Origin: Cellulomonas aerilata
Lineage (GTDB): Bacteria > Actinomycetota > Actinomycetes > Actinomycetales > Cellulomonadaceae
Assembly (NCBI RefSeq): GCF_007991755.1
Contig: NZ_BJYY01000013.1
Span: 434,001-498,000 of the forward strand
Length of the DNA: 64,000 nucleotides
Reading direction: 5' to 3'
Shown: positions 1 through 64,000 of the stretch, piece after piece
Layout: each line of letters starts with the position of its first letter
Numbering within the stretch: position 1 is the first letter of the stretch
Program-made: the position numbers and the translations under genes
The notes under the pieces: generated by a model
What the model was told of the DNA's origin: nothing
The model's database searches: none
What the model saw: only the letters and a program-made list of their open reading frames with translations

Positions 1-204
1 CCGTCCGCCCTGTCCGCGGACGACGCCCTTCCGCTGGGGCACCACGGTCCGGGACACTCCCCAGTGCCGGACCTGCCGGACCCTCCGGACCCTCCGGACC
101 TGCCCGGGTCCTGCGAGGACCTGCCGGCCCGGCCGTATCCGCCGGACGACGCCGCCACGCCGAACGCCGAACGCCGCCACCGGACCGACCCGGGACGAGG
201 TGCC

Positions 205-3200
205 ATGGACCCGACCGACGTCTTCGTGGGGCGCGCCGCCGAGCTGGCGACCCTGACGGCGGAGCTGGCGGCGGCGGCGTCCGGCCGGGGACGTGCCGTC
301 GTCGTCGTGGGGGCGCCCGGCGTCGGCAAGACCCGTCTCGTCCTGCGCGCGCTCGACGTCGCCCGCGAGGCCGGTGCGGACCACGTGGTGCTGCAGGGCG
401 GCTGCGTCGAGCGGCCCGGCCCGCACTACCCGAGCGTCCCGTTCGCGCCGTTCGTCGAGGCGCTGCGGCGGCTGCGCGGCACGGACGCTCCGCCGGCGGT
501 GCTGGCGGCCGCCCGGGAGTGGGCGCGCCCGGCCGCCTCCCCGGCTCCCCACAGCCCCGACGCCACCGACGCCACCGCGGGCGAGGACCAGGTGTACCGC
601 CGGTTCACCGAGCTGCTCGACGTGCTCGAGGCCGCCGCCGCGTGGCGACCGGTGGTCGTCCTGGTCGACGACCTGCAGTGGGCCGACCCGTCGAGCCTGG
701 CGCTGCTGGTGTTCCTGGCCCGCAGCGTGACCACCGAGGCGATCCTGCTCGCCGCCACGCTGCGCGACACCGGCACGACGCCGCACGAGCACCTGGACCG
801 CGCCGTCGCGGAGCTGCACCGCGCTCCCGCGGTGCGCTGGCTCGCCCTGGACCCCCTGCCGGACGACGACGTGGCGGCGCTCGTGCACCAGATCCGTGGG
901 CCGCAGACCGCCGAGCACGAGGTGGGCGCCGTCGTGCGACGGGCCGAGGGCAACGCGCTGGCAGCGGCCGAGCTCGCGCAGCACCACGGCGGCGACGACC
1001 ACCTGCCCCGCACCTACGCCAGCGCGGTCGCGGCGAGGCTCACCGGCCTGTCCCCGGACGCGCTGGACGTGCTGCGGGTGGTGGCCACGGTGGGCCGGGC
1101 GGTGGAGCCCGACGCGATAGGCCGGCTCGTCGCGGCCCTGCGGTCGCAGGGGCCCCCCGCGCACACCCTGCCCGTCGGTGACGACCGGAGCCTGGAGGAG
1201 GCGGTGCGCTCCGGGCTGCTGGTGCGCGCCGGCTCCGGCTACGCGCTGCGCCACGGGCTCGACCGGGAGGTGGTGTACCGCGCGATCCCGCCGTGGCTGG
1301 GTCGACGGCTGCACGGCCACGTCGCCCGGGAGCTGGGGCGCTCGCCGGCCGGCGGCGGACCGGAGCGGCTGGCGGAGCTCGCCGACCACTGGAGCCGGTC
1401 CGGCGACGAGGCGGCCGCGTTCGAGGCCTGCGTCGCCGCGGGGCGCGCCGCGGTGCGGGTGCGCGCGTTCCCCGAGGCGGTCGCGCTGCTGCGGCGGGCG
1501 CTGGGCCACCGCGACCGGCTGGAGCCGCCGCTCCCGGGGACGGCGCCCTCGGTGCTGCCGGCGGCCGAGGTCCGCCTCGAGCTGGCCGAGGCGCTGCGGC
1601 TGAGCGGTGACGTGGACGGCGGCATCGCGCTCCTCGAGGACACCCTGGACGCCGGCATGTCCACGGGCACCCTGCGCGCGGGCACGCCGGGCGCGGGCGC
1701 CCCGGACGAGGACCCCCTGAGCGGCCCGACGCCCCCGGAGCTGCAGGCGCGCTGCTGGGAGCGGCTGGCCTGGTTCCGCCGCGAGACCGGCGACGGCGAG
1801 GGCGCCAACGCGGCGTACCTGCGTGCCCTGGAGACCCTCCCGACCCCGGACCCGACCCCTACCCGCGCGCGGGTGATGGCCAGCCACGCCGCGTCGTCGA
1901 TGATCTTCGGCAGCCTCGACGAGGCCGGAGCACGCGCGCAGGAGGCGCTGGCGGTGGCGGCCGCGAGCGGGTCGGACGCCGCCCGCGCGAGCGCCCTCGA
2001 CACCTGGGGCGTCGTCGCGGCGCTGCGCGGTGACGCCGACGAGGGTCTGCGCGCCCTGCGCGAGGCCCGCGAGGTGGCGGTGGCGTGCGGCAGCGACGAC
2101 GAGCTGTGGCGGGCGGTGTCCAACACCGCGTACGTGCTGCAGAACGTCGGGCGCGAGGAGGAGTCCGTCGACGTTGTGGTGGCGGCGGTCCGGGACCTCG
2201 GCGACGGGGCGCACCACCCGCCCGCGGCGGTCACCGCCGTCGGCAACGCGGTCAGCGCGCTCATCCTGCTCGGCCGGTGGGACGAGGCGATGGACTGGGT
2301 CGCCTGGTGCTCCGCGCGCCGCCCGGCCGCGGGGCTCGCCGCGCACATCGCCCTCACCGAGGCGGAGGTCCGCGTCCACCGCGGCGACGGCGCGACGCAG
2401 GCGCTGGCCGTGGCGCACGACCTGGTCGACCGGTCCGCGGAGCCCGAGCTCACCGCGGCGCTGTGGCGCGTGCACGCCGAGCACCTCGCGTGGCGGGGTG
2501 ACACCGCGGCGGCGCGGGACGCGGTGGACCGGTCCGTCGAGGCGCTCGCCCGCTCCGACGACCCCGAGTCGCTGCTGGGCGCCCTGACCGTCGCGCTGCG
2601 GATCGAGGCGGACGCGGTGCTGCTGCCCGGCGCGGCGGACCCTGCACGGGTCGAGCGCCTGGCCGCGCTGGCTGCCTCGGTGGCGGCGACGTCCCCCGAC
2701 GACCTGCCGGACGTCCGGCTCGGTTCGGCGCTGTGCGCCGCGGAGACCGCCCGCGCGCGCAGCGACGGCGCGCCGCCGTGGGCCGCCGTCGTGGAGCTCG
2801 CCCGGCAGGTCGGGCGACCCCTGCGCCTGGCCTACGCGCTGCTGCGGCTCGCGGAGCACGAGCTGGTGACGGGTGCGCGCCGTCCGGCGGCGGAGCACCT
2901 GGCCGAGGCCCACGCCGTCGCCGAGCGCCTCGCCGCCGCGCCCGTGGTGGCCGCGGTGGAGGCGGTCGCGCGCCGGGCCCGGGTCGCGCTGACCACGCCG
3001 GAGCCTGCGGAGGCGCCGGCGCGCGCCGCGGCACCGTTCGGGCTGACCACGCGCGAGCTGGAGGTGCTGCACCTGCTGGCCGACGGCGCCAGCAACCGCC
3101 AGATCGCCCGGGGGCTGTTCATCAGCGAGCGCACCGCGGCCGTCCACGTCTCGCACATCCTGGCCAAGCTCGGGGCGAGCAGCCGGCAGCAGGCGGCCGC

Positions 3201-3237
3201 GGCCGCGCACCGGGCCGGGCTGCTGGTGACGCGCTAG
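205..3237 (+). CDS. LuxR-family transcriptional regulator with AAA ATPase domain (LAL type)
   Basis: A 1010-residue cytoplasmic regulator of the large ATP-binding LuxR type. A Walker A motif GAPGVGKT lies near residues 36-43 and a Walker B stretch LVDDLQWAD near 150-157. A long Ala/Arg/Leu-rich helical region of TPR character follows, and the last ~65 residues form a LuxR HTH (TTRELEVLHLLADGASNRQI, then the recognition helix around ERTAAVHVSHIL). The frame is open from position 64, but that extension is a Pro/Asp-rich low-complexity run. The ATG at 205, preceded by GACGAGG, starts directly at the usual VGRAAEL motif, so I chose it. Family knowledge suggests control of a metabolic locus by an unknown inducer. 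No target is visible here. Confidence 0.9.
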   Translation: MDPTDVFVGRAAELATLTAELAAAASGRGRAVVVVGAPGVGKTRLVLRALDVAREAGADHVVLQGGCVERPGPHYPSVPFAPFVEALRRLRGTDAPPAVLAAAREWARPAASPAPHSPDATDATAGEDQVYRRFTELLDVLEAAAAWRPVVVLVDDLQWADPSSLALLVFLARSVTTEAILLAATLRDTGTTPHEHLDRAVAELHRAPAVRWLALDPLPDDDVAALVHQIRGPQTAEHEVGAVVRRAEGNALAAAELAQHHGGDDHLPRTYASAVAARLTGLSPDALDVLRVVATVGRAVEPDAIGRLVAALRSQGPPAHTLPVGDDRSLEEAVRSGLLVRAGSGYALRHGLDREVVYRAIPPWLGRRLHGHVARELGRSPAGGGPERLAELADHWSRSGDEAAAFEACVAAGRAAVRVRAFPEAVALLRRALGHRDRLEPPLPGTAPSVLPAAEVRLELAEALRLSGDVDGGIALLEDTLDAGMSTGTLRAGTPGAGAPDEDPLSGPTPPELQARCWERLAWFRRETGDGEGANAAYLRALETLPTPDPTPTRARVMASHAASSMIFGSLDEAGARAQEALAVAAASGSDAARASALDTWGVVAALRGDADEGLRALREAREVAVACGSDDELWRAVSNTAYVLQNVGREEESVDVVVAAVRDLGDGAHHPPAAVTAVGNAVSALILLGRWDEAMDWVAWCSARRPAAGLAAHIALTEAEVRVHRGDGATQALAVAHDLVDRSAEPELTAALWRVHAEHLAWRGDTAAARDAVDRSVEALARSDDPESLLGALTVALRIEADAVLLPGAADPARVERLAALAASVAATSPDDLPDVRLGSALCAAETARARSDGAPPWAAVVELARQVGRPLRLAYALLRLAEHELVTGARRPAAEHLAEAHAVAERLAAAPVVAAVEAVARRARVALTTPEPAEAPARAAAPFGLTTRELEVLHLLADGASNRQIARGLFISERTAAVHVSHILAKLGASSRQQAAAAAHRAGLLVTR

Positions 3238-3303
3238 ACGCACGGTCCCCGGGCACCGACGATCCCCCCGACCGGCGGTCGCGGGCGGTGCGGGCGGGAC
3301 GGC

Positions 3304-3777
3304 TCAGGTACGCCGGCCGGACGTGCGCGACGTGTCCCGCCGCGGGGGCGCCCAGTCGTGGACGACGACCGGCACGCCGCCGTCGTCCTGGGGCGCGTCG
3401 GTCGCGACGTACCGGGCGACCTCGACCGCGCCGACCAGCTCGTCCGTCTCGACCGGCTCCCACCCCAGGGTCGCGGCCCGGTCGACCCACCAGCCGGTGA
3501 AGGCGGCGCGCTTGCGCTCGGACGGCGCGTCCTGCGGCCAGACGACCGTCAGCCGGACCGTCGTCGGGTCGGCCGGCGACGCCGTCACGTCGATGTGGCG
3601 CGCGCCCGCCGCGTACAGCAGCCGCGCACCCCGGTACCGGTGCACGACGTCGTCCTGCGTCGCCTCCTCGGGCTCCCCCGCGAGCAGCGCAGGCAGGACA
3701 CCCGCCGCGACGCCGTCCGACGACGCCGCGGCGTCGGTCCCGGTGGAGCGCAGCACGACCACATCCGCTGTCGACAT
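3304..3777 (-). CDS. Hypothetical protein
   Basis: A 157-residue soluble protein with no signal peptide or membrane segment. I do not recognise its family. The balanced residue composition, including segments such as GARHIDVTASPADPTTVRL and GWWVDRAATLGWEPVE, looks coding and unlike the Arg/Pro-rich antisense frames around it. The ATG at 3777 is preferred over one eight codons upstream because the protein body starts with MSTADVVVL. It ends 66 bp from the LuxR-type gene, to which it is convergent, and is divergent from the protease gene, so it probably has its own promoter in the region that holds the TACGTAGTTCC repeats. Confidence 0.6.
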   Translation of the reverse strand: MSTADVVVLRSTGTDAAASSDGVAAGVLPALLAGEPEEATQDDVVHRYRGARLLYAAGARHIDVTASPADPTTVRLTVVWPQDAPSERKRAAFTGWWVDRAATLGWEPVETDELVGAVEVARYVATDAPQDDGGVPVVVHDWAPPRRDTSRTSGRRT

Positions 3778-3868
3778 GCGGGCATGGTGGCAGCCCCGCA
3801 CCGGCCGTCACAAGGACCTTTCGGCGTGCGTACCCGCCACCCGGCCCTGAGGCCCGCGGCCGGGTAGG

Positions 3869-3902
3869 TACGTAGTTCCCGCGGTACCGGATACGTAGTT
3901 CC
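3869..3902. promoter_or_regulatory. Two direct repeats TACGTAGTTCC in a divergent promoter region
   Basis: TACGTAGTTCC occurs at 3869-3879 and again at 3892-3902, a start-to-start distance of 23 bp (about two helical turns). It lies between the divergent hypothetical gene and the protease gene, where an operator would be expected. The binding protein is unknown. Confidence 0.45.
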
Positions 3903-4005
3903 GCCGATGTCCGTGGCGCGGCGTGCGAGCAACCTCGTGGTGGGGCGAGATCCCGTCCCGGACACCCAGGTCCTCGCCGGACCACCCGCACCGAAAGGCA
4001 CCACC

Positions 4006-5598
4006 ATGTCCACGACGACCGCCACGCGTCGCCGGCCCGTGCTCCACCGCTCCGCGCTGTCCCTCGCCGCCGTCGGCGCCGCCGCCCTCACCGCGGGCTC
4101 GCTCCTGGTCGCGCCCTCCGCGTCGGCCGCGCCCGCCGCGCCGCCCGCCGGCACGACCGAGACCGCGCCGCCGGCCGGCACGACCGGGACGACGCCGGGC
4201 GCCGACGCCGCCCTGGGCACGGACATCGAGCCGAGCGTCGTGCAGCTCTACATCGAGTGGAGCGGCTTCGTGGGCATCCCGGACGAGGCCGGCACGATCT
4301 GGAGCGACGAGGTCTACGTCGCCTCGATCTGCACCGGCTTCTTCGTCTCCGACACCGGCCAGATCGCCACCGCCGGGCACTGCGTCGACCCCGTCGAGGG
4401 ACGCCACTCGCTGGTCGACACGTTCCTGGGCAGCCTGGTCGACGAGGGCGTGCTGACCCCGGACGAGGCCGCGGCCACGGTCGGGACGGCGTACGCCACC
4501 TGGCCGGTCGAGGGGCTCGACGCCGGCTCGGAGCCCCAGCGGATCGTCTACGCGGTGCAGCCCAAGGCCGTGGACGGGATCGTCATCGAGGACCCGCTCG
4601 CCGTGCAGCTGGTCGACTACCGCTCGTTCGACCAGGGCGACACCGCACTGCTCAAGGCCGACGTCACGGGCAGCATCCCGCTGCCGGTGTCCGCGGCGGA
4701 CCCGACCAACGGCATGGCCGTCACCTCGGTCGGCTTCCCCGCCTCCGTGCAGAGCGTCGTGGACGCGAGCCGGGTGCGCGCCAGCTTCAAGACCGGCTCG
4801 GTGAGCAGCCAGCAGATCAGCGAGCTGGGCGTGCCGCGCACCGAGATCAACGCGGACCTGTCCGGCGGCATGTCGGGCGGCCCGACGGTCGACTCGCTGG
4901 GCAACGTGGTCGGCGTCAACTCCTCCAAGATCGTCGGCGACCAGGCGTTCAACTTCATCACCGACGCCTCGGACCTGCACGCCTGGCTGACCGCCAAGGG
5001 CGTCACACTCACGGCGGCGAACGTCCCGACGCCCGAGCCCACTGCGGAGCCTCTCGCGGCCGAGGTGACCACCACGGTGGACGACGAGGAGGCGCTCGCC
5101 CTCGGCATCGGCGTGCTGGTGGCCGCCGGCGCCGCGATCCTCGGCGGCACCGTGATGGTCGTGCTGGTCGTCGTCCTGGTCGTGCGCCGCAGGCGGAACG
5201 CCGCCCGCCGCGCCGCCGTCGTCCCGCCGGCACCTCTGCTGGACGCCGCGGTGGTGACGTCGGCCCCGGCCGAGGGTCGGCCGGTGTCCGTGGTGGACAG
5301 CGTCGGCTCGGTGACCTTCGCCCCGGCTGCCCCGGCCGGGAGCCCGGCGCCGTTCGCGCCGCAGACGCAGCCGCTGGCCCCGGTCGGGTTCGGGACGGCC
5401 GCACCGGCCGCCCGCGCCACGACGGGCTTCGCCACCGGCACGGCTCCCGCGCCGGCGTCCACCGGCACGACCTCGGTCCTGACGGCGACGCCGCCCGCGC
5501 CGACCGCCGTCGCGCAGGCCGCCGCCACCTGCCGCTCCTGCGGGGCCCCCGCGGTCGACGGCCAGCGGTTCTGCGGCTCGTGCGGCGGGCAGCTGTAG
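4006..5598 (+). CDS. Membrane-anchored trypsin-like serine protease with C-terminal zinc ribbon
   Basis: A 530-residue protein starting at the ATG with GAAAGG upstream. The N-terminus is an Arg-rich, Ala/Leu-rich signal peptide ending near ASAAPA. A trypsin/HtrA-fold domain follows, with His about residue 125 (TAGHCVD), Asp about 212 (QGDTALLKAD) and Ser about 290 (GGMSGGPTV, so GMSGGP replaces the usual GDSGGP/GNSGGP). A single transmembrane helix (about 366-395) ends in RRRRN, placing the protease outside and the tail inside by the positive-inside rule. The tail is Ala/Pro-rich and closes with CRSCG...CGSCG, a two-knuckle zinc ribbon. A surface protease with a cytosolic zinc tail suggests stress sensing, but the substrate is unknown. 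Confidence 0.85.
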   Translation: MSTTTATRRRPVLHRSALSLAAVGAAALTAGSLLVAPSASAAPAAPPAGTTETAPPAGTTGTTPGADAALGTDIEPSVVQLYIEWSGFVGIPDEAGTIWSDEVYVASICTGFFVSDTGQIATAGHCVDPVEGRHSLVDTFLGSLVDEGVLTPDEAAATVGTAYATWPVEGLDAGSEPQRIVYAVQPKAVDGIVIEDPLAVQLVDYRSFDQGDTALLKADVTGSIPLPVSAADPTNGMAVTSVGFPASVQSVVDASRVRASFKTGSVSSQQISELGVPRTEINADLSGGMSGGPTVDSLGNVVGVNSSKIVGDQAFNFITDASDLHAWLTAKGVTLTAANVPTPEPTAEPLAAEVTTTVDDEEALALGIGVLVAAGAAILGGTVMVVLVVVLVVRRRRNAARRAAVVPPAPLLDAAVVTSAPAEGRPVSVVDSVGSVTFAPAAPAGSPAPFAPQTQPLAPVGFGTAAPAARATTGFATGTAPAPASTGTTSVLTATPPAPTAVAQAAATCRSCGAPAVDGQRFCGSCGGQL

Positions 5599-5632
5599 CC
5601 GGCGGCCCCGTCCGTCCGACGCCTGCGCCGGC

Positions 5633-5666
5633 GGCCCCGCCCCGCTCCTCCGAGCCGGGCGGGGCC
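5633..5666 (+). terminator. Rho-independent-type hairpin after the protease gene
   Basis: GGCCCCGCCC (5633-5642) and GGGCGGGGCC (5657-5666) form a perfect 10-bp stem with a 14-nt loop, 35 bp after the protease stop. There is no U-tract, as is usual in high-GC actinobacteria. Confidence 0.6.
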
Positions 5667-5730
5667 ACCCGCGGGCCCTCCCCTTCTCCCTCACCACCTT
5701 CCTCATCACCGCAGACACCTGGAGCCCCTG

Positions 5731-7125
5731 ATGACCCTCACCGACATGACCCTCACCGACACCGTCCTCGACCACCTGTCCACCCACGTCCCCTTCGCCG
5801 AGCTGCAGCACCTCACGGTCGGCCTCGTCGCCGTCCCGGGCGACGCCGACTACGAGGCGCTCGTCTCGCCGTGGAACCTCGCCGTCGCGGTCCGCCCCGC
5901 CGCCGTGCTGGCCGCGGCCACCGCGCACGACGTCGTCGAGGCGGTCCGGTTCGCCGCCCGCCACGACCTGCTCGTCACCCCGCAGGCGACCGGTCACGGA
6001 GCCATGGCCGAGCTGGTCGGTGAGCTGCTGGTGGCCACCTCGGGCCTGGACGAGTGCGTCGTGCACCCGGAGGGCTGGGCCCGCGTCGGCGCCGGCGTGA
6101 AGTGGGCCCGGGTCGTCGAGGCCGCCGCCCCGTACGGGCTCGCCCCGCTGTCGGGGTCGACGACCGACGTCGGTGTGGTGGGCTACACCACCGGCGGCGG
6201 CCTGGGGCCGATGGCCCGCACGTACGGCCTCGCTGCCGACCGGGTTCGTGCGTTCGAGGTCGTCACCGGCGACGGCGTCCTGCGACGCGCCACCCCGACC
6301 GAGCACCCCGACCTGTTCTTCGGGCTCCGCGGCGGCAAGGGGACGCTGGGCATCGTCACGGCGGTCGAGTTCGACCTCGTGCACCAGCCGACGTTCCTCG
6401 GCGGGTCCCTGTGGTTCGACGGCGCGGACGCCGCCGCGGTGGTCGAGCGTTGGCGGGACTGGTGCACGGACCTCCCCGAGCTGGGCACGACGTCGTTCGC
6501 GCTGTTCCGGCTGCCGGCCATGCCGGGCGTGCCGCCGCAGCTCGCCGAGCGCCTGACGCTGTCGGTCCGGTACGTGTGGACCGGCGACGCCGCCGAGGGC
6601 GAGCGCCGGTTCGCCCCGATGCGCGCCGCGGCGCCCGTGCTGCTCGACGACGTCGCCGTGAAGCCGTACGCCGCCATCGACTCCGTGCACACCGACCCGC
6701 TGGACCCGATGCCCGCCACCGAGGCCGCGGCCGTGCTCACGGGCTTCCCGGCCGAGGCCGCCGCGGCGCTGCTCGCCGTCGCAGGTCCGGCGTCGACGTC
6801 CCCGCAGGTGCTCGTGGAGGTCCGGCAGATGGGCGGGGCGGTCGCGCGCGGCGGCGAGCACCCCAGTGCCTTCTGCTCCCGCGGCGCCGCGTACGCCGTG
6901 CTGCTCGTCGGCATCCCGGGCGTCCCCGGGGTGGCGGAGCACGCCGAGCAGGTGATCCGGACGATGGGGCCGTGGGTCGGCGGGCACCGGATGCCCAACT
7001 TCACGTTCGACCCCGGCCGCCTCGTGGAGGCGTACGACGCGCCCACGCTCACCCGGCTCCGGGCGGCCATCGGGACGTACGACCCCGACGGCGTCATGGC
7101 GATCGGGCACGCGCTGGACGTGTGA
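5731..7125 (+). CDS. FAD-binding oxidoreductase, PCMH/berberine-bridge type
   Basis: A 464-residue cytoplasmic flavoprotein. The N-terminal PCMH-type FAD domain includes VRPAAVLAAATAHDVVEAVRFA, TGHGA near residue 90 (the His at the position that carries covalent FAD in relatives, but followed by GA and not S), and the diagnostic TTDVGVVGYTTGGGLGPMART run near 145-165. A substrate domain with the BBE-like C-terminal motif (FTFDPGRLVEAYDAPTLTRLRAAIGTYDPDGVM) closes the protein. Length and order match bacterial BBE-like oxidoreductases, which oxidise sugars, alcohols or secondary metabolites with oxygen. The substrate cannot be told. It is a single gene, isolated from the protease by a hairpin. 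Confidence 0.88.
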   Translation: MTLTDMTLTDTVLDHLSTHVPFAELQHLTVGLVAVPGDADYEALVSPWNLAVAVRPAAVLAAATAHDVVEAVRFAARHDLLVTPQATGHGAMAELVGELLVATSGLDECVVHPEGWARVGAGVKWARVVEAAAPYGLAPLSGSTTDVGVVGYTTGGGLGPMARTYGLAADRVRAFEVVTGDGVLRRATPTEHPDLFFGLRGGKGTLGIVTAVEFDLVHQPTFLGGSLWFDGADAAAVVERWRDWCTDLPELGTTSFALFRLPAMPGVPPQLAERLTLSVRYVWTGDAAEGERRFAPMRAAAPVLLDDVAVKPYAAIDSVHTDPLDPMPATEAAAVLTGFPAEAAAALLAVAGPASTSPQVLVEVRQMGGAVARGGEHPSAFCSRGAAYAVLLVGIPGVPGVAEHAEQVIRTMGPWVGGHRMPNFTFDPGRLVEAYDAPTLTRLRAAIGTYDPDGVMAIGHALDV

Positions 7126-7269
7126 CCCGCTCGCGCCGCCACGCGACGTGCCGGGCACCGCCGACGCGGTGGGCCCGGCACGGGTGCGTCACACCGCTCC
7201 CGGCCTGCGGGCGGCGCCGTCCGCGAATACCGTGACAGGGAACGGACCGCGACGACGAAGGGAACGACC

Positions 7270-7407
7270 ATGGCATTCCTCGGGAAGGCGATCCGCAGCG
7301 GGGTCGCCCTGAAGGTGGGCACCATGCTCCTGCGCCAGGCGCAGAAGCCGGAGAACCAGCGCAAGGCCCGCGAGCTCCTCGCCAAGGCCAAGAACCGCAA
7401 GCGGTAG
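7270..7407 (+). CDS. Small basic 45-residue protein
   Basis: A short ORF beginning MAFLGKAIRSGVALKVGTML and ending KAKNRKR. It has a good ribosome site (GAAGGGA, 5-6 nt before the ATG), a stop at 7405-7407 and a perfect terminator 38 bp downstream, so it looks like an independent gene. The product is an amphipathic basic helix with no cysteine or signal peptide. The function is unknown. Its size keeps it out of most gene calls. Confidence 0.6.
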   Translation: MAFLGKAIRSGVALKVGTMLLRQAQKPENQRKARELLAKAKNRKR

Positions 7408-7445
7408 CACGACGTGCCCGGCGCCCGGCCGAGGCGCCGACCACA

Positions 7446-7473
7446 GGGACGGGGTGCGCGAGCACCCCGTCCC
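7446..7473 (+). terminator. Perfect 12-bp terminator hairpin
   Basis: GGGACGGGGTGC (7446-7457), loop GCGA, GCACCCCGTCCC (7462-7473). It directly follows the 45-residue ORF. Confidence 0.75.
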
Positions 7474-7643
7474 TCTGCGCGTCCGGGGGCTCGGGGCGGG
7501 GTGCGGCTGCTCCGCACGGGATCGGACCGCGACCGGGCTCGCCGGGCGGGCCGGTGGAGCGCGACGTACGGTCGCCAGGCTCCGTCGCGGCTGGCACCGC
7601 CCGGGCGACCCTCGACCGACGACGCCCGAGATGGTGGCTGGAC

Positions 7644-8645
7644 ATGACGCAGACCGGTCCCGACGCCTCCGCCGTCGCCACGCGCCGGGGCCGCCCGCGA
7701 TGGATCACCGCGGTCGACGACCGACCGGTGCTCCTCGTGGTCCTGGGGATGCTCCTCTTCAGCATCGGACCCGTCCTGGTCGGGGTGTCGACCACGTCCG
7801 GCGGGGTGCTCTCGTTCTACCGGCTGTGGATCGGCGCGGCGGCCCTGGGGATCGCCCTGCTGTGGCGGCGCCGCTCGCACCCGGTCCTCACCAGCCGGCT
7901 CGGCTGGCGCTGGGCCGCGGTGACCGGCGTCGTCTTCGGCACCCACCAGCTGCTGTTCATGCTCGCCATCAAGGCGACGTCGGTGGTGGACGTGACCCTC
8001 ATGCAGGTGGTCGCGCCCGTGCTGGTCGGGGTGCTCGCGCGGGTGCTGTTCGGCGAGCGGCCCGGCGCGGCGTTCCGGGCGTGGTCGGGCCTGGCGATCA
8101 TCGGCGCCGGCGTCGTGGTCGTCGCCGGCACCGCCGGACCGGAGGGCCGCCCGGCCGGGATGGCCCTGGCGTTCGCCAACGTCGTGCTCGCGGCGTTCTA
8201 CGTCGTCTGGTCCAAGCGGGCGATGGCGCACATCGGTGCGCTGCCCTTCCTGTTCGGCGTCGGCGTGGCCGCGGCTGTGACCGTGTCCGGCTACGTGCTG
8301 GTCGCCGGCGAGCCGGTGGGGAGCATCAGCGGCCGCAACCTGACCATCGCCGCGTCGATCGCGCTGGTGCCGGGGGTGCTCGGGCACTTCCTGTCCACGT
8401 ACCCGCTCAGCCGCATCCCGGCCAACATCCCGCCGGTCGTCCAGCTGGCCATGCCGTTCATCTCCGGCGCCCTGGCCTGGCTGCTGCTCGACGAGCGCAT
8501 CACCGGCCTGCACGTCCTCGGCGGGGCCCTGTCCATCGCCGGTGTGGTGGGCGCGATGTCCTCCCGGGGCGGACGGCGGCTGCGCGCCGCCTCGCGGTCC
8601 ACCGCCCGCCGCGAGCGCGATCGTCCCGACCAGGTCGCCGCCTGA
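7644..8645 (+). CDS. EamA/DMT-family transporter
   Basis: A 333-residue integral membrane protein with about ten hydrophobic helices arranged as two EamA repeats. The first repeat starts around LLVVLGMLLFSIGPVLVGVS, and the second includes NVVLAAFYVVWSKRAMAHIG and ends with AWLLLDERITGLHVLGGALSIAG, the conserved closing motif of the family. Members export metabolites or amino acids; the substrate is unknown. The frame is open upstream to 7554, but the ATG at 7644 starts the soluble leader just before the first helix. The ribosome site is weak. The gene is convergent with gamma-glutamyltransferase, only 11 bp away. Confidence 0.87.
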   Translation: MTQTGPDASAVATRRGRPRWITAVDDRPVLLVVLGMLLFSIGPVLVGVSTTSGGVLSFYRLWIGAAALGIALLWRRRSHPVLTSRLGWRWAAVTGVVFGTHQLLFMLAIKATSVVDVTLMQVVAPVLVGVLARVLFGERPGAAFRAWSGLAIIGAGVVVVAGTAGPEGRPAGMALAFANVVLAAFYVVWSKRAMAHIGALPFLFGVGVAAAVTVSGYVLVAGEPVGSISGRNLTIAASIALVPGVLGHFLSTYPLSRIPANIPPVVQLAMPFISGALAWLLLDERITGLHVLGGALSIAGVVGAMSSRGGRRLRAASRSTARRERDRPDQVAA

Positions 8646-8656
8646 GCGGTCGCCGC

Positions 8657-10438
8657 TCAGCCCTCGTCCACGACTCCCGCGCTGCCGCCGCCGCGCCGCG
8701 CGGGCTCCGCGACCGCCATGAAGGTGCCGTCGTCCAGGAGCTCGATCCCGGCGACCGCGCCGATCTCCGCGGTGGTCGTGAAGGTGTGACCCAGCGCCTC
8801 GAGCGCGGGGCGCGGGAAGCCCGGCTCCGCCTGCACCGCGGCGGTGTTGCGCTGGGTGGCCCGGGGGGCGGCGACGGCCTCGAGCAGCGTCATCCCCCGG
8901 TCCAGGCGGCCGACCAGGACCTGCAGGACCGTGGTGATGATCGTCGACCCGCCGGGTGACCCGAGCGCGAGCAGCGGCTCACCGTCCTGCAGGACGATCG
9001 TGGGGGACATGGAGCTGCGCGGGCGCTTCCCGGGCCCGGGCAGGTTCGGGTCCGGGGCGTCGCCCTGGCTGGGGACGAAGGTGAAGTCGGTCAACTCGTT
9101 GTTGAGCAGGAAGCCCCGGCCCGGCACGACGATGCCGTTGCCGCCGGTCGACTCGATGGTCAGCGTGTAGGCGACCACGTTGCCCCACTGGTCCGCGGTG
9201 GTCAGGTGCGTCGTGGACGTCCCCTCCGTGCCCTCGGCGCCGCCGGTCGCCGACGCCCCGCAGCCCCCGTAGGAGCCGTCCGGTGCGCCGGGTGCGACCG
9301 GCTTCGTGAGTGCGGCGTCCGGGTCGACGAGGCAGGCCCGCTCGGCGGCGAAGCCGTCGGAGAGGAGCTCCTCGAGCGGCACCTCGACGGCGTCCGGGTC
9401 ACCGACGTACCGGTTCCGGTCGGCGAAGGCGAGGGCGCTCGACTCGAGGTACCGGTGCGTCGCCTGGGTGTCGTCGAGCACCGAGAGGTCGACGGTCTCC
9501 AGGATGTTGAGCGCCTCCCCCACCGTGGAGCCACCGGACGACGGCGGGGCCATCCCGTACACGTCCAGCCCCCGGTAGCTCACGTGGGTGGGCTCGCGCA
9601 GCGGGGCGGTGTACGAGGCGAGGTCGCCGAGCTCCATCAGCCCCGCCCGGACGTTCGCCGTGCTGCCCGGCACGACCGGCGGCCGCTGGACCGTGTCCAC
9701 GATCTCCTGCGCCAGGGGGCCGGTGTAGAGGGCGTCGACGCCCTCCTTCGCCAGGAGCCGGTACGTGTCGGCGAGGTCCCGGTTGCGGAAGACCGACCCG
9801 ACCTCCGGCGGGGCGCCGTCGGGCAGGAACAGGTCGGCCGTGGACGTGAACAGGCCGAAGCGTGCGGCGTTGTCCTGCGTCTGGCTGACGAACGTCTGGT
9901 CGACGACGAACCCGCGCCGCGCCACCGCGATCGCCGGGTGCAGCGCCTGGCGAAGGTCGAGGGTGCCCCACCGGTCGAGCGCCGTCGCCCACGTCGCCGG
10001 GGTGCCGGGGACCCCGGCGGACAGGCCCGAGGTGATTGCCTCGGTGGTGGGGATGGCCTTGCCGCCCTCGGTGAAGGACTCGCTCGTCATCCGCTGGGGC
10101 GCGGTCTCCCGTCCGTCGATGGTGTGCACCGTCCCGGACGCCCCGTCGTGGTAGACGAAGAACCCGCCGCCGCCGATGCCGGCCGAGAACGGCTCGGTGA
10201 CGCCGAGCGTCGCGGCGGCCGCGACGGCGGCGTCGACGGCGTTGCCACCGCGGCGCAGCACCTCCAGACCGGCGGCGGTCGCCTCGGGGTCGACGGTGGC
10301 GACCGCCCCGCCTGTGCCCACGGCGACCGGCACCTTGTCGACCGTCCGGACGGCGGACGCCGGCGCCGTGCCGGTGGCGAGGACGAGGACGACGGCGGCG
10401 AGCGCGCCGACCGCTGCGGGGTGCCGGGACGAGCGCAT
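8657..10438 (-). CDS. ggt: Gamma-glutamyltransferase
   Basis: A 593-residue secreted proenzyme that transfers or hydrolyses the gamma-glutamyl group of glutathione and related compounds. It starts at the ATG with AGGAG upstream and has a signal peptide (MRSSRHPAAVGALAAVVLVL...ASA). Family motifs are visible: GNAVDAAVAAAATLGVTEP early on, the autocatalytic cleavage site TSTTHLTTAD with the nucleophile Thr near residue 409, and SPGGSTIITTVLQVL in the small subunit. Length and order match the N-terminal-nucleophile GGT family. The long insert rich in Gly/Ala before the cleavage site, ending in GGAEGTEGTS, is probably a flexible loop. Confidence 0.95.
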   Translation of the reverse strand: MRSSRHPAAVGALAAVVLVLATGTAPASAVRTVDKVPVAVGTGGAVATVDPEATAAGLEVLRRGGNAVDAAVAAAATLGVTEPFSAGIGGGGFFVYHDGASGTVHTIDGRETAPQRMTSESFTEGGKAIPTTEAITSGLSAGVPGTPATWATALDRWGTLDLRQALHPAIAVARRGFVVDQTFVSQTQDNAARFGLFTSTADLFLPDGAPPEVGSVFRNRDLADTYRLLAKEGVDALYTGPLAQEIVDTVQRPPVVPGSTANVRAGLMELGDLASYTAPLREPTHVSYRGLDVYGMAPPSSGGSTVGEALNILETVDLSVLDDTQATHRYLESSALAFADRNRYVGDPDAVEVPLEELLSDGFAAERACLVDPDAALTKPVAPGAPDGSYGGCGASATGGAEGTEGTSTTHLTTADQWGNVVAYTLTIESTGGNGIVVPGRGFLLNNELTDFTFVPSQGDAPDPNLPGPGKRPRSSMSPTIVLQDGEPLLALGSPGGSTIITTVLQVLVGRLDRGMTLLEAVAAPRATQRNTAAVQAEPGFPRPALEALGHTFTTTAEIGAVAGIELLDDGTFMAVAEPARRGGGSAGVVDEG

Positions 10439-10693
10439 GGGGGGCTCCTGGTAGCGAGGTGGCGCGGGCTCCCGTCCTACCACCGTCCGCGGCGCTCGCC
10501 CAGCCCCCGGGGTCCCCGGGTCCCCGCGCGGCCGTCCCGCGGCTGCGGCCGCTCCGCCCGCACGCCGTCGTTCGGCACTCGCCCGGCCGGCCGGCCGGTT
10601 CGCGCACCGCGGCGCGGGCTCCTACGGTCGAGGCCCGGACCGTTCTGCACCCGCCGGGTGACGATCGCCGTCGTCCGCGACCTGAGGAGGCCC

Positions 10694-10810
10694 GTGCGCG
10701 TGAGTGTGCCGTCCCGCCCGTCCGCCGTCGACGCCGGCGACCGCGCGCCTGCGCCTGCCGTCCCGGACGCGCCCGCCGTCCCGGGTCCGGACGCGGTGGT
10801 GCCGCGGTGA
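10694..10810 (+). CDS. Short leader ORF translationally coupled to the dehydrogenase gene
   Basis: A GTG codon at 10694 follows a strong GAGGAGG (10684-10690). The 38-codon frame, Pro/Ala/Val-rich, ends with a TGA that overlaps the GTG start of the next gene in the sequence GTGA. The dehydrogenase itself has no ribosome site of its own, so ribosomes finishing this ORF could reinitiate there. Whether the peptide has a role, or only delivers ribosomes, cannot be decided from sequence. Confidence 0.45.
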   Translation: MRVSVPSRPSAVDAGDRAPAPAVPDAPAVPGPDAVVPR

Positions 10811-11886
10811 GGTTCGCCCTGGTCGGGTGCGGCGTCATCGCGCCGACCCACATCCGCGCGCTGCGCGAGCTGGGAGGCCGCGCGGAGCTCGTCGTGTGCT
10901 CGGACGTCGTCCCGGAGCGCGCCGAGGCGATGGCCGCCGAGTTCGGGATCGACGCGGCGCCGTACGCCGACGTCCTGGCGGACCCGACGATCGACGCCGT
11001 CACGGTCTGCACGCCCAGCGGCCTGCACGCCGAGGTCGGCGTCCCGGCGCTGCTCGCCGGCAAGCACGTCATCGTCGAGAAGCCCATGGAGGTCACGCTC
11101 GAGGCATGCGACCGGCTGCTGGAGGCGCAGGCCACGTCCGGGGCGACGCTCGCCGTCGTCTCCCAGCACCGCTTCGACTCCGCGTCGCAGGTGGTCAAGG
11201 CCGCCGTGGACGACGGCGAGCTGGGCCGGCTCGTCCTCGCCGAGGCGCGGGTGCCCTGGTACCGCACGCAGGAGTACTACGACTCGGGCCAGTGGCGGGG
11301 GACGTGGGCGCTGGACGGCGGCGGGGCCCTGATGAACCAGGGCGTGCACACCCTGGACCTGCTGCGCTGGATCTGCGGTCCGGTCCGGACGGTCTACGCC
11401 GTGGCCCGCACCGCGGCCCACGAGCGCATCGAGGTGGAGGACGTCGTCTGCGCCACCCTGGAGTTCGCCGACGGCGCCGTCGGCACCCTGATGGCCACGA
11501 CCAGCGCGTACCCCGGGTTCCCGGCGAGCCTGTCCGTGCACGGCACCTCGGGCGGCGCCGTCATCGAGGGCGACCGCCTCGCGACGCTGGCCACGGTCGG
11601 GGGTGACAGGCGCGGTGGCGAGGCCGCGAACGCGCACGCCGTCCAGGTGGCGACCGGCGGGACCCGCGCGGCGACCGCCGCCGTCGACGAGGCGACCCGC
11701 ACGGCCGCCGAGGAGCCGGGACCCGACGGCTGGGGCCAGGCGCACAGCGCCCAGCTCGCCGACTTCATCGAGGCCGCCGAGCAGGGGCGCCGGCCACTGG
11801 TCGACGGCGCCGAGGGACGGCACGCCGTCGAGGTGGTCCGGGCCGTGTACGAGTCCGCACGCACGGGCGACCGCGTCACGCTCTGA
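10807..11886 (+). CDS. Gfo/Idh/MocA-family NAD(P)-dependent oxidoreductase
   Basis: A 359-residue dehydrogenase. The N-terminal Rossmann fold begins right at the GTG start (RFALVGCGVIAPTHIRAL; GxGxxA-type nucleotide loop). The family hallmark EKPMEVTLEACDRLL carries the catalytic Lys-Pro pair, and GGGALMNQGVHTLDLLRWICG supplies the conserved His of the substrate domain. Members oxidise or reduce sugars, inositol or sugar acids with NAD(P); the substrate is unknown. The frame is open far upstream, but the fold fixes the start at GTG 10807. No linked sugar transporter is present. Confidence 0.9.
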   Translation: MRFALVGCGVIAPTHIRALRELGGRAELVVCSDVVPERAEAMAAEFGIDAAPYADVLADPTIDAVTVCTPSGLHAEVGVPALLAGKHVIVEKPMEVTLEACDRLLEAQATSGATLAVVSQHRFDSASQVVKAAVDDGELGRLVLAEARVPWYRTQEYYDSGQWRGTWALDGGGALMNQGVHTLDLLRWICGPVRTVYAVARTAAHERIEVEDVVCATLEFADGAVGTLMATTSAYPGFPASLSVHGTSGGAVIEGDRLATLATVGGDRRGGEAANAHAVQVATGGTRAATAAVDEATRTAAEEPGPDGWGQAHSAQLADFIEAAEQGRRPLVDGAEGRHAVEVVRAVYESARTGDRVTL

Positions 11887-12031
11887 GACGTGCCCGGCGC
11901 CCGGGCGACGACCACCACGCCCCGCTCGCCCGGCTGCGGTGGACCGGCGTGCCGCGTGCCGGGTCGCGAAGCCACCCGGGTAGTCCACCGGATGCGCGGT
12001 CGCACCCCACGACGCGCCGACCGGGCGCACG

Positions 12032-13000
12032 ATGTGGACCGTGACGACCGAGCCGGGATCGACCCCGACCCCCATGCGCCTGGGGTACGCCGGGACCTGC
12101 CGGTCCTGCGGCGAACCGGTGCCCGCGGGCACCACGGCGCTCTACGACCGGGCTGCCAGGTCCGTGACGTGCCTGGCGTGCTCCTCGGGCCCAGGGTCGT
12201 CGGGCGGGGGGACGCCGGCGGCGGCGTCCGTCATGCCTGCGAGCGACGCCGTCCGGAGCGATGTCTCCCGGGGCGATGCCGTCCGGCGCGATCCCGGGAC
12301 CCCGCCCCGCGACGTACCGGACGCCACCCACCCCGAGGCGGTGGCCACCGGCTCGGCGGGCGCCTCGGCGCAGCGCGAGTACGAGCGCCGCAGGACCCGT
12401 CGCGAGGAGCGCGTCCGCACGGCGCACCCCCGGCTGGGCGGGCTGATCCTGGCCGTGTCGGACGAGCCGCGGAGCACGACGGCGTGGGCGACGGGGGCAC
12501 AGGGTGAGCAGCAGCTCGGCCGGCGCCTGGACACGCTGACCGAGAAGGGCGTCCGCGTCCTGCACGACCGCCGCATCCCCCGGACGAGGGCCAACATCGA
12601 CCAGCTCGCGGTCTCGCCCCGCGGCGTCGTCGTCATCGACGCCAAGCGCTACCGCGGGCGGCCGCACCTGCAGGTCGAGGGTGGCCTGCTCCGGCCGCGG
12701 GTCGAGCGGCTGCTGGTGGGGACACGCGACCGGACCTCTCTCGTGTCCTCGGTGCTCAGCCAGGTCGGGCTCGTGCGCGACGTCCTCGACGGGGCCGGGC
12801 ACGCCGACGTGCCGCTCCGCGGGGTGCTGTGCTTCGTCGACGCCGACTGGCCCCTGCTCGGCGGTTCCTTCACGACCTCGGGCGTGCACGTCCTGTCTCC
12901 CCGGAAGCTCGCGCAGCAGCTCGTGGGGCCCGGCGGTCTGGACGAGGCCGCGACCCACGCGGTGCACCGCACCCTCGCAAAGGCGTTCCCGGTCGCCTGA
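12032..13000 (+). CDS. NERD-domain protein with N-terminal zinc ribbon
   Basis: A 322-residue protein. Residues about 23-50 form a C-x2-C...C-x2-C zinc ribbon (CRSCGEPV...VTCLAC). A charged coiled-coil-like linker (SAQREYERRRTRREERVRT) leads into a nuclease-related domain with LHDRRIPRTRANIDQLAV and VVVIDAKRYRGRPHLQVEGG. The Asp of NID and the DAK triplet match the PD-(D/E)xK-like core of NERD proteins, so nuclease activity is possible but unproven. The start is uncertain, since ATG 12032 has no clear ribosome site and GTG 12041 is an alternative. A decayed second copy of this gene lies at 57.5-57.9 kb. Confidence 0.8.
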   Translation: MWTVTTEPGSTPTPMRLGYAGTCRSCGEPVPAGTTALYDRAARSVTCLACSSGPGSSGGGTPAAASVMPASDAVRSDVSRGDAVRRDPGTPPRDVPDATHPEAVATGSAGASAQREYERRRTRREERVRTAHPRLGGLILAVSDEPRSTTAWATGAQGEQQLGRRLDTLTEKGVRVLHDRRIPRTRANIDQLAVSPRGVVVIDAKRYRGRPHLQVEGGLLRPRVERLLVGTRDRTSLVSSVLSQVGLVRDVLDGAGHADVPLRGVLCFVDADWPLLGGSFTTSGVHVLSPRKLAQQLVGPGGLDEAATHAVHRTLAKAFPVA

Positions 13001-13054
13001 CGGGGACGGGGTGTGACGACCGACGGGTCCGCCCTCCGCGGTCGAGCCGCCGGC

Positions 13055-15985
13055 TCACCCAGGCGGCGGGGGCGGCTCCTCCGGCGGCGAGGGCGGCTCG
13101 TCCGGCGGCGGACCCGGCACGTCCGGCGGCACCGGCGGGTCCTCCGGCGGCGGACCGGGCACGTCCGGCGGCACCGGCGGGTCCACCGGCGGCGGACCCG
13201 GCACGTCCGGCGGCACCGGCGGCTCCTCCGGCGGCGGACCCGGCACGTCCGGCGGCACCGGCGGGTCCACCGGCGGGGGACCCGGCACGTCCGGCGGCAC
13301 GGGCGGGTCCGGGGGTGGCGGCACACCCGGACCGGGAGCGGGCGGGGCGACGGTGACGGGCACCGTCGCGGTCGCGGGGGCGCCTCCGTCCACCACCAGC
13401 GTGACGGCGATCTCCGCCGGGACGCCGGCCGCCTCCGGGTCGGCGACCACGGTCAGCGACAGGCCCACGACGGCCGGACCCTCCGTGGTCGCACCGGGCA
13501 GCTCGGGCACCGAGCACACCACGGAGTCGCCGTCCGACTCGCAGGCCCACGGCGGCGACTCCTCCCCCGAGCCCACCCAGCGCACGCCCGGGGGGAGCGA
13601 GACGGTCACCACCACGTCCTGCGCGGGTGCCGGCGCGGAGTTGCGCACGCTGACGGTCACCGGCCCGGGCACGTCGGCGACGAGCTCCGCGGTCTCGGGG
13701 GCGACGACCGTGAGCTCGGGTGGGGCGGGGGCCACGGCGACCGGGACGGCGAGGACCACCGGCTCGACCGCGTCGGCGGTGACGGTGACGGCGACCACAC
13801 CGGGTTCGGCCGCCTCCTCGTCCGCCACGCGGACCGGGACCGACAGGACGGTCGCGGCGCCGGGGGCCAGCTCCGGCAGGCAGAGCTGCACCGGCTCGTC
13901 CCCGCAGGGCACCCACCCGTCCCCGCTCGGGGGGCCCTCCAGCTCCAGACCTGCGGGCAGGACGACGGTGGCCCGCACGTCGGCCGCGCTGCTCTCGCCG
14001 GTGTTCGCGAGCTCGACGAGGACCGTCTGCACACCGTCGGGCGTCAGCACGACCTCGTCGGCGGACGACGACACCCCCAGCACCGCCGGGGTGGGCTCCG
14101 GAGCGGGCTGCACCGGCGGCGGCTCGGGTTCCTCGTCGACCGGGACGACGGGCGGCGGCGCGGGAGCCGGTGGCGGGTCGGGCGCCGGTGGCGGGTCCGG
14201 AACGGTCGGCGCGGGAGCCGGCGGTCGCGGGGTGGGCCGCGCGGCCGGCGGCGCCGTCGGGCGGGGTGCGGGCGCCTGCCGGGCCCCGCTGCTGGGCGCC
14301 GGAGCCGGCGCCGGGCCGGGCACGCCGGCGGCGGGAGGCGCGGTCGCCGGCGGGGTCACGGGCTCGCCGGCCGCGCCGGGCCCCGTTCCCGGTGCCGCCG
14401 GTCCCGGCGCCCCCTCCGCACCGGTGCCCGGCTCCCCGCCCGCGTCGCCGTCACCGCTGGAGGGGTCGTCGGCCGCTCCCTGCTCACCGCGTCCGTCGGA
14501 CCCCGGGACCGCACCCGGGTCGGCGTCCGGGTCGGCGCCGCCGTCGACCTCTGCCTGCTCCCCCGACCCGGCGACCGGCGTGGTGCCCTCATCCGTCCCC
14601 GGGTCGAACACGCCTCCGAGGGCGAGGGAGACCACCACGAGGCCGCCCGCGGCCGCGGCCAGCACACCCACCGGGATCGCGGCGATGCCGGCGCCCGCTG
14701 CAGCACCAGCCGCTCCCGCACCCGCGGCACCGGCGGCCCCGGCACCCGCCCCCGCGGCACCGGCCGCTCCCGCACCGGCCCCCGCGGCACCGACCGACCC
14801 GGCACCCGCCGCTGCGCCACCAGCGGCTCCGGCACCAGCTGCTCCGGCACCCGCCGCTCCGGCACCCGCGGCAGCACCGCCCGCGCCCGCCGCGGAGAGA
14901 CCCGCGCCCACCCCGGCCCCGACACCGGCCGCGCCCGCGCCGGCCGCGCCGAGGCCGGCCAGACCGCCTCCCGCCTTGACCCCGGCCCCGGTGCCTGCGC
15001 CGGCGGCCACCTCACCCGCCGGCGCCCCGGGCCCGGCCGCGGCGCCGTACCCCGGCGGACCGAGCAGACCGGAGGCCGGTCCGCCGAGCGACTCGCCCTC
15101 CGCACCGGCCGCCGCGGCACCCGACCCGTCGCCGGACCCGCCCGGGACCGCGCCGAGGTCCACGGCGTCGTCGAGACCGCCGACCGGGAGGCGCTCGGCC
15201 AGCGCGCCCACCCCGACCAGACCCAGCACGAGCGGGGCGACGACGCCCCGCAGGTCCTGGCCGTCGTCGCGCTGCGCCGCCTCGAGGGCGCGGCAGCGGG
15301 CGCAGCCGTCCAGGTGGGCACGGACGCGAGCGGCGTCGCGGCGCCCCAGGTCGCCCCGCGTCAGCGCGGGAACCATCGCCTGGACGGCGCGGCACTGCGG
15401 GGTCGGGGCGCCGTCCGCGTGGGCGCGCAGGTAGGCGTCGCGGAACCCGCTCCGGGCGACGTAGGTGAGCGAGGCCACCTCACCGGGCGACAGACCGAGC
15501 AGGCGTCCGGTCTGCGCGTCCGGGAGCCCCTCCACCGCCTGGTACCAGAGGACCGCCTGCCAGCGCTCCGGCAAGGAGGCGAAGGCGGCTGCGGCCGGGC
15601 TGTCCTCGGCGTCGACGAGCGGGGCGTCCAGCGGTGCGACGCCCGGCGGTGGCGCGGCCGCGGCCGCCGGCACCGGGACGGTCGGCGGGCCGCCTGGGCC
15701 GGGTCGACCGAGCGCCAGGCGCCGCACGGCGGCGAAGAGGTAGAGCCGGTAGGCGGCCTCAGGGCCCCGACCGACGGCGATGGCCCCGTCCACCTGCGCG
15801 AGCGCCGACTGGAGGATCGACTCGGCCTCGGCGGCGGAGCGCGTGTACTGCCGGGAGACGGCGCGTGCGGCTGCTTCGTGCCGCGTGTGGAGCGTCCGGA
15901 GGGCACCCCTGTCACCGCGCCGGGCGGCCACCAGGAGGTCGACGTCGGACGCGTCGCCGTCCCGCGCCTCGGGCTCGTCCGTCAC
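13055..15985 (-). CDS. ECF-like sigma factor fused to anti-sigma zinc finger, membrane segment and Pro-rich/DUF11-like ectodomain
   Basis: A 976-residue protein starting at GTG behind GGAGGGG. Residues ~1-200 resemble an ECF sigma factor: region 2 (DVDLLVAARRGDRGALRTLH) and region 4 (LPDAQTGRLLGLSPGEVASL). Next comes a zinc-finger anti-sigma signature (HLDGCARCRAL, about 230). A very long Ala/Gly-rich stretch, a hydrophobic segment (IPVGVLAAAAGGLVVVSLAL) and Pro-rich linkers follow. Two to three beta-sandwich modules resembling DUF11 (VRATVVLPAGLELEGPPSG, VVVTVSLPPGVRW) and a 14-residue Pro repeat end the chain. It apparently combines regulator, anchor and outside domain in one chain, so it may signal across the membrane. 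Regulated genes are unknown. Confidence 0.75.
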   Translation of the reverse strand: MTDEPEARDGDASDVDLLVAARRGDRGALRTLHTRHEAAARAVSRQYTRSAAEAESILQSALAQVDGAIAVGRGPEAAYRLYLFAAVRRLALGRPGPGGPPTVPVPAAAAAPPPGVAPLDAPLVDAEDSPAAAAFASLPERWQAVLWYQAVEGLPDAQTGRLLGLSPGEVASLTYVARSGFRDAYLRAHADGAPTPQCRAVQAMVPALTRGDLGRRDAARVRAHLDGCARCRALEAAQRDDGQDLRGVVAPLVLGLVGVGALAERLPVGGLDDAVDLGAVPGGSGDGSGAAAAGAEGESLGGPASGLLGPPGYGAAAGPGAPAGEVAAGAGTGAGVKAGGGLAGLGAAGAGAAGVGAGVGAGLSAAGAGGAAAGAGAAGAGAAGAGAAGGAAAGAGSVGAAGAGAGAAGAAGAGAGAAGAAGAGAAGAAAGAGIAAIPVGVLAAAAGGLVVVSLALGGVFDPGTDEGTTPVAGSGEQAEVDGGADPDADPGAVPGSDGRGEQGAADDPSSGDGDAGGEPGTGAEGAPGPAAPGTGPGAAGEPVTPPATAPPAAGVPGPAPAPAPSSGARQAPAPRPTAPPAARPTPRPPAPAPTVPDPPPAPDPPPAPAPPPVVPVDEEPEPPPVQPAPEPTPAVLGVSSSADEVVLTPDGVQTVLVELANTGESSAADVRATVVLPAGLELEGPPSGDGWVPCGDEPVQLCLPELAPGAATVLSVPVRVADEEAAEPGVVAVTVTADAVEPVVLAVPVAVAPAPPELTVVAPETAELVADVPGPVTVSVRNSAPAPAQDVVVTVSLPPGVRWVGSGEESPPWACESDGDSVVCSVPELPGATTEGPAVVGLSLTVVADPEAAGVPAEIAVTLVVDGGAPATATVPVTVAPPAPGPGVPPPPDPPVPPDVPGPPPVDPPVPPDVPGPPPEEPPVPPDVPGPPPVDPPVPPDVPGPPPEDPPVPPDVPGPPPDEPPSPPEEPPPPPG
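13101..13310 (-). repeat. Five 42-bp tandem repeats encoding PPVPPDVPGPPPxx
   Basis: Five consecutive 14-residue units PPVPPDVPGPPP followed by a variable acidic/valine pair (VD, EE, VD, ED, DE) at the C-terminal end of the sigma fusion protein. At DNA level the 42-bp unit is nearly identical between copies, so copy number may vary between strains. Proline rods of this sort typically span a cell wall. Confidence 0.9.
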
Positions 15986-16080
15986 CTACGCCGCCCCTCC
16001 GGGCCCCCTTGCCCACCATCCGGCTCTCCGCCGTCCGAAGTAGCGTGTCACGGTTCCGCGCGCGCGCACATGCCGGGCGC

Positions 16081-16878
16081 TCACGTGCTCAGCGTCGCCG
16101 CGTGGTCCGGCACGTACCGCTGGGTGTCCTTGGGCGGGCGGACGTACCCGGTCGACGGCGGCCGCGGCGGCAGCTCGATCGTCGGCGGCTCGACCTGCTC
16201 GTACGGGATGCTGTCGAGCAGGTGGGCGATCATGTTGAGCCGCGACCGCCGCTTGTCGTCGCTGTCGACGACCCACCACGGCGCCTCGGGGATGTCGGTG
16301 TGGACCATCATCTGGTCCTTCGCCCGCGAGTAGTCCTCCCAGCGCGTGACCGACTCCAGGTCCGTCGTGGAGAGCTTCCACCGCCGCATCGGGTCGTCCA
16401 GGCGGGAGCGGAACCGGGCCTCCTGCTCCTCGTCGGAGACCGAGAACCAGTACTTGCGCAGGATGATGCCCTCCTCGACGAGCATGCGCTCGAAGATCGG
16501 GCACTGGTGCAGGAAGCGGTGGTACTCGTCCCGCGTGCAGTACCCCAGGACGATCTCGACGCCGGCCCGGTTGTACCACGACCGGTCGAACAGCACGATC
16601 TCCCCCGCGGCCGGCAGGTGCGCGACGTACCGCTGGAAGTACCACTGGGTGCGCTCGCGGTCCCCCGGCGCGGGCAGCGCCGCCACCCGGGCCATGCGGG
16701 GGTTGAGGTACTGCCTGACCCGCGTGATCGTGCTGCCCTTGCCGGCGGCGTCGCGCCCCTCGAACACCACGACGAGCCGCTCCCCGCGGCTGCGGACCCA
16801 TTCCTGCAGGGTGACCAGCTCGGCCTGCAGCCGGGACAGCTCCTTCTCGTAGACCTTCTTGGGGATCCGGTCGGACAT
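16081..16878 (-). CDS. ppk2: Polyphosphate kinase 2
   Basis: A 265-residue cytoplasmic enzyme that uses polyphosphate to phosphorylate nucleotides, or the reverse. It starts at the ATG behind GGAGG. Motifs: Walker A FEGRDAAGKGST near residue 45, the lid or Arg region TQWYFQRYVAHLPAAGEIVL, and Walker B FDRSWYNRAGVE. KYWFSVSDEEQEARFRSR and LDDPMRRWKLSTTDLESV are also typical of PPK2. Length fits a single-domain enzyme. Whether it prefers GDP, ADP or AMP cannot be assigned from these motifs alone. It sits just upstream of the sigma fusion on the same strand, 95 bp away. Confidence 0.93.
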   Translation of the reverse strand: MSDRIPKKVYEKELSRLQAELVTLQEWVRSRGERLVVVFEGRDAAGKGSTITRVRQYLNPRMARVAALPAPGDRERTQWYFQRYVAHLPAAGEIVLFDRSWYNRAGVEIVLGYCTRDEYHRFLHQCPIFERMLVEEGIILRKYWFSVSDEEQEARFRSRLDDPMRRWKLSTTDLESVTRWEDYSRAKDQMMVHTDIPEAPWWVVDSDDKRRSRLNMIAHLLDSIPYEQVEPPTIELPPRPPSTGYVRPPKDTQRYVPDHAATLST

Positions 16879-16993
16879 CGCGCACCTCCGCACGTCGTGG
16901 CTCTCGGATCCTGGCACCGCCGGCGCCCACCGGTGTGCCGAACGGCGGCACGCGGAACCCCGGGGGGTCGTCGCAGGAGCGCCCGGCGACGCG

Positions 16994-17025
16994 CGAGGGG
17001 CACGTCCGGATGGACGTGCCCCTCG
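16994..17025 (-). terminator. Perfect 14-bp terminator downstream of the xylanase gene
   Basis: CGAGGGGCACGTCC (16994-17007), loop GGAT, GGACGTGCCCCTCG (17012-17025). It lies 38 bp beyond the xylanase stop in the direction of its transcription. Confidence 0.75.
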
Positions 17026-17062
17026 TGCCGGGTCCCTCAGGGCCCGGGTCGTGCGGGTGGTG

Positions 17063-18223
17063 CTACTGCTGGCGGATGGCGTCGCGCAGCACGTCGCGCA
17101 GCTCGTGGAACTGCGCCTTCTTGTTCAGACGCTCGTCCCACAGCAGGGCAGAGCCCTCACCGGGGAACACCCCGGGCACCCAGGAGTTCGCGTCGCCGAC
17201 GCCCCACACGGTGTACGAGTTGCACGCCTCGACCGCGAGGCAGGCCTCGAGGGTGCCGCGCCAGAACGCCTCGGTCGTGGCCTGCAGCTCCGGGGTGAGC
17301 ACCTCGTGGGTGAACCCGCCGTTGCCGTCGGGCTGGACGAAGGTGCGGATGTCGACCTCGGTCAGCGCGACCTCGAGACCCAGGTCCGCGAACCGCTGCA
17401 GGTTCTCCTGCAGGTTGGGGAAGCCGTACTGGGTGGCCAGGTGTCCCTGGAGACCGACGCCGTGGATCGGGACGTCCTGGGCCAGGAGCTCCTTGACCAT
17501 GGCCTCCGCCGCGAGGACCTTCGGGCTGGTGAACTCGAGGTTGTAGTCGTTGTAGAAGAGCAGCGCGTCCGGGTCGGCCGCGTGGGCCCAGCGGAACGCG
17601 TCGGCGATGTACTGGTGGCCCGGCAGGCCCAGCGCCTCGTAGGCGTTGTAGAAGACGGTCCGGCGGTACGTGCCGTCCTCGTTGAAGGCCTCGTTCACGA
17701 CGTCCCACTGCCAGATCTGGCCCTTGAAGTGCGTGGCCGTCTCCGTGACGCGCTTCTGCATCGCGTCCCGCACCTGCTGGGGCGTCAGGGTCGTCTCGGT
17801 GCCGTCCGGCGAGAGCCAGGCGGGCGTCTGGCTGTGCCACACCAGCGTGTGGCCACGCACGAGCTGGTCGTTCTCGACGGCGGACGCGATGAGCGCCTCG
17901 GCGGGGCCGTAGTCGATCTCGCCGCGGACGGGCTCCATCGGGCCCCACTTCATGACGTTCTCGGCCGTCACGCTGGAGAACTGCGTGGTGGCCAGGTGCC
18001 GGTACTTCCGGTCGTTCTCCAGCTCGTCGGTGTTGACCGCGACACCGAAGGTCAGCCCGAGCTCCCCGGCCATGCTGGCCAGGCTGCTGCGGCTGAACTG
18101 GTGGGACTCGTGGGCCGGCGGGGGCGTGGCCGTCTGGACCGGTGCGGCCCAGGCGGCGGTCGGTGCGACGGCCAGGGTCGCCAGCGAGAGGGCGCCGGCG
18201 ATGAGGGAACGAGAGGTGCGCAA
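17063..18223 (-). CDS. Secreted GH10 endo-1,4-beta-xylanase
   Basis: A 386-residue secreted enzyme that cleaves xylan backbones. The start is TTG at 18223, because AAGGAG lies six bases upstream; the only nearby ATG is out of frame. The signal peptide runs MLRTSRSLIAGALSLATLAV...AWA. The GH10 barrel shows GHTLVWHSQTPAWL, the acid/base Glu in WDVVNEAFNEDG, FYNDYNLE and the nucleophile Glu in ALTEVDIRT, then YTVWGVGDANSW. No carbohydrate-binding module follows the catalytic domain. Transcription should be controlled by the LacI-type operator just upstream (18253-18275), and a strong terminator follows. Confidence 0.94.
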   Translation of the reverse strand: MRTSRSLIAGALSLATLAVAPTAAWAAPVQTATPPPAHESHQFSRSSLASMAGELGLTFGVAVNTDELENDRKYRHLATTQFSSVTAENVMKWGPMEPVRGEIDYGPAEALIASAVENDQLVRGHTLVWHSQTPAWLSPDGTETTLTPQQVRDAMQKRVTETATHFKGQIWQWDVVNEAFNEDGTYRRTVFYNAYEALGLPGHQYIADAFRWAHAADPDALLFYNDYNLEFTSPKVLAAEAMVKELLAQDVPIHGVGLQGHLATQYGFPNLQENLQRFADLGLEVALTEVDIRTFVQPDGNGGFTHEVLTPELQATTEAFWRGTLEACLAVEACNSYTVWGVGDANSWVPGVFPGEGSALLWDERLNKKAQFHELRDVLRDAIRQQ

Positions 18224-18252
18224 GACATGCTCCTTTGCATGGGGACATCCGG

Positions 18253-18275
18253 AACGTTGTCGATAACGTTTTCGA
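18253..18275. promoter_or_regulatory. LacI-family operator between xylanase and beta-helix genes
   Basis: TCGATAACGTTTTCGA (18260-18275) is a near-perfect palindrome (7 of 8 half-site bases) centred on a CG step, the pattern bound by LacI/GalR repressors. A second AACGTT core is at 18253-18258. It lies about 30 bp upstream of the xylanase start and in the region shared with the divergent gene. The repressor gene is not in this window. Confidence 0.6.
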
Positions 18276-18491
18276 TGCGCCCTCAGTGCAACACGAGGGC
18301 ACGGCTCCGTCAACCGCTGGGCCGAGGACGGTCGGATGACCGACGCCGATGGCAAGCCGCCGGGGACTTGTTCACCCGTTCGGCGTCCCCTACGGTCGAC
18401 GGGTCCGCGGCTCGGTGAGGCGTGCGGGCGACGGCGGCCCTGCGGCGGCCGGCACCCACCCCCCGTGTCCCTCTCGCACCAGGAGACTGCC

Positions 18492-19958
18492 GTGGTCGTC
18501 GCCCCCCTCGTCCGTGTCGGTCGGCCTCGATCGACCCGAGCGGCCACGACTGCCGCGACCGCTGCCATCGCCGGGCTCGCGCTGACGGCGGGATGGATGG
18601 GACCGGCCGTCGCCGCCGCGATGGCACCGGTGCGCATGGTCGTCGGCTCGGCCGTGACGGACGCGGCCGGCAGCACCTGGAGGTCCGCGTCCGGGACCGT
18701 GGGCGGCACGGTGTCGACGTCCCGCGCCGGCATCGCCGGGACGACGGACGACGCCCTCTACCAGCGCGAGCGCCTGGACCTCTCGGCATGGGGCATCGCC
18801 GTCGGCGAGCCGGGGACGTACACGGTGGTGCTGCGCCAGGCCGAGCTGACGGCCGGGGCTCCCGGACGGCGCGTCTACGACGTCACGGCCGAGGGCGCCG
18901 TCGTCGTGCCGAGGCTGGACATCTTCGCCCGCGCGGGCGGCAAGAACCGGGCGCTGGACGTGACCGTCGACGTGGTCGTCACCGACGGGACGCTCAGCCT
19001 GGGCTTCGTCCGCCGGGTCGGGCAGCCCAAGGTGTCCGCGATCCAGGTCACCCAGAAGGAGACGGCGTCGCCGACCCCCACGCCGACGCCAACCCCGACC
19101 CCCACCCCGACCCCCACGCCCACTCCGACGCCGACCCCCACCCCCACCCCGACCCCCACGCCGGTCAAGCCCGGACCGGACACGACGGGTGTGCCCGCCG
19201 GGACGGTCCTCACGCACCACTACGGCGACCTGACCATCACGACCCCCGGCACCCACCTCGACGCCATGGACATCCACGGCTACGTGAAGATCAGCGCACC
19301 CGACGTGCGGATCACCCGGTCCGTCATCCGCGGCAGCGCGGCCACGCTGACGACCGCGACACCCCTGGTGACCAGCTACAACGCTGCGAACACCGGCCTC
19401 GTGATCGAGGACAGCGAGCTCCGCCCCGAGCACCCGTCCTTCTGGCAGGACGGCATCGGCGCCCAGAACGCCACCCTGCGGCGCGTGGAGATCACCGGCA
19501 CGGTCGACGGCGTCGGCGTGCACGGGGACGACCTGCACGTGCTGGACTCGTGGATCCACGACCTGCGCAGCTACGACGACGTCCCGAACCAGTCCGACGG
19601 GAAGAGCCACAACGACGGGATCCAGGTGCACCGGGGCACCGGCCTGCGGGTGTCGAACAGCACCATCACCGGGGGCAGGAACGCCGCCGTCATGGTCACC
19701 CCGAACACCGGGGCGGTGAGCGACGCGCGGATCGTCGGCAACTGGCTCGACCACGGCGGCTGCACCGTCAACATCAGCGAGAAGGGTCGGGGTCCGGTCC
19801 AGGGGCTGGTCGTCCAGGACAACCGGTTCGGCCGCAGCACCACCGTCGCGGACTGCCCGGTGATCATGCCCGCGACCACCGCGGCCGTCGCCGTGACGAC
19901 CGGCAACGTCTACGACGACACGGGACTCCCCGCCCGCATCCGGACGAACGGCGCCTGA
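18492..19958 (+). CDS. Secreted malectin-like / parallel beta-helix protein
   Basis: A 488-residue secreted protein. GTG 18492 is chosen because AGGAG precedes it and it opens an Arg-rich signal peptide (VVVAPLVRVGRPRSTRAAT...AVAAAMA). Residues ~60-190 resemble a malectin/di-glucose-binding domain (DDALYQRERLDLSAWGI, GTYTVVLRQAEL, RRVYDVTAEG). A Thr-Pro linker follows. The C-terminal ~270 residues are a right-handed parallel beta-helix (repeated GLVIEDSELRPEH, ATLRRVEITGTVDGV, LRVSNSTITGG), the fold of polysaccharide lyases and hydrolases. It probably binds or cuts plant polysaccharide. Catalytic residues cannot be assigned. It shares an intergenic operator with the xylanase. Confidence 0.82.
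   Translation: MVVAPLVRVGRPRSTRAATTAATAAIAGLALTAGWMGPAVAAAMAPVRMVVGSAVTDAAGSTWRSASGTVGGTVSTSRAGIAGTTDDALYQRERLDLSAWGIAVGEPGTYTVVLRQAELTAGAPGRRVYDVTAEGAVVVPRLDIFARAGGKNRALDVTVDVVVTDGTLSLGFVRRVGQPKVSAIQVTQKETASPTPTPTPTPTPTPTPTPTPTPTPTPTPTPTPVKPGPDTTGVPAGTVLTHHYGDLTITTPGTHLDAMDIHGYVKISAPDVRITRSVIRGSAATLTTATPLVTSYNAANTGLVIEDSELRPEHPSFWQDGIGAQNATLRRVEITGTVDGVGVHGDDLHVLDSWIHDLRSYDDVPNQSDGKSHNDGIQVHRGTGLRVSNSTITGGRNAAVMVTPNTGAVSDARIVGNWLDHGGCTVNISEKGRGPVQGLVVQDNRFGRSTTVADCPVIMPATTAAVAVTTGNVYDDTGLPARIRTNGA
19071..19162 (+). repeat. Thr-Pro dipeptide repeat linker
   Basis: An imperfect hexanucleotide tract encoding about fifteen Thr-Pro pairs between the malectin-like and beta-helix domains. Such linkers are typical of secreted actinobacterial glycan enzymes and may be O-glycosylated. 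Confidence 0.9.
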
Positions 19959-20037
19959 GCCGCGTCGCCGCCACACCGGACGACCCGCTCGGCGTGGGCG
20001 TCGCGCGCACCCCGGTTGGGGCGGTCGCCGGTCCGCG

Positions 20038-20823
20038 TCACCCCACGGCCGCGCCCGTCGGCAGGGTGAGGATCTCGGCGCCGTCGTCGGTGATGGCGAT
20101 CGTGTGCTCGCTGTGCGCCGTCCGGCAGCCCGTCGCGCTCCGCAGCGTCCAGCCGTCGGCGTCGGTGACGAGCTCGTCGGTGTCCGCCATGACCCACGGC
20201 TCGAGCGCCAGCAGCAGCCCGGGCCGCAGCGTGAACCCCCGGCCCGGCCGACCGGCGTTCGCGACGTGCGGGTCCTGGTGCATCGTCGACCCGACGCCGT
20301 GCCCGCCGAACTGGGTGTTGATCGGGTAGCCCGCGCCGGCGAGGACCGACCCGATGGCGTGGGAGAGGTCCCCGATGCGTGCGCCCGGTCGGGCCGCGGC
20401 GATGCCGGCGCTCAGGGCGCGCTCGGTCGCGTCGATCATCGCGACGCTCTCCGGCGGTCGCGCCTCGCCCACGACGAAGCTGACGGCGGAGTCCGCGACC
20501 ACCCCCCGCAGGGACACGGCGAGGTCGAGCGTCAGCAGGTCGCCGTCGGCGAGCGCGTAGTCGTGCGGCAGCCCGTGCAGCACGGCGTCGTTGACCGACG
20601 TGCAGATGTGGTGGCCGAAGGGGCCACGGCCGAAGGACGGCTCGTAGTCGACGTAGCAGGACTGCGCGCCGGCCCCGGTGATCATCGCCCGTGCCCAGCG
20701 GTCGACGTCCAGGAGGTTCGTCCCGACCGCGGCCCGGGACCGGAGCGTCTGGAGGATGTCGGCGACCAGGGCGCCGGCCGCGCGCGCCCGGGGCAGCTCG
20801 GTGGGGCTGAGGATCTCGATCAT
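20038..20823 (-). CDS. map: Methionine aminopeptidase, type I
   Basis: A 261-residue metallo-enzyme that removes N-terminal methionine from new proteins. The five metal ligands are visible: Asp in LLTLDLAVS, Asp in VADSAVSF, His in FGGHGVGSTMH, Glu in LALEPW and Glu in AHSEHTIAI. It lacks the N-terminal zinc-finger extension, so it is a short type I form. It starts at ATG 20823 with GAAGG upstream. It is divergent from a small XRE regulator, with three TATCCCGG-type repeats between them, so the two are probably co-regulated. Actinobacteria often carry more than one map gene, and this may be an accessory copy. Confidence 0.93.
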   Translation of the reverse strand: MIEILSPTELPRARAAGALVADILQTLRSRAAVGTNLLDVDRWARAMITGAGAQSCYVDYEPSFGRGPFGHHICTSVNDAVLHGLPHDYALADGDLLTLDLAVSLRGVVADSAVSFVVGEARPPESVAMIDATERALSAGIAAARPGARIGDLSHAIGSVLAGAGYPINTQFGGHGVGSTMHQDPHVANAGRPGRGFTLRPGLLLALEPWVMADTDELVTDADGWTLRSATGCRTAHSEHTIAITDDGAEILTLPTGAAVG

Positions 20824-20852
20824 GCGACGCCTTCGAGGTGGGGAGCGATAAC

Positions 20853-20890
20853 TATCCCGGCCATGCTATCCCGGTACTACAATCCCGGTC
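20853..20890 (+). promoter_or_regulatory. Three 14-bp-spaced operator repeats with a leaderless promoter
   Basis: TATCCCGG at 20853 and 20867 and AATCCCGG at 20881 are exactly 14 bp apart. TACAAT (20878-20883) is a good -10 hexamer ending seven bases before the ATG of the XRE gene, so the transcript should begin at or next to the start codon (leaderless). The third repeat overlaps this -10, the right place for autorepression. Confidence 0.6.
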
Positions 20891-21193
20891 ATGGTCCGGT
20901 TGCCACTCACCCCCGCCGACGTCGAACGCGGCCGGCGCCTCGGCGCGCTGCTGCGCCGGGCACGCGGTGAGCGGTCGATGCTCGCGACCGCGCTGGACGC
21001 CCGCATCTCCCCCGAGACCCTGCGCAAGATCGAGTCCGGCCGCGTGGCCACGCCGGCCTTCTCGACGATCGCGGCGATCGCCGAGGTCCTGGGCCTGTCC
21101 CTGGACGCCGTGTGGTCCGAGGTCACCCGGTCGGACGGCGAGGCCGGTGTCACGGGGCCCGGCGCCGACGCGGCGGCGCGCCTGGCCGGGTAG
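20891..21193 (+). CDS. XRE-family HTH regulator, small
   Basis: A 100-residue DNA-binding protein with one Cro/C1-type HTH: GRRLGALLRRARGERSM, then SPETLRKIESGRVATPAFST and AIAEVLGLSLDAVW. No sensor domain is present. The gene is apparently leaderless (TACAAT seven bases before the ATG). Three regularly spaced repeats directly upstream are its likely operator, which would control both itself and the divergent methionine aminopeptidase gene. The partner signal is unknown. Confidence 0.88.
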   Translation: MVRLPLTPADVERGRRLGALLRRARGERSMLATALDARISPETLRKIESGRVATPAFSTIAAIAEVLGLSLDAVWSEVTRSDGEAGVTGPGADAAARLAG

Positions 21194-21243
21194 GTCGGGT
21201 CGATCGGGTCGGTTCCTGTCGCAGCCCGGCGCGACGCACGCGC

Positions 21244-21276
21244 GAGCCCGGGCCCGGTTTCGGACCCGGCGGGCTC
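21244..21276 (-). terminator. Terminator hairpin after the universal stress protein gene
   Basis: GAGCCCG (21244-21250) pairs with CGGGCTC (21270-21276), with further inner GC pairing across a TTTC loop. It ends immediately before the usp stop codon. Confidence 0.5.
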
Positions 21277-21277
21277 C

Positions 21278-21742
21278 TCAGCTCGTGACGCGCTCGCTGT
21301 TCCGGGTCGGGCGGCAGACCAGCACCGGGCAGGGCGCGGAGTGCTGCACGCGGGACGCGGTGCTGCCGAGGAGGATCGTCTGGGTCAGCCCACGGCTGCC
21401 CGCGGCCAGGGAGATCAGGTCGGCCTCGACGTCCTCGGCGGCCCGGATGATCTCCTGGGCCGGGGAGCCGCTGCGGATCTGCTGGTGGACGGTGGGTCCC
21501 CACCCGTCGAACTCCGCGGCCACGAGGTCGACGGCGACCTGGGCCTCGCGGGCGAAGCTCAGCTCGGTGAGCTCGGTGGGCCGCTGCGAGCCGAGCTCGT
21601 TGGCGAACGGCACCGCCGCGAACGGGCTCACCACCGCGACGACCGTCACGTCGGTGATCTCGCGGGAGTCGGCGATCCACTTGAACTGCCGGGCCGCGAC
21701 CAGCGACGCCCGGGACCCGTCGGTGGCGACGATGACGTGCAT
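21278..21742 (-). CDS. Universal stress protein (UspA family)
   Basis: A 154-residue single-domain Usp. The opening MHVIVATDGSRASLVAAR and the ATP-binding closing motif G-x2-G-x9-G-S (AAGSRGLTQTILLGSTASRV, followed by APCPVLV) place it in the ATP-binding branch. AAGGAG lies eight bases before the ATG and inside the end of the permease gene, whose stop overlaps this leader, so the two are one operon. A Usp joined to an amino-acid permease suggests nucleotide-dependent regulation of transport, by analogy with other permease-Usp pairs. Confidence 0.92.
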   Translation of the reverse strand: MHVIVATDGSRASLVAARQFKWIADSREITDVTVVAVVSPFAAVPFANELGSQRPTELTELSFAREAQVAVDLVAAEFDGWGPTVHQQIRSGSPAQEIIRAAEDVEADLISLAAGSRGLTQTILLGSTASRVQHSAPCPVLVCRPTRNSERVTS

Positions 21743-21744
21743 GG

Positions 21745-23214
21745 TCAGAGCTCCTTGTCCGCGGCGGGCGCTTCGACGGCTGTGGCGGGAGCCGGGTGCT
21801 CCCCTGGTGCACCCGGCTGCTTGTGCCCGAAGAACTTCTCCAGGAGGTACAGCACGAGGCCGACGGCCAGCAGACCCCCCACCCAGAACAGCGCCGCCGG
21901 GTCGTCGATCAAGGTGTACACGAGCACGGCCAGGTTGCCGACGATCCCGAGGAGCAGCAGCGGGGTGTTCGCCCGGTACGTGTCCGCTGTCTCGTCACTG
22001 CCCCGCAGCTTCAGGCAGGCGACGATCACCAGCGCGTAGATGAACAGCAGGAACACCACGGTGATGGTGGCCAGCCGGTCCACGACGTCCAGCTGGTCGT
22101 CCACCGGCAGGTCGGCCTGGGTAGTGCGGATCGCGGCCCCGATCACAAGCAGCGAGACGACGACGGCGGCACCGAAGAGCAGCGCGACGTACGGGCTCCG
22201 GCGCGTGGGGTGGATCCTGGCGAAGACCCCGGGGACGACGTCCTCGCGCGCCATCCCGTACAGGATCCGGGACTGCGCGACCACGGTGACCAGGGCGGTG
22301 TTGCTGATGGCGACCATGGCGACCAGCCCGAAGACGACCAGCATCACGGTCGCGGGGATGAAGAAGAGATCCGCGCGGATCACCTCGAGCAGCGTCTCGC
22401 CGGCCAGCGTCCCGATCGGCACGGCCAGCGCCGCGGAGACGGAGACCAGGACGTAGACCACGCCGGCGGTGAGCATCCCGCCGAGCAGCGCCCGCGGGAA
22501 GGCGTGCGACGGGTCGATGGTCTCCTCGGCCACGTTCGCGGCGTTCTCGAACCCGGTCATCGCGAAGAAGGCGAGCGACACCCCGGCGAGCACCGCGAGC
22601 ACCGGCGACCCCTCCGCGCTGAACTGCAGCAGCACGCCCGGGTCGTTGACCCCGGTGACCAGGGCGATCACGCCGATGACGACGACCACCACCAGGCCGC
22701 TGAGCTCGATGAACGTCATGACCACGTTCACCACGACGGACTCGGTGATCCCGATCAGGTTGATGACGGTGATGAGGGCGACGAAGACGACGGCCACGAT
22801 GGTCCCGCGCCAGATCGACTCCTCCGAGAGCCCCACCAGACCGCTGAAGTAGCGCACGAACCCCGAGGCGAGCGACCCGACCGCCGCCATGTTGGCCGAC
22901 AGCATGCAGATGGTGATGAAGAACGTCAGGAGCGGGTTCCGGAACGCCTTGTTGACGTAGAGCGAGGCACCGGCCGCCCGCGGGTACTTGGTCACCAGCT
23001 CGGCGTACGCGAGCCCGGTGACGGCGGCGATGGCGACGCCGGCCAGGAAGGCCATCCAGAAGGCTCCCCCGACGGCCGCGGCGACCAGGCCGACGAGCAC
23101 GTAGATGCCTGAGCCGAGGACGTCGCCGACCACGTAGAAGTACAGCTGGCGGGCGGTGATCGAGCGCTTGAGCTCACTGTGCCGGGACAGGTCCGCGGTG
23201 GCAGGGATGGCCAT
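21745..23214 (-). CDS. APC-superfamily amino acid/polyamine permease
   Basis: A 489-residue membrane protein with about twelve helices. It starts at ATG 23214 with RQLYFYVVGDVLGSGIYVLVG, the APC consensus for helix 1. AYAELVTKYPRAAGASLYVN (helices 2-3), FFAMTGFENAANVAEETIDP and VPGVFARIHPTRRSPY are further hallmarks. The substrate is likely an amino acid or amine. The C-terminus is a short Pro/Ala-rich cytoplasmic tail. No ribosome site is evident, and TAGCCT, a possible -10, ends eight bases before the ATG, so it may be leaderless. It is translationally close to the downstream usp gene. Confidence 0.9.
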   Translation of the reverse strand: MAIPATADLSRHSELKRSITARQLYFYVVGDVLGSGIYVLVGLVAAAVGGAFWMAFLAGVAIAAVTGLAYAELVTKYPRAAGASLYVNKAFRNPLLTFFITICMLSANMAAVGSLASGFVRYFSGLVGLSEESIWRGTIVAVVFVALITVINLIGITESVVVNVVMTFIELSGLVVVVVIGVIALVTGVNDPGVLLQFSAEGSPVLAVLAGVSLAFFAMTGFENAANVAEETIDPSHAFPRALLGGMLTAGVVYVLVSVSAALAVPIGTLAGETLLEVIRADLFFIPATVMLVVFGLVAMVAISNTALVTVVAQSRILYGMAREDVVPGVFARIHPTRRSPYVALLFGAAVVVSLLVIGAAIRTTQADLPVDDQLDVVDRLATITVVFLLFIYALVIVACLKLRGSDETADTYRANTPLLLLGIVGNLAVLVYTLIDDPAALFWVGGLLAVGLVLYLLEKFFGHKQPGAPGEHPAPATAVEAPAADKEL

Positions 23215-23240
23215 GCGTCCAGAGGCTACTGTGACCTGCG

Positions 23241-24266
23241 TTACACGCGGGTTTCGGCTTCCTGCGGTCGTGCAGGCGTGGAGGCCGGCACACCGGGCGG
23301 TCCGGACGCCGCGTGCCTGCGCACGGTCGTCCGGACCCAGCTGCCGCACCGCCGGACCCGAGCCGTCATGGGGAGCCCGACGACCGTGGCGAGCGCCACC
23401 GTCGGCGGCCTGCCCCGGTGCCCGCGCAGGCCCAGCCGGCGCGCCTCCCGCAGCGCCCGCCGGCCCACGGCGTCGTCGCCCAACCAGAGGCAGTGCCGGG
23501 CGATGAGGTAGTAGCGCTCGGCGAGCCCGCGCTGCTTCGTCTCCCCGTCGATCGTCGTCGCCGGCAGACCCTCGAGCGCGGCGGGCGCGTCGAGCATGTG
23601 GTGGTGCGTGTCCCGGCGCGTGCTGAGGCTGCCCGGGACGGCGTGGAGCACCCACACGCCGCATCCCTGCTCGGACTCCGCGAAAGACGTCCCGAGCATG
23701 ACGGCGCGCAGGACGAGCTCCCCGTCCTGGTCGCGGCGGATCGCCGGGTCCCACGCACCGATCGCCTCGAGGGCGTCCTTGCGCCACAGGACGGAGCACG
23801 GGGGGACGAACTCGTTGCGGCCCAACCAGCGCAGGTACAGGTCCGCCGGGGACCGGTAGGCCCGCCGCTCGACGGGTCCGTACCGCCCGGTGCCCTCGTC
23901 GAGCTGCCGCCAGGGCCCGAACACGACGCCGGCGCCGGTGCTGCGGGCACGGGCGAGCAGTCCCTCGAGCAGCGGGCCCTGCAGGTAGTCGTCGCTGTCG
24001 AGGAACATCACGTGCTCGGTGGTCACCAGCTCAAGCCCTCGGTTCCGGCTGCGCTGGGCGCCGAGGTTCGTCTCGTTGACGACCACCCGCACGAGGTCCG
24101 GGTCGTAGGTACGGGCGATCTCCTCGGTGCGGTCCCCCGGGCCGTCGACCACCACGACGACGCTCGGCCGGCAGCCGCTCTGCCGGAGCACGGAGTCCAC
24201 CGCCTCCTGGAGCGTGCGCTCCGCGAGGTAGGCGGGGATGACCACGGTGACGTCCGGTACGGGCAC
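23241..24266 (-). CDS. Family 2 glycosyltransferase
   Basis: A 341-residue GT-A enzyme. GTG 24266 with AGGAG eight bases upstream starts directly at the fold (VPVPDVTVVIPAYLAERTLQEAV). The DxD motif is in MFLDSDDYL (about residue 88), and the acceptor segment is IRRDQDGELVLRAVMLG. The C-terminal ~90 residues are Arg-rich and helical (AVGRRALREARRLGLRGHRG), with no membrane helix. It transfers a sugar from a nucleotide sugar to an unknown acceptor, probably in cell-surface glycan synthesis. It stands alone, just upstream of the permease-usp pair on the same strand. Confidence 0.88.
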   Translation of the reverse strand: MPVPDVTVVIPAYLAERTLQEAVDSVLRQSGCRPSVVVVVDGPGDRTEEIARTYDPDLVRVVVNETNLGAQRSRNRGLELVTTEHVMFLDSDDYLQGPLLEGLLARARSTGAGVVFGPWRQLDEGTGRYGPVERRAYRSPADLYLRWLGRNEFVPPCSVLWRKDALEAIGAWDPAIRRDQDGELVLRAVMLGTSFAESEQGCGVWVLHAVPGSLSTRRDTHHHMLDAPAALEGLPATTIDGETKQRGLAERYYLIARHCLWLGDDAVGRRALREARRLGLRGHRGRPPTVALATVVGLPMTARVRRCGSWVRTTVRRHAASGPPGVPASTPARPQEAETRV

Positions 24267-24334
24267 GGTCGACGCTCCTGGGGTTGTCCGGTCGTGGCGC
24301 GTACAGGGCACTGCGGTGCGGGCCGAGGCCGTGC

Positions 24335-24658
24335 TCAGCGCGGCCGCCGCCGGTCCAGCGACGCGCGAGCCGCGGTGTACTCCGGGCAGGGCCACTCCTG
24401 CAGACCGCCCCAGTGGTGCGTGCACCAGGCGGAGCTGTCGTCGCAGGTGGGGGTGTGCTCGGCCAGGGTGCGAGCGTCGAGGCGGTCGCCCAGGCGGGCC
24501 GCCGACTCCGTCACGGCGCGCCGCGCGCGGTCACGCCACGCCGCACCGCGCCTCGCCGACCCGGTCGGCGCCGCAGTGGATCGCCCGCGGGTGGACGGCG
24601 GGGTCGCCGCCGGCACGCGTGCTGCCGCGCCGGCCAAGGGCACCTCGAAGGTCGTCAT
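24335..24658 (-). CDS. Hypothetical protein with C-terminal Trp/Cys-rich motif
   Basis: A 107-residue basic protein. The last 40 residues (TCDDSSAWCTHHWGGLQEW followed by PCPEYTAARA) have three Cys and three Trp, and look conserved and coding in contrast to the Arg-rich frames opposite. No signal peptide is present. ATG 24658 has no ribosome site, but TACGTT lies seven bases upstream as a -10, compatible with leaderless expression. The function is unknown. Confidence 0.5.
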   Translation of the reverse strand: MTTFEVPLAGAAARVPAATPPSTRGRSTAAPTGSARRGAAWRDRARRAVTESAARLGDRLDARTLAEHTPTCDDSSAWCTHHWGGLQEWPCPEYTAARASLDRRRPR

Positions 24659-24851
24659 GGACGCGAACGTAACGACGCCCGGTGCAGGCCAGGAGACGGG
24701 CGGGTGAACCGCGCATGAAGAGTCGGATCGCGGGCCGGACCTGGTCTCGCCCCGTGCCGTTCGCGGCCGCCGCCGCCCGCGGGGCGCTCGTGCCCGGACA
24801 GGGCCGCGGCCCGCCCGAGCGCCGTCGCCCCGGACGATCCAGGATGGGCCG

Positions 24852-26342
24852 GTGACCACTGCGCCGGCCCTGCGACGTCGGTGGCTGTTCGCCGACCAGC
24901 TCGGGCCGCACTTCCTCGACCACCCCGACCAGCCCGTGCTGCTCGTCGAGTCCCGCGCGGTGTTCCGGCGCCGGCGCTTCCACCGCCAGAAGGCGCACCT
25001 GGTGCTCTCGGCGCTGCGTCACCGCGCCGCCGAGCTGGGCGACCAGGCCGTGCTCGTCCGCGCGGACACCTACGCCGAGGCGCTCGCGCAGGTCGACGGG
25101 CCGCTCGACGTCTGCTCGCCCACCTCGCGCGGCGCCCTGGACTTCGTGGAGCGGCAGCCGGGGCTCGAGGTGCTCCCGCACCGCGGCTTCGTCACGGCGC
25201 GGGCGGATTTCGAGCGCTGGGCCGGTCACCAGCAGGGCGGGCTGCTGATGGAGAACTTCTACCGGACCGCCCGGCGCGTGCACGACGTGCTCATGGACGG
25301 CGACCGGCCCTCGGGCGGCCGGTGGAACTTCGACCACGAGAACCGCGAGCCGCCGCCGCGCACGCCGACGCTCGACGTCCCCGAGCCGTGGCTGGCGCAG
25401 GAGGACGAGATCGACGCGCAGGTGCGCCGCGACCTCGACCGCTGGGAGGCCGACGGCGACGCGCGGTTCGTCGGCGTCGACGGGCCGCGGCGCTTCGCCG
25501 TCACCCGCGCCGAGGCGGTGGCAGCGCTGGACCGGTTCATCGACCACCGGCTGCCCACGTTCGGCCGGTACGAGGACGCCATGCTCGCCGCCGACCCGTG
25601 GCTCTCGCACTCGATGCTCTCCGCCGCGATGAACCTCGGCCTCCTGGACCCCCGCGAGGCCGTGGAGCGCGCCGAGGACGCCTACCGGTCCGGCCGAGCG
25701 CCCATCGCCAGCGTCGAGGGGTACGTCCGGCAGCTCATGGGCTGGCGCGACTACGTCTGGCACGTCTACTGGCACACCGACCGGACCTACAAGCAGTCCA
25801 ACGCGCTCGAGGCGCACACCCCGCTGCCGGCGTGGTTCCGCGAGCTCGACGCCGACGCCGTCGAGGCGCGCTGCCTGCGCGACGTGCTCGGCCAGGTCCG
25901 TGACATGGCCTGGGTGCACCACATCCCGCGGCTGATGATCCTGGGCAACTGGGCGCTGCAGCGCGGCTACGACCCGGCCGAGCTCACCGACTGGTTCCAC
26001 GAGTGCTTCGTCGACGGCTACGAGTGGGTCATGCAGCCCAACGTCGTCGGGATGAGCCAGCACGCCGACGGCGGGTTCATGGCGACCAAGCCGTACGCGT
26101 CCGGCGGCGCCTACATCAACCGCATGTCCGACTACTGCGGCGGCTGCCGGTACCGGCCGGACGTCCGCGTCGGGGACGACGCCTGCCCCTACAGCGCCGG
26201 CTACTGGTGGTTCCTGGACCGCAACCGCGAGCGCCTCGCCCCCAACCGGCGGATGACCCAGCCCCTGAACGGCCTGGCGCGGCTGCGGGACCGCGAGGCG
26301 CTGGTCGAGCAGGAGAGGATGCGCGGCGCGGCGCCGCCGTGA
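24852..26342 (+). CDS. FeS-type (6-4) photolyase / cryptochrome-like protein
   Basis: A 496-residue flavoprotein of the FeS-BCP group, which repairs UV-induced (6-4) lesions using light, FAD and a 4Fe-4S cluster. The N-terminal domain begins RRRWLFADQLGPHFLDHPDQ, and the FAD region includes ASVEGYVRQLMGWRDYVWHV. HHIPRLMILGNWALQRGYDP and VVGMSQHADGGFMATKPYAS are typical. Four cysteines (CLRDVLG near 341, CGGC near 429-432, ACPY near 446) have the spacing of the cluster ligands in characterised members. The start is GTG. No other DNA-repair gene is adjacent. Confidence 0.92.
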   Translation: MTTAPALRRRWLFADQLGPHFLDHPDQPVLLVESRAVFRRRRFHRQKAHLVLSALRHRAAELGDQAVLVRADTYAEALAQVDGPLDVCSPTSRGALDFVERQPGLEVLPHRGFVTARADFERWAGHQQGGLLMENFYRTARRVHDVLMDGDRPSGGRWNFDHENREPPPRTPTLDVPEPWLAQEDEIDAQVRRDLDRWEADGDARFVGVDGPRRFAVTRAEAVAALDRFIDHRLPTFGRYEDAMLAADPWLSHSMLSAAMNLGLLDPREAVERAEDAYRSGRAPIASVEGYVRQLMGWRDYVWHVYWHTDRTYKQSNALEAHTPLPAWFRELDADAVEARCLRDVLGQVRDMAWVHHIPRLMILGNWALQRGYDPAELTDWFHECFVDGYEWVMQPNVVGMSQHADGGFMATKPYASGGAYINRMSDYCGGCRYRPDVRVGDDACPYSAGYWWFLDRNRERLAPNRRMTQPLNGLARLRDREALVEQERMRGAAPP

Positions 26343-26434
26343 GGGTGGGGACCACATGCTCACCGGTCTGCCGCCGTCCGGCGTGACCGTCGGGTCGACG
26401 AGCGCGCCCGGCCGTTTCGCCTCCCACCGACGAC

Positions 26435-26467
26435 GGTGGCGGTGGCGGTGGCGGTGGCGGTGGCGGT
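26435..26467 (+). repeat. Hexanucleotide repeat (GGTGGC)5
   Basis: Five perfect GGTGGC copies plus GGT in the 306-bp gap after the photolyase gene. The rest of the gap holds no gene I can support. Composition drops in GC from about 26.47 kb, marking the left edge of the defence-like insert. Confidence 0.9.
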
Positions 26468-26648
26468 CCGAGATTGCGCCTACCCGGTGTAAGGAGCGGA
26501 AAGTCGCGGACAATATGTTGCTCGCCGCATGCGTCGCCAAGAAGTGTTGGCGCGCCGATGCGCCTGACCCGGTTGTTGAGACGCGACGCGCTCCCAGGAT
26601 GGGCGATGCAGTTCCGCGCGACCTACGACGAACGTCTACCGTCGCACC

Positions 26649-28241
26649 ATGACAGACCCCGGCCATGTCTTCGTCGTCCGCGGACGACTCGAGAACCTCG
26701 ACCACGACGTCGTTGTCCTGCCGACCGACCGGAGATTTACGGTCACCCAGAGGTGGCGACCCGTACTGGACGCCGGACGAGCGAGTTCGGATGCCTCGTG
26801 GCGAAGTGCGACGCGTTCGCTGCAGCCCTCGCGATGGGAGTCGCGCCATTATGGGCGCGCATCCAGCGACCACACCCACTTGCTCCCTGTCAGCACGGTC
26901 TGGTTCGTCGACGTAGCTGATCGCAGCAGTGGTACGGCTCTGAAGGAGCAAGCCCGTCAGGCACTGGACCGGGTGCGCGAGACACTCGCGGACATAGCCG
27001 ACTCCGGCATTGGTCCGGCGAGCGGCAGACCACGACCGCTCGTCGCCCTGCCGACGCTCGGAGTAGGCGGAGGAGGTTTCGACCAGGTGCGAGGCTTCGT
27101 CGTCGATGGCCTTATCCGGGTCTGCGAGGAGGCGGTCGAGGCTGCCGAGATCGACGTCGTCATCGTCGCCGCAACGGCGTCCGATTACGCAGCCTTTCAG
27201 CAGCACCGGCGCGTGATCAGCGAACATCCGGTGCACATAGGAGTGGACGGATTGGAGCAGGCTCGTACGCTCGCCACGAAGGTGCGGGACGGCTCTATCG
27301 CTCTCTTCCTCGGTGCTGGCGTCAGCATGTCCGCCGGCCTGCCTTCGTGGGGTGGGCTCATCGAGGAACTGGCCGGCACCCATGCAACTGACGTTCTGTC
27401 TCTAGCATCGCCCCTCGATCAGGCCGAACTGTTGCAAGAGAGGTTGGGCAATCTCCAAGCGCAAGTCGCGGATCTCATCTCGGAAAAGCGCCGATACGGG
27501 TTGAATCACGCACTGCTCGCCGCACTCGGATGCCGTGAGGCGGTCACGACGAATTACGACCACCTCTACGAGCGGGCCATGGCGGACGCCGGGCAGCGGG
27601 TCGTACCCGTCCTCCCGTTCGAGAACCCCGCCCCCGAAGCACCATGGCTTCTGAAGATGCACGGCGACGTGGCGCACCCGCACTCGATCGTTCTGACTCG
27701 CTCCGACTTCGTCGGCTACCACGCGCGGTCAGGACCACTGGGCGCAGTTGTCCAGGCACTGCTGCTCACCAAGCACCTGCTTGTCGTCGGGGCATCGATG
27801 ACCGACGACAACTTCCTTCGCCTGGCACATGAGGTCTTGGCCTTCCGCGCAGCGAATCGTGGGGAGAACGGCGAGTCGTCACCGCTTGGCACGGTGCTCA
27901 CTCTGGACCCGCAACCGGTGAAGGCAGAGCTGTGGCGTAATCGATTCGACTACGTGGCGGCATCCGTACCGTCAGCCGACGACGGCGTGCTCGCCCGTCG
28001 CCTTGCCATCTTCCTGGATTCGATAGCGATGCACGCAGCGGAGCCACGCCACCTTGCAGACCCAAGATACGACTATCTGCTGGACGACGACGGCAGGGCG
28101 ATCGCAGAAGCCGCAAGGGAACTGGCCAAGGTCATCGACGCAAGGGCCGCAGGCGGCTGGGAAGCGTTGCGACGGACCCTGGAGCAGCACGGCCTTACAG
28201 CGCCCCGATTCGGCAAACCCCCGCAAGACGTGTCCGGCTGA
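26649..28241 (+). CDS. Macro-like domain fused to SIR2-like NADase domain (probable defence protein)
   Basis: A 530-residue protein. Residues ~1-195 look like a macro/ADP-ribose-binding fold (LPTLGVGGGGFDQVRGF, then IDVVIVAATASDYAAFQQHR). From ~220 there is a SIR2-like domain: LFLGAGVSMSAGLPSWGGLI (near 220-240), the Asn of TTNYDHLYERA (about 302), the His of LLKMHGDVAHPH (about 339) and LLVVGASMTDDNFLRLAHE. In anti-phage systems such domains destroy NAD after infection, and a macro domain in the same chain could sense or clear ADP-ribose species. TACCGT ends six bases before the ATG, so it is probably leaderless. It is convergent with an Mrr endonuclease gene. Confidence 0.8.
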   Translation: MTDPGHVFVVRGRLENLDHDVVVLPTDRRFTVTQRWRPVLDAGRASSDASWRSATRSLQPSRWESRHYGRASSDHTHLLPVSTVWFVDVADRSSGTALKEQARQALDRVRETLADIADSGIGPASGRPRPLVALPTLGVGGGGFDQVRGFVVDGLIRVCEEAVEAAEIDVVIVAATASDYAAFQQHRRVISEHPVHIGVDGLEQARTLATKVRDGSIALFLGAGVSMSAGLPSWGGLIEELAGTHATDVLSLASPLDQAELLQERLGNLQAQVADLISEKRRYGLNHALLAALGCREAVTTNYDHLYERAMADAGQRVVPVLPFENPAPEAPWLLKMHGDVAHPHSIVLTRSDFVGYHARSGPLGAVVQALLLTKHLLVVGASMTDDNFLRLAHEVLAFRAANRGENGESSPLGTVLTLDPQPVKAELWRNRFDYVAASVPSADDGVLARRLAIFLDSIAMHAAEPRHLADPRYDYLLDDDGRAIAEAARELAKVIDARAAGGWEALRRTLEQHGLTAPRFGKPPQDVSG

Positions 28242-28311
28242 CCACCACGTACTCGCATGGACAGTACAACGCTGCGGTTCGGACAACACCGAGCATCGCT
28301 GCCCCCGGCCG

Positions 28312-29241
28312 CTACTCGAAGAAGTCCTCATCGATCTCGACGACGTCGTAGGTCTTACTGACCTGCACTCCCACACGGTACTTGATCATAAGGTCAGTTA
28401 GCCTGGTGCCGTCGATGAGGACAATGCGCGTGGGGATAGACCGGGCGTACTCGCGGGCACCTGGAGTGAACGAACTGGATGTGATGAAGACGCCGCGGCT
28501 TGCACCAAATCCGTGCAACGCGCCGATGAATGCCTGGATCGCCTCGCGGCCGACGTTATTGCCCTCCGCGTACCGCTTGGCCTGGACATAGATCTGATCC
28601 AGTCCCAGCGCGTCCTGGTCGATTACACCGTCGACACCGCCGTCGCCACTTCCGCCGATCGGGCGTCCACGCTGCTCGCTACCCCCGTAGCCCATGGCAA
28701 GGAGGACGTCGATCACGGCCTGCTCGAAAAACGCCGGCGGTTGCTCTCTCAGTCGCGCCAGAAGTTCAGCTGCGACCTCTGCCTGGACCCTGGCAACGCC
28801 GTGGTCGATCTGTTCGATCGGGTCGACCTCAGCCTCCACCTCATCGAGCACTACAGACGAACCCGCCCGCGGCAAGCGGGCCTTCTTCGGCCAGAACGGA
28901 GCAAAGAGCCGATTCGCCTCCGCGAAGTCGCTCAGACCCTCGGGATGCACTGCAAGCCACGACCGGCCCGCATCGGTGATCCGATAGTGCGCCCGTGAGG
29001 CTCGTTCGATGAAGCCCGCCTTGTTCAGGTGCGTGATCGCCCAACCTACGCGCCCTTCCGCGCGCGGGCCGCCGGAGTCCAGTGCCTCCGCCTTCGCGTC
29101 CTCACTCAGGCCGGCTGCGTCCAGCGCACGTTCCTTCAGCTCACGGCGCGACACCGTGTGTCCGTCCGAGAGCACGCGGAGAACCGGAGCGACGAAGGCT
29201 GGCCATATGGGGACCACAGAGGTGGCGATTTCCGTGCTCAT
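28312..29241 (-). CDS. mrr: Mrr-like type IV restriction endonuclease
   Basis: A 309-residue nuclease with the two Mrr domains. The N-terminal winged helix (VSRRELKERALDAAGLSEDA; GRVGWAITHLNKAGFIERAS) is followed by the catalytic domain PAFFEQAVIDVLLAMGYGG, GGSGDGGVDGVIDQD and IYVQAKRYAEGNNVGREAIQ. The Asp of DGVID and QAK form the PD-(D/Q)xK centre. Relatives cut methylated foreign DNA. A strong GGAGGAG precedes the ATG. It faces the macro-SIR2 gene tail to tail with 70 bp between stops; both have lower GC than the flanks, so they likely arrived together. Confidence 0.92.
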   Translation of the reverse strand: MSTEIATSVVPIWPAFVAPVLRVLSDGHTVSRRELKERALDAAGLSEDAKAEALDSGGPRAEGRVGWAITHLNKAGFIERASRAHYRITDAGRSWLAVHPEGLSDFAEANRLFAPFWPKKARLPRAGSSVVLDEVEAEVDPIEQIDHGVARVQAEVAAELLARLREQPPAFFEQAVIDVLLAMGYGGSEQRGRPIGGSGDGGVDGVIDQDALGLDQIYVQAKRYAEGNNVGREAIQAFIGALHGFGASRGVFITSSSFTPGAREYARSIPTRIVLIDGTRLTDLMIKYRVGVQVSKTYDVVEIDEDFFE

Positions 29242-29535
29242 GTTCTCCTCCGGTAGCGCACTGCTGTTGGAGTCGAGCGAGGGGGTCGGTCATCCGAACC
29301 GGCGCGCTCGACCGCCGCACGATGGCAGTGATCGACGCCTCAGCCTATACATGCGGGCCTCGACTGGAGCGGACCAATTCGTCGATCGCTGGAGCCGATC
29401 GTGCCTCCGGTGACACGTCAACTCAGACGTCTTGGTCACCGCAGTGACGCACGAGGTCAAGAATGCAGAGGACGAAGGGACCATCAGCAATGCGCTACTC
29501 ACATGTCGGAGTACTCAGTGTGATACGACCGCCGA

Positions 29536-30825
29536 TTACATCGGCGCGCTCCCGGGGACCTCGCCGCGCACGTGGCGGCGCTCGATCCCGGCGGTGGAGC
29601 GCACCCCGAGCAGCTGCATGCCGCGGGTGTACTCCGACTCGAGGATCTCCACGGCCCGCTCCACGCCGCGCTCGCCGCCCGCCATGATCCCGTACAGGTA
29701 GGCACGCCCGACCATGACGGCGTCCGCGCCCAGCGCGACGGCGGCGACGACGTCCTGGCCGTGCATGACCCCGCTGTCGAGCAGGACGGTCGCCTCCGGC
29801 CCGACGGCCGCGCGGACGGACGGCAGCACGTCGAGCGTCGCCGGGGTCCGGTCGAGCTGCCGTCCGCCGTGGTTGGAGACCACCACGCCGTCGGCGCCCA
29901 GCGCCATGACCTGCCGCGCGTCGGCCGGGTTGAGGATGCCCTTGACCAGGATGTGGCCGTTCCAGTGCTCCCGCAGCCAGGACAGGTGCTCGAAGCTCAG
30001 GCCGGGCTCGAACAGCACCCGCGCGACGTCGGCGGAGGTCCCGGGGAAGTCGCGCATCGACGCGAACCCGACCGGGGGCGTCGTCAGCTTGTTCGTCCAC
30101 CACGCCGGGTAGCGGGCCATGTTGAGGAACGTCCGGGGCGTCAGGGTGGCCGGGATGGTGAGCCCGTTGCGCACGTCCTTCAGGCGCGAGCCGGCCACAG
30201 AGGTGTCGACGGTCAGGACGAGCGTGGAGAAGCCGGCCGCCGCCGCCCGGTCGACCAGCTCGCGGTTCAGGTCCGTGTCGTTGGTCAGGTAGAGCTGGAA
30301 CCAGTTCTGGCCGCCCGGCGCGGCCCGCTGGACGTCCTCGACGGTCGACGTCCCGACGGTCGACAGGGTGTACGGGATCCCGTGCCGCTGGGCGACCCGG
30401 GCGACGGCGACCTCGCCGTGGTGGTGCATCATCCGCGTGTACCCGGTGGGGGCGAACACCAGCGGCAGCGCGACGTGCTGCCCGAGCAGGACCGTCGAGG
30501 TGTCCGGGTCGGCGACCGAGCGCAGGCTGTCGGGCACGAAGACGACGTCCTCGAACGCCTGCCGGTTGCGGCGGGCGGTCACCTCGGCCTCCGCGGCCCC
30601 GTCGACGTAGTCGAAGACCGACCGCGGCGTCGTGGTCCGGGCGACGCGTCGCAGGTCGTCGATGCTGAGCGACCGGCTGAGCCGGCGTTCCACCGGGTCC
30701 AGCACCGGTCGGCGGAACCGCACGAGATCCCCCAGCTCCGACACCTTCGGCAGCTGGCGGCCGGTCACCGCTCCGCTCGTGCCGCGCCCCTCGCCGACGA
30801 CCGGGCTGTCGGGGACCGACCCCAT
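29536..30825 (-). CDS. lldD: FMN-dependent alpha-hydroxy-acid dehydrogenase (lactate dehydrogenase-like)
   Basis: A 429-residue TIM-barrel flavoenzyme oxidising L-2-hydroxy acids, most often L-lactate to pyruvate. Motifs: FDYVDGAAEAEVTARRNRQAF, VFAPTGYTRMMHHHGEVAVA, the active-site cluster DGVVVSNHGGRQLDRTPA with catalytic His, and the FMN-phosphate segment LLDSGVMHGQDVVAAVALGA. GAGGGAG precedes ATG 30825. The gene is monocistronic, and the flanking region to the divergent small membrane protein (30826-31125) should hold both promoters. The exact acid is inferred from the family. Confidence 0.88.
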   Translation of the reverse strand: MGSVPDSPVVGEGRGTSGAVTGRQLPKVSELGDLVRFRRPVLDPVERRLSRSLSIDDLRRVARTTTPRSVFDYVDGAAEAEVTARRNRQAFEDVVFVPDSLRSVADPDTSTVLLGQHVALPLVFAPTGYTRMMHHHGEVAVARVAQRHGIPYTLSTVGTSTVEDVQRAAPGGQNWFQLYLTNDTDLNRELVDRAAAAGFSTLVLTVDTSVAGSRLKDVRNGLTIPATLTPRTFLNMARYPAWWTNKLTTPPVGFASMRDFPGTSADVARVLFEPGLSFEHLSWLREHWNGHILVKGILNPADARQVMALGADGVVVSNHGGRQLDRTPATLDVLPSVRAAVGPEATVLLDSGVMHGQDVVAAVALGADAVMVGRAYLYGIMAGGERGVERAVEILESEYTRGMQLLGVRSTAGIERRHVRGEVPGSAPM

Positions 30826-31125
30826 GCGAGCTCCCTCACCTCGTGGACGTCACCGCCCTGGACGTCACCGCTCCGTGCCGCCGGCTCGGTCGCGGGGGTG
30901 ACCGCGGACTGCCGCGCCGCCGGACCGGGTCCCATGATGTGGCCCGGACGACCGCGGTGCACGGCCCGGCACGCCGTCGGCGGCGACGCACGGGTCCGTC
31001 GCGTCCCGTGCCCTTGTCCGGCCAGGCCCACGGGAGTAGACCCGGACCCTGGACGGACCTCGCCCGCAGGACGCGCTGCTCAGTGGCGGGAGCGAGGCTC
31101 GTGCCTGCGTCGAGGGAGCGTGGTG

Positions 31126-31473
31126 GTGACCGTGAGCGAGCTCGGCGGCCCGCACCCCCCGCGGGCGGTGCGACCGGGGCGGCCGGCGCGACCGGGGCGG
31201 CTCGTCGTCGGCGTCGTGCTCGGCATCGTGGCGGTGCTGGTCGCCCAGTCCGTCCTCTTCTTCGCCCTGTCCGGCCACCCGGCCTTCGCCGCGTCCCCCG
31301 CGTTGCTGTACGTCAGCCTGCTGCTCCCCGGCGTGCCGGCGGCGGGGCTGCTGCCGAGCGCCCGCGTCCGCCGCGCGGCGGCCGGCCTCGTGCTGGGCCT
31401 CGCCTGGGGCGCCATCGCGACGGCCGCGGTCACCGCCGTCCTCACCGCCGTCGCCCTGGCGGTGCTCCGCTGA
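31126..31473 (+). CDS. Small integral membrane protein
   Basis: A 115-residue protein with a ~25-residue Arg/Pro-rich N-terminus and three hydrophobic helices (LVVGVVLGIVAVLVAQSVLF, LLYVSLLLPGVPAAGLL, GLAWGAIATAAVTAVLTAV). GAGGGAG at 31112-31118 best fits the third of several adjacent GTG codons (31126); GTG 31120, 31123 and 31132 remain possible. I recognise no family and infer no function. Confidence 0.65.
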   Translation: MTVSELGGPHPPRAVRPGRPARPGRLVVGVVLGIVAVLVAQSVLFFALSGHPAFAASPALLYVSLLLPGVPAAGLLPSARVRRAAAGLVLGLAWGAIATAAVTAVLTAVALAVLR

Positions 31474-31574
31474 CGTGACCCTCCACCCCGTCTGGGGCAC
31501 GGGCAGGCACACGCGAGCCGCGCCGCCGGACCGGTGCACGCTCGCGCACCGGCCCGGCGTCCCCGGTGAGCGCC

Positions 31575-33983
31575 CTAGTCGCAGGTCACCGGCTCGACGG
31601 CGGGATCGGCCTCGGCGTCGACCTCGCCGCCCCAGCGGGCCAGGTTGTTGCTCGGGACCTGACCGGCCGAGGTGAAGGCCCCGCCGACCCAGAGCCCGTC
31701 CGTCGGGACGGCCAGCGCCCTGCCGACGACGTACCCGTCGTCGTCGGGTCCGCCGAGCCCGTCGGCGGGCGCCTCGCCCACCGGCCACCAGGTGCCGGTC
31801 GCCCGCTCCAGCCGGGCGACCCGTCGGGCGGGCGTGCCGCCGACGGTGGTGAACTCCCCGGCGGCGAGCAGGTCGTCGCCGTCGGCTGCGAGCGCGTACA
31901 CCTGCGCGTCGCAGTCGCCCAGCGGCTCCCACTCCCCCGTGGTCGAGAAGTGCCACACCGCGAGGTTGGCGGCGGGGAAGCCGGGGCTCTGCGGGGTCGC
32001 CGCGCGCAGGATGCCGGCCTGGTCGAACCACCCCCCGACGTGCAGGTCGCCGCCGACGACCTCCAGGGCGCGGACCCAGCCGGCGGCGCCGTAGCGGCTG
32101 ACGCCCGGCAGGACGAAGTAGCCGGACAGCACGTCCGCGGGGTCCTGCGGGGCGGCGGTGTCGAACATCGTCAGGCCGTGCAGACCCTCGACGATCTTCG
32201 CGCCGAGGTGGTTGAACCCGTTGAACCAGCCGCCCACGACGAGGTACCGGTCCCCGATCACCGCCAGCGCGTTGACGGCGTGGTCGTACAGCGGACCACC
32301 GCCGACCGCGCCCCACGCCTGGGTCTGCGGGTCCCAGACGGCGAGGCCGCCCACGAGCAGGCCGCCCGCGAGGGCGAACTCGCCGCCCGCGTAGAGGCGG
32401 CCACCCAGGACGGCGAGCGCGTGCACGTCACCGTCGGTGCCGTCCCCCAGCGGCGACCACCGCGCGCCGTCCCACCGGGCGACGTTCGCCGCGGGGACGC
32501 CGCCGGCGGAGCTGAACGAGCCCGCGGCGTAGACGTCGTCGCCGAGGCGCGCCAGCGCGAAGACCTGGCCGTGACCGACGTCGGCCGCCACACCGCCGGC
32601 GAGGTCGTCCCAGGCCGTGCCGCTCCAGCGCCCGACGGAGCCGAGCCGCACGGCACCCGCCTGGTCGAACAGGCCGCCCGCGATCACGCCGTCGCCGTCG
32701 ACGAGCAGCGACTGCACCTCGCCGCCGCTGAAGTAGCCGGAGTGGGGACCCTGGCCGAGCATTGTCCAGCCCGCCAGGCTCCAGATGCCCAGGTGCTGCA
32801 CCCGCAGCGGTCCGGCGTTGTCGAAGTCGCCGCCGACGAGCACGCCGGACTCATCCGCGCCGTGCGGCGTCAGCGTGCGCACGACGTTGTCGAGCTCCTG
32901 CGGCACGCTCCAGGACGTCCCGTCGTGGACGACCCAGTGCTGGGCCTCGAGCGGCCCGACGGAGGTGAACGACCCGCCGAGGTGGAGCCGGCCGCCGGCG
33001 AAGGCGAGCGCGTGCACCGTCGCGTACTTGCCGCCGTAGTGGGTGACGTCCCCCAGACCCTCGAACCGTGCCTCCGTCGCCGTGTCCCGCAGGACCGCGA
33101 CGTTCCACGCGGGAACTCCCCCGGCGGAGGTGAAGGACCCGCCCACGGCCACGTCCCCCGTCGCGGGGTCGACCGCGAGCGCGTGCACGGTGCCCTTGAA
33201 CTCCTCGTCGCTGACGCCGGGGCCGTACGTCCGCCACGCGGGTGCGCCGGTGTCGAGCGTGCTCGTGTCGAGGGTGGCGAAGGAGTTCGTCACCTGGCCG
33301 GCGACGCTGTCGAAGCTGCCGCCGACGTGCAGCGCCGTCCCCGACAGCGCCAGTGCCCGGACGGTGCCGGGGTCCGTCATGTCGGCCGTCCCGGCCCGCA
33401 GGACGCCACCGCCGAGGTCCGACCACTCCCCCGTGGCGAGGTCCAGCGCGGCGAGGCTGCGCACGTCCCGGTCGCCGGCGCGGGCGAACGTCCCACCGAC
33501 GTAGAGCCGCGTCCCGTCGCTCGCGAGCGCCAGGACCGAGCACTCGTACTCGGCCTCGGGATGGGTGATCCCGCCGCCGACGGCGGACCACGCCGTCCCG
33601 TCCCAGCGGGCGAGCCGGGCCGCGGGCACGCCGCCGGCCGTCGTGAAGTCGCCGCCGGCGTAGACCGCGTCGCCGGCGAGGGCAACCGCGCGCACCGGAC
33701 CGTCGAGGCCGGACCCGAGGGCCTGCCACCCGGTGCCGTCCCACAGGGCGATGCGGGCGAAGGTGTCGTTGGCCATGCCCGCGGTGCCGTAGGTGAAGTC
33801 GCCGCCGACGACCACGCGTTCCCCCGCGACGGCGGTGGCGAGAACGGTCGGTCCGACAACGGGGCTGGCCAGGCGCGGTAGCCACCGCCCGCCCCGCGCG
33901 GCGGGACGGGGCGTGACCGGGGGCGCCGTCGGGACGGGGAGCGGCGTGCCGGGGGCGAGCACGGACAGGTCCACGGAGGTCAT
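31575..33983 (-). CDS. Long beta-propeller repeat protein
   Basis: An 802-residue protein from ATG 33983 (AGGAG upstream) built of about fourteen repeats of ~50 residues. Each has a core such as VYAGGDFTTAGGVPAARLAR, then WDGTAWSAVGGGI, the pattern of kelch/delta-60-type propellers. It probably folds as two seven-bladed propellers. No signal peptide or membrane helix is seen at this start, although related repeat proteins are usually exported; the frame is open upstream to 34154 without a convincing signal either. A binding or scaffold role is likely. The partner is unknown. Confidence 0.75.
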   Translation of the reverse strand: MTSVDLSVLAPGTPLPVPTAPPVTPRPAARGGRWLPRLASPVVGPTVLATAVAGERVVVGGDFTYGTAGMANDTFARIALWDGTGWQALGSGLDGPVRAVALAGDAVYAGGDFTTAGGVPAARLARWDGTAWSAVGGGITHPEAEYECSVLALASDGTRLYVGGTFARAGDRDVRSLAALDLATGEWSDLGGGVLRAGTADMTDPGTVRALALSGTALHVGGSFDSVAGQVTNSFATLDTSTLDTGAPAWRTYGPGVSDEEFKGTVHALAVDPATGDVAVGGSFTSAGGVPAWNVAVLRDTATEARFEGLGDVTHYGGKYATVHALAFAGGRLHLGGSFTSVGPLEAQHWVVHDGTSWSVPQELDNVVRTLTPHGADESGVLVGGDFDNAGPLRVQHLGIWSLAGWTMLGQGPHSGYFSGGEVQSLLVDGDGVIAGGLFDQAGAVRLGSVGRWSGTAWDDLAGGVAADVGHGQVFALARLGDDVYAAGSFSSAGGVPAANVARWDGARWSPLGDGTDGDVHALAVLGGRLYAGGEFALAGGLLVGGLAVWDPQTQAWGAVGGGPLYDHAVNALAVIGDRYLVVGGWFNGFNHLGAKIVEGLHGLTMFDTAAPQDPADVLSGYFVLPGVSRYGAAGWVRALEVVGGDLHVGGWFDQAGILRAATPQSPGFPAANLAVWHFSTTGEWEPLGDCDAQVYALAADGDDLLAAGEFTTVGGTPARRVARLERATGTWWPVGEAPADGLGGPDDDGYVVGRALAVPTDGLWVGGAFTSAGQVPSNNLARWGGEVDAEADPAVEPVTCD

Positions 33984-34304
33984 CGGCTCTCCTGCGACGT
34001 GGGGGACGGACGCCGCCGAGCCTGGCAGAGGGCGGGACCCTTGACCCGAGGTTTCGCGCGGAAGATGTGGCGATCGGCGGACGCGCGGATCTGGTGCTCG
34101 CACGAGAGCCCGGCTCCCTCGTGCGGACGACTGACCTCCTCCGGACCATGTCACGACCGATGGGACGAGGGACGACGCCGTCGTCGCCCAGCCGGAGGAG
34201 CGTCGATCCGACCCGCCGTCGGGAGCCCCCGGCTCGCGCTCGAGCCGACGTGGGGCTCGGCGGGACGGGCGCCCCGGGCCCGACCTCGGCGCACCAGTCA
34301 GACG

Positions 34305-35114
34305 TCAGGCAGGTGACGGCGGCTCGAAGCCGGCGAGCAGGGCCTCGAGCGCGGCTTGATCAGGGCCGACGAACGGCTCGGCGTCCGGGGCGGACTCGAG
34401 GGTGTCCAGGAGCTGCGACGCGGCATCGTGCGCCGCGGGCAGATGGCTGGAGAGCACGACGGATGGTTCCAGCCTACGCAGCGGCAGGAGCGAGGCGCGG
34501 AAGGCGTCGCGGTCCACACCGGTCACCCATGGGCTGTCGACCGTGGCCCAGAGCCGCTGCCCGGCGACCAGCTCGTTCGGGGGGACTTCGGCGATGTCGT
34601 CCGCGAGCGCGTACTCGGCGCTGACCATCGGGGCACCGAAGCAGTCGGAGGTGAAGCAGGTGCCGGTACGGGTGTCGTAGAAGCCTGTCGTCGCCGGGCT
34701 GTCGTAGACGGGCGGCCGGAACGCGGTGAGGCTCCGATCGCCCAGGTCGAGGGACTGCCCGGGGTTGAGCAGGAACGCCCGCTCGGGAGGGATGTCGTAC
34801 TCGATCGTCAGGATCCCCATCCCGAGGAACGTCGTGATCAGCCGTGCGGATGGTGCAGCCCTCAGGACCTCCATGAGGCTTCCCGTGTGGTCACGGTCGG
34901 GGTGCGTGAGGTAGATCCACCGCAGGTCGGCCGGGTCGACGTGCGACCACAGCGCGTCGAGGAACTCCGTGCGCGAGGTCGGGAGGCCGCTGTCGATGAG
35001 CAGCGGCTGCTCCGCGCGCAGGAGGTAGGCGTTGACCGGGAGGAAACCGAGACCCGGGATCGGTGCGGCCTCGCCCAGCGCGACGACGTCGGGGGCAGGG
35101 TATGTGACGCGCAT
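34305..35114 (-). CDS. MBL-fold metallo-hydrolase
   Basis: A 269-residue protein with the metallo-beta-lactamase signature LRWIYLTHPDRDHTGSLMEV (H-x-D-x-D-H), further ligands in GFYDTRTGTCFTSDCFGA (Asp) and VVLSSHLPAAHD (His), and the opening PVNAYLLRAEQPLLIDSGLP. This looks like the flavodiiron/ODP-type oxidoreductase branch without a flavodoxin domain, so oxygen- or thioester-related chemistry is possible. GGGAG lies seven bases before ATG 35114. A 321-bp gap separates it from the propeller gene; it shows nothing beyond likely promoter DNA. Confidence 0.82.
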   Translation of the reverse strand: MRVTYPAPDVVALGEAAPIPGLGFLPVNAYLLRAEQPLLIDSGLPTSRTEFLDALWSHVDPADLRWIYLTHPDRDHTGSLMEVLRAAPSARLITTFLGMGILTIEYDIPPERAFLLNPGQSLDLGDRSLTAFRPPVYDSPATTGFYDTRTGTCFTSDCFGAPMVSAEYALADDIAEVPPNELVAGQRLWATVDSPWVTGVDRDAFRASLLPLRRLEPSVVLSSHLPAAHDAASQLLDTLESAPDAEPFVGPDQAALEALLAGFEPPSPA

Positions 35115-35299
35115 GGCTGTACTCCCGTTCCGAGGACGCTCGGGCCTGGCACCACCACGGACGACGCTCCTCCGGACCACCGGTGCGGTCAAGGGCGTCA
35201 CAGCAGCACCACCCCGCCCGAGGGCAGCCGATGCCAGGACGGACGCCCCTGTACTGCGGTCGTCCACCCGCCTGTCCGACGTCGCGCGGGGGACCCCGG

Positions 35300-36235
35300 T
35301 CACCCCGCCGGGGCGAGCGGCAGCGACCGGACGCTGCGGAAGCGCCGGGGCTGCCCGTCGACCGGGTCCGTGAACGCGACCTCGGCCGCGAGGAGCTGCA
35401 GCGGCCGGCTGAAGTCGTCGACCGCGACGTCCTGCACGACCGGGTACAACGGGTCGTCGACGATCGGGATGCCGAGCCCGTGCAGGTGCAGGCGCAGCTG
35501 GTGCGTCCGGCCGGTGCGAGGCGTCAGTCGGTAGACGCCCTGTCGTCCCAGCTGCCCGTCCACCTCGCGCTCGAGCTCCACGCCCGTCTCGGCGTTGACC
35601 GGCGCCCCGGGCACGACCTCGGCGCACCAGGTGCCGCGCTCCTTGCGGATGTGGTTGCGCACGACGGCGGGCAGCTCCAGGTCGGGGCGCAGCGGCGCGA
35701 GCGCCCGGTACGTCTTGTCGACCGCGCGCCGCTCGAACGCCGTCTGGTAGGCGCCCCGCCACCGGCGCTCGGTCGCCAGCATCAGCAGGCCGGACGTGAT
35801 CCGGTCGAGACGGTGCAACGGCGACAGCTCGGGCAGGTCGAGCTCCGCGCGCAGCCGGACGACGACGCTCTGCATGACGTGCCCGCCGCGCGGGATCGTG
35901 GAGAGGAACGGCGGCTTGTCGACGACGACGAGGCGCTCGTCCCGGTGCACCAGGTGGATCCGCCCCGGCACCTCGGGCTCGTCGCGCAGGTCCCGGTGGA
36001 AGTAGACCGACCGCTGCTGCGCGTAGGGGTCGTCCTCCCGGACCGCGCGGCCGTCCTCGCCGACGAAGCGCCCCTCCGCCAGCATCCCCGGCACGTCGAC
36101 GCGCTCCGGCAGCCGGTGCCGCAGCCACGCACCCATCGTCGGCCACGGGGCCGGGCGGTTCGGGTCGCGGTCCGGAGTGCGGAGGCGGGCGGCGGGGAGG
36201 CCGTGGCGTGCCGGGAGGGGCGAGCGGGAAGGCAC
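35300..36235 (-). CDS. RluA-family pseudouridine synthase
   Basis: A 311-residue RNA-modifying enzyme that isomerises uridine to pseudouridine. The catalytic Asp is in SPLHRLDRITSGLLMLA, with VVVDKPPFLSTIPRGGH ahead of it and TGRTHQLRLHLHGLGIPIVDDP after it, all RluA-class hallmarks. There is no S4 domain; the N-terminal ~90 residues (LRHRLPERVDVPGMLAEG...) belong to a subgroup seen in Gram-positives. GTG 36235 has no ribosome site but TACCAT ends six bases upstream, so the mRNA is probably leaderless. The target RNA cannot be assigned. Confidence 0.9.
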   Translation of the reverse strand: MPSRSPLPARHGLPAARLRTPDRDPNRPAPWPTMGAWLRHRLPERVDVPGMLAEGRFVGEDGRAVREDDPYAQQRSVYFHRDLRDEPEVPGRIHLVHRDERLVVVDKPPFLSTIPRGGHVMQSVVVRLRAELDLPELSPLHRLDRITSGLLMLATERRWRGAYQTAFERRAVDKTYRALAPLRPDLELPAVVRNHIRKERGTWCAEVVPGAPVNAETGVELEREVDGQLGRQGVYRLTPRTGRTHQLRLHLHGLGIPIVDDPLYPVVQDVAVDDFSRPLQLLAAEVAFTDPVDGQPRRFRSVRSLPLAPAG

Positions 36236-36501
36236 CCGGCGATGGTACGAGTTCCCGGTAGGGGCTCGAGCGGCGGCCCCGACGTCCACGGGCGTCGAGC
36301 GGCGCTCCGAGCAAGCGCCGAAGCGGGGCGACGTCCTCTGCGCGCGCCCCACTGTCACGACGCGGTCAGGCGCATTTCCGTCCACCGCGCCGCGCCGTGC
36401 GACAGCGCCCAGCGCCATCTCCTTCGCCGGCGGGCCGACTGCTCACGGAAGGCGCGGCTGGAGCGCCCCCTCACGGCCGGACGACCGGATCAGGGTCAGC
36501 G

Positions 36502-37248
36502 TCACGAGACGAGGCTGCTGTCCGGCTCCAGCCGCAGGTTGCCGGCGGCGATGCGGTCCGCGCGCAGCAGATCGTCCTCGAAATCGACCTCGACGACGTC
36601 GAACATCGACACGTCCACCGGAAGGACACGCATGCCGCGGCGAGCGATCGCCGTCTCCAGGCCCCGCTCGAAGTAGTCGGTGTCGGCGCAGACACGCAGC
36701 TCCTCGATGAGGACGGCCTTCGCGGCCGCGGACACGTAGTTGATGCCCACCGCCTCGCCGAGGCCGCCCCGGACGGTCTTGGACAGCTCCTGGACGTAGC
36801 CGGCGTCGTCGACGGTGTACTTCACCTCCTCGTCGCCGACGGCCTCGGTGTTCACGCACACGAAGGTCTCGTCGCGCTCGAGCCACGGCTGCACGTGTCG
36901 CAGGACGCGCGGGTCGAAAACGACGTCGCCGTTCATCCACAGCACGCCGCCGGGGTGGGAGGTCTCCAGCGCACGGAGCAGGCTCTTCGACGTGTTCGTG
37001 GCGTCGAACAGCTCGTTGTACGCGAAGCGCACCTCCGGGTGCGCCTGCATGATCGCGGTGGCCTGGAAACCGACGACGACCGTGATCCGCACCTCGGCCC
37101 CGAGAGCGGACCGCAGGTTGTCCATCTGCTGGCGCATGATCGTGCGCCCGTCGCGGAGCTGGGTCTGCGACTTCGGCAGCGGCCGGCCCAGCCGGGTGCC
37201 CAGCCCCGCGGCCAGGACGACGGCCTGCAGGTCGAGGGAGTGGCTCAT
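36502..37248 (-). CDS. Nucleotidyltransferase (sugar-phosphate / phosphocholine cytidylyltransferase-like)
   Basis: A 248-residue GT-A-type nucleotidyltransferase: AVVLAAGLGTRLGRPLPKSQ (nucleotide-binding GxGTR and Lys), LWMNGDVVFDP (metal-binding Asp) and VEVDFEDDLLRAD near the end. Members activate sugar phosphates, phosphocholine or glycerol phosphate with CTP or UTP. Its ATG overlaps the stop of the upstream glycerophosphotransferase gene (ATGA, 37245-37248), so they are co-translated. The pair suggests synthesis of a teichoic-acid-like polymer or its decoration. The activated substrate may be glycerol-3-phosphate or choline. Confidence 0.85.
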   Translation of the reverse strand: MSHSLDLQAVVLAAGLGTRLGRPLPKSQTQLRDGRTIMRQQMDNLRSALGAEVRITVVVGFQATAIMQAHPEVRFAYNELFDATNTSKSLLRALETSHPGGVLWMNGDVVFDPRVLRHVQPWLERDETFVCVNTEAVGDEEVKYTVDDAGYVQELSKTVRGGLGEAVGINYVSAAAKAVLIEELRVCADTDYFERGLETAIARRGMRVLPVDVSMFDVVEVDFEDDLLRADRIAAGNLRLEPDSSLVS

Positions 37249-38348
37249 GCGCGCGCCGCCGATGCGGGCGTGACGACGGCGGTGGGCAGGACGAGGTCGA
37301 GGACCCGGTCGGCAGCCCGACCGTCCTCGGCGTGGCAGAAGCGGTCCCGGAACGCCCCGTAGCGGTCGCCGAACTCCGCCCGGACCCCGTCGAGGTCAGC
37401 GAGGGCGTCGAGGACCTCGTCGGGGGTCGTCAGCACCGGGCCCGGCGCGATCTCGTGCAGGTCGAAGTAGAAGCCCCGCAGCACGTCGCGGTAGTGCTCG
37501 AGGTCGTGCGCGAACACCAGGATCGGCTTCCCCGTCAGGGCGAAGTCGAACATCGCCGAGGAGTAGTCGGTCACCAGCACGTCGGCAGCGAGGTACAGGT
37601 CGTTGATGTCGGCGTGGTCGGACACGTCCACGACGCCTCGGACGTCCCGACCCCGCTGCGCGTCGGGTACCAGGTGGTGCAGTCGCAGCAGCAGCACCTG
37701 TCCCTCCCCCAGGCGCTGCGCGAAACGGTCCGGGTCCAGGGGGAGGCGGAAGCCCAAGCCCGCGTCCACGCGCTCGTCGTCGCGCCAGGTCGGCGCGTAC
37801 AGGACCGCGACGCGCCCGTCCTCGATCCCCAGCGCGGCGCGCACCCGGGCGCGACGCTCCGCGGCGTCGGGGGCGAGCAGCGCATCGTTGCGGGGGTACC
37901 CGGTCACCGGGACGGAGCCGGCGAACCCGAACGCGGCACGCAGCGGGACGGCGGCCGCCTCGCTCGGTCCGAGCAGGACGTCCCAGCGGGTGACGTCGTC
38001 GTCGAGGCGGGACAGCAGGTCCTCGCTGCTGAAGAGGGAGAGCGCGTCGCGGTGGATCCGTTTGAGGGGCGTCCCGTGCCAGGTCTGCAGGTACGTCGTG
38101 CCCGGACGCTTCCCCCACGCCGGCAGGTGGTTGTCGGCGACGACGAGGTCGGCCGACTCAAGAGCGGCCACGGCCTGGGGGGTGCGGACCGGGACGGTCG
38201 CGGTGCCGGCCGGGAAGTCGCCGGCGTACCGGGGGTCGGCCAGCCAGAGGTGCTCGGCGTCGATCGTCGCGCGCGACACCGCGCGCTGGTGCAGGGCACG
38301 CGGGTTGTCGCGGTAACGCCCGCCGTAGCTGTAGTAGACGATCTTCAC
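37245..38348 (-). CDS. CDP-glycerol glycerophosphotransferase (TagB/TagF family)
   Basis: A 367-residue polymerase or primase-like GT-B enzyme. GTG 38348 (AGGAAG upstream) begins VKIVYYSYGGRYRDNPRAL. Family motifs: TTYLQTWHGTPLKRIHRDA, TGYPRNDALL, VLYAPTWRDDERVD, the substrate-binding VLVTDYSSAMFDFALTGKPI and HDLEHYRDVLRGFYFDL. In wall teichoic acid synthesis such proteins transfer glycerol phosphate from CDP-glycerol to a lipid-linked acceptor on the cytoplasmic face. It forms a two-gene operon with the nucleotidyltransferase. The rest of a teichoic-acid cluster is absent from the window. Confidence 0.92.
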   Translation of the reverse strand: MKIVYYSYGGRYRDNPRALHQRAVSRATIDAEHLWLADPRYAGDFPAGTATVPVRTPQAVAALESADLVVADNHLPAWGKRPGTTYLQTWHGTPLKRIHRDALSLFSSEDLLSRLDDDVTRWDVLLGPSEAAAVPLRAAFGFAGSVPVTGYPRNDALLAPDAAERRARVRAALGIEDGRVAVLYAPTWRDDERVDAGLGFRLPLDPDRFAQRLGEGQVLLLRLHHLVPDAQRGRDVRGVVDVSDHADINDLYLAADVLVTDYSSAMFDFALTGKPILVFAHDLEHYRDVLRGFYFDLHEIAPGPVLTTPDEVLDALADLDGVRAEFGDRYGAFRDRFCHAEDGRAADRVLDLVLPTAVVTPASAARA

Positions 38349-38844
38349 GCTCTTCTTCCTGTCGATGAACCGGCCGCATCGTGGCGACCCCCATGCTGAA
38401 GTGTGCCTCCCGCGCGCCCCCGACGACGACGCGAGCGATCTCTCCACCCGTACCGGCTGCCACGTCACTCCACGTCCGGTGAAGAAGGCGACCCGAGACG
38501 GTGACGGGTCGCCCGTACGTTCCAGGCGGAGGCCGAGGCCCGGCCGTCGGGTGTCCGTCTCCTGGATGCCGGCGGACTGGCGTGCCGGGCAGCGACCAGC
38601 CTGCTGGTCGGGGGCTCAGCGGGACGGGTGCGACCTCTACCGTTCCTCGCCCGCCGGAGGCGTGGCCTTCACAGCGTGGAGCCACCTCCCGAGGGAACCG
38701 TGCCGCCAGGCGGTCGTCGCTGCGACGGCGCCGACCGGACTCCTTGACGCCCGTGCCCGTGCGCGAGGACGCTCGAGCCGAGGACGGGCGCGACCACCGC
38801 AGGCCGTCCACGCCGAGGCACTCGGCAGGGCACAGGGGGCTCAC
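38349..38844. other. Intergenic region between divergent genes
   Basis: About 500 bp without a supportable gene. The frame of the protease gene stays open through it, but composition is Arg/Pro-rich and no signal peptide or ribosome site precedes 38845. It presumably carries the divergent promoters of the TagB/F-like gene and the secreted protease. Confidence 0.5.
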
Positions 38845-40791
38845 ATGTGGCGGATGCGTATGCGCTGGAGCGGTGCGACGGCCGCGGTACTGGTGGGGAG
38901 CCTGCTGGCGCTCCCGGCCCCGGCCGCGGCGGCGCCCACCGAGGACCGGGACGACCTGGCATGGCGCCTCGGGATCCAGCTCGTGCCGAAGGGTTCGGCC
39001 GACCTGGGCCGATCCCCCGAGCTGATCGAGCCGAACCCGTTTCTCAGCCTGGTGCCGGACCCCTCGAGCATCGACCTGTACTCGTGGAAGGCGTCGTCCG
39101 CGGCGAGGTCGGCGGCGCGCGCGGCCGAGGTCGAGCAGCGCGGCGACGGGCCGCGACCCGACGTCCCCCCGCTGGTCGTGGAGGAGGAGGAGCCGGACGG
39201 GGTGCGGGGCGTGAACGACACACCGGCGACCTCGCAGGTCGTCCCCGGTTTCGGGTCGCGCCGAGGAGAGGCCTCCGCCGCCGACGTCCGCGGCACGCTC
39301 GCGCCCGGACCCGAGCCCGTGCCGTTGCCACCCGCGCCGGAGGACAACGGCTCGATCCCGCTGGCCGCCGAGACGGGGCTGCGGTCCGGTACGTCGACGC
39401 GGACGACGGGCACCATCGGTGACGGTCCGCACGGTTCGGCCGGCGACGGCACCGGTGATGCCGACTTCTACGCCGTGCGCGCCGCGGCCGCAGGGCAGCG
39501 GCTCGTCGTCGACATCGACACCGACGAAGGCGGCCTGGACTCGCTGGTCGTCGTCTGGGACGCCGAGGGTGTCCCGCTCGCGGGCAATGACGACGGGCGC
39601 CCAGGCGAGACGGACAGCTACCTGTCGTGGACGGTGCCCGCCGCCGGGGACTACTTCGTGTCCGTCTCGGACCTCATGGGCCTGCCCGAGGACCCGTTCG
39701 ACTCCGGCAGCGGGGTCGGCGTCGGCACCGAGGGCGACTACGCGGTCACGTTCGGGCTGGACCCCGTCACCGACGTCGACGTCTACGCGGTCCGCCTGCG
39801 GCACGGCGACGTCCTGAGCGGATCGGTCGCCGGGTCCGGGACGCGGCTGGCCGTCTACGCCCAGGACGGCGACGCCGGCGTGCGCGAGGTGTTCGGGTCG
39901 TCGCAGGACGTGACCTTCATCTACCCGCAGGCGTCACCGCTCACGGGAGGTGGCAACGCCGTGGTCGACCACGTCGCGGACGTGGACGGCCTCCACTACG
40001 TCGCCACCGAGGGGATGGCCGGCGACTACTCCCTCACCCTCGAGGTGTACCGGCCCGGTCCCGACCTGCGGAACGCCCGGCAGACGATCTTCCTCGACTT
40101 CGACGGCGAGCGCGTCAACACCGGCGTCTGGGGCGGGCCCGGGGTCCGGCAGCTGTCGCCCCTCTCGGCCTTCGTCACCGCCTGGGGCATCCCCGCGTGG
40201 CAGGAGGGCGCGCTGATCGACCGCATCGTCGCCACGACGACGGAGAACCTCCGGCGCGACTTCGCCCGGACCGGTGTCCGGGTGAGGATCCTCAACAGCC
40301 GCGACCACGCCGACCCGTTCGGCCGGCCCCACGTCACCAGGGTGGTGGTCGGCGGCACGATCGCCGAGTCCGGCGTCCCGACCATCGGCATCGCCCAGTC
40401 CATCGATCCTGGCAACTTCGAGATGGCCGAGACCGGGCTCGTGCTCCTCGACCTCCTCTCCGCCTCGGCGGACGAGGAGTTCTCGCTCAACGCCTTCCTG
40501 CGGCCCGGCAGCGACAGACTCAGGTTCGTGGGCACCGCGCTGGGCAACGTGGTGGCGCACGAGGCGGGTCACATGCTCGGGAACTGGCACGTCGACCAGT
40601 TCAACGAGACCGCGAACCTCATGGACGCGGGCGGGAACTTCGCCCAGCTGTTCGGCGTCGGTCCCGACGGCGTGGGCGGGACGGCGGACGACCCGGACGT
40701 GGACTTCGGCGTCGACCAGCTCAACCCCATCGAGGGCTTCACGGGGTGGGAGAACACCTGGGTGCGGACCCGCTGGGCGCTCACGCCCTGA
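38845..40791 (+). CDS. Secreted metzincin-like zinc metalloprotease with pre-peptidase-type domains
   Basis: A 648-residue secreted protein from ATG 38845 (AGGGGG upstream). Signal peptide MWRMRMRWSGATAAVLVGSL...AAA. A central PPC-type beta-sandwich region (GDADFYAVRAAAAGQRLVVD, YLSWTVPAAGDYFVSVSDL) appears twice. The C-terminal catalytic domain begins QTIFLDFDGERVN and contains HEAGHMLGNWHVD near residues 572-584, the HExxHxxGxxH(x)D metzincin zinc site, followed by NLMDAGG as a Met-turn-like segment. It should be an extracellular endopeptidase; the substrate is unknown. The gene is monocistronic. Confidence 0.85.
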   Translation: MWRMRMRWSGATAAVLVGSLLALPAPAAAAPTEDRDDLAWRLGIQLVPKGSADLGRSPELIEPNPFLSLVPDPSSIDLYSWKASSAARSAARAAEVEQRGDGPRPDVPPLVVEEEEPDGVRGVNDTPATSQVVPGFGSRRGEASAADVRGTLAPGPEPVPLPPAPEDNGSIPLAAETGLRSGTSTRTTGTIGDGPHGSAGDGTGDADFYAVRAAAAGQRLVVDIDTDEGGLDSLVVVWDAEGVPLAGNDDGRPGETDSYLSWTVPAAGDYFVSVSDLMGLPEDPFDSGSGVGVGTEGDYAVTFGLDPVTDVDVYAVRLRHGDVLSGSVAGSGTRLAVYAQDGDAGVREVFGSSQDVTFIYPQASPLTGGGNAVVDHVADVDGLHYVATEGMAGDYSLTLEVYRPGPDLRNARQTIFLDFDGERVNTGVWGGPGVRQLSPLSAFVTAWGIPAWQEGALIDRIVATTTENLRRDFARTGVRVRILNSRDHADPFGRPHVTRVVVGGTIAESGVPTIGIAQSIDPGNFEMAETGLVLLDLLSASADEEFSLNAFLRPGSDRLRFVGTALGNVVAHEAGHMLGNWHVDQFNETANLMDAGGNFAQLFGVGPDGVGGTADDPDVDFGVDQLNPIEGFTGWENTWVRTRWALTP

Positions 40792-41023
40792 GCGCGGGCG
40801 ATGCCGCGGTGGCGCCGGGCGCGGGTGGCGAGCCGGCACCGGCGAGCGCCCCCTGGGGTCGTGCCCACGGACGTCGGTGACAGAGGCGAGGACCTCCGGG
40901 GCGACGTGATGGGTGGCGACGCGTGCCGGTCACGTCCGACCTGATCACCGACGTCCTCGCCGCTACTCTCGCCCTGCCCTGACCTCGCCGTCGATCACGG
41001 CACGGACCGCACCGGAGGCTCCC

Positions 41024-42610
41024 ATGCCCGACCACGCCGACCAGCTCGAGGCGATCCGGGGCGGTTACGACGTCGACGGCGCCGCGCTGGATCTCGGCGC
41101 CGCCGTGGCGGACGGCACGGCCCACGCCGACGTCCCGGTACGGATCCCGCTGTCGTCGCTCAACCGGCACGGCCTCGTCGCCGGCGCCACGGGCACCGGC
41201 AAGACCAAGACGCTCCAGCTGATGGCCGAGCAGCTGTCCGCGCAGGGCGTCCCCGTGTTCCTCGCCGACATCAAGGGCGACCTCTCCGGGGTGGCCTCGA
41301 CCGGAGTGCCCGACGACAAGGTGACCGCGCGCGCGGCCGAGGTCGGACAGCAGTGGGAACCGACGTCGTGCCCGACCGAGTTCCTGTCCCTCGGCGGCCT
41401 CGGCGCCGGCGTACCCGTCCGGGCGACCATCACCAGCTTCGGTCCCACGCTGCTGGCGAAGGTCCTGGGCCTGAACGACGTCCAGGAGTCCAGCCTCGCG
41501 CTGGTGTTCCACTACGCCGACCAGAACGGCCTGGCGCTGCTGGACCTCAAGGACCTGCGGGCGGTGATCACGCACCTCACCTCCGACGAGGGCAAGGCCG
41601 AGCTCAAGGAGCTCGGCGGGCTCTCGGCCGCGACGGCGGGAGTCATCCTCCGGGAGCTGATCGCCTTCGCGGCCGAGGGCGCCGACGTGTTCTTCGGCGA
41701 GCCGGAGTTCGACACCGCCGAGCTGCTGCGCACCACGTCCGACGGCAGGGGTTTCGTGACCTGCCTCGAGCTCTCCGACGTGCAGGACAAGCCCGCACTC
41801 TTCTCGACGTTCCTCATGTGGATGCTCGCCGACCTGTTCCACGACCTGCCCGAGGTCGGTGACGTCGACAAGCCCAAGCTGGTGTTCTTCTTCGACGAGG
41901 CGCACCTGCTGTTCGACGACGCCAGCGAGGACTTCCTCGACTCCATCTCGCAGACCGTGCGGCTGATCCGCAGCAAGGGTGTCGGCGTCTTCTTCGTCAC
42001 GCAGACGCCGAAGGACGTCCCCGGGGACGTCCTCGCCCAGCTGGGCAACCGGGTGCAGCACGCTCTGCGCGCCTACACCCCCGACGACGCCAAGGCACTC
42101 AAGGCCACAGTCTCGACCTTTCCCAGGTCGACCTATGACCTGGAGGAGCTGCTCACCACCCTCGGCACAGGTGAGGCGGTCGTCACCGTCCTGTCCGAGC
42201 GGGGCGCGCCGACCCCGGTCGCCTGGACGCGGCTCCGGGCGCCGCAGTCGCTGATGGCCCCGTCCGCCGCCGGTGTGGTCTCCGCCGTGGTGGAAGCCAG
42301 CGCCCTGCGACCGAAGTACGCCCAGGCTCTGGACCGTGAGTCGGCGTACGAGAAGCTCGTCGCCCGCCTGGCCGAGGCGCCCGCCGCCGCCGAGCCCACG
42401 CGTCGGCGGGAACCGAAGTCCTCCGACCGAGCCGCAGCGCCGCGAAAGGACCGTTCCGCGCCCGCACCAGCGCCGCGCAAGGAACCTTCGGTGCTGGAAA
42501 ATGTCGTGACGTCGTCGGCGTTCAAGTCGGCGCTGCGCTCGGCCGGCTCGGTCCTCGGCCGGGAGATCACGCGAAGCCTCTTCGGGACGGCCCGCCGGCG
42601 CCGTCGCTGA
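41024..42610 (+). CDS. HerA-like / DUF853-type ATPase
   Basis: A 528-residue cytoplasmic P-loop ATPase. ATG 41024 follows CCGGAGG. Walker A GATGTGKTKTLQLMAEQL (near 54-61) with FLADIKGDLSGVA, Walker B KLVFFFDEAHLLFDD (near 290), then VFFVTQTPKDVPGDVLAQLG, the HerA-type sensor segment. The C-terminus is a Lys/Arg/Pro-rich tail, ending in an Arg run, that could bind DNA. Family members are annotated as DNA helicase or pumping motors of unclear role. It is followed by a hairpin terminator and marks the last core gene before the accessory region. Confidence 0.88.
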   Translation: MPDHADQLEAIRGGYDVDGAALDLGAAVADGTAHADVPVRIPLSSLNRHGLVAGATGTGKTKTLQLMAEQLSAQGVPVFLADIKGDLSGVASTGVPDDKVTARAAEVGQQWEPTSCPTEFLSLGGLGAGVPVRATITSFGPTLLAKVLGLNDVQESSLALVFHYADQNGLALLDLKDLRAVITHLTSDEGKAELKELGGLSAATAGVILRELIAFAAEGADVFFGEPEFDTAELLRTTSDGRGFVTCLELSDVQDKPALFSTFLMWMLADLFHDLPEVGDVDKPKLVFFFDEAHLLFDDASEDFLDSISQTVRLIRSKGVGVFFVTQTPKDVPGDVLAQLGNRVQHALRAYTPDDAKALKATVSTFPRSTYDLEELLTTLGTGEAVVTVLSERGAPTPVAWTRLRAPQSLMAPSAAGVVSAVVEASALRPKYAQALDRESAYEKLVARLAEAPAAAEPTRRREPKSSDRAAAPRKDRSAPAPAPRKEPSVLENVVTSSAFKSALRSAGSVLGREITRSLFGTARRRRR

Positions 42611-42640
42611 AGGATCATTTGCGCTTCCGTCACGGTGCCC

Positions 42641-42672
42641 CTGGCGGAGATCGGCGGCTCGCCGTCCGCCAG
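42641..42672 (+). terminator. Terminator hairpin after the HerA-like gene
   Basis: CTGGCGGA (42641-42648) pairs with TCCGCCAG (42665-42672), and CGGCG with CGCCG inside it, 31 bp after the stop. Confidence 0.6.
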
Positions 42673-42951
42673 GAGCGCCCGCAGTCCCCCGCCGCGCAGG
42701 GCGACCGCGACGGTCAGCCGCACACCTGCCGACGAGCCCGCCGCGGTGATGGACTGGATTGCCGGTCCTTCGGACCGGTGAAGGGGCTGACTGGAGGCGG
42801 TCCGGGCGGGGGGAGGATGCAGGCCAGAGCCGGCACCAGCGCAGCGAGCGCGAAGACGCCCCTGAAGGAGCGGCTCATCTTGACGCGGAGAGCCGGGCGG
42901 CCGGTACCCATCGCTTGACATGGCTGCGTGTCGGCAGGTCAGGTGCGTCGA

Positions 42952-43081
42952 GGTGGCGGGAATCGAAGCCGCTGGAGGCCTTCGGGACTCGTCGGCTCAA
43001 CCCGGTGACCTGCAGTTTCGTAGCCATGGAGAGCCGGACAGTGTGGCGAACTGATGGTGATCGGTTGACGCCGTCAACGAG
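42952..43081. repeat. Dispersed ~120-bp repeat, copy A (T-arm-like core plus palindrome)
   Basis: Begins with GGTGGCGGGAATCGAAGC, continuing CGCTGGAGGC, which read on the minus strand resembles a tRNA T-arm (GGCTTCGATTCCCGC, with one C-C mismatch next to the loop). The palindrome GTTGAC-GCC-GTCAAC is at 43064-43078. Copy B (48906-49027) aligns with it colinearly over ~120 bp, and copy C (58502-58628) shares both ends. An attachment site or a duplicated regulatory region are both possible. Flanking DNA from 42673 to 43257 has no gene I can support. Confidence 0.65.
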
Positions 43082-43198
43082 GTGTGACGGGCTGGGATGG
43101 TCGGCTTGCTCCGATCGCACGCTACGGCGGCACGCGGCTTCCGCGACCTGCCGTTGCCGCCGTGAGGAATCGGGCTCGAACGTGCGTGAGGACACACC

Positions 43199-43213
43199 GT
43201 TGACGACGTCAAC
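43199..43213. promoter_or_regulatory. Extra palindrome GTTGAC-GAC-GTCAAC
   Basis: A second perfect copy of the 15-bp palindrome, 135 bp after that of repeat A and not accompanied by the T-arm-like core. It is a candidate site for a recombinase or dimeric repressor. Confidence 0.5.
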
Positions 43214-43257
43214 AAGGTCCGCGTCGATCAGCCATAGCGAGGCATTGCTCTTCACCT

Positions 43258-43587
43258 CTAGGACGGGGCGCCGCGCTCGATGAGCTCGCCTATCCGCTCG
43301 AGCATGTTCCCGGTCGGCTGCCGCTTGGTCAGGCTCTGCAGCCCGAAGTGAGCGACGGACGCCGCGGAGCCAGCGACGTGCTGGACGAGCGCCGCGCGTG
43401 AGGACCGCATCGCGGCGCGGACGTGGTGGGCTGCTGAGCCGGCGGCGGAGGCCATCCGCAGTTGCAGCCAGCGCGCGTCGGTGTACTCGCGCCGGCGCCA
43501 ATCGGGAACATGGTTGCCTGTAGGGCGATCCGTGCACACCAGGAGGACAGCGTCATCCGTCCTCAACCTTGACCGCCCGGCGTTCAT
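43258..43587 (-). CDS. Hypothetical protein
   Basis: A 109-residue protein with coding-like composition, including DDAVLLVCTDRPTGNHVPDW, ARWLQLRMASAAGSAAHHVR and a helical C-terminus TGNMLERIGELIERGAPS. No signal peptide, membrane helix or known family is recognised. No clear ribosome site is seen at ATG 43587, and the start may lie elsewhere or the gene may be a fragment. The 339 bp to its right (43588-43926) hold only a short overlapping frame and nothing I can name. Confidence 0.4.
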   Translation of the reverse strand: MNAGRSRLRTDDAVLLVCTDRPTGNHVPDWRRREYTDARWLQLRMASAAGSAAHHVRAAMRSSRAALVQHVAGSAASVAHFGLQSLTKRQPTGNMLERIGELIERGAPS

Positions 43588-43926
43588 AACGATCCGACGT
43601 AGTTGCCAGCAGCGCCTCGGCGACCGTCATCGAGCCCGGCGACCGTCATCGGCCACCACGGAGGCGGCCGTCCATGCGATGCGCCGCGGTCCCTTGACGG
43701 CCACTCGCCTGCGCTCGGCCGTGCCCTCGTCGCCGACACCGGATTGGCTGCGCTGCCCGGACGGGTCGACGGCCTCGGATCGCCCGCCCGCGACCGCGTC
43801 CCACAGAACCCTTCAAGCTGCAGCAACATCGATTCCGACGGCAGTGGCGGGCGTCATGACCTAGCGTGGGCACGGTCGGTCACAGCGGTTGGCTTGCAGT
43901 CGTGATGGAGCGGGGGCGGTCCGCGA

Positions 43927-44241
43927 ATGAGTTGGACATGGCATCCTCGGGCGCGAGACGAACTCACGAACGCCAAACGCTCCCCGGGGGGTTCGGTGCT
44001 CGTCGGCGAGCTCAAGGCTAGCACTTACAGCGTGTCGTTAGGCGAGGGCCCCACTATTCCACAGGTTCATCCGCGGATTCGGTTGCTCCCTGTCGCCACG
44101 CACGAGCAATGGACACTCTTGTACGCGGAACAACACGACGGTAACTACATTGCACTCCACCTAGTCAACAGGGAGTGGGATAAGGTCCCGCGTCCTGCAT
44201 TCACGCTCGCAATGAGGCGACTGGAGAACAACGGTCACTGA
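43927..44241 (+). CDS. Hypothetical small protein
   Basis: A 104-residue protein (MSWTWHPRARDELTNAKRSP ... HLVNREWDKVPRPAFTLAM) with a compact alpha/beta-like pattern and no signal peptide. Composition and lower GC show it is real coding DNA of foreign style. The size and the VATHEQWTLLYAEQHDGNYI strand pattern recall RelE/HigB-type toxins, but the usual catalytic residues are not evident and no antitoxin gene adjoins, so I leave it unassigned. It is convergent with the pentapeptide-repeat gene. Confidence 0.55.
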   Translation: MSWTWHPRARDELTNAKRSPGGSVLVGELKASTYSVSLGEGPTIPQVHPRIRLLPVATHEQWTLLYAEQHDGNYIALHLVNREWDKVPRPAFTLAMRRLENNGH

Positions 44242-44283
44242 CACCCTACGTCATTCTTAGCCGTCTTATCTGAAGATTAGCCC

Positions 44284-45132
44284 CTACACCTCGACGACAT
44301 CGCCCCAGCCCGCCCCCATCTGCCGGCGCTGCTCCTCGGATACCGCCGAGGCGCTCACCCTCATTTTGTACACCTCTGCTCCGTCGAATGTCGCTCCAGT
44401 GAGCAATGCGCGCGTAAGACTCGCCGCCTGGAGCTTCGCACCCGTGAAATCGACGTCCTCTAGCCAAGCTCCCTCAAGTCGCGCGTCCTCAAGGCCGGCG
44501 CCAGTGAACTGCGAGCCGGACAATAGTGCCCCTCGTAGGTTTGCGCCTGGGAGGTCACTCTCTCGAAGGTCACACGCTCGCAGATCGAGGGCACGTTCGC
44601 GGACATCAGCGCGACGCCTGCCGATTATCGTTAAGGCTGCCTGAACATCTGCAGCCGGTCGCGCCGTCGCCGATGCCGGGGCGCCGGCCGCCACCAATGG
44701 CCGGCTCTCTCGTACGAAGGCAGTAAGGACTTCGGTGATAGCTGGTTGATCCAGCGGCGAGTCGCGGGCGATTCTCTCAAGGGCGAAGACCGCTCCAACA
44801 CGCACTTCTCGCTTGTCACTGCCTAATTGCTCTATCGCCTTCGAATACCGATCAGTAACGTGAGCTGACCGATCCAAGGCATGAGACCGCACCGCGACGA
44901 TCACCGTCGCTAGCGCCGCCGTACCGGCTACCAGGAAGACTAAGCTTGATCTTGCGGCATTGACCGATGCGAGCCGGTCCAGTTCTTTCAGGTTCCCACC
45001 CGAGGCGTCGCTGGTGAGCCACTTTGGGAGCAGCCAGATGACTAGCACTAGCAGGGCAACTGCCGCTATCGCCGATGCTGACCAAATGCCGTAACGCGCC
45101 CAGTGTCGCGCTTTGATAGGGGGGCCAGGCAT
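44284..45132 (-). CDS. Membrane protein with pentapeptide repeats
   Basis: A 282-residue protein. Two transmembrane helices near the N-terminus (SAIAAVALLVLVIWLLPKWL; SLVFLVAGTAALATVIVAVR) precede a conserved cytoplasmic segment DRYSKAIEQLGSDKREVRVG, then AVFALERIARDS. The C-terminal ~90 residues are pentapeptide repeats (ACDLRESDLPGANLRGALLS, AWLEDVDFTGAKLQAA), which fold as a right-handed quadrilateral helix. This arrangement is widespread in actinobacteria, but its function is unknown. GGAG stands five bases before ATG 45132. It lies just downstream of the XRE-ROK gene, 62 bp apart, same strand. Confidence 0.85.
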   Translation of the reverse strand: MPGPPIKARHWARYGIWSASAIAAVALLVLVIWLLPKWLTSDASGGNLKELDRLASVNAARSSLVFLVAGTAALATVIVAVRSHALDRSAHVTDRYSKAIEQLGSDKREVRVGAVFALERIARDSPLDQPAITEVLTAFVRESRPLVAAGAPASATARPAADVQAALTIIGRRRADVRERALDLRACDLRESDLPGANLRGALLSGSQFTGAGLEDARLEGAWLEDVDFTGAKLQAASLTRALLTGATFDGAEVYKMRVSASAVSEEQRRQMGAGWGDVVEV

Positions 45133-45194
45133 CGGACTCCAATTTGTTGGCGGTAAAGACCGGCCAAGTCGGGCGCAAAGTAGTATAGCGAGTG

Positions 45195-47123
45195 CTAGTG
45201 CATAGCAGAGGCATCAGAGCGCGGACGCCGTGTTCCCATCTCTGGAGAGTACTCCAGTGGGCGTGAAATAAAATCGTTGACCGTGACCGCCGCGGCCGCC
45301 AATGGACCGGTCCACCGCTGCGTCACGACACAGCGAGGACCATTGGTCTTGCTGAATCCGCGCGCTTGCAATTCATCATTGACGCTACTTAAGAAGATTC
45401 GAGCCGACTGCGACTCCGTGACGTCGACCAAATCACGCTGGCCGTATATAACGAGTTCGCGCGGATTCAGTAGGGTCACGGCATCTGCGAGCACTCGTCC
45501 GAGCACGCTCCCCGCGTGCGAAAACGCCGATTGCAGTCTAGTCGGGCCTACATTCAATCCAGACACGTCCGTGATCGACGTCGCACCGAGACTTGCAGCC
45601 ACCGCGTGTGCGCTCGCGACAGTCTCTAGGCAGCCCCTCCGGCCCCCACCGCAGCGCTCGCACGGTATGCCATCCGGGTCAACAATGACATGTCCAATCT
45701 CACCGCTCTGTCCGTCTGCGCCCCGAATGAGCGCGCCGTTGAATACGAGGCCAGCTCCAATCCCCTTCTCGCTTTCACTCATGTTGACAACTAGAAGACC
45801 ATCCGGTGCTCCATCGCGTAGCAACTCCAGTGTTGCTAACGCCTTCGCATCGTTAGCGACTACCGTTCTGGCGTCGAAACGCTTCTGCAGCTCGTCTTCG
45901 AGCGGGAAGTGTGACCACAACGAGTCGGCCTCTATGGCGAGATCGGGCGCATATATGACCGCTCCGTCAGTCGCATTCACCGGTCCCGAGAGTTCGACAC
46001 CGATGCCCATGGGCTCGACCCCGTGCTCAGCCCGGAGTCGACTGACAAGTCTCGTGCACGCCTGCATGACTGCGGTCGGATGCAAATCATGGACGGCCTC
46101 TGCGTCGACGTGGACGGGACCTGAAGTCGGACGAAGTCCCGTAACAACACCGCGCACCTCGCCCGCCCGAATGCTCAGTCCGAAGAACGAGGCAGCGTCC
46201 TCATTCAGTTCGAGGTGACCCGACGGCTCGTTTTGCTTGCTGGTGATCCATCCGAGAGATGTTAGGCCCTTAAGCGTACGATCGCGCGTCGGTTCCCGCT
46301 CGCCGGATTCATCTGCCACATTCCCGCGGGCGACGCCCGGCCGCCCGCGTTCGTTGATGAAATCACGAAGTACCTGCTGGATACTCGCCGATGCGGCTAG
46401 CCTTGCTGCGCGCACCACGCCGGCGTCGCGCCTCATGGGTGTCGACGAAATCGGCACGATGAGCTCAGCGACGGTGGTCTCTTGAGCCGCCGGTTCGATG
46501 GTAATTCGTAGTTCCAAGCCGCACGCACGCGCATACCGCTGCAGAACAGACAGGCGTGGATCGGATCGACCGTTCTCGAGCGCCGATATTGCGGCTTGTG
46601 ATGCGCCGAGAGCCCGCGCCACGTCCGTCTGCTTGAGGCGGGGCTTATGAATGCTCCGAGCTGCGACGAGTGCCCGCACGAGGCCGTGACGGCTCTGCGC
46701 GTCCTCGAATGTGGAGGCAGCTGCCGAGTCGGCATCGAGTTCGCTGTCCAGGAATTGGTCGTCACCCACTGCCGTCGCGGGGGCCGGGACGTAAGCTCCC
46801 TCAAGAGTGACCAAGAAAACGTGACGGCATGCCCTAGCATAGTGCTGAAGGACTGACAGACGGGGGTCGGTCTGCCCAGATTCAAGTTCAGAGATCATGG
46901 ACTGCGCCGTGCCCAAAGTCGCCGCCACGTCAGACTGGCGCATTCCGAGCTGATCTCGGATCGCCACCAACTGCCGGACGGCTTCTATGCGACGGCGACC
47001 ATCAACGAAGGCTGCCTGTGCAATTGGATCTCCGACTAGTTGGGTCTCCAACCAGTCGGCCTCGGGCCGCTCAGCTTCCACTCCGTCGTGGCCTCCGCGC
47101 GCTGCCGGACTGGCACCAGGCAT
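45195..47123 (-). CDS. Double-XRE / ROK-domain transcriptional regulator
   Basis: A 642-residue regulator. ATG 47123 follows AGGAG with good spacing. Two homologous Cro/C1 HTH units lie at ~55-90 (RQSDVAATLGTAQSMISELE) and ~163-195 (KQTDVARALGASQAAISALE), each followed by SDPRLSVLQRYARAC or its variant. A weak winged-helix-like segment (VLRDFINERGRP...RTLKGLTSLGWI) then leads into a ROK domain with VVANDAKALATLELLRDG, GEIGHVIVDPDG and the zinc site CERCGGGRRGCLE near 486-497. ROK domains bind or phosphorylate sugars, so a sugar-responsive regulator is inferred. Tandem XRE domains on a ROK protein are unusual. Confidence 0.85.
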   Translation of the reverse strand: MPGASPAARGGHDGVEAERPEADWLETQLVGDPIAQAAFVDGRRRIEAVRQLVAIRDQLGMRQSDVAATLGTAQSMISELESGQTDPRLSVLQHYARACRHVFLVTLEGAYVPAPATAVGDDQFLDSELDADSAAASTFEDAQSRHGLVRALVAARSIHKPRLKQTDVARALGASQAAISALENGRSDPRLSVLQRYARACGLELRITIEPAAQETTVAELIVPISSTPMRRDAGVVRAARLAASASIQQVLRDFINERGRPGVARGNVADESGEREPTRDRTLKGLTSLGWITSKQNEPSGHLELNEDAASFFGLSIRAGEVRGVVTGLRPTSGPVHVDAEAVHDLHPTAVMQACTRLVSRLRAEHGVEPMGIGVELSGPVNATDGAVIYAPDLAIEADSLWSHFPLEDELQKRFDARTVVANDAKALATLELLRDGAPDGLLVVNMSESEKGIGAGLVFNGALIRGADGQSGEIGHVIVDPDGIPCERCGGGRRGCLETVASAHAVAASLGATSITDVSGLNVGPTRLQSAFSHAGSVLGRVLADAVTLLNPRELVIYGQRDLVDVTESQSARIFLSSVNDELQARGFSKTNGPRCVVTQRWTGPLAAAAVTVNDFISRPLEYSPEMGTRRPRSDASAMH

Positions 47124-47277
47124 GACACTCCTCTCCGTGACGGCCGCGCGCCACGTCTCTGTGCTCGATCGGACCACTGCCCGTCAGGCAGCGTATCGCT
47201 CAGACTGATGCAGTAACAGTGGGGACGATACACGGGATCGGGTGATGCGGACCTCCCGAGATCCGAGGCTAGACCGG

Positions 47278-47460
47278 TCAGGCGATCGGTAGCGGTGCCT
47301 CATCGAGCAGGAACGCCCCGTTGAGGACGAGCGCTGGGGCGAGCCGATCGACGTCGCACTCGTGACCGAGGCCAGCGAGGGTCGGTGCGAGCGGGCCCGA
47401 GAGGGCAGCCAGCGTGTCGCCGTGCTCATGTCGACCGAGTAGCCAGCGGCCTGCGCACCC
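47278..47460 (-). pseudogene. C-terminal remnant of an unrecognised gene
   Basis: A protein-like stretch (GRHEHGDTLAALSGPLAPTL, then VLNGAFLLDEAPLPIA before a stop) whose upstream part dissolves into low-quality frame. It looks like the end of a decayed gene. The family is not recognised. Confidence 0.3.
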
Positions 47461-47704
47461 CATGCCCGTCTGCGCGTCGACGTCGCGTGTGCCTGCGGTG
47501 CTGCGCGGCGCAGTTGAGTTCGTGTCGGCCAGGCAGCCGAAGCCGCCTCGAGGCCGGTGGCGGCCGTGTCGCTGCTCAGGCTGGGACAGCACGCACGGCA
47601 GTGCGAGTTGGAGTGAGACGGCTACCACGGGGACGCATGCGCAACGGGGACTCGACAGCAATTCGTAGCGCTGCGCGCGCGGTGACCACTGACTGACCCG
47701 CGCG

Positions 47705-47990
47705 ATGGCGTCGCGGGCAGTTACAAGGGGCGCATGGACGGCAAGACCGGGTGCGGTCCGCGCGGTGGTCGGAGGACGAGGGAGCGCGATCGCCCAGTTC
47801 GAGGCGCTGTGGCGAGCCTGGAAAGCCGCCCGCCTGGACGGCGTCGGCGCCACGCTCGGCTGGTGGCGCGAGGCCGACCACCACATGGCCGTCCGCATGG
47901 ACACCAGCGTGCCCTTTTCGAGCTCGTCGGACACCAACAGCAAGAGCGAGCCCCTGCCATGCGAGTCACCACCGCCGGGCATGTTGCCCG
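47705..47990 (+). pseudogene. DUF4913-like gene remnant
   Basis: The frame reads FEALWRAWKAARLDG, then WWREADHHMAVRMDTSVPF, matching the core of DUF4913 proteins, which are common on actinobacterial integrative elements and plasmids. The expected upstream part (a W/R-rich CPRWWE-like segment) appears only in a different frame (RSARWSEDEGA), so at least one frameshift has broken the gene. No start with a ribosome site is seen. Confidence 0.5.
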
Positions 47991-48049
47991 ACGTCCGCGC
48001 CCCCTTGTGAGGCACCGCGTCTCGCCGGCGATGGCCTAGTCCGGACCGG

Positions 48050-48271
48050 CTACGCGGCCGCGATGATCTGCCGCCGCAGCGCCTGGGCAGCGCCGCGCAG
48101 CCTTTCTGTGAACTCAACGTTGGACGGCCGCGTAGCACTGCGGCCGTCGTCGCCGTGAAGCTCACGGGTCTTGGGCAGGCTGCCGGGTGGCGGAACTGCC
48201 AGGCACGCTTTCAGCCGCCTGACATCGGCCAGGGTGACGACGATGTGCTCGGTCACTAGCGACGCATGCAT
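48050..48271 (-). CDS. Small hypothetical protein of the accessory region
   Basis: A 73-residue frame (MHASLVTEHIVVTLADVRRL ... FTERLRGAAQALRRQIIAAA) with balanced composition. Another short frame ends 24 bp upstream (48295-48438, GTG start; VNGAVTVAAVVGLRHARED, one membrane helix then a coiled coil). The pair looks like the small hydrophobic and soluble genes found on phage-like or conjugative elements. No ribosome site is clear for either, and both could be remnants. Confidence 0.35.
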   Translation of the reverse strand: MHASLVTEHIVVTLADVRRLKACLAVPPPGSLPKTRELHGDDGRSATRPSNVEFTERLRGAAQALRRQIIAAA

Positions 48272-48549
48272 CTCGAGGACCGCGTTGACGGCCTTTAGGT
48301 CGTCGCACGCTCCCGTCGAACGGGATCGGCGGCGAGCTCCGCTTGAGCAGCATCGGCGCGCTCCTCGGCACGGCGCGTGTCCTCACGGGCGTGCCGCAAG
48401 CCCACGACCGCAGCCACCGTGACCGCGCCGTTGACCACAACCCCGAGCCAGTCGGGAACCGTGCGAACTCCAGATTCATGAGCGGACGGACCTCAACGGC
48501 GGCCTGCGCCGTGGCCTCGGGTCCGTGAGGTCTTGCGTGTCGAGTTGAT

Positions 48550-48699
48550 CTACGGCTCGAGCGCGCGTAGCAGCTCGTCGCGGTAGGCGTCGCTCAGATC
48601 GATCTCGTAGGTGGTGCTCTGCCATGAGAGCGCGTACGTGCGTGCTCCCTCGGAGCCGTCGAGGTCGTCGACGGTCGTGACGCGGGTCTGTCGGGCCAT
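48550..48699 (-). CDS. lsr2: Truncated Lsr2: N-terminal dimerisation domain only
   Basis: A 49-residue product, MARQTRVTTVDDLDGSEGAR then TYALSWQSTTYEIDLSDAYR, matching the N-terminal dimerisation domain of Lsr2. Lsr2 is the actinobacterial H-NS-like silencer of AT-rich foreign DNA. A full protein has about 110 residues with a C-terminal DNA-binding domain; here a TAG stops the frame after LLRALEP, and no DNA-binding half follows in any frame. It may be a remnant, or a mini-protein that dimerises with chromosomal Lsr2 and weakens silencing of the element. No ribosome site is seen. The region 48700-48900 has a frameshifted hydrophobic frame and no intact gene. Confidence 0.7.
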   Translation of the reverse strand: MARQTRVTTVDDLDGSEGARTYALSWQSTTYEIDLSDAYRDELLRALEP

Positions 48700-48905
48700 G
48701 CGATGATGATGGCGTACTGACGACCACGGCCGAGGCGGCCCGCCCGGGGCGGCGGCAACAGCTCCACCGACGAGCCGGAGAGCGTCGACGATGGCCACCG
48801 GGGCGCGTTGTCCGCCGCGAGGGACACCTGGGCGGCGAACACGAGCACGGCGAGAACGAGCAAGCACGTCCGACGAGCGAACGCGCGGCTGTCCGACGCC
48901 GACGA

Positions 48906-49027
48906 GAATCGAAGCCGCTGGGCCCCTCTCCGACGCGTCGCCTCGGCCTGGTGACCTACCGTCGTGTGACCCGGTGCCGTCGAGTCGTGTGGCTATTCAA
49001 ACCTCATCGGTTGACCGCATGAACGAG
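48906..49027. repeat. Dispersed ~120-bp repeat, copy B
   Basis: Shares with copy A GAATCGAAGCCGCTGG at offset 0, GGTGACCT at offset 44, TCGGTTGAC at offset 101 and AACGAG at offset 116, with no indel. The palindrome is degenerate here (GTTGACCGCATGAAC). Confidence 0.65.
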
Positions 49028-49066
49028 TTCGACGGCGCGCCGCGCCTCGGAGCTGCCACGCAGACC

Positions 49067-52000
49067 CTACGCGGGCCAGGCGCAGGGCGGATCGGATGCC
49101 CCCGACGATCCGGCTGTGTCCGTTAGTGCCAAGTGCTGAGCGCAGTACTGACGCAGCGCCTCGAGCTTTCCTCGCTGCACGACCAGTTGCTGACCGCGGT
49201 CGGCATGCCGCTCGTACGCGTCACCGAGCCGATCCGCGAGGTCAACGAGGTGCTCGACCGGAACCAGTGTGCCGATGGACGCTCGACCTTCCTCGCCGCT
49301 GACGCAGGCGTGATAGACGCCGAGGAGCTCCGCGGCGCGTGCGGGTTCACTCGGCATCAGCGCCGCCGCAAACCGTGGCACGAACTCGACGGCGTTGAAG
49401 ACGGCGCCCTGGGCGAGGTGGTCGTTGATGGCCGCGGCCAGGTCGGTGGCGGCCGTCGCGTGCTCGCCGAGCAGGAACGACGCGAATCCTCGTTGTCCGG
49501 TCAGGTCGGCCAGACTTTCGCGCACCCCCATCGACGACGCGAGGGCCAGCCCCTCCTCGGCTGCGTCCAGGGCCTTGCGCGGGGCGGTCATAACATATGC
49601 CTCGCTGAGGTTTTTCAGCAGAGAGAGCGTGCACAGCATGCCTTCGGGCCGTGCTATGTCCAGTGCCTGCTCGTAGGCGTGCGCGGCGCCGAAGGGGTCG
49701 CCCGCGCAGTCGCGGACGATGCCCGTCGCATCGTGCAGCAGGACCTCGAACATTGAGTCGTCCACACCGCGGCCCAGCGACTCCGCCTGCGCGAGCTCCT
49801 CGACCGCCTCCTCGACCCGTCCGGCCCCGGCCAGCAGGATGGCGGAGTAGCACGTGCAGAAGAACAGCCGTCGGGCATCCCCGAGGTGCTCGGCGAGCCG
49901 GCGCGCCCTCTCGAGCATCGGCGCGGCCGCCGTGGACCCGTCCCGCAAGGACCGCAGGATGGCCAGCGAGTAGGCCGCGTCGGCCTGTCGCCCGATCGAC
50001 GTGCTCGGCCCCTCGAGCGCTCGCTCGAGCCACTGCTCCAGCTCGCCGCGGGGCCCGTTGGCACGCCACATCGCGAATATGCCGACGACTAGATCGGCCT
50101 GCAGCTCGTCCTCGCCGGCACCCGCCGCCCAGCGCACGGCCTGCCTCAGGTTGGGACGCTCCGCCATCCACGCCCGCCAGTGCATGGCCAGCCGAGGCAG
50201 TCCGCTCTGGTACTCCGGCGGGTCCATGAAATCGCGGTAGTAGACGGCGTGCCGCCGGCTCAACGCCTCCGTGTCCTGCTGGCTGAGCAGGTCGGCGGCG
50301 TACTCCCTGATCGTCTCGAGGACGGAGAACCGGGTCGTCGAGTCCGGCATGCGGGTGCGCTGCACCAGGCTGTTGTCCAGGAGCGACTCCACCCTGCTGA
50401 GCGCGGTTTCGGTGTCGAGCTGCGCGACGGCAGCCGCGGCTGCCAGCGTGAAGCCACCCCGGAACACCGTCGTGCGCAGGAGGAAGTCCGCGTCGACCGC
50501 CGACAGTGCGCTGATGCTCCAGGCGATGCTCGCCCGCAGGCTTTGCTGGCGTTCCGGGTAGTCCCGGTCGGCTCCCGACAGCACCCGGCTGGACGTCGCC
50601 AGCTGCGCCCGCAGCTCTCCTGGCGAGAGGCCCCCCACGTGCGCCGCGGCGAGCTCCACCGCGAGCGGCAGGCCGTCGCACCGTTCGCAGACGGCGGCGA
50701 TGTCGTCCACCTCCGTCGGCGTCGGCTCGAAATCGGGATCGGAGGACCGTGCGCGCAGCACGAAGAGCTCGGTCGCCGGACTCCAGCCGTCTGGCGTTGT
50801 CGTGGGCAACGGCCTCACGGTGTACCGCCGCTCGGCTCGCAGGCGCAGTGCCTGCCGGCTGGTCGTGAGGATGACGACGCCTGGCGCCTCGGCCAGCAGG
50901 CCGGACAGTGACGTGGCAGCCCCAAGCAGGTGCTCGAAGTTGTCGCAGATCAGAACGGCACGGCGGCTCGAAAGCGCTAGCTCGGCGGCCTGTTGCGGGT
51001 CCTCGCCGGCGCTGACCCCGAGCGCCTGACAGATGATCGGCGCGACGTCCTCGGGCTTCTCCGCCTGCGCCAGGGGAACGAAGATGACACCGTCCTGATA
51101 GTCCCCCGCCACGGCACGAGCGACTTCGACGGCAAGGCGCGTCTTGCCCACCCCACCGGGGCCGAGGAGAGAGAGCAGTCGCGTCTCGGGTTCGGCCAGG
51201 ATGCGCGCCACGGCCTCGACATCACGCTCCCGCCCGACGGTCCGATCGGCGAGGAGCGGAAGCGCTGCCGAACGGCTCCCGCTGGGCACCTCCTGAACCG
51301 GCCGGACCGGCTGGGTACCGGGGACCTGGTTGAGCACCCGGCGCTGCGCCTCCTTCAGGGTCGGCGACGGGTCGACACCGAGCTCCTCACGCAGGACGAC
51401 TCGTCCCGTCTCGAAGACCTGCAGTGCCTCCGCCTGGCGGCCGCACAGGTACAGGCACTCCATCAGCAGCGCGCGCAGTTCCTCTCGGAGCGGGTTCGCC
51501 GCGACGAGCGCCTCCAGCTCGGGCTCGACGTCGTGGTGCCTACCCAGCTGGATGTCCGCTTCTAACCGGTGCTCAAGCGCCACGAGACGTGAGCTCTCCA
51601 GCCGACTCGCTTCGGACTCGGCGTACACGGCGCCCCGCAGACCGTGCAGGGCCGGGCCGTCCCACAACGACAGTGCCGCCCGCAACGTCGCCGAAGCGGC
51701 TACCGCATCGCAGGCGTCCAGCTCAGCGACGCCACGCCGCGCCGCGGTCTCGAATTCCTGGAGGTCGATCGCGACCCGCGGACTCAGGCGGTACCCGTCA
51801 CTGGACGTTAGTATCGACGCCCGGCCCAGAGCGCCGCGGAGGTTCGAGATGTGAACCTGAATGGCGTTGTCGGCCGATTCGGGTGCGCCTTCGCCCCAGA
51901 TCGCGCGGACTAGCGCCGGCCTGCTGACGACATGGGGGGCCCGAAGAGCCAGAAAGGCCAGCACCGCCATCCTTTTCGCCCCGCTCAAGGGCACGGAGCC

Positions 52001-52093
52001 GCCGTCTCGCTCGACACAGATTTCGCCGAGCAGCCGCACCCGCACATCGGACACGTCGTCGGCGCGCTCAGATGTTGCCTTGCGGTGCTCCAT
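49067..52093 (-). CDS. SARP-type regulator with NB-ARC and TPR domains (AfsR-like)
   Basis: A 1008-residue transcription activator. Residues ~15-100 form an OmpR-type winged helix (VRVRLLGEICVERDGGSVPL; NAIQVHISNLRGALG), followed by the bacterial transcriptional activator domain (ECLYLCGRQAEALQVFETGR; LREELGVDPSPTLKEAQRRV). An NB-ARC ATPase follows (Walker A LLGPGGVGKTRLAVEVA near 310; LICDNFEHLL; GLPLAVELAAAHVGGLSPGE), and then TPR repeats to the end. The start is uncertain: ATG 52093 or ATG 52105. A plausible target is the secreted-protein/ABC operon 2.2 kb away, whose promoter carries SARP-like 11-bp repeats. Confidence 0.9.
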   Translation of the reverse strand: MEHRKATSERADDVSDVRVRLLGEICVERDGGSVPLSGAKRMAVLAFLALRAPHVVSRPALVRAIWGEGAPESADNAIQVHISNLRGALGRASILTSSDGYRLSPRVAIDLQEFETAARRGVAELDACDAVAASATLRAALSLWDGPALHGLRGAVYAESEASRLESSRLVALEHRLEADIQLGRHHDVEPELEALVAANPLREELRALLMECLYLCGRQAEALQVFETGRVVLREELGVDPSPTLKEAQRRVLNQVPGTQPVRPVQEVPSGSRSAALPLLADRTVGRERDVEAVARILAEPETRLLSLLGPGGVGKTRLAVEVARAVAGDYQDGVIFVPLAQAEKPEDVAPIICQALGVSAGEDPQQAAELALSSRRAVLICDNFEHLLGAATSLSGLLAEAPGVVILTTSRQALRLRAERRYTVRPLPTTTPDGWSPATELFVLRARSSDPDFEPTPTEVDDIAAVCERCDGLPLAVELAAAHVGGLSPGELRAQLATSSRVLSGADRDYPERQQSLRASIAWSISALSAVDADFLLRTTVFRGGFTLAAAAAVAQLDTETALSRVESLLDNSLVQRTRMPDSTTRFSVLETIREYAADLLSQQDTEALSRRHAVYYRDFMDPPEYQSGLPRLAMHWRAWMAERPNLRQAVRWAAGAGEDELQADLVVGIFAMWRANGPRGELEQWLERALEGPSTSIGRQADAAYSLAILRSLRDGSTAAAPMLERARRLAEHLGDARRLFFCTCYSAILLAGAGRVEEAVEELAQAESLGRGVDDSMFEVLLHDATGIVRDCAGDPFGAAHAYEQALDIARPEGMLCTLSLLKNLSEAYVMTAPRKALDAAEEGLALASSMGVRESLADLTGQRGFASFLLGEHATAATDLAAAINDHLAQGAVFNAVEFVPRFAAALMPSEPARAAELLGVYHACVSGEEGRASIGTLVPVEHLVDLADRLGDAYERHADRGQQLVVQRGKLEALRQYCAQHLALTDTAGSSGASDPPCAWPA

Positions 52094-52799
52094 GGCTGCC
52101 CCCATCGCCACCGGTGCGACCTGTGCCCCGAAAGGTTCGCACCTCCGAGTGACACCCACAACACGGACAGCGCTGTGCTTTCGCGGGGGCTCAGCGGGAC
52201 GATGACAGTGCTTCGGGAGAGGCAAAGACCTCGGCCCAAGCCGGTGAGCGGTCGACGGCCGACGCGTCCTCATGACACGACATGGCCGACCGCGGCGCGG
52301 TCCCCGTCACGGGACCGCCAGGCACACACCTCGCGACGGACCCCCGCTTCAGCGCCTCTTCAGCTCCGATGTCGCTTACCTACGCCCGGCCCCCCGCGCT
52401 ACGGCAGTCATACCTCGGCCATCACCTCTGGCCGGGCCTTCACCCCGGTGCACGTCACCCCAGTGCACAGCCCATCGCCAAACGGTCGACGGCGAAGCCA
52501 GACCGCTTCCGCCTGCCTAGACCGTGCGCTCGCGCACGACGGAACGCCCTGGAGACCCACGACGTGCTACGCCCTACTCTCTCGAGCCCCGTCCATCACG
52601 GTCCTCGCCGCAGTGCTCGGCGACTCGGGCCCGACACCCATGGCCGCCGCCGGGGACCAGCGCCTGCTCCCGCCGCCGACGCCGGCGTCTACAGCGGAGC
52701 ACGGACGACGAATTACGGCGGGAGCACCCCGGCCAGGGTGGACTCTCAGCCACCGCCGACCGTCCCTCGTTCCTGAAGTCCCCCGCAGCCGGCATGCCT
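52094..52799. other. Region without a supportable gene
   Basis: About 700 bp between the SARP gene and the broken transposase. Frames are open but low in coding character, and no ribosome site or family motif was seen. It presumably contains the SARP promoter and the left flank of the IS1380 element. Confidence 0.4.
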
Positions 52800-54162
52800 A
52801 TCGGAGAGTGCGTCACCGCGGCGAAGGTTCCCTTCTGCTCGCCGATACCATCGCCGCGCCCGGTCTGGGGCGGGAACTGTCGGCGGCGCTGGCCCCGTGG
52901 GGCCGGTCCGGTGCCGTGCAGGACCCGGCGAAGGTGGTCCTCGATCTCGCCGGTGACGCTCGCCCTGGGCGGTGACTGCCTGGCGGACGTGGCGGTGCTT
53001 CGCGCCGAGCCCGGTACGGGCCGGTGGCGTCGGACCCGACGGTGTCGCGCACAATTATCGCGCTGTCCGCCGACGGCACTCGCCGCGATGAAGGGAATCA
53101 ACACAGCTCGGGCCGCCGCCCAGCGCCGGGTGTGGACGCTGGGCGGCGAGCACCCACCGGACCACGCCAACGACTCCACCTCGCGGTCAACGATGTGGAC
53201 GCGACCTTGGTGACCGCGCACTCGGACAAGGAGCACGCGCGCCCGACGTTCAAGCGGGGGTACGGGTCCCGCTGATCACGTTCGTCCATCACGGCACTGC
53301 CGACACCGGTGAGCCGTTGGCCGTGCTGCTGCGGCCGGGGAACGCCGGGCGAATACCGCCGCCGACCAGATCATTGCGGTGCGCGACGCGGTGCGGCGGC
53401 TGCCCGGGCACTGGCCCGTGGCCGGCCCGGGCGCAGGGTGCTCATCCGCACCGACGGCGCCGGCGCCACCCACGCCTTCATCGAATGCCTGACGGCGCAA
53501 CGGTTGTCGTACTCGGTGGGGTTCACCCCGCCTGACATCAGCCCAAACCTGCTGCGACGCATCTCCGAGCAGGTGTGGACCGAGGCGTACGACGCCCATG
53601 ACACCGTGCACGACGGGCGTGGGTCGCCTAGCTCACCGAACAGCTCGACCTGCCAGCCTGGCCAGCCGGGATGCGGGTGCTCGTGCGCAAGATGCAACCG
53701 CACCCGGCGCCCACTTGCGGTTGACGACGTCGACGCCATGCGGATCACCGCGTTCGCCACCAACACCCGCGCCGGGGGCCCGAGCACCCAGTTGACCGAC
53801 CCAGAGCTGCGCCACCGGCACCGGGCCCGCTGCGAGGACCGGATCTGGATCGCCAAGGACACCGGGCTGACGTACCTGCCCTTGCACTCCTTCGCCGCCA
53901 ACCAGATCTGGTGCCCCATCGTCACCCTTGCACTCGACGTAACCGCGCGGATGCAGTCCCTCGCCCTGAGCGGTCACCACGCCCGCCGGTCGGAACCCAA
54001 GCGGATAAGGCTGCAGCTGTTCACCGTCCCCGCAGCCCCGGCCCGCACCGGCCGGCGCATCCTGCTGCACTCGCGGCCCGGGCACGCTGGGCCACGTGGC
54101 CACCGCCGTGCACCGACTACGCGCCCTCACCGCGCCCGGCTGACACCACGCCGACCGTCCCG
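52800..54162 (+). pseudogene. Frameshifted IS1380-family transposase
   Basis: Transposase fragments follow each other in different frames: LGRELSAALAPWG and DPAKVVLDLA (about 52.86-52.96 kb), then TLALGGDCLADVAVLRAEPG, SDPTVSR, DVDATLVTAHSDKEHARPTF, GEPLAVLLRPGNAG, VLIRTDGAGATHAFIECLTA, DPELRHRHRARCEDRIWIAK and QSLALSGHHARRSEPKRIRL. This is the order of IS1380 DDE transposases, but at least four frame changes and internal losses make it inactive. Terminal inverted repeats were not identified. It sits between the SARP gene and the secreted-protein operon and may have separated a once tighter unit. Confidence 0.85.
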
Positions 54163-54303
54163 ATGACCCGCGCGCGCCCAGGGACCATTGCACCGGCGCC
54201 GACCTGAGGCGACACCGAGGCGCCTGTCACCCATCGGCGAGAATCCCTCGCACACGACGGCATCACCGCCGTCTCGGCGTCACGCCACCGAGCCGCGAAC
54301 ACC

Positions 54304-54341
54304 CGGGCTAAGCGGCGCTTAAGCGTGCCTTAAGGCGCCGC
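54304..54341 (+). promoter_or_regulatory. SARP-like operator: three 11-bp-spaced direct repeats
   Basis: CTAAG (54308-54312), CTTAAG (54318-54323) and CTTAAG (54329-54334) place their AAG exactly 11 bp apart. The same stretch contains the palindromes GCTTAAGC and CCTTAAGG and can also fold as a near-perfect hairpin. SARP activators bind direct repeats at 11-bp intervals about 8 bp before the -10; a GAGGAT at 54345-54350 fits that position. The next gene starts at 54397. Confidence 0.55.
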
Positions 54342-54396
54342 CGCGAGGATGAGTTCACCGCTCGATCCGACACAGCAGAAAGAAGGAGATGTGATT

Positions 54397-54780
54397 ATGG
54401 GCGTTCGCATACGAGGCCTGCGCGGCCAATTGATCGCAGCGCTGGTCGCCACGTCGACTGTCGTCGTGGCTGCCCCGGCGCTGGCGGAGGGCTCGTTCAA
54501 CTCCACCGTCAGTGGCGTTCGGGTCGGCTTCGAGTCGCGCTCATGGGCGGACAGGAATGTCGACGGCGCCGCTACGAGAGCGAGGATCACAGCCTGCTCC
54601 GTCGGCGGTGTCGGGATCGGCATTTTCCGCGAACGTTTCGGACCTGACGCGCTAATTGCGCGCGGCTCCACCTGCGACGCCTACGTCAGCGGAGGCCGAG
54701 TTGCCAGCGGGAACTACCACTTCACCGTGGAGCGAATCGGAGGCTCGAACCTCAACGGGAACGTGCGTGTCGAATACTGA
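54397..54780 (+). CDS. Small secreted protein of an ABC-transporter operon
   Basis: A 127-residue precursor from ATG 54397 with AAGGAG eight bases upstream. The signal peptide (MGVRIRGLRGQLIAALVATS...APALA) should leave a ~95-residue mature protein starting EGSFNSTVSGVRVGFESRSW. It has just two cysteines (ITACSVGG, GSTCDAYVSG), so one disulphide is likely, and alternating beta-strand patterning. I recognise no family. Its place before an ABC ATPase and two membrane proteins resembles bacteriocin or signalling-peptide export/immunity units such as those of lactococcin 972, but the sequence itself does not match that family. Confidence 0.75.
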   Translation: MGVRIRGLRGQLIAALVATSTVVVAAPALAEGSFNSTVSGVRVGFESRSWADRNVDGAATRARITACSVGGVGIGIFRERFGPDALIARGSTCDAYVSGGRVASGNYHFTVERIGGSNLNGNVRVEY

Positions 54781-54784
54781 GCAT

Positions 54785-54830
54785 CATGGCGTGCGCTCTC
54801 CGGGATCCGACTCGGAGAGCGCACGCCATG
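54785..54830 (+). terminator. Perfect 18-bp hairpin between secreted-protein and ABC genes
   Basis: CATGGCGTGCGCTCTCCG (54785-54802), a 10-nt loop, and CGGAGAGCGCACGCCATG (54813-54830), starting four bases after the secreted-protein stop. It can act as a terminator or attenuator that makes the first gene more abundant than the transporter genes. It also covers GTG 54791, the only good in-frame start for the ABC ATPase. Confidence 0.8.
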
Positions 54831-55585
54831 TCGACGAGTCGTCCGCGTCTTGGAATACGGTAGCCCTACGCGACGTGGACTACGGTTACCGTCGGAACCC
54901 CGGTGTGTTGAGGGACCTGTCCTGGGCTGTGCCGCCCGGTTCACGGACCGTGCTCCTTGGTCCTAATGGTGCTGGCAAGAGCACGCTGATGAAGATCCTC
55001 GCCGGCGTGCTCGACCCAGTGCAAGGCTCTGTCGCTGCGACTGTTGGCGGACGTGGCATATCGGGTCGTGCCCGACGCAAGGTCGTTGCATGGATGCCTC
55101 AAGACGTTGTTCCCGTCCCGGGTCTCACTGTGCTCGAGCAGGTGACCTACGCTGGGTGGCTTTCGGGACTCACCACCTCAGAAGCATCGCGGCGGGCGCC
55201 GCATGCACTAGAACAGGTCCGTCTAAACGACCTGGCGCAACGTCGCGCCGATCAGATCTCTGGTGGCCAACTGCGTCGACTGGGATTGGCCGAGGTCTTG
55301 GTTCGCGATTCCAGCGTCCTGCTTCTCGATGAACCTACGGCGGGCCTGGACCCGGCACAGCGATTGGCTTTCCGGCAGTTGCTGCAAACTTGCCCTCGAA
55401 CGCTGGTGGTGTCGACGCACCAGCTGGACGACATCGACACGGTCTTCGATCGGGTCGTCATGCTAGTAGCGGGCCGAATCCGCTTCGACGGCACCACGTC
55501 TGAGTTCTTTTCAATTGCAGGCGAGCGCGGAGGTGCCGACGCTGAGGCCGTGTTCGCCGCCTTCGTGGGTGACGGGTCACATTGA
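54791..55585 (+). CDS. ABC transporter ATP-binding protein
   Basis: A 264-residue ATPase. Walker A LLGPNGAGKSTLMKILAG, Q-loop WMPQDVVPVPGLT, signature ISGGQLRRLGLAE, Walker B SVLLLDEPTAGLDPAQ and H-loop VVSTHQLDDI are all present, so it should be active. GTG 54791 is the only upstream in-frame start before the fold (ALRDVDYGYRRNPGVLRDLS) apart from a GTG inside it, yet it lies in the hairpin and has no ribosome site. The stop overlaps the TTG start of the next gene (TTGA). It energises the two membrane proteins that follow. Confidence 0.85.
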   Translation: MRSPGSDSESARHVDESSASWNTVALRDVDYGYRRNPGVLRDLSWAVPPGSRTVLLGPNGAGKSTLMKILAGVLDPVQGSVAATVGGRGISGRARRKVVAWMPQDVVPVPGLTVLEQVTYAGWLSGLTTSEASRRAPHALEQVRLNDLAQRRADQISGGQLRRLGLAEVLVRDSSVLLLDEPTAGLDPAQRLAFRQLLQTCPRTLVVSTHQLDDIDTVFDRVVMLVAGRIRFDGTTSEFFSIAGERGGADAEAVFAAFVGDGSH

Positions 55586-56769
55586 AACTTAGTACATCGG
55601 TCAGATGGTCAAGCGCGCTGCTGCTCATTCCGGCAATCGCCGCCTCGACGCTGTGGGTGGGTTTGTCCAACACGGCGTTCCTCGATGAGAATCCGACTCG
55701 CCGGGCGACAGAAGGGCTCTTCGCGCTCGTCTTGATCGGACCAGTGATGGGCGGCTGGGCGGCTTGGAAGGCCGGTGCCCTGCGGAAGCACCTGGCGGCG
55801 CAAGCGTGGCTGCGTTCGCCCGGGAGAGCGCTAGGGCGGGCACTGAGCCCGGGCGCGGCCTTGGGGGTCGCTGCGTACTTCGTCACCGCTGCGGCGGTGA
55901 CCGGAGTTGGTCCCAACCGGCTAACGATTTTCCTGTTCGGCTGGGCCGCCCTTGCCGTCCTGGCCAGCGTCGCCCTTGGCGCCTTGCTCGCCATGGTGCT
56001 GCGCCGGGCGATCGCAGCACCGACCGCGATGGTGGCGTTGTTCGCTTGGTTTGCGTTGCCTCTCGGGTCCCTGTCCCCGTGGCTGCGGGGGTCCAACACC
56101 GCATCGGCGATGGGCACCTGCTGCACCATGGAGCAGCAGATCGCCGGTTCGACAATATTCGCGTCGTCATTCGTTTCCCTCACCACCATCGTGATGAGCG
56201 CTCTGCTCCTCAGCCGGCAGCGGTCGCGGTCCGTTTGGGCGGTCGGACTTGTCGGCACTCTAGGCGTTGCGGCGACCGGATCGTGGATCATGACGCGGGA
56301 CGCTGATGCCTCGGGTCTGTCGGAGCGCTCGCAGCAGCCGGTGTGCGAGCACCTGGACGAGACGTCTGTATGTGTTTGGCCGGAACATACCTCAGCGTTG
56401 CGCGCAACCTTAATGTTGGTCGAAGAAGTCAGATCGCAACTCGGGCCGTTCGGAGTAGCAGTTCCGAACCACTGGAGCGAGTCGTCGATCCTACCAGCCG
56501 CAGCGGCCTTTATCACGGTTCCTGATGCGTCGACAGAAATCGATCGCCGATTCACTATCTCCCTGTCGATCATCGACGAGTTGGACTGCGCCCGCGAGGA
56601 TGCCGCCTTGACGGCATTTGTCTCGCTCCACGCCGGAGTGCCGATCGACGACCTGCGATTGCGGATAGAACCTTCTGCAGTCGACCGAGCAAGTGGATTG
56701 TTGGGCCTTCCTGCGGACCAGCAACGAGCTTGGTTCGACGCCAGGGCCAAGGATGCCGGATGCCGATGA
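55582..56769 (+). CDS. ABC-operon membrane protein with C-terminal soluble domain
   Basis: A 395-residue protein with about six helices in the first ~240 residues (SALLLIPAIAASTLWVGLS, GAALGVAAYFVTAAAVTGVG, LFGWAALAVLASVALGALLA, FVSLTTIVMSALLLS, VWAVGLVGTLGVAATGSWIM). A ~150-residue soluble C-terminal domain follows, holding cysteine pairs (CEHLDETSVCVW; the CC of GTCCTMEQ lies earlier). It likely forms the permease with the next gene. TTG 55582 overlaps the ATPase stop, showing coupling. The soluble domain (VDRASGLLGLPADQQRAWFD) is not recognised and may contact the exported protein. Confidence 0.75.
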   Translation: MKLSTSVRWSSALLLIPAIAASTLWVGLSNTAFLDENPTRRATEGLFALVLIGPVMGGWAAWKAGALRKHLAAQAWLRSPGRALGRALSPGAALGVAAYFVTAAAVTGVGPNRLTIFLFGWAALAVLASVALGALLAMVLRRAIAAPTAMVALFAWFALPLGSLSPWLRGSNTASAMGTCCTMEQQIAGSTIFASSFVSLTTIVMSALLLSRQRSRSVWAVGLVGTLGVAATGSWIMTRDADASGLSERSQQPVCEHLDETSVCVWPEHTSALRATLMLVEEVRSQLGPFGVAVPNHWSESSILPAAAAFITVPDASTEIDRRFTISLSIIDELDCAREDAALTAFVSLHAGVPIDDLRLRIEPSAVDRASGLLGLPADQQRAWFDARAKDAGCR

Positions 56770-57395
56770 TAGGGCTTGGCATCTACTTCGAGGCCCGGCG
56801 AGTTTGGGCCACGATACTGACGATCTGCATCTTGATGGTGGTTGCATCGCTTCTGTCCGGGCGGTTCGTGGAGGTCCCAGCGGTCCTTGGTGGTGGATCT
56901 GCCGCCATGCCGGTAGTGGTCGTACTGCTTCCCGTCGCATTGTCGTCCCTGCTGGCGTTTGCGATGTCTTCCCGAACGCATTTGAGGGAGCAATCCGCGT
57001 ATCGTCGGGTTGATGCTTGGGACGCGTCCTTCCTCGCCGGGGCAACATGCCTCGTATCTGCGGTGTCTGGGGCGCTAGGGGCTGCAGGTTTGCTGGTACA
57101 CCCGCTGTGGTTCGCGCGCAATTGCCTTCTCCTTGTCGGCATTTTTGCGACTGTACTTGCCTTCAGGTCGCCCGCAGCGGCGTCGGTCTCCTGCGCTGCG
57201 GTCGTGCTCTTCACCAGCACGTACGGCCCGCGCAATCCAGGCGCGGAGTACATCCGCGTGCTTCAAAACGCTCCAACAGGCGTCACTTCGATGTTTGCGG
57301 TTGCCGTGCTTGTTTGCGGTCTGGTCCTACTCACCGCGAGCGAACAGCTTAGAAGCCTGCTGACCAGCTCGATGTTACGGGGTGAATTGCATTAG
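56760..57395 (+). CDS. Second membrane protein of the ABC operon
   Basis: A 211-residue protein with about six hydrophobic helices (ATILTICILMVVASLLSG, VVVVLLPVALSSLLAFAMSS, FLAGATCLVSAVSGALGA, ASVSCAAVVLFTSTYG, MFAVAVLVCGLVLLTA). ATG 56760 follows AAGGA, and ATG 56766 overlaps the previous stop as ATGA; either implies translational coupling. It is probably the second permease subunit of the exporter or immunity transporter. No catalytic motif is seen. The NERD pseudogene follows 88 bp later. Confidence 0.75.
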   Translation: MPMIGLGIYFEARRVWATILTICILMVVASLLSGRFVEVPAVLGGGSAAMPVVVVLLPVALSSLLAFAMSSRTHLREQSAYRRVDAWDASFLAGATCLVSAVSGALGAAGLLVHPLWFARNCLLLVGIFATVLAFRSPAAASVSCAAVVLFTSTYGPRNPGAEYIRVLQNAPTGVTSMFAVAVLVCGLVLLTASEQLRSLLTSSMLRGELH

Positions 57396-57483
57396 AAATG
57401 GTCGCTCGTCGGGGTCGAGCTGTGGTTCGTCAAACACAACGTCGGACGTCCGATGCGAAATGGACGACTTGGCGCAGGCCGCG

Positions 57484-57930
57484 TCCGGGATCTTCACGAC
57501 CGACGAATCCCGAGGACGAAGGCCAACATCGACCACATCGTGTCTCGGCGGCAGGCGCGTTCGTCATCGACGCCAAGCACTACGAGGGTTGCGGGCCCCA
57601 GCTCCGCGTGCAAGGCGCGCTCTTCCGACCCCGCGTCGAGAAGCGCTTGGTAGTTACGAGCAATCACACGGAACTCGTCGACGGCGTGCACAAGCAGGTC
57701 GTCCTGGTTTGCGCCGCCCTGGACGCCGCCGGACACTCGGACGTGCCGTGCCGCGGAGTGCTCTGCTTCGTCGAGGCCAAGTGGCCGCTGCTCGGCGGGT
57801 CCTTCGTCATCGACGGCGTTCACCCTGGTGCGTCCGAGGACGCTGGCCAAGACCCTGACCAGTCCAGGTCCACTGGATGAGGCGATGACGGAGCAGGTGC
57901 ACCGCGCCCTCCCGTCCGGCCTGACCGTCG
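57484..57930 (+). pseudogene. Decayed second copy of the NERD-domain gene
   Basis: Three consecutive frames match the intact protein encoded at 12032-13000: VRDLHDRRIPRTKANIDHIV, then GAFVIDAKHYEGCGPQLRVQ with HSDVPCRGVLCFVEAKWPLL, then VRPRTLAKTLTSPGPLDEAM. At least two frameshifts separate them, and the N-terminal zinc ribbon and linker are missing. The parts are in the right order with high similarity, so this is a relic of a paralogue or of an incoming homologue. Confidence 0.85.
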
Positions 57931-58107
57931 ATCAGTCGCTTGCACCGACATCGGCGGGCCTCCAGTCGTGCGGGACCTGACCTCAGCGGCGATCTCTTCC
58001 GCTCGACCCTCCGTCAACCTCTCCCCGCCGTGCCGCACGCAAATCGTGTCGAGGTCGGCGTCCTCCACCTGGACATCGTGCGGGAACTGAACCGGGAACT
58101 TGCTCAT
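57820..58107 (-). pseudogene. Truncated antitoxin-like gene
   Basis: ATG 58107 follows GGAAGG and opens MSKFPVQFPHDVQVEDADLD, then RHGGERLTEGRAEEIAAEV. This resembles the N-terminal half of actinobacterial ribbon-helix-helix antitoxin-like proteins. The DNA-binding C-terminal half is absent; from about residue 55 the frame runs antisense into the NERD relic. It is probably a deletion scar, although the ribosome site means a short product could still be made. The 58108-58500 stretch upstream holds only fragmented frames. Confidence 0.4.
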
Positions 58108-58501
58108 TGCTACCTTCCGTCACGGCCACAGCATGTCCCACGATCTCACGGCGTCCCAGATCGTGCCGGGACCGGGCGAGTACCGCGATCGCCTCAACTC
58201 CACGAGCGGACTCCAACGCGCTCGCGCCCGTCGTCGACCTTCGCTAGTGCCGAAACACGCACCGGTTCGACAGCACTCCACGACTTCGTCAGCGCCTCGG
58301 CCGGTGTCCTGTGCAGCTGGCCGCGGGGACGGATCCGATCTGGCCGGCGTCGAGAACGCACACGGCAACGAGACCCGGCTGCGTGCCGGCCGACGAGCAC
58401 CTATCCCAGGAATCGATCGCGAGCAGGGCGGCTCCCGGGTATCGAACCTTCTCAACCCGTCGGGACCCCTCGGAACCCGTCTGGAACCGTCTGGTCCTGT
58501 T

Positions 58502-58628
58502 GGTAGCGGGAATCGAAGCCGCTGGAGGCGTGCCGGCCCACGCGTGTCGAAGCCGTGAACAGCGGTGTTAGTCCCTTCATGACGGTTCCGGTGAGGCTCG
58601 ACAGGGCCGTCACGTTGACACGGTCAAC
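58502..58628. repeat. Dispersed repeat, copy C
   Basis: GGTAGCGGGAATCGAAGC, continuing CGCTGGAGGC, matches copy A at 27 of 28 bases, and the palindrome GTTGAC-ACG-GTCAAC (58614-58628) stands at the same 104-bp offset. The DNA between is diverged. Confidence 0.7.
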
Positions 58629-58794
58629 AGCCGTGGCGGCCCCCTAAACCGTAGTCGAGGCTTGCTCCCGCCTACCGCCCGCACCCGGGCTCCTGCATGT
58701 GCGCTCACCGCGTCGGGTCGACAACAGCCTAGTGAAGTGACACCCGTGGGCCGGACACCTCCAGACTCGGCAGAAGCCAGGCAGGGAGGGGCGG

Positions 58795-58923
58795 ATGGGT
58801 CGCGTGAGCGGGCACCCGGAGGAGTTCCGGGCGCAGGCGGCGTCGCTGGTCGTTGACGGCGGTCGAGGGGTGCGGGACGTCCCCGTGAGCCCGGGGGCGC
58901 CGCCGGCGGTAAGCCGCGATTAG
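58795..58923 (+). mobile_element. IS3-family OrfA fragment
   Basis: A 42-codon frame MGRVSGHPEEFRAQAASLVV then DGGRGVRDVPVSPG matches the N-terminal HTH of IS3-group OrfA. GGGAGGGG precedes it, and the upstream TGACACCCGTGGGCCGGACA, continuing CCTCC, may be the IS end. The element is cut off after the first helix-turn-helix, directly at the 3' end of the zinc-module nuclease gene, so insertion or deletion occurred there. Confidence 0.65.
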
Positions 58924-60992
58924 CTGCCTTGCTCGGACGCATCCACTCCGACGTCGCCGAGCACTATGGTGGAATCTATTCCATCGATTGTTTCGCGATG
59001 GCGTGCGCCGCCGTCGATGGCTTGCCAAGCCGTCGACGAGGTCCAATACCCGTGAGCAATAAGGACCCGAGCAATTTCGTCCTCGACGGTAGCAGCATCG
59101 GTGAGTCGTACCATTCGCCACCCGTTGGCCGCAGCCCACGCGTTCTTGATGCCATCACGCCGCTGTACGCCTGCCAGCATCGCATGCGCCTCGTCGTGCG
59201 TGATCCCTCCCCACCGGACGGGGATACGGTGCTGTTCACCATCGAATTCGATCAGCACCCTTGCGCGCAGAAGCGCGAAGTCGAAAGCCAACGGCCTCAA
59301 GTCGCGGCAAGTGTGATCACGCCATTGGTGTTCGAAATCGATGGCCAGACCGGTAAGGACCCGATAGATCGCCACCTCGCCTTTCGATGTTGAACATTTA
59401 GGGCACCCACTACCGCCCAGATGGACCTGAGGAAGTTGTTCGAAGGGACCGTGAGTGGCGCAGCCAATCGCGACCTTTGTATACGCATTTTGGTATTCGG
59501 TAGCGGAGTAATCGTACAAGTCTCCATGAATAGTACGGGCACGCCCAATGAACTGGACGGAAGTGCCCGACATGACCAGTCGACGGACTTCCACAGCGCA
59601 GGCAGGGCAGCCGCTTCCATTCAGATGGCTAGCAGGAGTCTGCTGAAACTCGCCGTGCTCTCGGCAAGCGATTGTGGTTTTTATGTGAGAACCCACCCAA
59701 GTAGCCTTGGAGTAGTCGAAGCGGCCGGCATGGACAGCGAAGGCTCGGTCGAGGAAGGCGTCGAGGCTGCCCGCGCGCGCCAGAGATATCCGGTTGAAGC
59801 CGCACTGTGGGCACCCTCTGCCGCTCAGATGCGAGTTTGGCGTTTGACCGAACGGGCCGTGCTTCCTGCAAATGATTGTAACCTTCGACTGACTCCCGAG
59901 ATAATCGACGAGCGAGTAGTCGAAGGTGCCTCCGTGCACACTGACGGCCTTGAGGACGAAAGATACCGTAGTGTCGGCGTTGGCGATCCCGATTGCTTCC
60001 CGCCCGCAATTCGGGCAGCCGACACCCGACAAGTGACTACTTGGCACCTGCTGAAACGAGCCGTGCTGAACGCACCTGATCGTCACCTTGACTTGGCTCT
60101 TAACGTATTTCACCTCGGAGTAGTCATAGACTCGGCCGTGAATACGTTCCGCTTTGGCGATGAACGACTGCTTCGTATCGGCGAGGGCACGTGTTATCGC
60201 TTCTTGGCCGCAGTCCGGACAGCCGCTGCCGCTCAAGTGTTGATTTGGTGTCTGGCGGAACATTCCGTGCCTCGGGCATTCGATAGCGACCTTTTGCTGC
60301 GCGGTCACATACAGTACGTGCCTATATTCGTAAGCCGCACCATGAATCCGATGAGCCTTGGCAACAAACTCCTCAGTTGAGCTCGTCTGATTTGCTGTGC
60401 GCTTCTCGACGCCGCAGTCTGGGCATCCTGTGCCCCTTAGGTGACTGCTCGGCACCTGCCAGAAGAACCCGTGCCTGAAGCAGCCGATCTGTACCTTGCG
60501 GGCACTCGTTACATACGCGGTCCTCGAGTAGTCATAGGATTCACCATGCGTCTCGATTGCCTGCTCAATAAACTCGACGGTCGAGCCGCGCCGAAGAAGA
60601 CCACGTTCGCAATCGGCGCACTTTGGACACCCCGTTCCCAACATGTGGCTATCCGGGGTCTGCGAAAATTCCCCGTGTTCGGCGCAGACAATCGTCACTT
60701 TTGTTTTGGTGTTTATATACTCCGCGCGCGCATAGTCGTAGCGTGCGCCGTGGACCTCCCTCGCCCTCTCCACGAACCGTTCGCCGGTCAGCCGTACTCG
60801 CCCCCCGCACTGCGCGCAGCCTTGACCGTGAAGGTGTTTAGCTGGTGTCTGCTCGAACTTTCCGTGCTCGGCACAAGTGATTGCAACTTTGGTTTGACTG
60901 TTGACGTAATCGACTTCCGAATAGTCGTACCTGTCACCATGCGTGAGGCGAGCTTTCGAGACAAACTCTAGGGCCGTGTACCTATCTGCCAT
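58920..60992 (-). CDS. Eight-module zinc-knuckle protein with C-terminal EDxHD/Vsr-like nuclease
   Basis: A 690-residue protein from ATG 60992 (GGGGAG upstream). It contains eight tandem units of ~68 residues (about residues 6-550) with the plan FxxKAxxxHGxxYDYSxxxY, then KVxIxCxxHGxFxQxPxxHL and GxGCPxC. Most units have one Cys before HG and a CPxC pair, so each may bind zinc. The C-terminal ~140 residues form a nuclease: LAFDFALL, VLIEFDGEQHRIPVRWGG near 578-595, RRDGIKNAWAAANGWRMVRL. Glu, Asp, His and the later Asp match the EDxHD homing-endonuclease/Vsr group. Phage homologues usually carry fewer modules. An array of DNA-reading modules joined to a nuclease is inferred. Confidence 0.85.
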   Translation of the reverse strand: MADRYTALEFVSKARLTHGDRYDYSEVDYVNSQTKVAITCAEHGKFEQTPAKHLHGQGCAQCGGRVRLTGERFVERAREVHGARYDYARAEYINTKTKVTIVCAEHGEFSQTPDSHMLGTGCPKCADCERGLLRRGSTVEFIEQAIETHGESYDYSRTAYVTSARKVQIGCFRHGFFWQVPSSHLRGTGCPDCGVEKRTANQTSSTEEFVAKAHRIHGAAYEYRHVLYVTAQQKVAIECPRHGMFRQTPNQHLSGSGCPDCGQEAITRALADTKQSFIAKAERIHGRVYDYSEVKYVKSQVKVTIRCVQHGSFQQVPSSHLSGVGCPNCGREAIGIANADTTVSFVLKAVSVHGGTFDYSLVDYLGSQSKVTIICRKHGPFGQTPNSHLSGRGCPQCGFNRISLARAGSLDAFLDRAFAVHAGRFDYSKATWVGSHIKTTIACREHGEFQQTPASHLNGSGCPACAVEVRRLVMSGTSVQFIGRARTIHGDLYDYSATEYQNAYTKVAIGCATHGPFEQLPQVHLGGSGCPKCSTSKGEVAIYRVLTGLAIDFEHQWRDHTCRDLRPLAFDFALLRARVLIEFDGEQHRIPVRWGGITHDEAHAMLAGVQRRDGIKNAWAAANGWRMVRLTDAATVEDEIARVLIAHGYWTSSTAWQAIDGGARHRETIDGIDSTIVLGDVGVDASEQGS

Positions 60993-61257
60993 GGTTGTCT
61001 TTCTCCCCGTAAGCGCTCGCCGGTCCGCGAAACACACTTGCACGGACCTGCACGGTGCACTAGAGGCGTGCAGCCTTGTGGATTCATTACTTTCAGCGTC
61101 AGCGCGGAGAAGACATCGAGTCTGTGGCGTCCGCACGCGCCGGCGGCCACGCTATATGCCAGCAAGATTCGGTCGGGAACCTTGCCGGCCCATCGGCGGT
61201 TGCCGCAACGACCGCGCGCGGCAGCCGCCTGCGCCGTGCTGAGTGGGTGAGCTAGCT

Positions 61258-62079
61258 TCAGTTTCCGAATGCTGCCGCGATCTGCGGATCGCTGTCAGCG
61301 GCCTTGATCGCTCGGCTGAGGTTCGGGCGGTCGGTGTGCAAGGACCGAGCGAGCTCTGCGACAGAGCTGCCGTCGGAGTCGTAGAACCTAAGCAACCGCG
61401 AGAAGCCAGCCAGGCCGAACTTGAGTGAATGTCGAGCCTGGTCCAGGGCTGCGTCGGCCGCTTCTCGCATGAGCCAAGCCTGGGCAATCTTCACTGCCAT
61501 AGGGTTTAGCGGCTCGATGTCCGGCGTCTCAATACCGGCCGCCAGCTTGTCGTCTGTGCCCCCAAACTCATGGGCGAGGGCGTTGACCCATTCCGCGTAT
61601 TTCGCGTATGCGTCGAGCACGTCGTAGGTGTGAGTAATCTCGATCGCGCCATCGGCACGGGTTCGGAAAATCTTCGACTCCTTAGCGCCAACTTCTTCCG
61701 GGATCAGTGCGACGATCCTGTCTCGCCAGCCCGCAAAGCGCCTCGCCGCCCCGTTTTTAAGGCTCTGCGCGAGGAAGAGCCGCCGGGCGTCTGCTTTGAC
61801 ATCCGTCTCACTGGCGTTTACGAACCGGTAGACCCGAGGCGTCCCAACGGGCGTCCAGTCGAAGTCTTCCGAGACCTCGATCGCGCCGCTGTAAAGTACC
61901 TGCTCGCCGGTGGGTAGTGTCCAGGCCATAACTGTGCCGCGGTCGGATATATACCGCGCGATGACTTGATGGTCATCGTCCGTCTCCGTGACAGGCAGCC
62001 CAGCAGCGGCAGACGAATCGTCAGCAGCGACGGCGTGGCGGAGTGCAAGAACCGCTGCGAGGGCCCGATGGTGTGTCAT
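61258..62079 (-). CDS. Hypothetical protein with C-terminal HTH-like segment
   Basis: A 273-residue soluble protein. The last ~45 residues (GSSVAELARSLHTDRPNLSR, then AIKAADSDPQIAAAFG) look like a helix-turn-helix. The first ~70 residues (VIARYISDRGTVMAWTLPTG, EQVLYSGAIEVSED) suggest a small beta domain, and the middle is helical. No known family is recognised. TAGCGT ends six bases before ATG 62079, so expression is probably leaderless. It lies upstream of, and on the same strand as, the zinc-module nuclease with 265 bp between them, so it could regulate or accompany it. Confidence 0.6.
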   Translation of the reverse strand: MTHHRALAAVLALRHAVAADDSSAAAGLPVTETDDDHQVIARYISDRGTVMAWTLPTGEQVLYSGAIEVSEDFDWTPVGTPRVYRFVNASETDVKADARRLFLAQSLKNGAARRFAGWRDRIVALIPEEVGAKESKIFRTRADGAIEITHTYDVLDAYAKYAEWVNALAHEFGGTDDKLAAGIETPDIEPLNPMAVKIAQAWLMREAADAALDQARHSLKFGLAGFSRLLRFYDSDGSSVAELARSLHTDRPNLSRAIKAADSDPQIAAAFGN

Positions 62080-62509
62080 GGGTACACGCTACACACCTGG
62101 GCTCAGCCGGCGACCAAGTTTCGCGCTGCACGAAGCGCGTTCACTCGATCGGGTTGCTCGTTGGCCGGGTTCTCGGACACCCTCGTGCGCGACGCGTCCT
62201 CGAGGCGCAGTCCTCGCAGCGATGCTGCTGCTCGAGCCCCTCACATCAGTCGACCCTCATGGCCGCTAAACATGCTTGGTCACCGCACGGACCAATCCGC
62301 AAGCGAACGCTCGCCCGCGGCCCCTGATGGTTCGTGCGCGGCGCGCCAGCACAGGGCAATATTCCCGTCGATGTCGCTCCCCGGTTGCCCGCCGACCGAG
62401 ACGTGCGGGCGCCAGCGCGCAGTCCTCCTCCTCATGGCGTCGGCGTCCGCGCACGCGGCCGCGGCCTCGTGGTGCGAACCCCGCTGTACTGCCAACGTCG
62501 GCTGAATCT

Positions 62510-62650
62510 CGACCAGGTGGCGACGGATGAAAACTGACCACCCTGCCCTCAGTCGCCGGTCGCGGGGGTGCGGCCGAGGTCTCGGTTCTTGAGTCGGTAG
62601 GAGTCGCCTTTGAGAGCGATGACGTCGGCGTGATGGACGAGCCGGTGGGG
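62510..62650 (-). mobile_element. IS21-family remnant (IstB C-terminus and element end)
   Basis: The frame reads HRLVHHADVIALKGDSYRLK then NRDLG before its stop at 62549, matching the C-terminal end of IstB, the IS21 helper ATPase. Just beyond, GGTGGTCAGTTTTCATCC is of the type found near IS21 ends. The remainder of istB and all of istA are gone; the fragment is fused in frame to the broken helicase. The region 62080-62509 holds no gene I can support. Confidence 0.6.
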
Positions 62651-64000
62651 CTGCGCGGCTCCCACGAACGCGCAGAGCGTGGAGATGAGCCGCATCTCCT
62701 CGACGTCGCGGCCGCGGCTGTCGAGTAGTTGCTCGGTGCAGGCGAGGTAGGCCAGGCATCGGGCCCTGCTGATCGCGACGTTGAGCCGCTGCCGCCAGAA
62801 GAGGAACTCAGTGTTGCGGGGCATGTCGGCGGCGCTGGAGGTCGCCATGCTGAAGAAGACGACTGCCGCCTCACGTCCCTGGAACTTGTCCACCGATCCG
62901 ACTGCCACGCCTCGCGTGCGTGGGTCCGCGTCGAGGCGCTGGCGGAGCAGGTCCTTCTGGTCGTTGTTCGGCGCAACTACCAGGACGTCCGCTACGCGTA
63001 GCGGCTCCGTGACGCCGTGCTGGTCGACCCAGGGCGCGCCGAGCAGCCGGGTGATCTCGGCGTGCACCAGGTCGGCCTCCTCGGCCGCGTGCGTTGAGCG
63101 GCCGACGTGGTCCGCCCGCAGCCAGCGCAGGCCCGTCCCGAAATCGGTGTCCTGCTGACCGCAGGTGGTATGGCTGCTGAGCCTGCCTTCGTAGATGCGC
63201 TCGGAGATGAATCGGCAGATGTCGGGGTGCATGCGCCGGGTCTCACTGAGGAAGACGCCGCGGTCCTCCGGCATAGTCACCTCGTCGCCGAGGAGGTGCT
63301 CAAGCGCGCTGCGGCCGCTCGTTCCTGGGTGCGCCGCTTGGGCGACCTGCGGTAGCTGTAGTGGGTCGCCGAGCAGAAGGAGGTTGTGCCGGCGACCAGC
63401 GCGAACGTGGGGGCCGCCGCGGCCCTGTTGGCACTCACGTGCGCGACCTCGCCGGATGTCCAGGTCGCCGGGCCGCCCTTCTTGACCGCGTGCAGGTCTT
63501 CGAGCTCGTCGAGGTCGCGGTAGACCTCGACCACTGCTTCGAGCAGGTTGTCGATGGCGTGGTGGCTGAAGGCGGTGATGCCGACCCGCTTGCCTGCCTG
63601 CAGCAGCGCGCGGATCTGTCGGGCTGCGCGGTAGGTCTTGCCTGTGCCCGGTGGTCCCTGGACCGCGACGCAGGTGCCATCCAGCGCGGCGGTCCAGCCG
63701 AGCATCGCGTCGAGGTCGTCCGTGAATATCCCGCCAGCCGGTCCGCGGCCGGGCAGAAAGCGCGGCAGCTCGCCGCGCAGCAGCGCCAGCGCGACGGGGT
63801 TGGCTGCGACGGCTGGGTTCAGCACAGCATCGGCGAGTGCGGACAGGGCGGCCGGCTTGGGCCGCGGTGTGAACCAGCTGTCGTGAGCGACGACCGCTGG
63901 AAATACGCCTTGCTTCTGCAGACCCGTGGACCACACCAGGTCCAGCTCCCCGGCCGCAACATCGAGTCGCGCGATGTCCGCGAATGCAGGCGGCCCGTCC
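62651..64000 (-). pseudogene. Broken SF1 (UPF1-like) DNA/RNA helicase, cut by the window end
   Basis: Two frames give the halves of an AAA_11/AAA_12 helicase. The right half (64000 to about 63385) has VAVQGPPGTGKTYRAARQIR (Walker A) and SHHAIDNLLEAV. The left half continues NLLLLGDPLQLPQVAQA, RGVFLSETRRMHPDICRFIS, VGSVDKFQGREAAVVFFSM and FLFWRQRLNVAISRARCLAY. At about 63385 the frame changes, and the ~35 residues with the Walker B DEAG motif expected between LVAG and NLLLLGDPLQL are missing. The enzyme is therefore very likely dead. The C-terminus ends in IstB sequence, and the N-terminus lies beyond the window. Confidence 0.8.

Follow-up and report, generated by a model that had tools for sequence, protein, structure and literature searches.

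Towards the right-hand end of the window (the whole stretch of 64,000 nucleotides of Cellulomonas aerilata DNA that was analysed) lies a minus-strand gene of 690 codons, present in a single copy in its own genome. The original prediction placed an open reading frame with a clear ribosome site at 58920-60992 and described its product as eight units of about 68 residues followed by a nuclease. The reading frame is exact on the minus strand and starts with ATG, and GGGGAG, ten bases upstream of the start, is a plausible ribosome site, although the frame stays open beyond this ATG, up to a GTG at 61136 (738 aa). The eight modules repeat with a near-exact period of 68 residues and precede a C-terminal nuclease, as had been described, and the features of the gene are as follows.

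58920-60992, minus strand: whole gene, 690 aa, a predicted eight-module zinc-finger array with a Vsr/EDxHD-type nuclease
61003-61008, minus strand: probable ribosome site GGGGAG, read from the sequence
60807-60977, minus strand: module 1 (residues 6-62)
60618-60788, minus strand: module 2 (residues 69-125)
60414-60584, minus strand: module 3 (residues 137-193)
60210-60380, minus strand: module 4 (residues 205-261)
60006-60176, minus strand: module 5 (residues 273-329)
59802-59972, minus strand: module 6 (residues 341-397)
59598-59768, minus strand: module 7 (residues 409-465), modelled with module 8 and the nuclease
59394-59564, minus strand: module 8 (residues 477-533), modelled with module 7 and the nuclease
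59043-59393, minus strand: putative Vsr-like (EDxHD-type) nuclease domain (residues ~534-650), from conserved residues, a predicted model and phrog_9084

The array is marked by GCxxC motifs (n = 8) at residues 58, 121, 189, 257, 325, 393, 461 and 529, spaced once by 63 residues and six times by 68 residues, and CxxHG is present in all eight modules. Pfam matches above cut-off are to DUF4379 (5.9e-21), DUF723 (4.4e-11) and CapR (3e-5), and the several zinc modules of ~60 aa and CapR/DUF4379/DUF723 type that characterise the family are thus present here, eight in number. The modules had been called zinc knuckles; they are of a zinc type, but Pfam describes a probable treble-clef zinc finger and so no knuckle of the retroviral sort. 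Identity between modules is 40-58% in protein and 49-60% in DNA, so the array is old and its modules diverged long ago; a recent tandem duplication is ruled out by so low a DNA identity. When the eight modules are aligned over 57 columns, 17 columns do not vary and 21 reach an entropy of at least 2 bits. The net charges of modules 1 to 8 are -1, 0, -1, 1, 5, 3, 0 and 0, and modules so close to neutral are, judging by sequence, not what we would expect of a strong general DNA binder.

Residues ~534-650 contain the segments SKGE, FDF, IEFDGEQH and RDGIKN. Seven residues (D571, E582, G585, Q587, H588, D613 and K616) are the same in all 20 proteins of a first alignment; in an alignment of 91 sequences, D571, E582 and G585 are still invariant and Q587, H588, D613 and K616 are kept at 90% or more, so that what had been predicted as a full set of catalytic residues can be given as the retention of the family-conserved nuclease residues. 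A predicted model of modules 7-8 with the nuclease (mean pLDDT 93.5, pTM 0.73) has the Vsr structures 1vsr and 1cw0 as its first and second Foldseek matches, with a probability of 1.00, a TM to target of 0.55-0.56, and a best E of only ~5e-3; for the whole-protein model (the first one, from 20 sequences; pTM 0.32), the top match is again Vsr (1cw0, E 0.047). The models thus point to a C-terminal Vsr-like nuclease with conserved acidic and His residues, as in the family. We assign it to the EDxHD type from its conserved residues and predicted Vsr-like fold, and the residue given to each letter of the EDxHD motif is our assumption.

Sequence profiles also connect this region with endonucleases. 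The PHROG family phrog_9084, named 'homing endonuclease', matches at 5.1e-13 with its best stretch at 530-640, and the two best PHROG families for the gene are named 'HNH endonuclease' and 'endonuclease'; the HNH label finds no support in the Vsr-like C terminus. Pfam at E 0.01 finds DUF2726 in 13 of the 91 relatives, DUF559 in five, a PvuRts1I-like domain in four, and Vsr in one. The whole protein has no match at E 1 when compared by sequence with PDB chains, and the only match in the A2 profile search is to AbaSI (E 0.17).

Relatives are found in 1,076 of 50,697 phage records and 54 of 72,556 plasmid records, and in two of 150 genomes of the same family and two of 396 of the same phylum, its own genome counted in both; the occurrence of the gene is sporadic. 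From 425 loci we obtained 259 distinct complete ORFs with modules and a nuclease of the same type, in which the number of modules ranges from one (14 ORFs) through two (30), three (77), four (99), five (25), six (8) and seven (4) to eight (2); because the loci were picked by similarity to the queries, this distribution is biased and does not give population frequencies. A further 63 complete ORFs have modules, with a nuclease of this type not detected in them. The count excludes module hits in which gaps took up more than 12 columns, ORFs that ran off a contig end, and identical copies, so that 472 module ORFs came down to 342 distinct arrays, with close alleles kept separate. Module number in homologues had been proposed as a check on the idea of a modular nuclease, to which a fixed number would have been unfavourable; it varies from one to eight, and the nuclease models are Vsr-like, so the idea was right. 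The second of the two ORFs with eight modules lies on a viral contig (L301, 1189-3138, plus strand), with the same nuclease type and with DUF4379 and DUF723 found by Pfam; under a looser model, one more bacterial gene (in L087) reaches eight. With eight modules each, the window gene and the viral ORF have the longest arrays of the final count; the window gene is a long member of a known, little-characterised family, adding to one that has been outlined already.

Module arrays are also found with other partners. The compared stretches of eight Vibrio and two Klebsiella phages (L248-L257) contain 28 distinct module arrays, with no Vsr-type nuclease among these 28 at E 0.01. In the eight Vibrio phages there are 9 to 14 tblastn places per record, a figure that overcounts genes because one gene yields several places. 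In Klebsiella phage JYSS3, a three-module gene that encodes a T5orf172 nuclease domain interrupts the DNA polymerase gene; the same polymerase is a single ORF in phage KpV52, with the left JYSS3 piece corresponding to residues 1-524 and the right piece to residues 529-725. This array gene (L257, 4082-4972) is annotated as 'type 2 secretion system protein'. By analogy, JYSS3 offers a precedent among relatives for insertion into a target gene, but the nuclease type differs.

The nearest relative found is an Actinoplanes italicus gene, which is ~61% identical, has eight modules, and is split by a frameshift inside module 4; its two pieces were compared separately and entered the module count as two ORFs, one of four modules with the nuclease and one of three without. 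Six of the seven comparable (complete) modules fit their own counterparts best, at 60-72%, the exception being module 3, which is about as close to module 1 (54%) as to its counterpart (53%). In the split module 4, the N-terminal part is equally similar to modules 1 and 4 (56%), and the short C-terminal part is most similar to module 4 (77%). Module number and, largely, module order are therefore kept at ~61% identity. Differences at codon positions 1, 2 and 3 are 0.32, 0.27 and 0.57 for one piece and 0.29, 0.23 and 0.58 for the other, indicating constraint on the protein in both.

The gene has a GC content of 57.8% (GC3 0.65). The 2-kb blocks of the window range from 60 to 82% GC, with at least 66% in 27 of the 32, and the blocks around the gene are at 60-63%. 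No empty site or target allele was found in the family, genus or Actinoplanes comparisons, and no intron or split host gene was recognised around the gene. The adjoining neighbour protein is matched in one of 200 family genomes, which is its own, and the left-flank DNA is matched in four of five genus genomes, its own included, the other three only partially. The Actinoplanes gene has a glycosidase-like ORF on one side and a VIT-family ORF on the other, and its locus and the window have no neighbour proteins in common at E 1e-4. Its left flank is a conserved gene, and similarity stops with it in the five genus loci compared, which extend ~1.5 kb beyond it; its right flank is multi-copy in relatives.

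Upstream of the window gene and on the same strand, an orphan protein of 273 aa is encoded at 61258-62079 (minus strand); neither the other 199 genomes of the family nor the plasmid records contain a match to it. The HTH-like character that the original prediction gave to a protein upstream is present weakly, as a MarR match (0.0095) below the Pfam cut-off. A PDDEXK/RNase H/AAA helicase gene at 62549-64000 (minus strand) runs on past the window end to L083 ~11036. It is apparently frameshifted near 63277, and the frame downstream closes with a short tail resembling IstB (the IS21 helper), which suggests a past IS event; with this frameshift and tail, the island looks partly decayed. Beyond the window end, at L083 11037-14204 (minus strand; window ~66037-69204), a 1,055-aa PLD/helicase/DUF3427 protein scores 1170.9 bits against PADLOC mREase_IV; it lies ~5 kb upstream of the window gene on the same strand, and past it are CoiA-nuclease, ParA and AAA_5 genes, the whole stretch being a possible defence or mobile island. 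At 57481-57805, the DNA is 71% identical to a second place in its own genome (G000:C13:446549, window ~12549) and to two places in a genus mate; the ORF there has no Pfam match at 0.001 and, by its motif, is what we take to be a NERD-type fragment.

The gene probably encodes a free-standing homing-type endonuclease of the CapR/DUF723/DUF4379 and EDxHD/Vsr kind, in a lower-GC stretch of a high-GC chromosome. We infer zinc binding, DNA binding, cleavage and homing for the protein, and with them a DNA target. The eight zinc modules, arranged as beads on a string, would contact an extended DNA segment and bring the metal-dependent nuclease at the C terminus to the cut site; the cut would then be repaired from the gene-bearing copy, and the gene would spread.

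The gene had been predicted to be an active defence or homing system. The homing-type origin fits the family, whereas support for defence is circumstantial: the island might use the protein to cut incoming foreign DNA, either by itself or together with the restriction genes nearby, and a type IV restriction gene does lie 5 kb away, with the PDDEXK/RNase H-type helicase ORF, a CoiA-type nuclease domain, ParA and an AAA gene nearby. However, no PADLOC model picks up the gene itself at E 0.1, the Actinoplanes relative lies among quite different neighbours, and the adjacent helicase is the one that appears frameshifted, with its IstB-like tail, so that we regard a defence nuclease as unlikely. A domesticated DNA binder or regulator with an idle nuclease, comparable to CapR in phage satellites, would be in keeping with the description of CapR, which is related to such modules, as a transcriptional repressor (PMC10448857); it is very unlikely, as the family-conserved nuclease residues are intact and the pattern of codon differences points to constraint in both parts of the Actinoplanes gene, the second of which includes the nuclease. 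Least likely is a gene remnant or passenger without present function, for although the helicase with its IstB-like tail leaves the surroundings partly decayed, the DNA at 57481-57805 is a diverged, partial match to repeated sequence, and the Actinoplanes gene is itself frameshifted, the window ORF runs uninterrupted for 690 codons, has a plausible ribosome site, and keeps its zinc and catalytic residues.

The modules may have a preferred set of recognition positions. Between the window and Actinoplanes genes, the residue is kept in six of seven module pairs at column 27 and in five of seven at columns 46 and 47, and in none of the seven at columns 3, 7 and 56. Across ~36 independent pairs of other orthologous arrays, residue identity in matching versus non-matching modules is 0.57 vs 0.11 at column 27, 0.54 vs 0.08 at column 47, 0.49 vs 0.05 at column 28, and 0.48 vs 0.11 at column 46, with low columns such as 11 (0.33 vs 0.24) and 7 (0.39 vs 0.20) at the other end. 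Columns 26-28, 46-47 and 2 are among those best retained for module identity, with many intervals overlapping, and the top columns were chosen after looking at the data. In the predicted model, columns 26-28 would lie in the loop before the main hairpin and columns 46-47 where the short helix that follows the hairpin begins.

This comparison was run three times, with ~8, 13 and 36 independent orthologous array pairs (from 11, 20 and 53 pairs). Retention at the best columns weakened as the data sets grew: kappa is 0.61, 0.73 and 0.52 for column 27, 0.59, 0.58 and 0.42 for column 46, and 0.62, 0.68 and 0.35 for column 52; these values are not strictly comparable, because the pair-acceptance rules differed between runs (a margin of 0.08 in the second and 0.06 in the third). 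The array-pair data and the window/Actinoplanes pair agree weakly over 30 variable columns (rho 0.32, p 0.08). It is doubtful that the eight modules form a long DNA reader, programmable in part, in which each module would make its own short contact, in order, with specificity lying mainly in the loop (columns 26-28) and where the short helix begins (columns 46-47), such that module shuffling could retarget the nuclease. Were the modules to read DNA independently, they would provide another natural parts list for programmable nucleases, and the window and Actinoplanes genes, as a pair, give a handle on how these common phage modules recognise DNA. No recognition code for these modules is announced in the titles or abstract openings of the open-licence papers that our searches gave.

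TALE and C2H2 zinc-finger nucleases likewise join a row of small modules to one nuclease, and their modules vary at two to four positions. The original prediction invited comparison with other modular nucleases and suggested looking for a concentration of variation at a few surface positions; variation among the window modules is instead strong in 21 of 57 columns (at least 2 bits), with 40-58% identity between modules, which leaves a few-position code unsupported and sets aside a TALE-like array of near-identical modules differing at few positions.

Three kinds of homing endonuclease are closer to the window gene. Those of the T5orf172 type are described in PMC10448857 (2023) as having repeated zinc-finger domains with recombination between them and domain exchange, and the repressor CapR as having originated from such domains. 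Related DNA-binding modules in tandem are thus common to both, but the nuclease here differs, with a Vsr-like C terminus and no Pfam match to a T5orf172 or GIY-YIG family at E 0.1. I-Bth0305I is presented in PMC3943268 as an elongated protein of several domains that contacts a DNA target of nearly 60 bp and has an EDxHD nuclease; the window protein is likewise predicted to combine a multi-domain DNA-binding part with a nuclease of this type, although I-Bth0305I is absent from the best 50 Foldseek matches listed for both the whole-protein and the nuclease-model searches. Closest are the homing endonuclease genes of phage group II introns, which, according to PMC12350094 (2025), encode three to five domains with a distant relationship to CapR, DUF4379 and DUF723, followed at the C terminus by ~100 aa that are distantly related to EDxHD/Vsr; the paper calls them a large unrecognised outgroup, for which profiles give thousands of UniProt hits. 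The window gene differs in having eight modules rather than three to five and in being chromosomal and free-standing with no intron seen, but the plan is the same: several CapR/DUF4379/DUF723-related domains of ~60 aa, followed by a nuclease related to EDxHD/Vsr.
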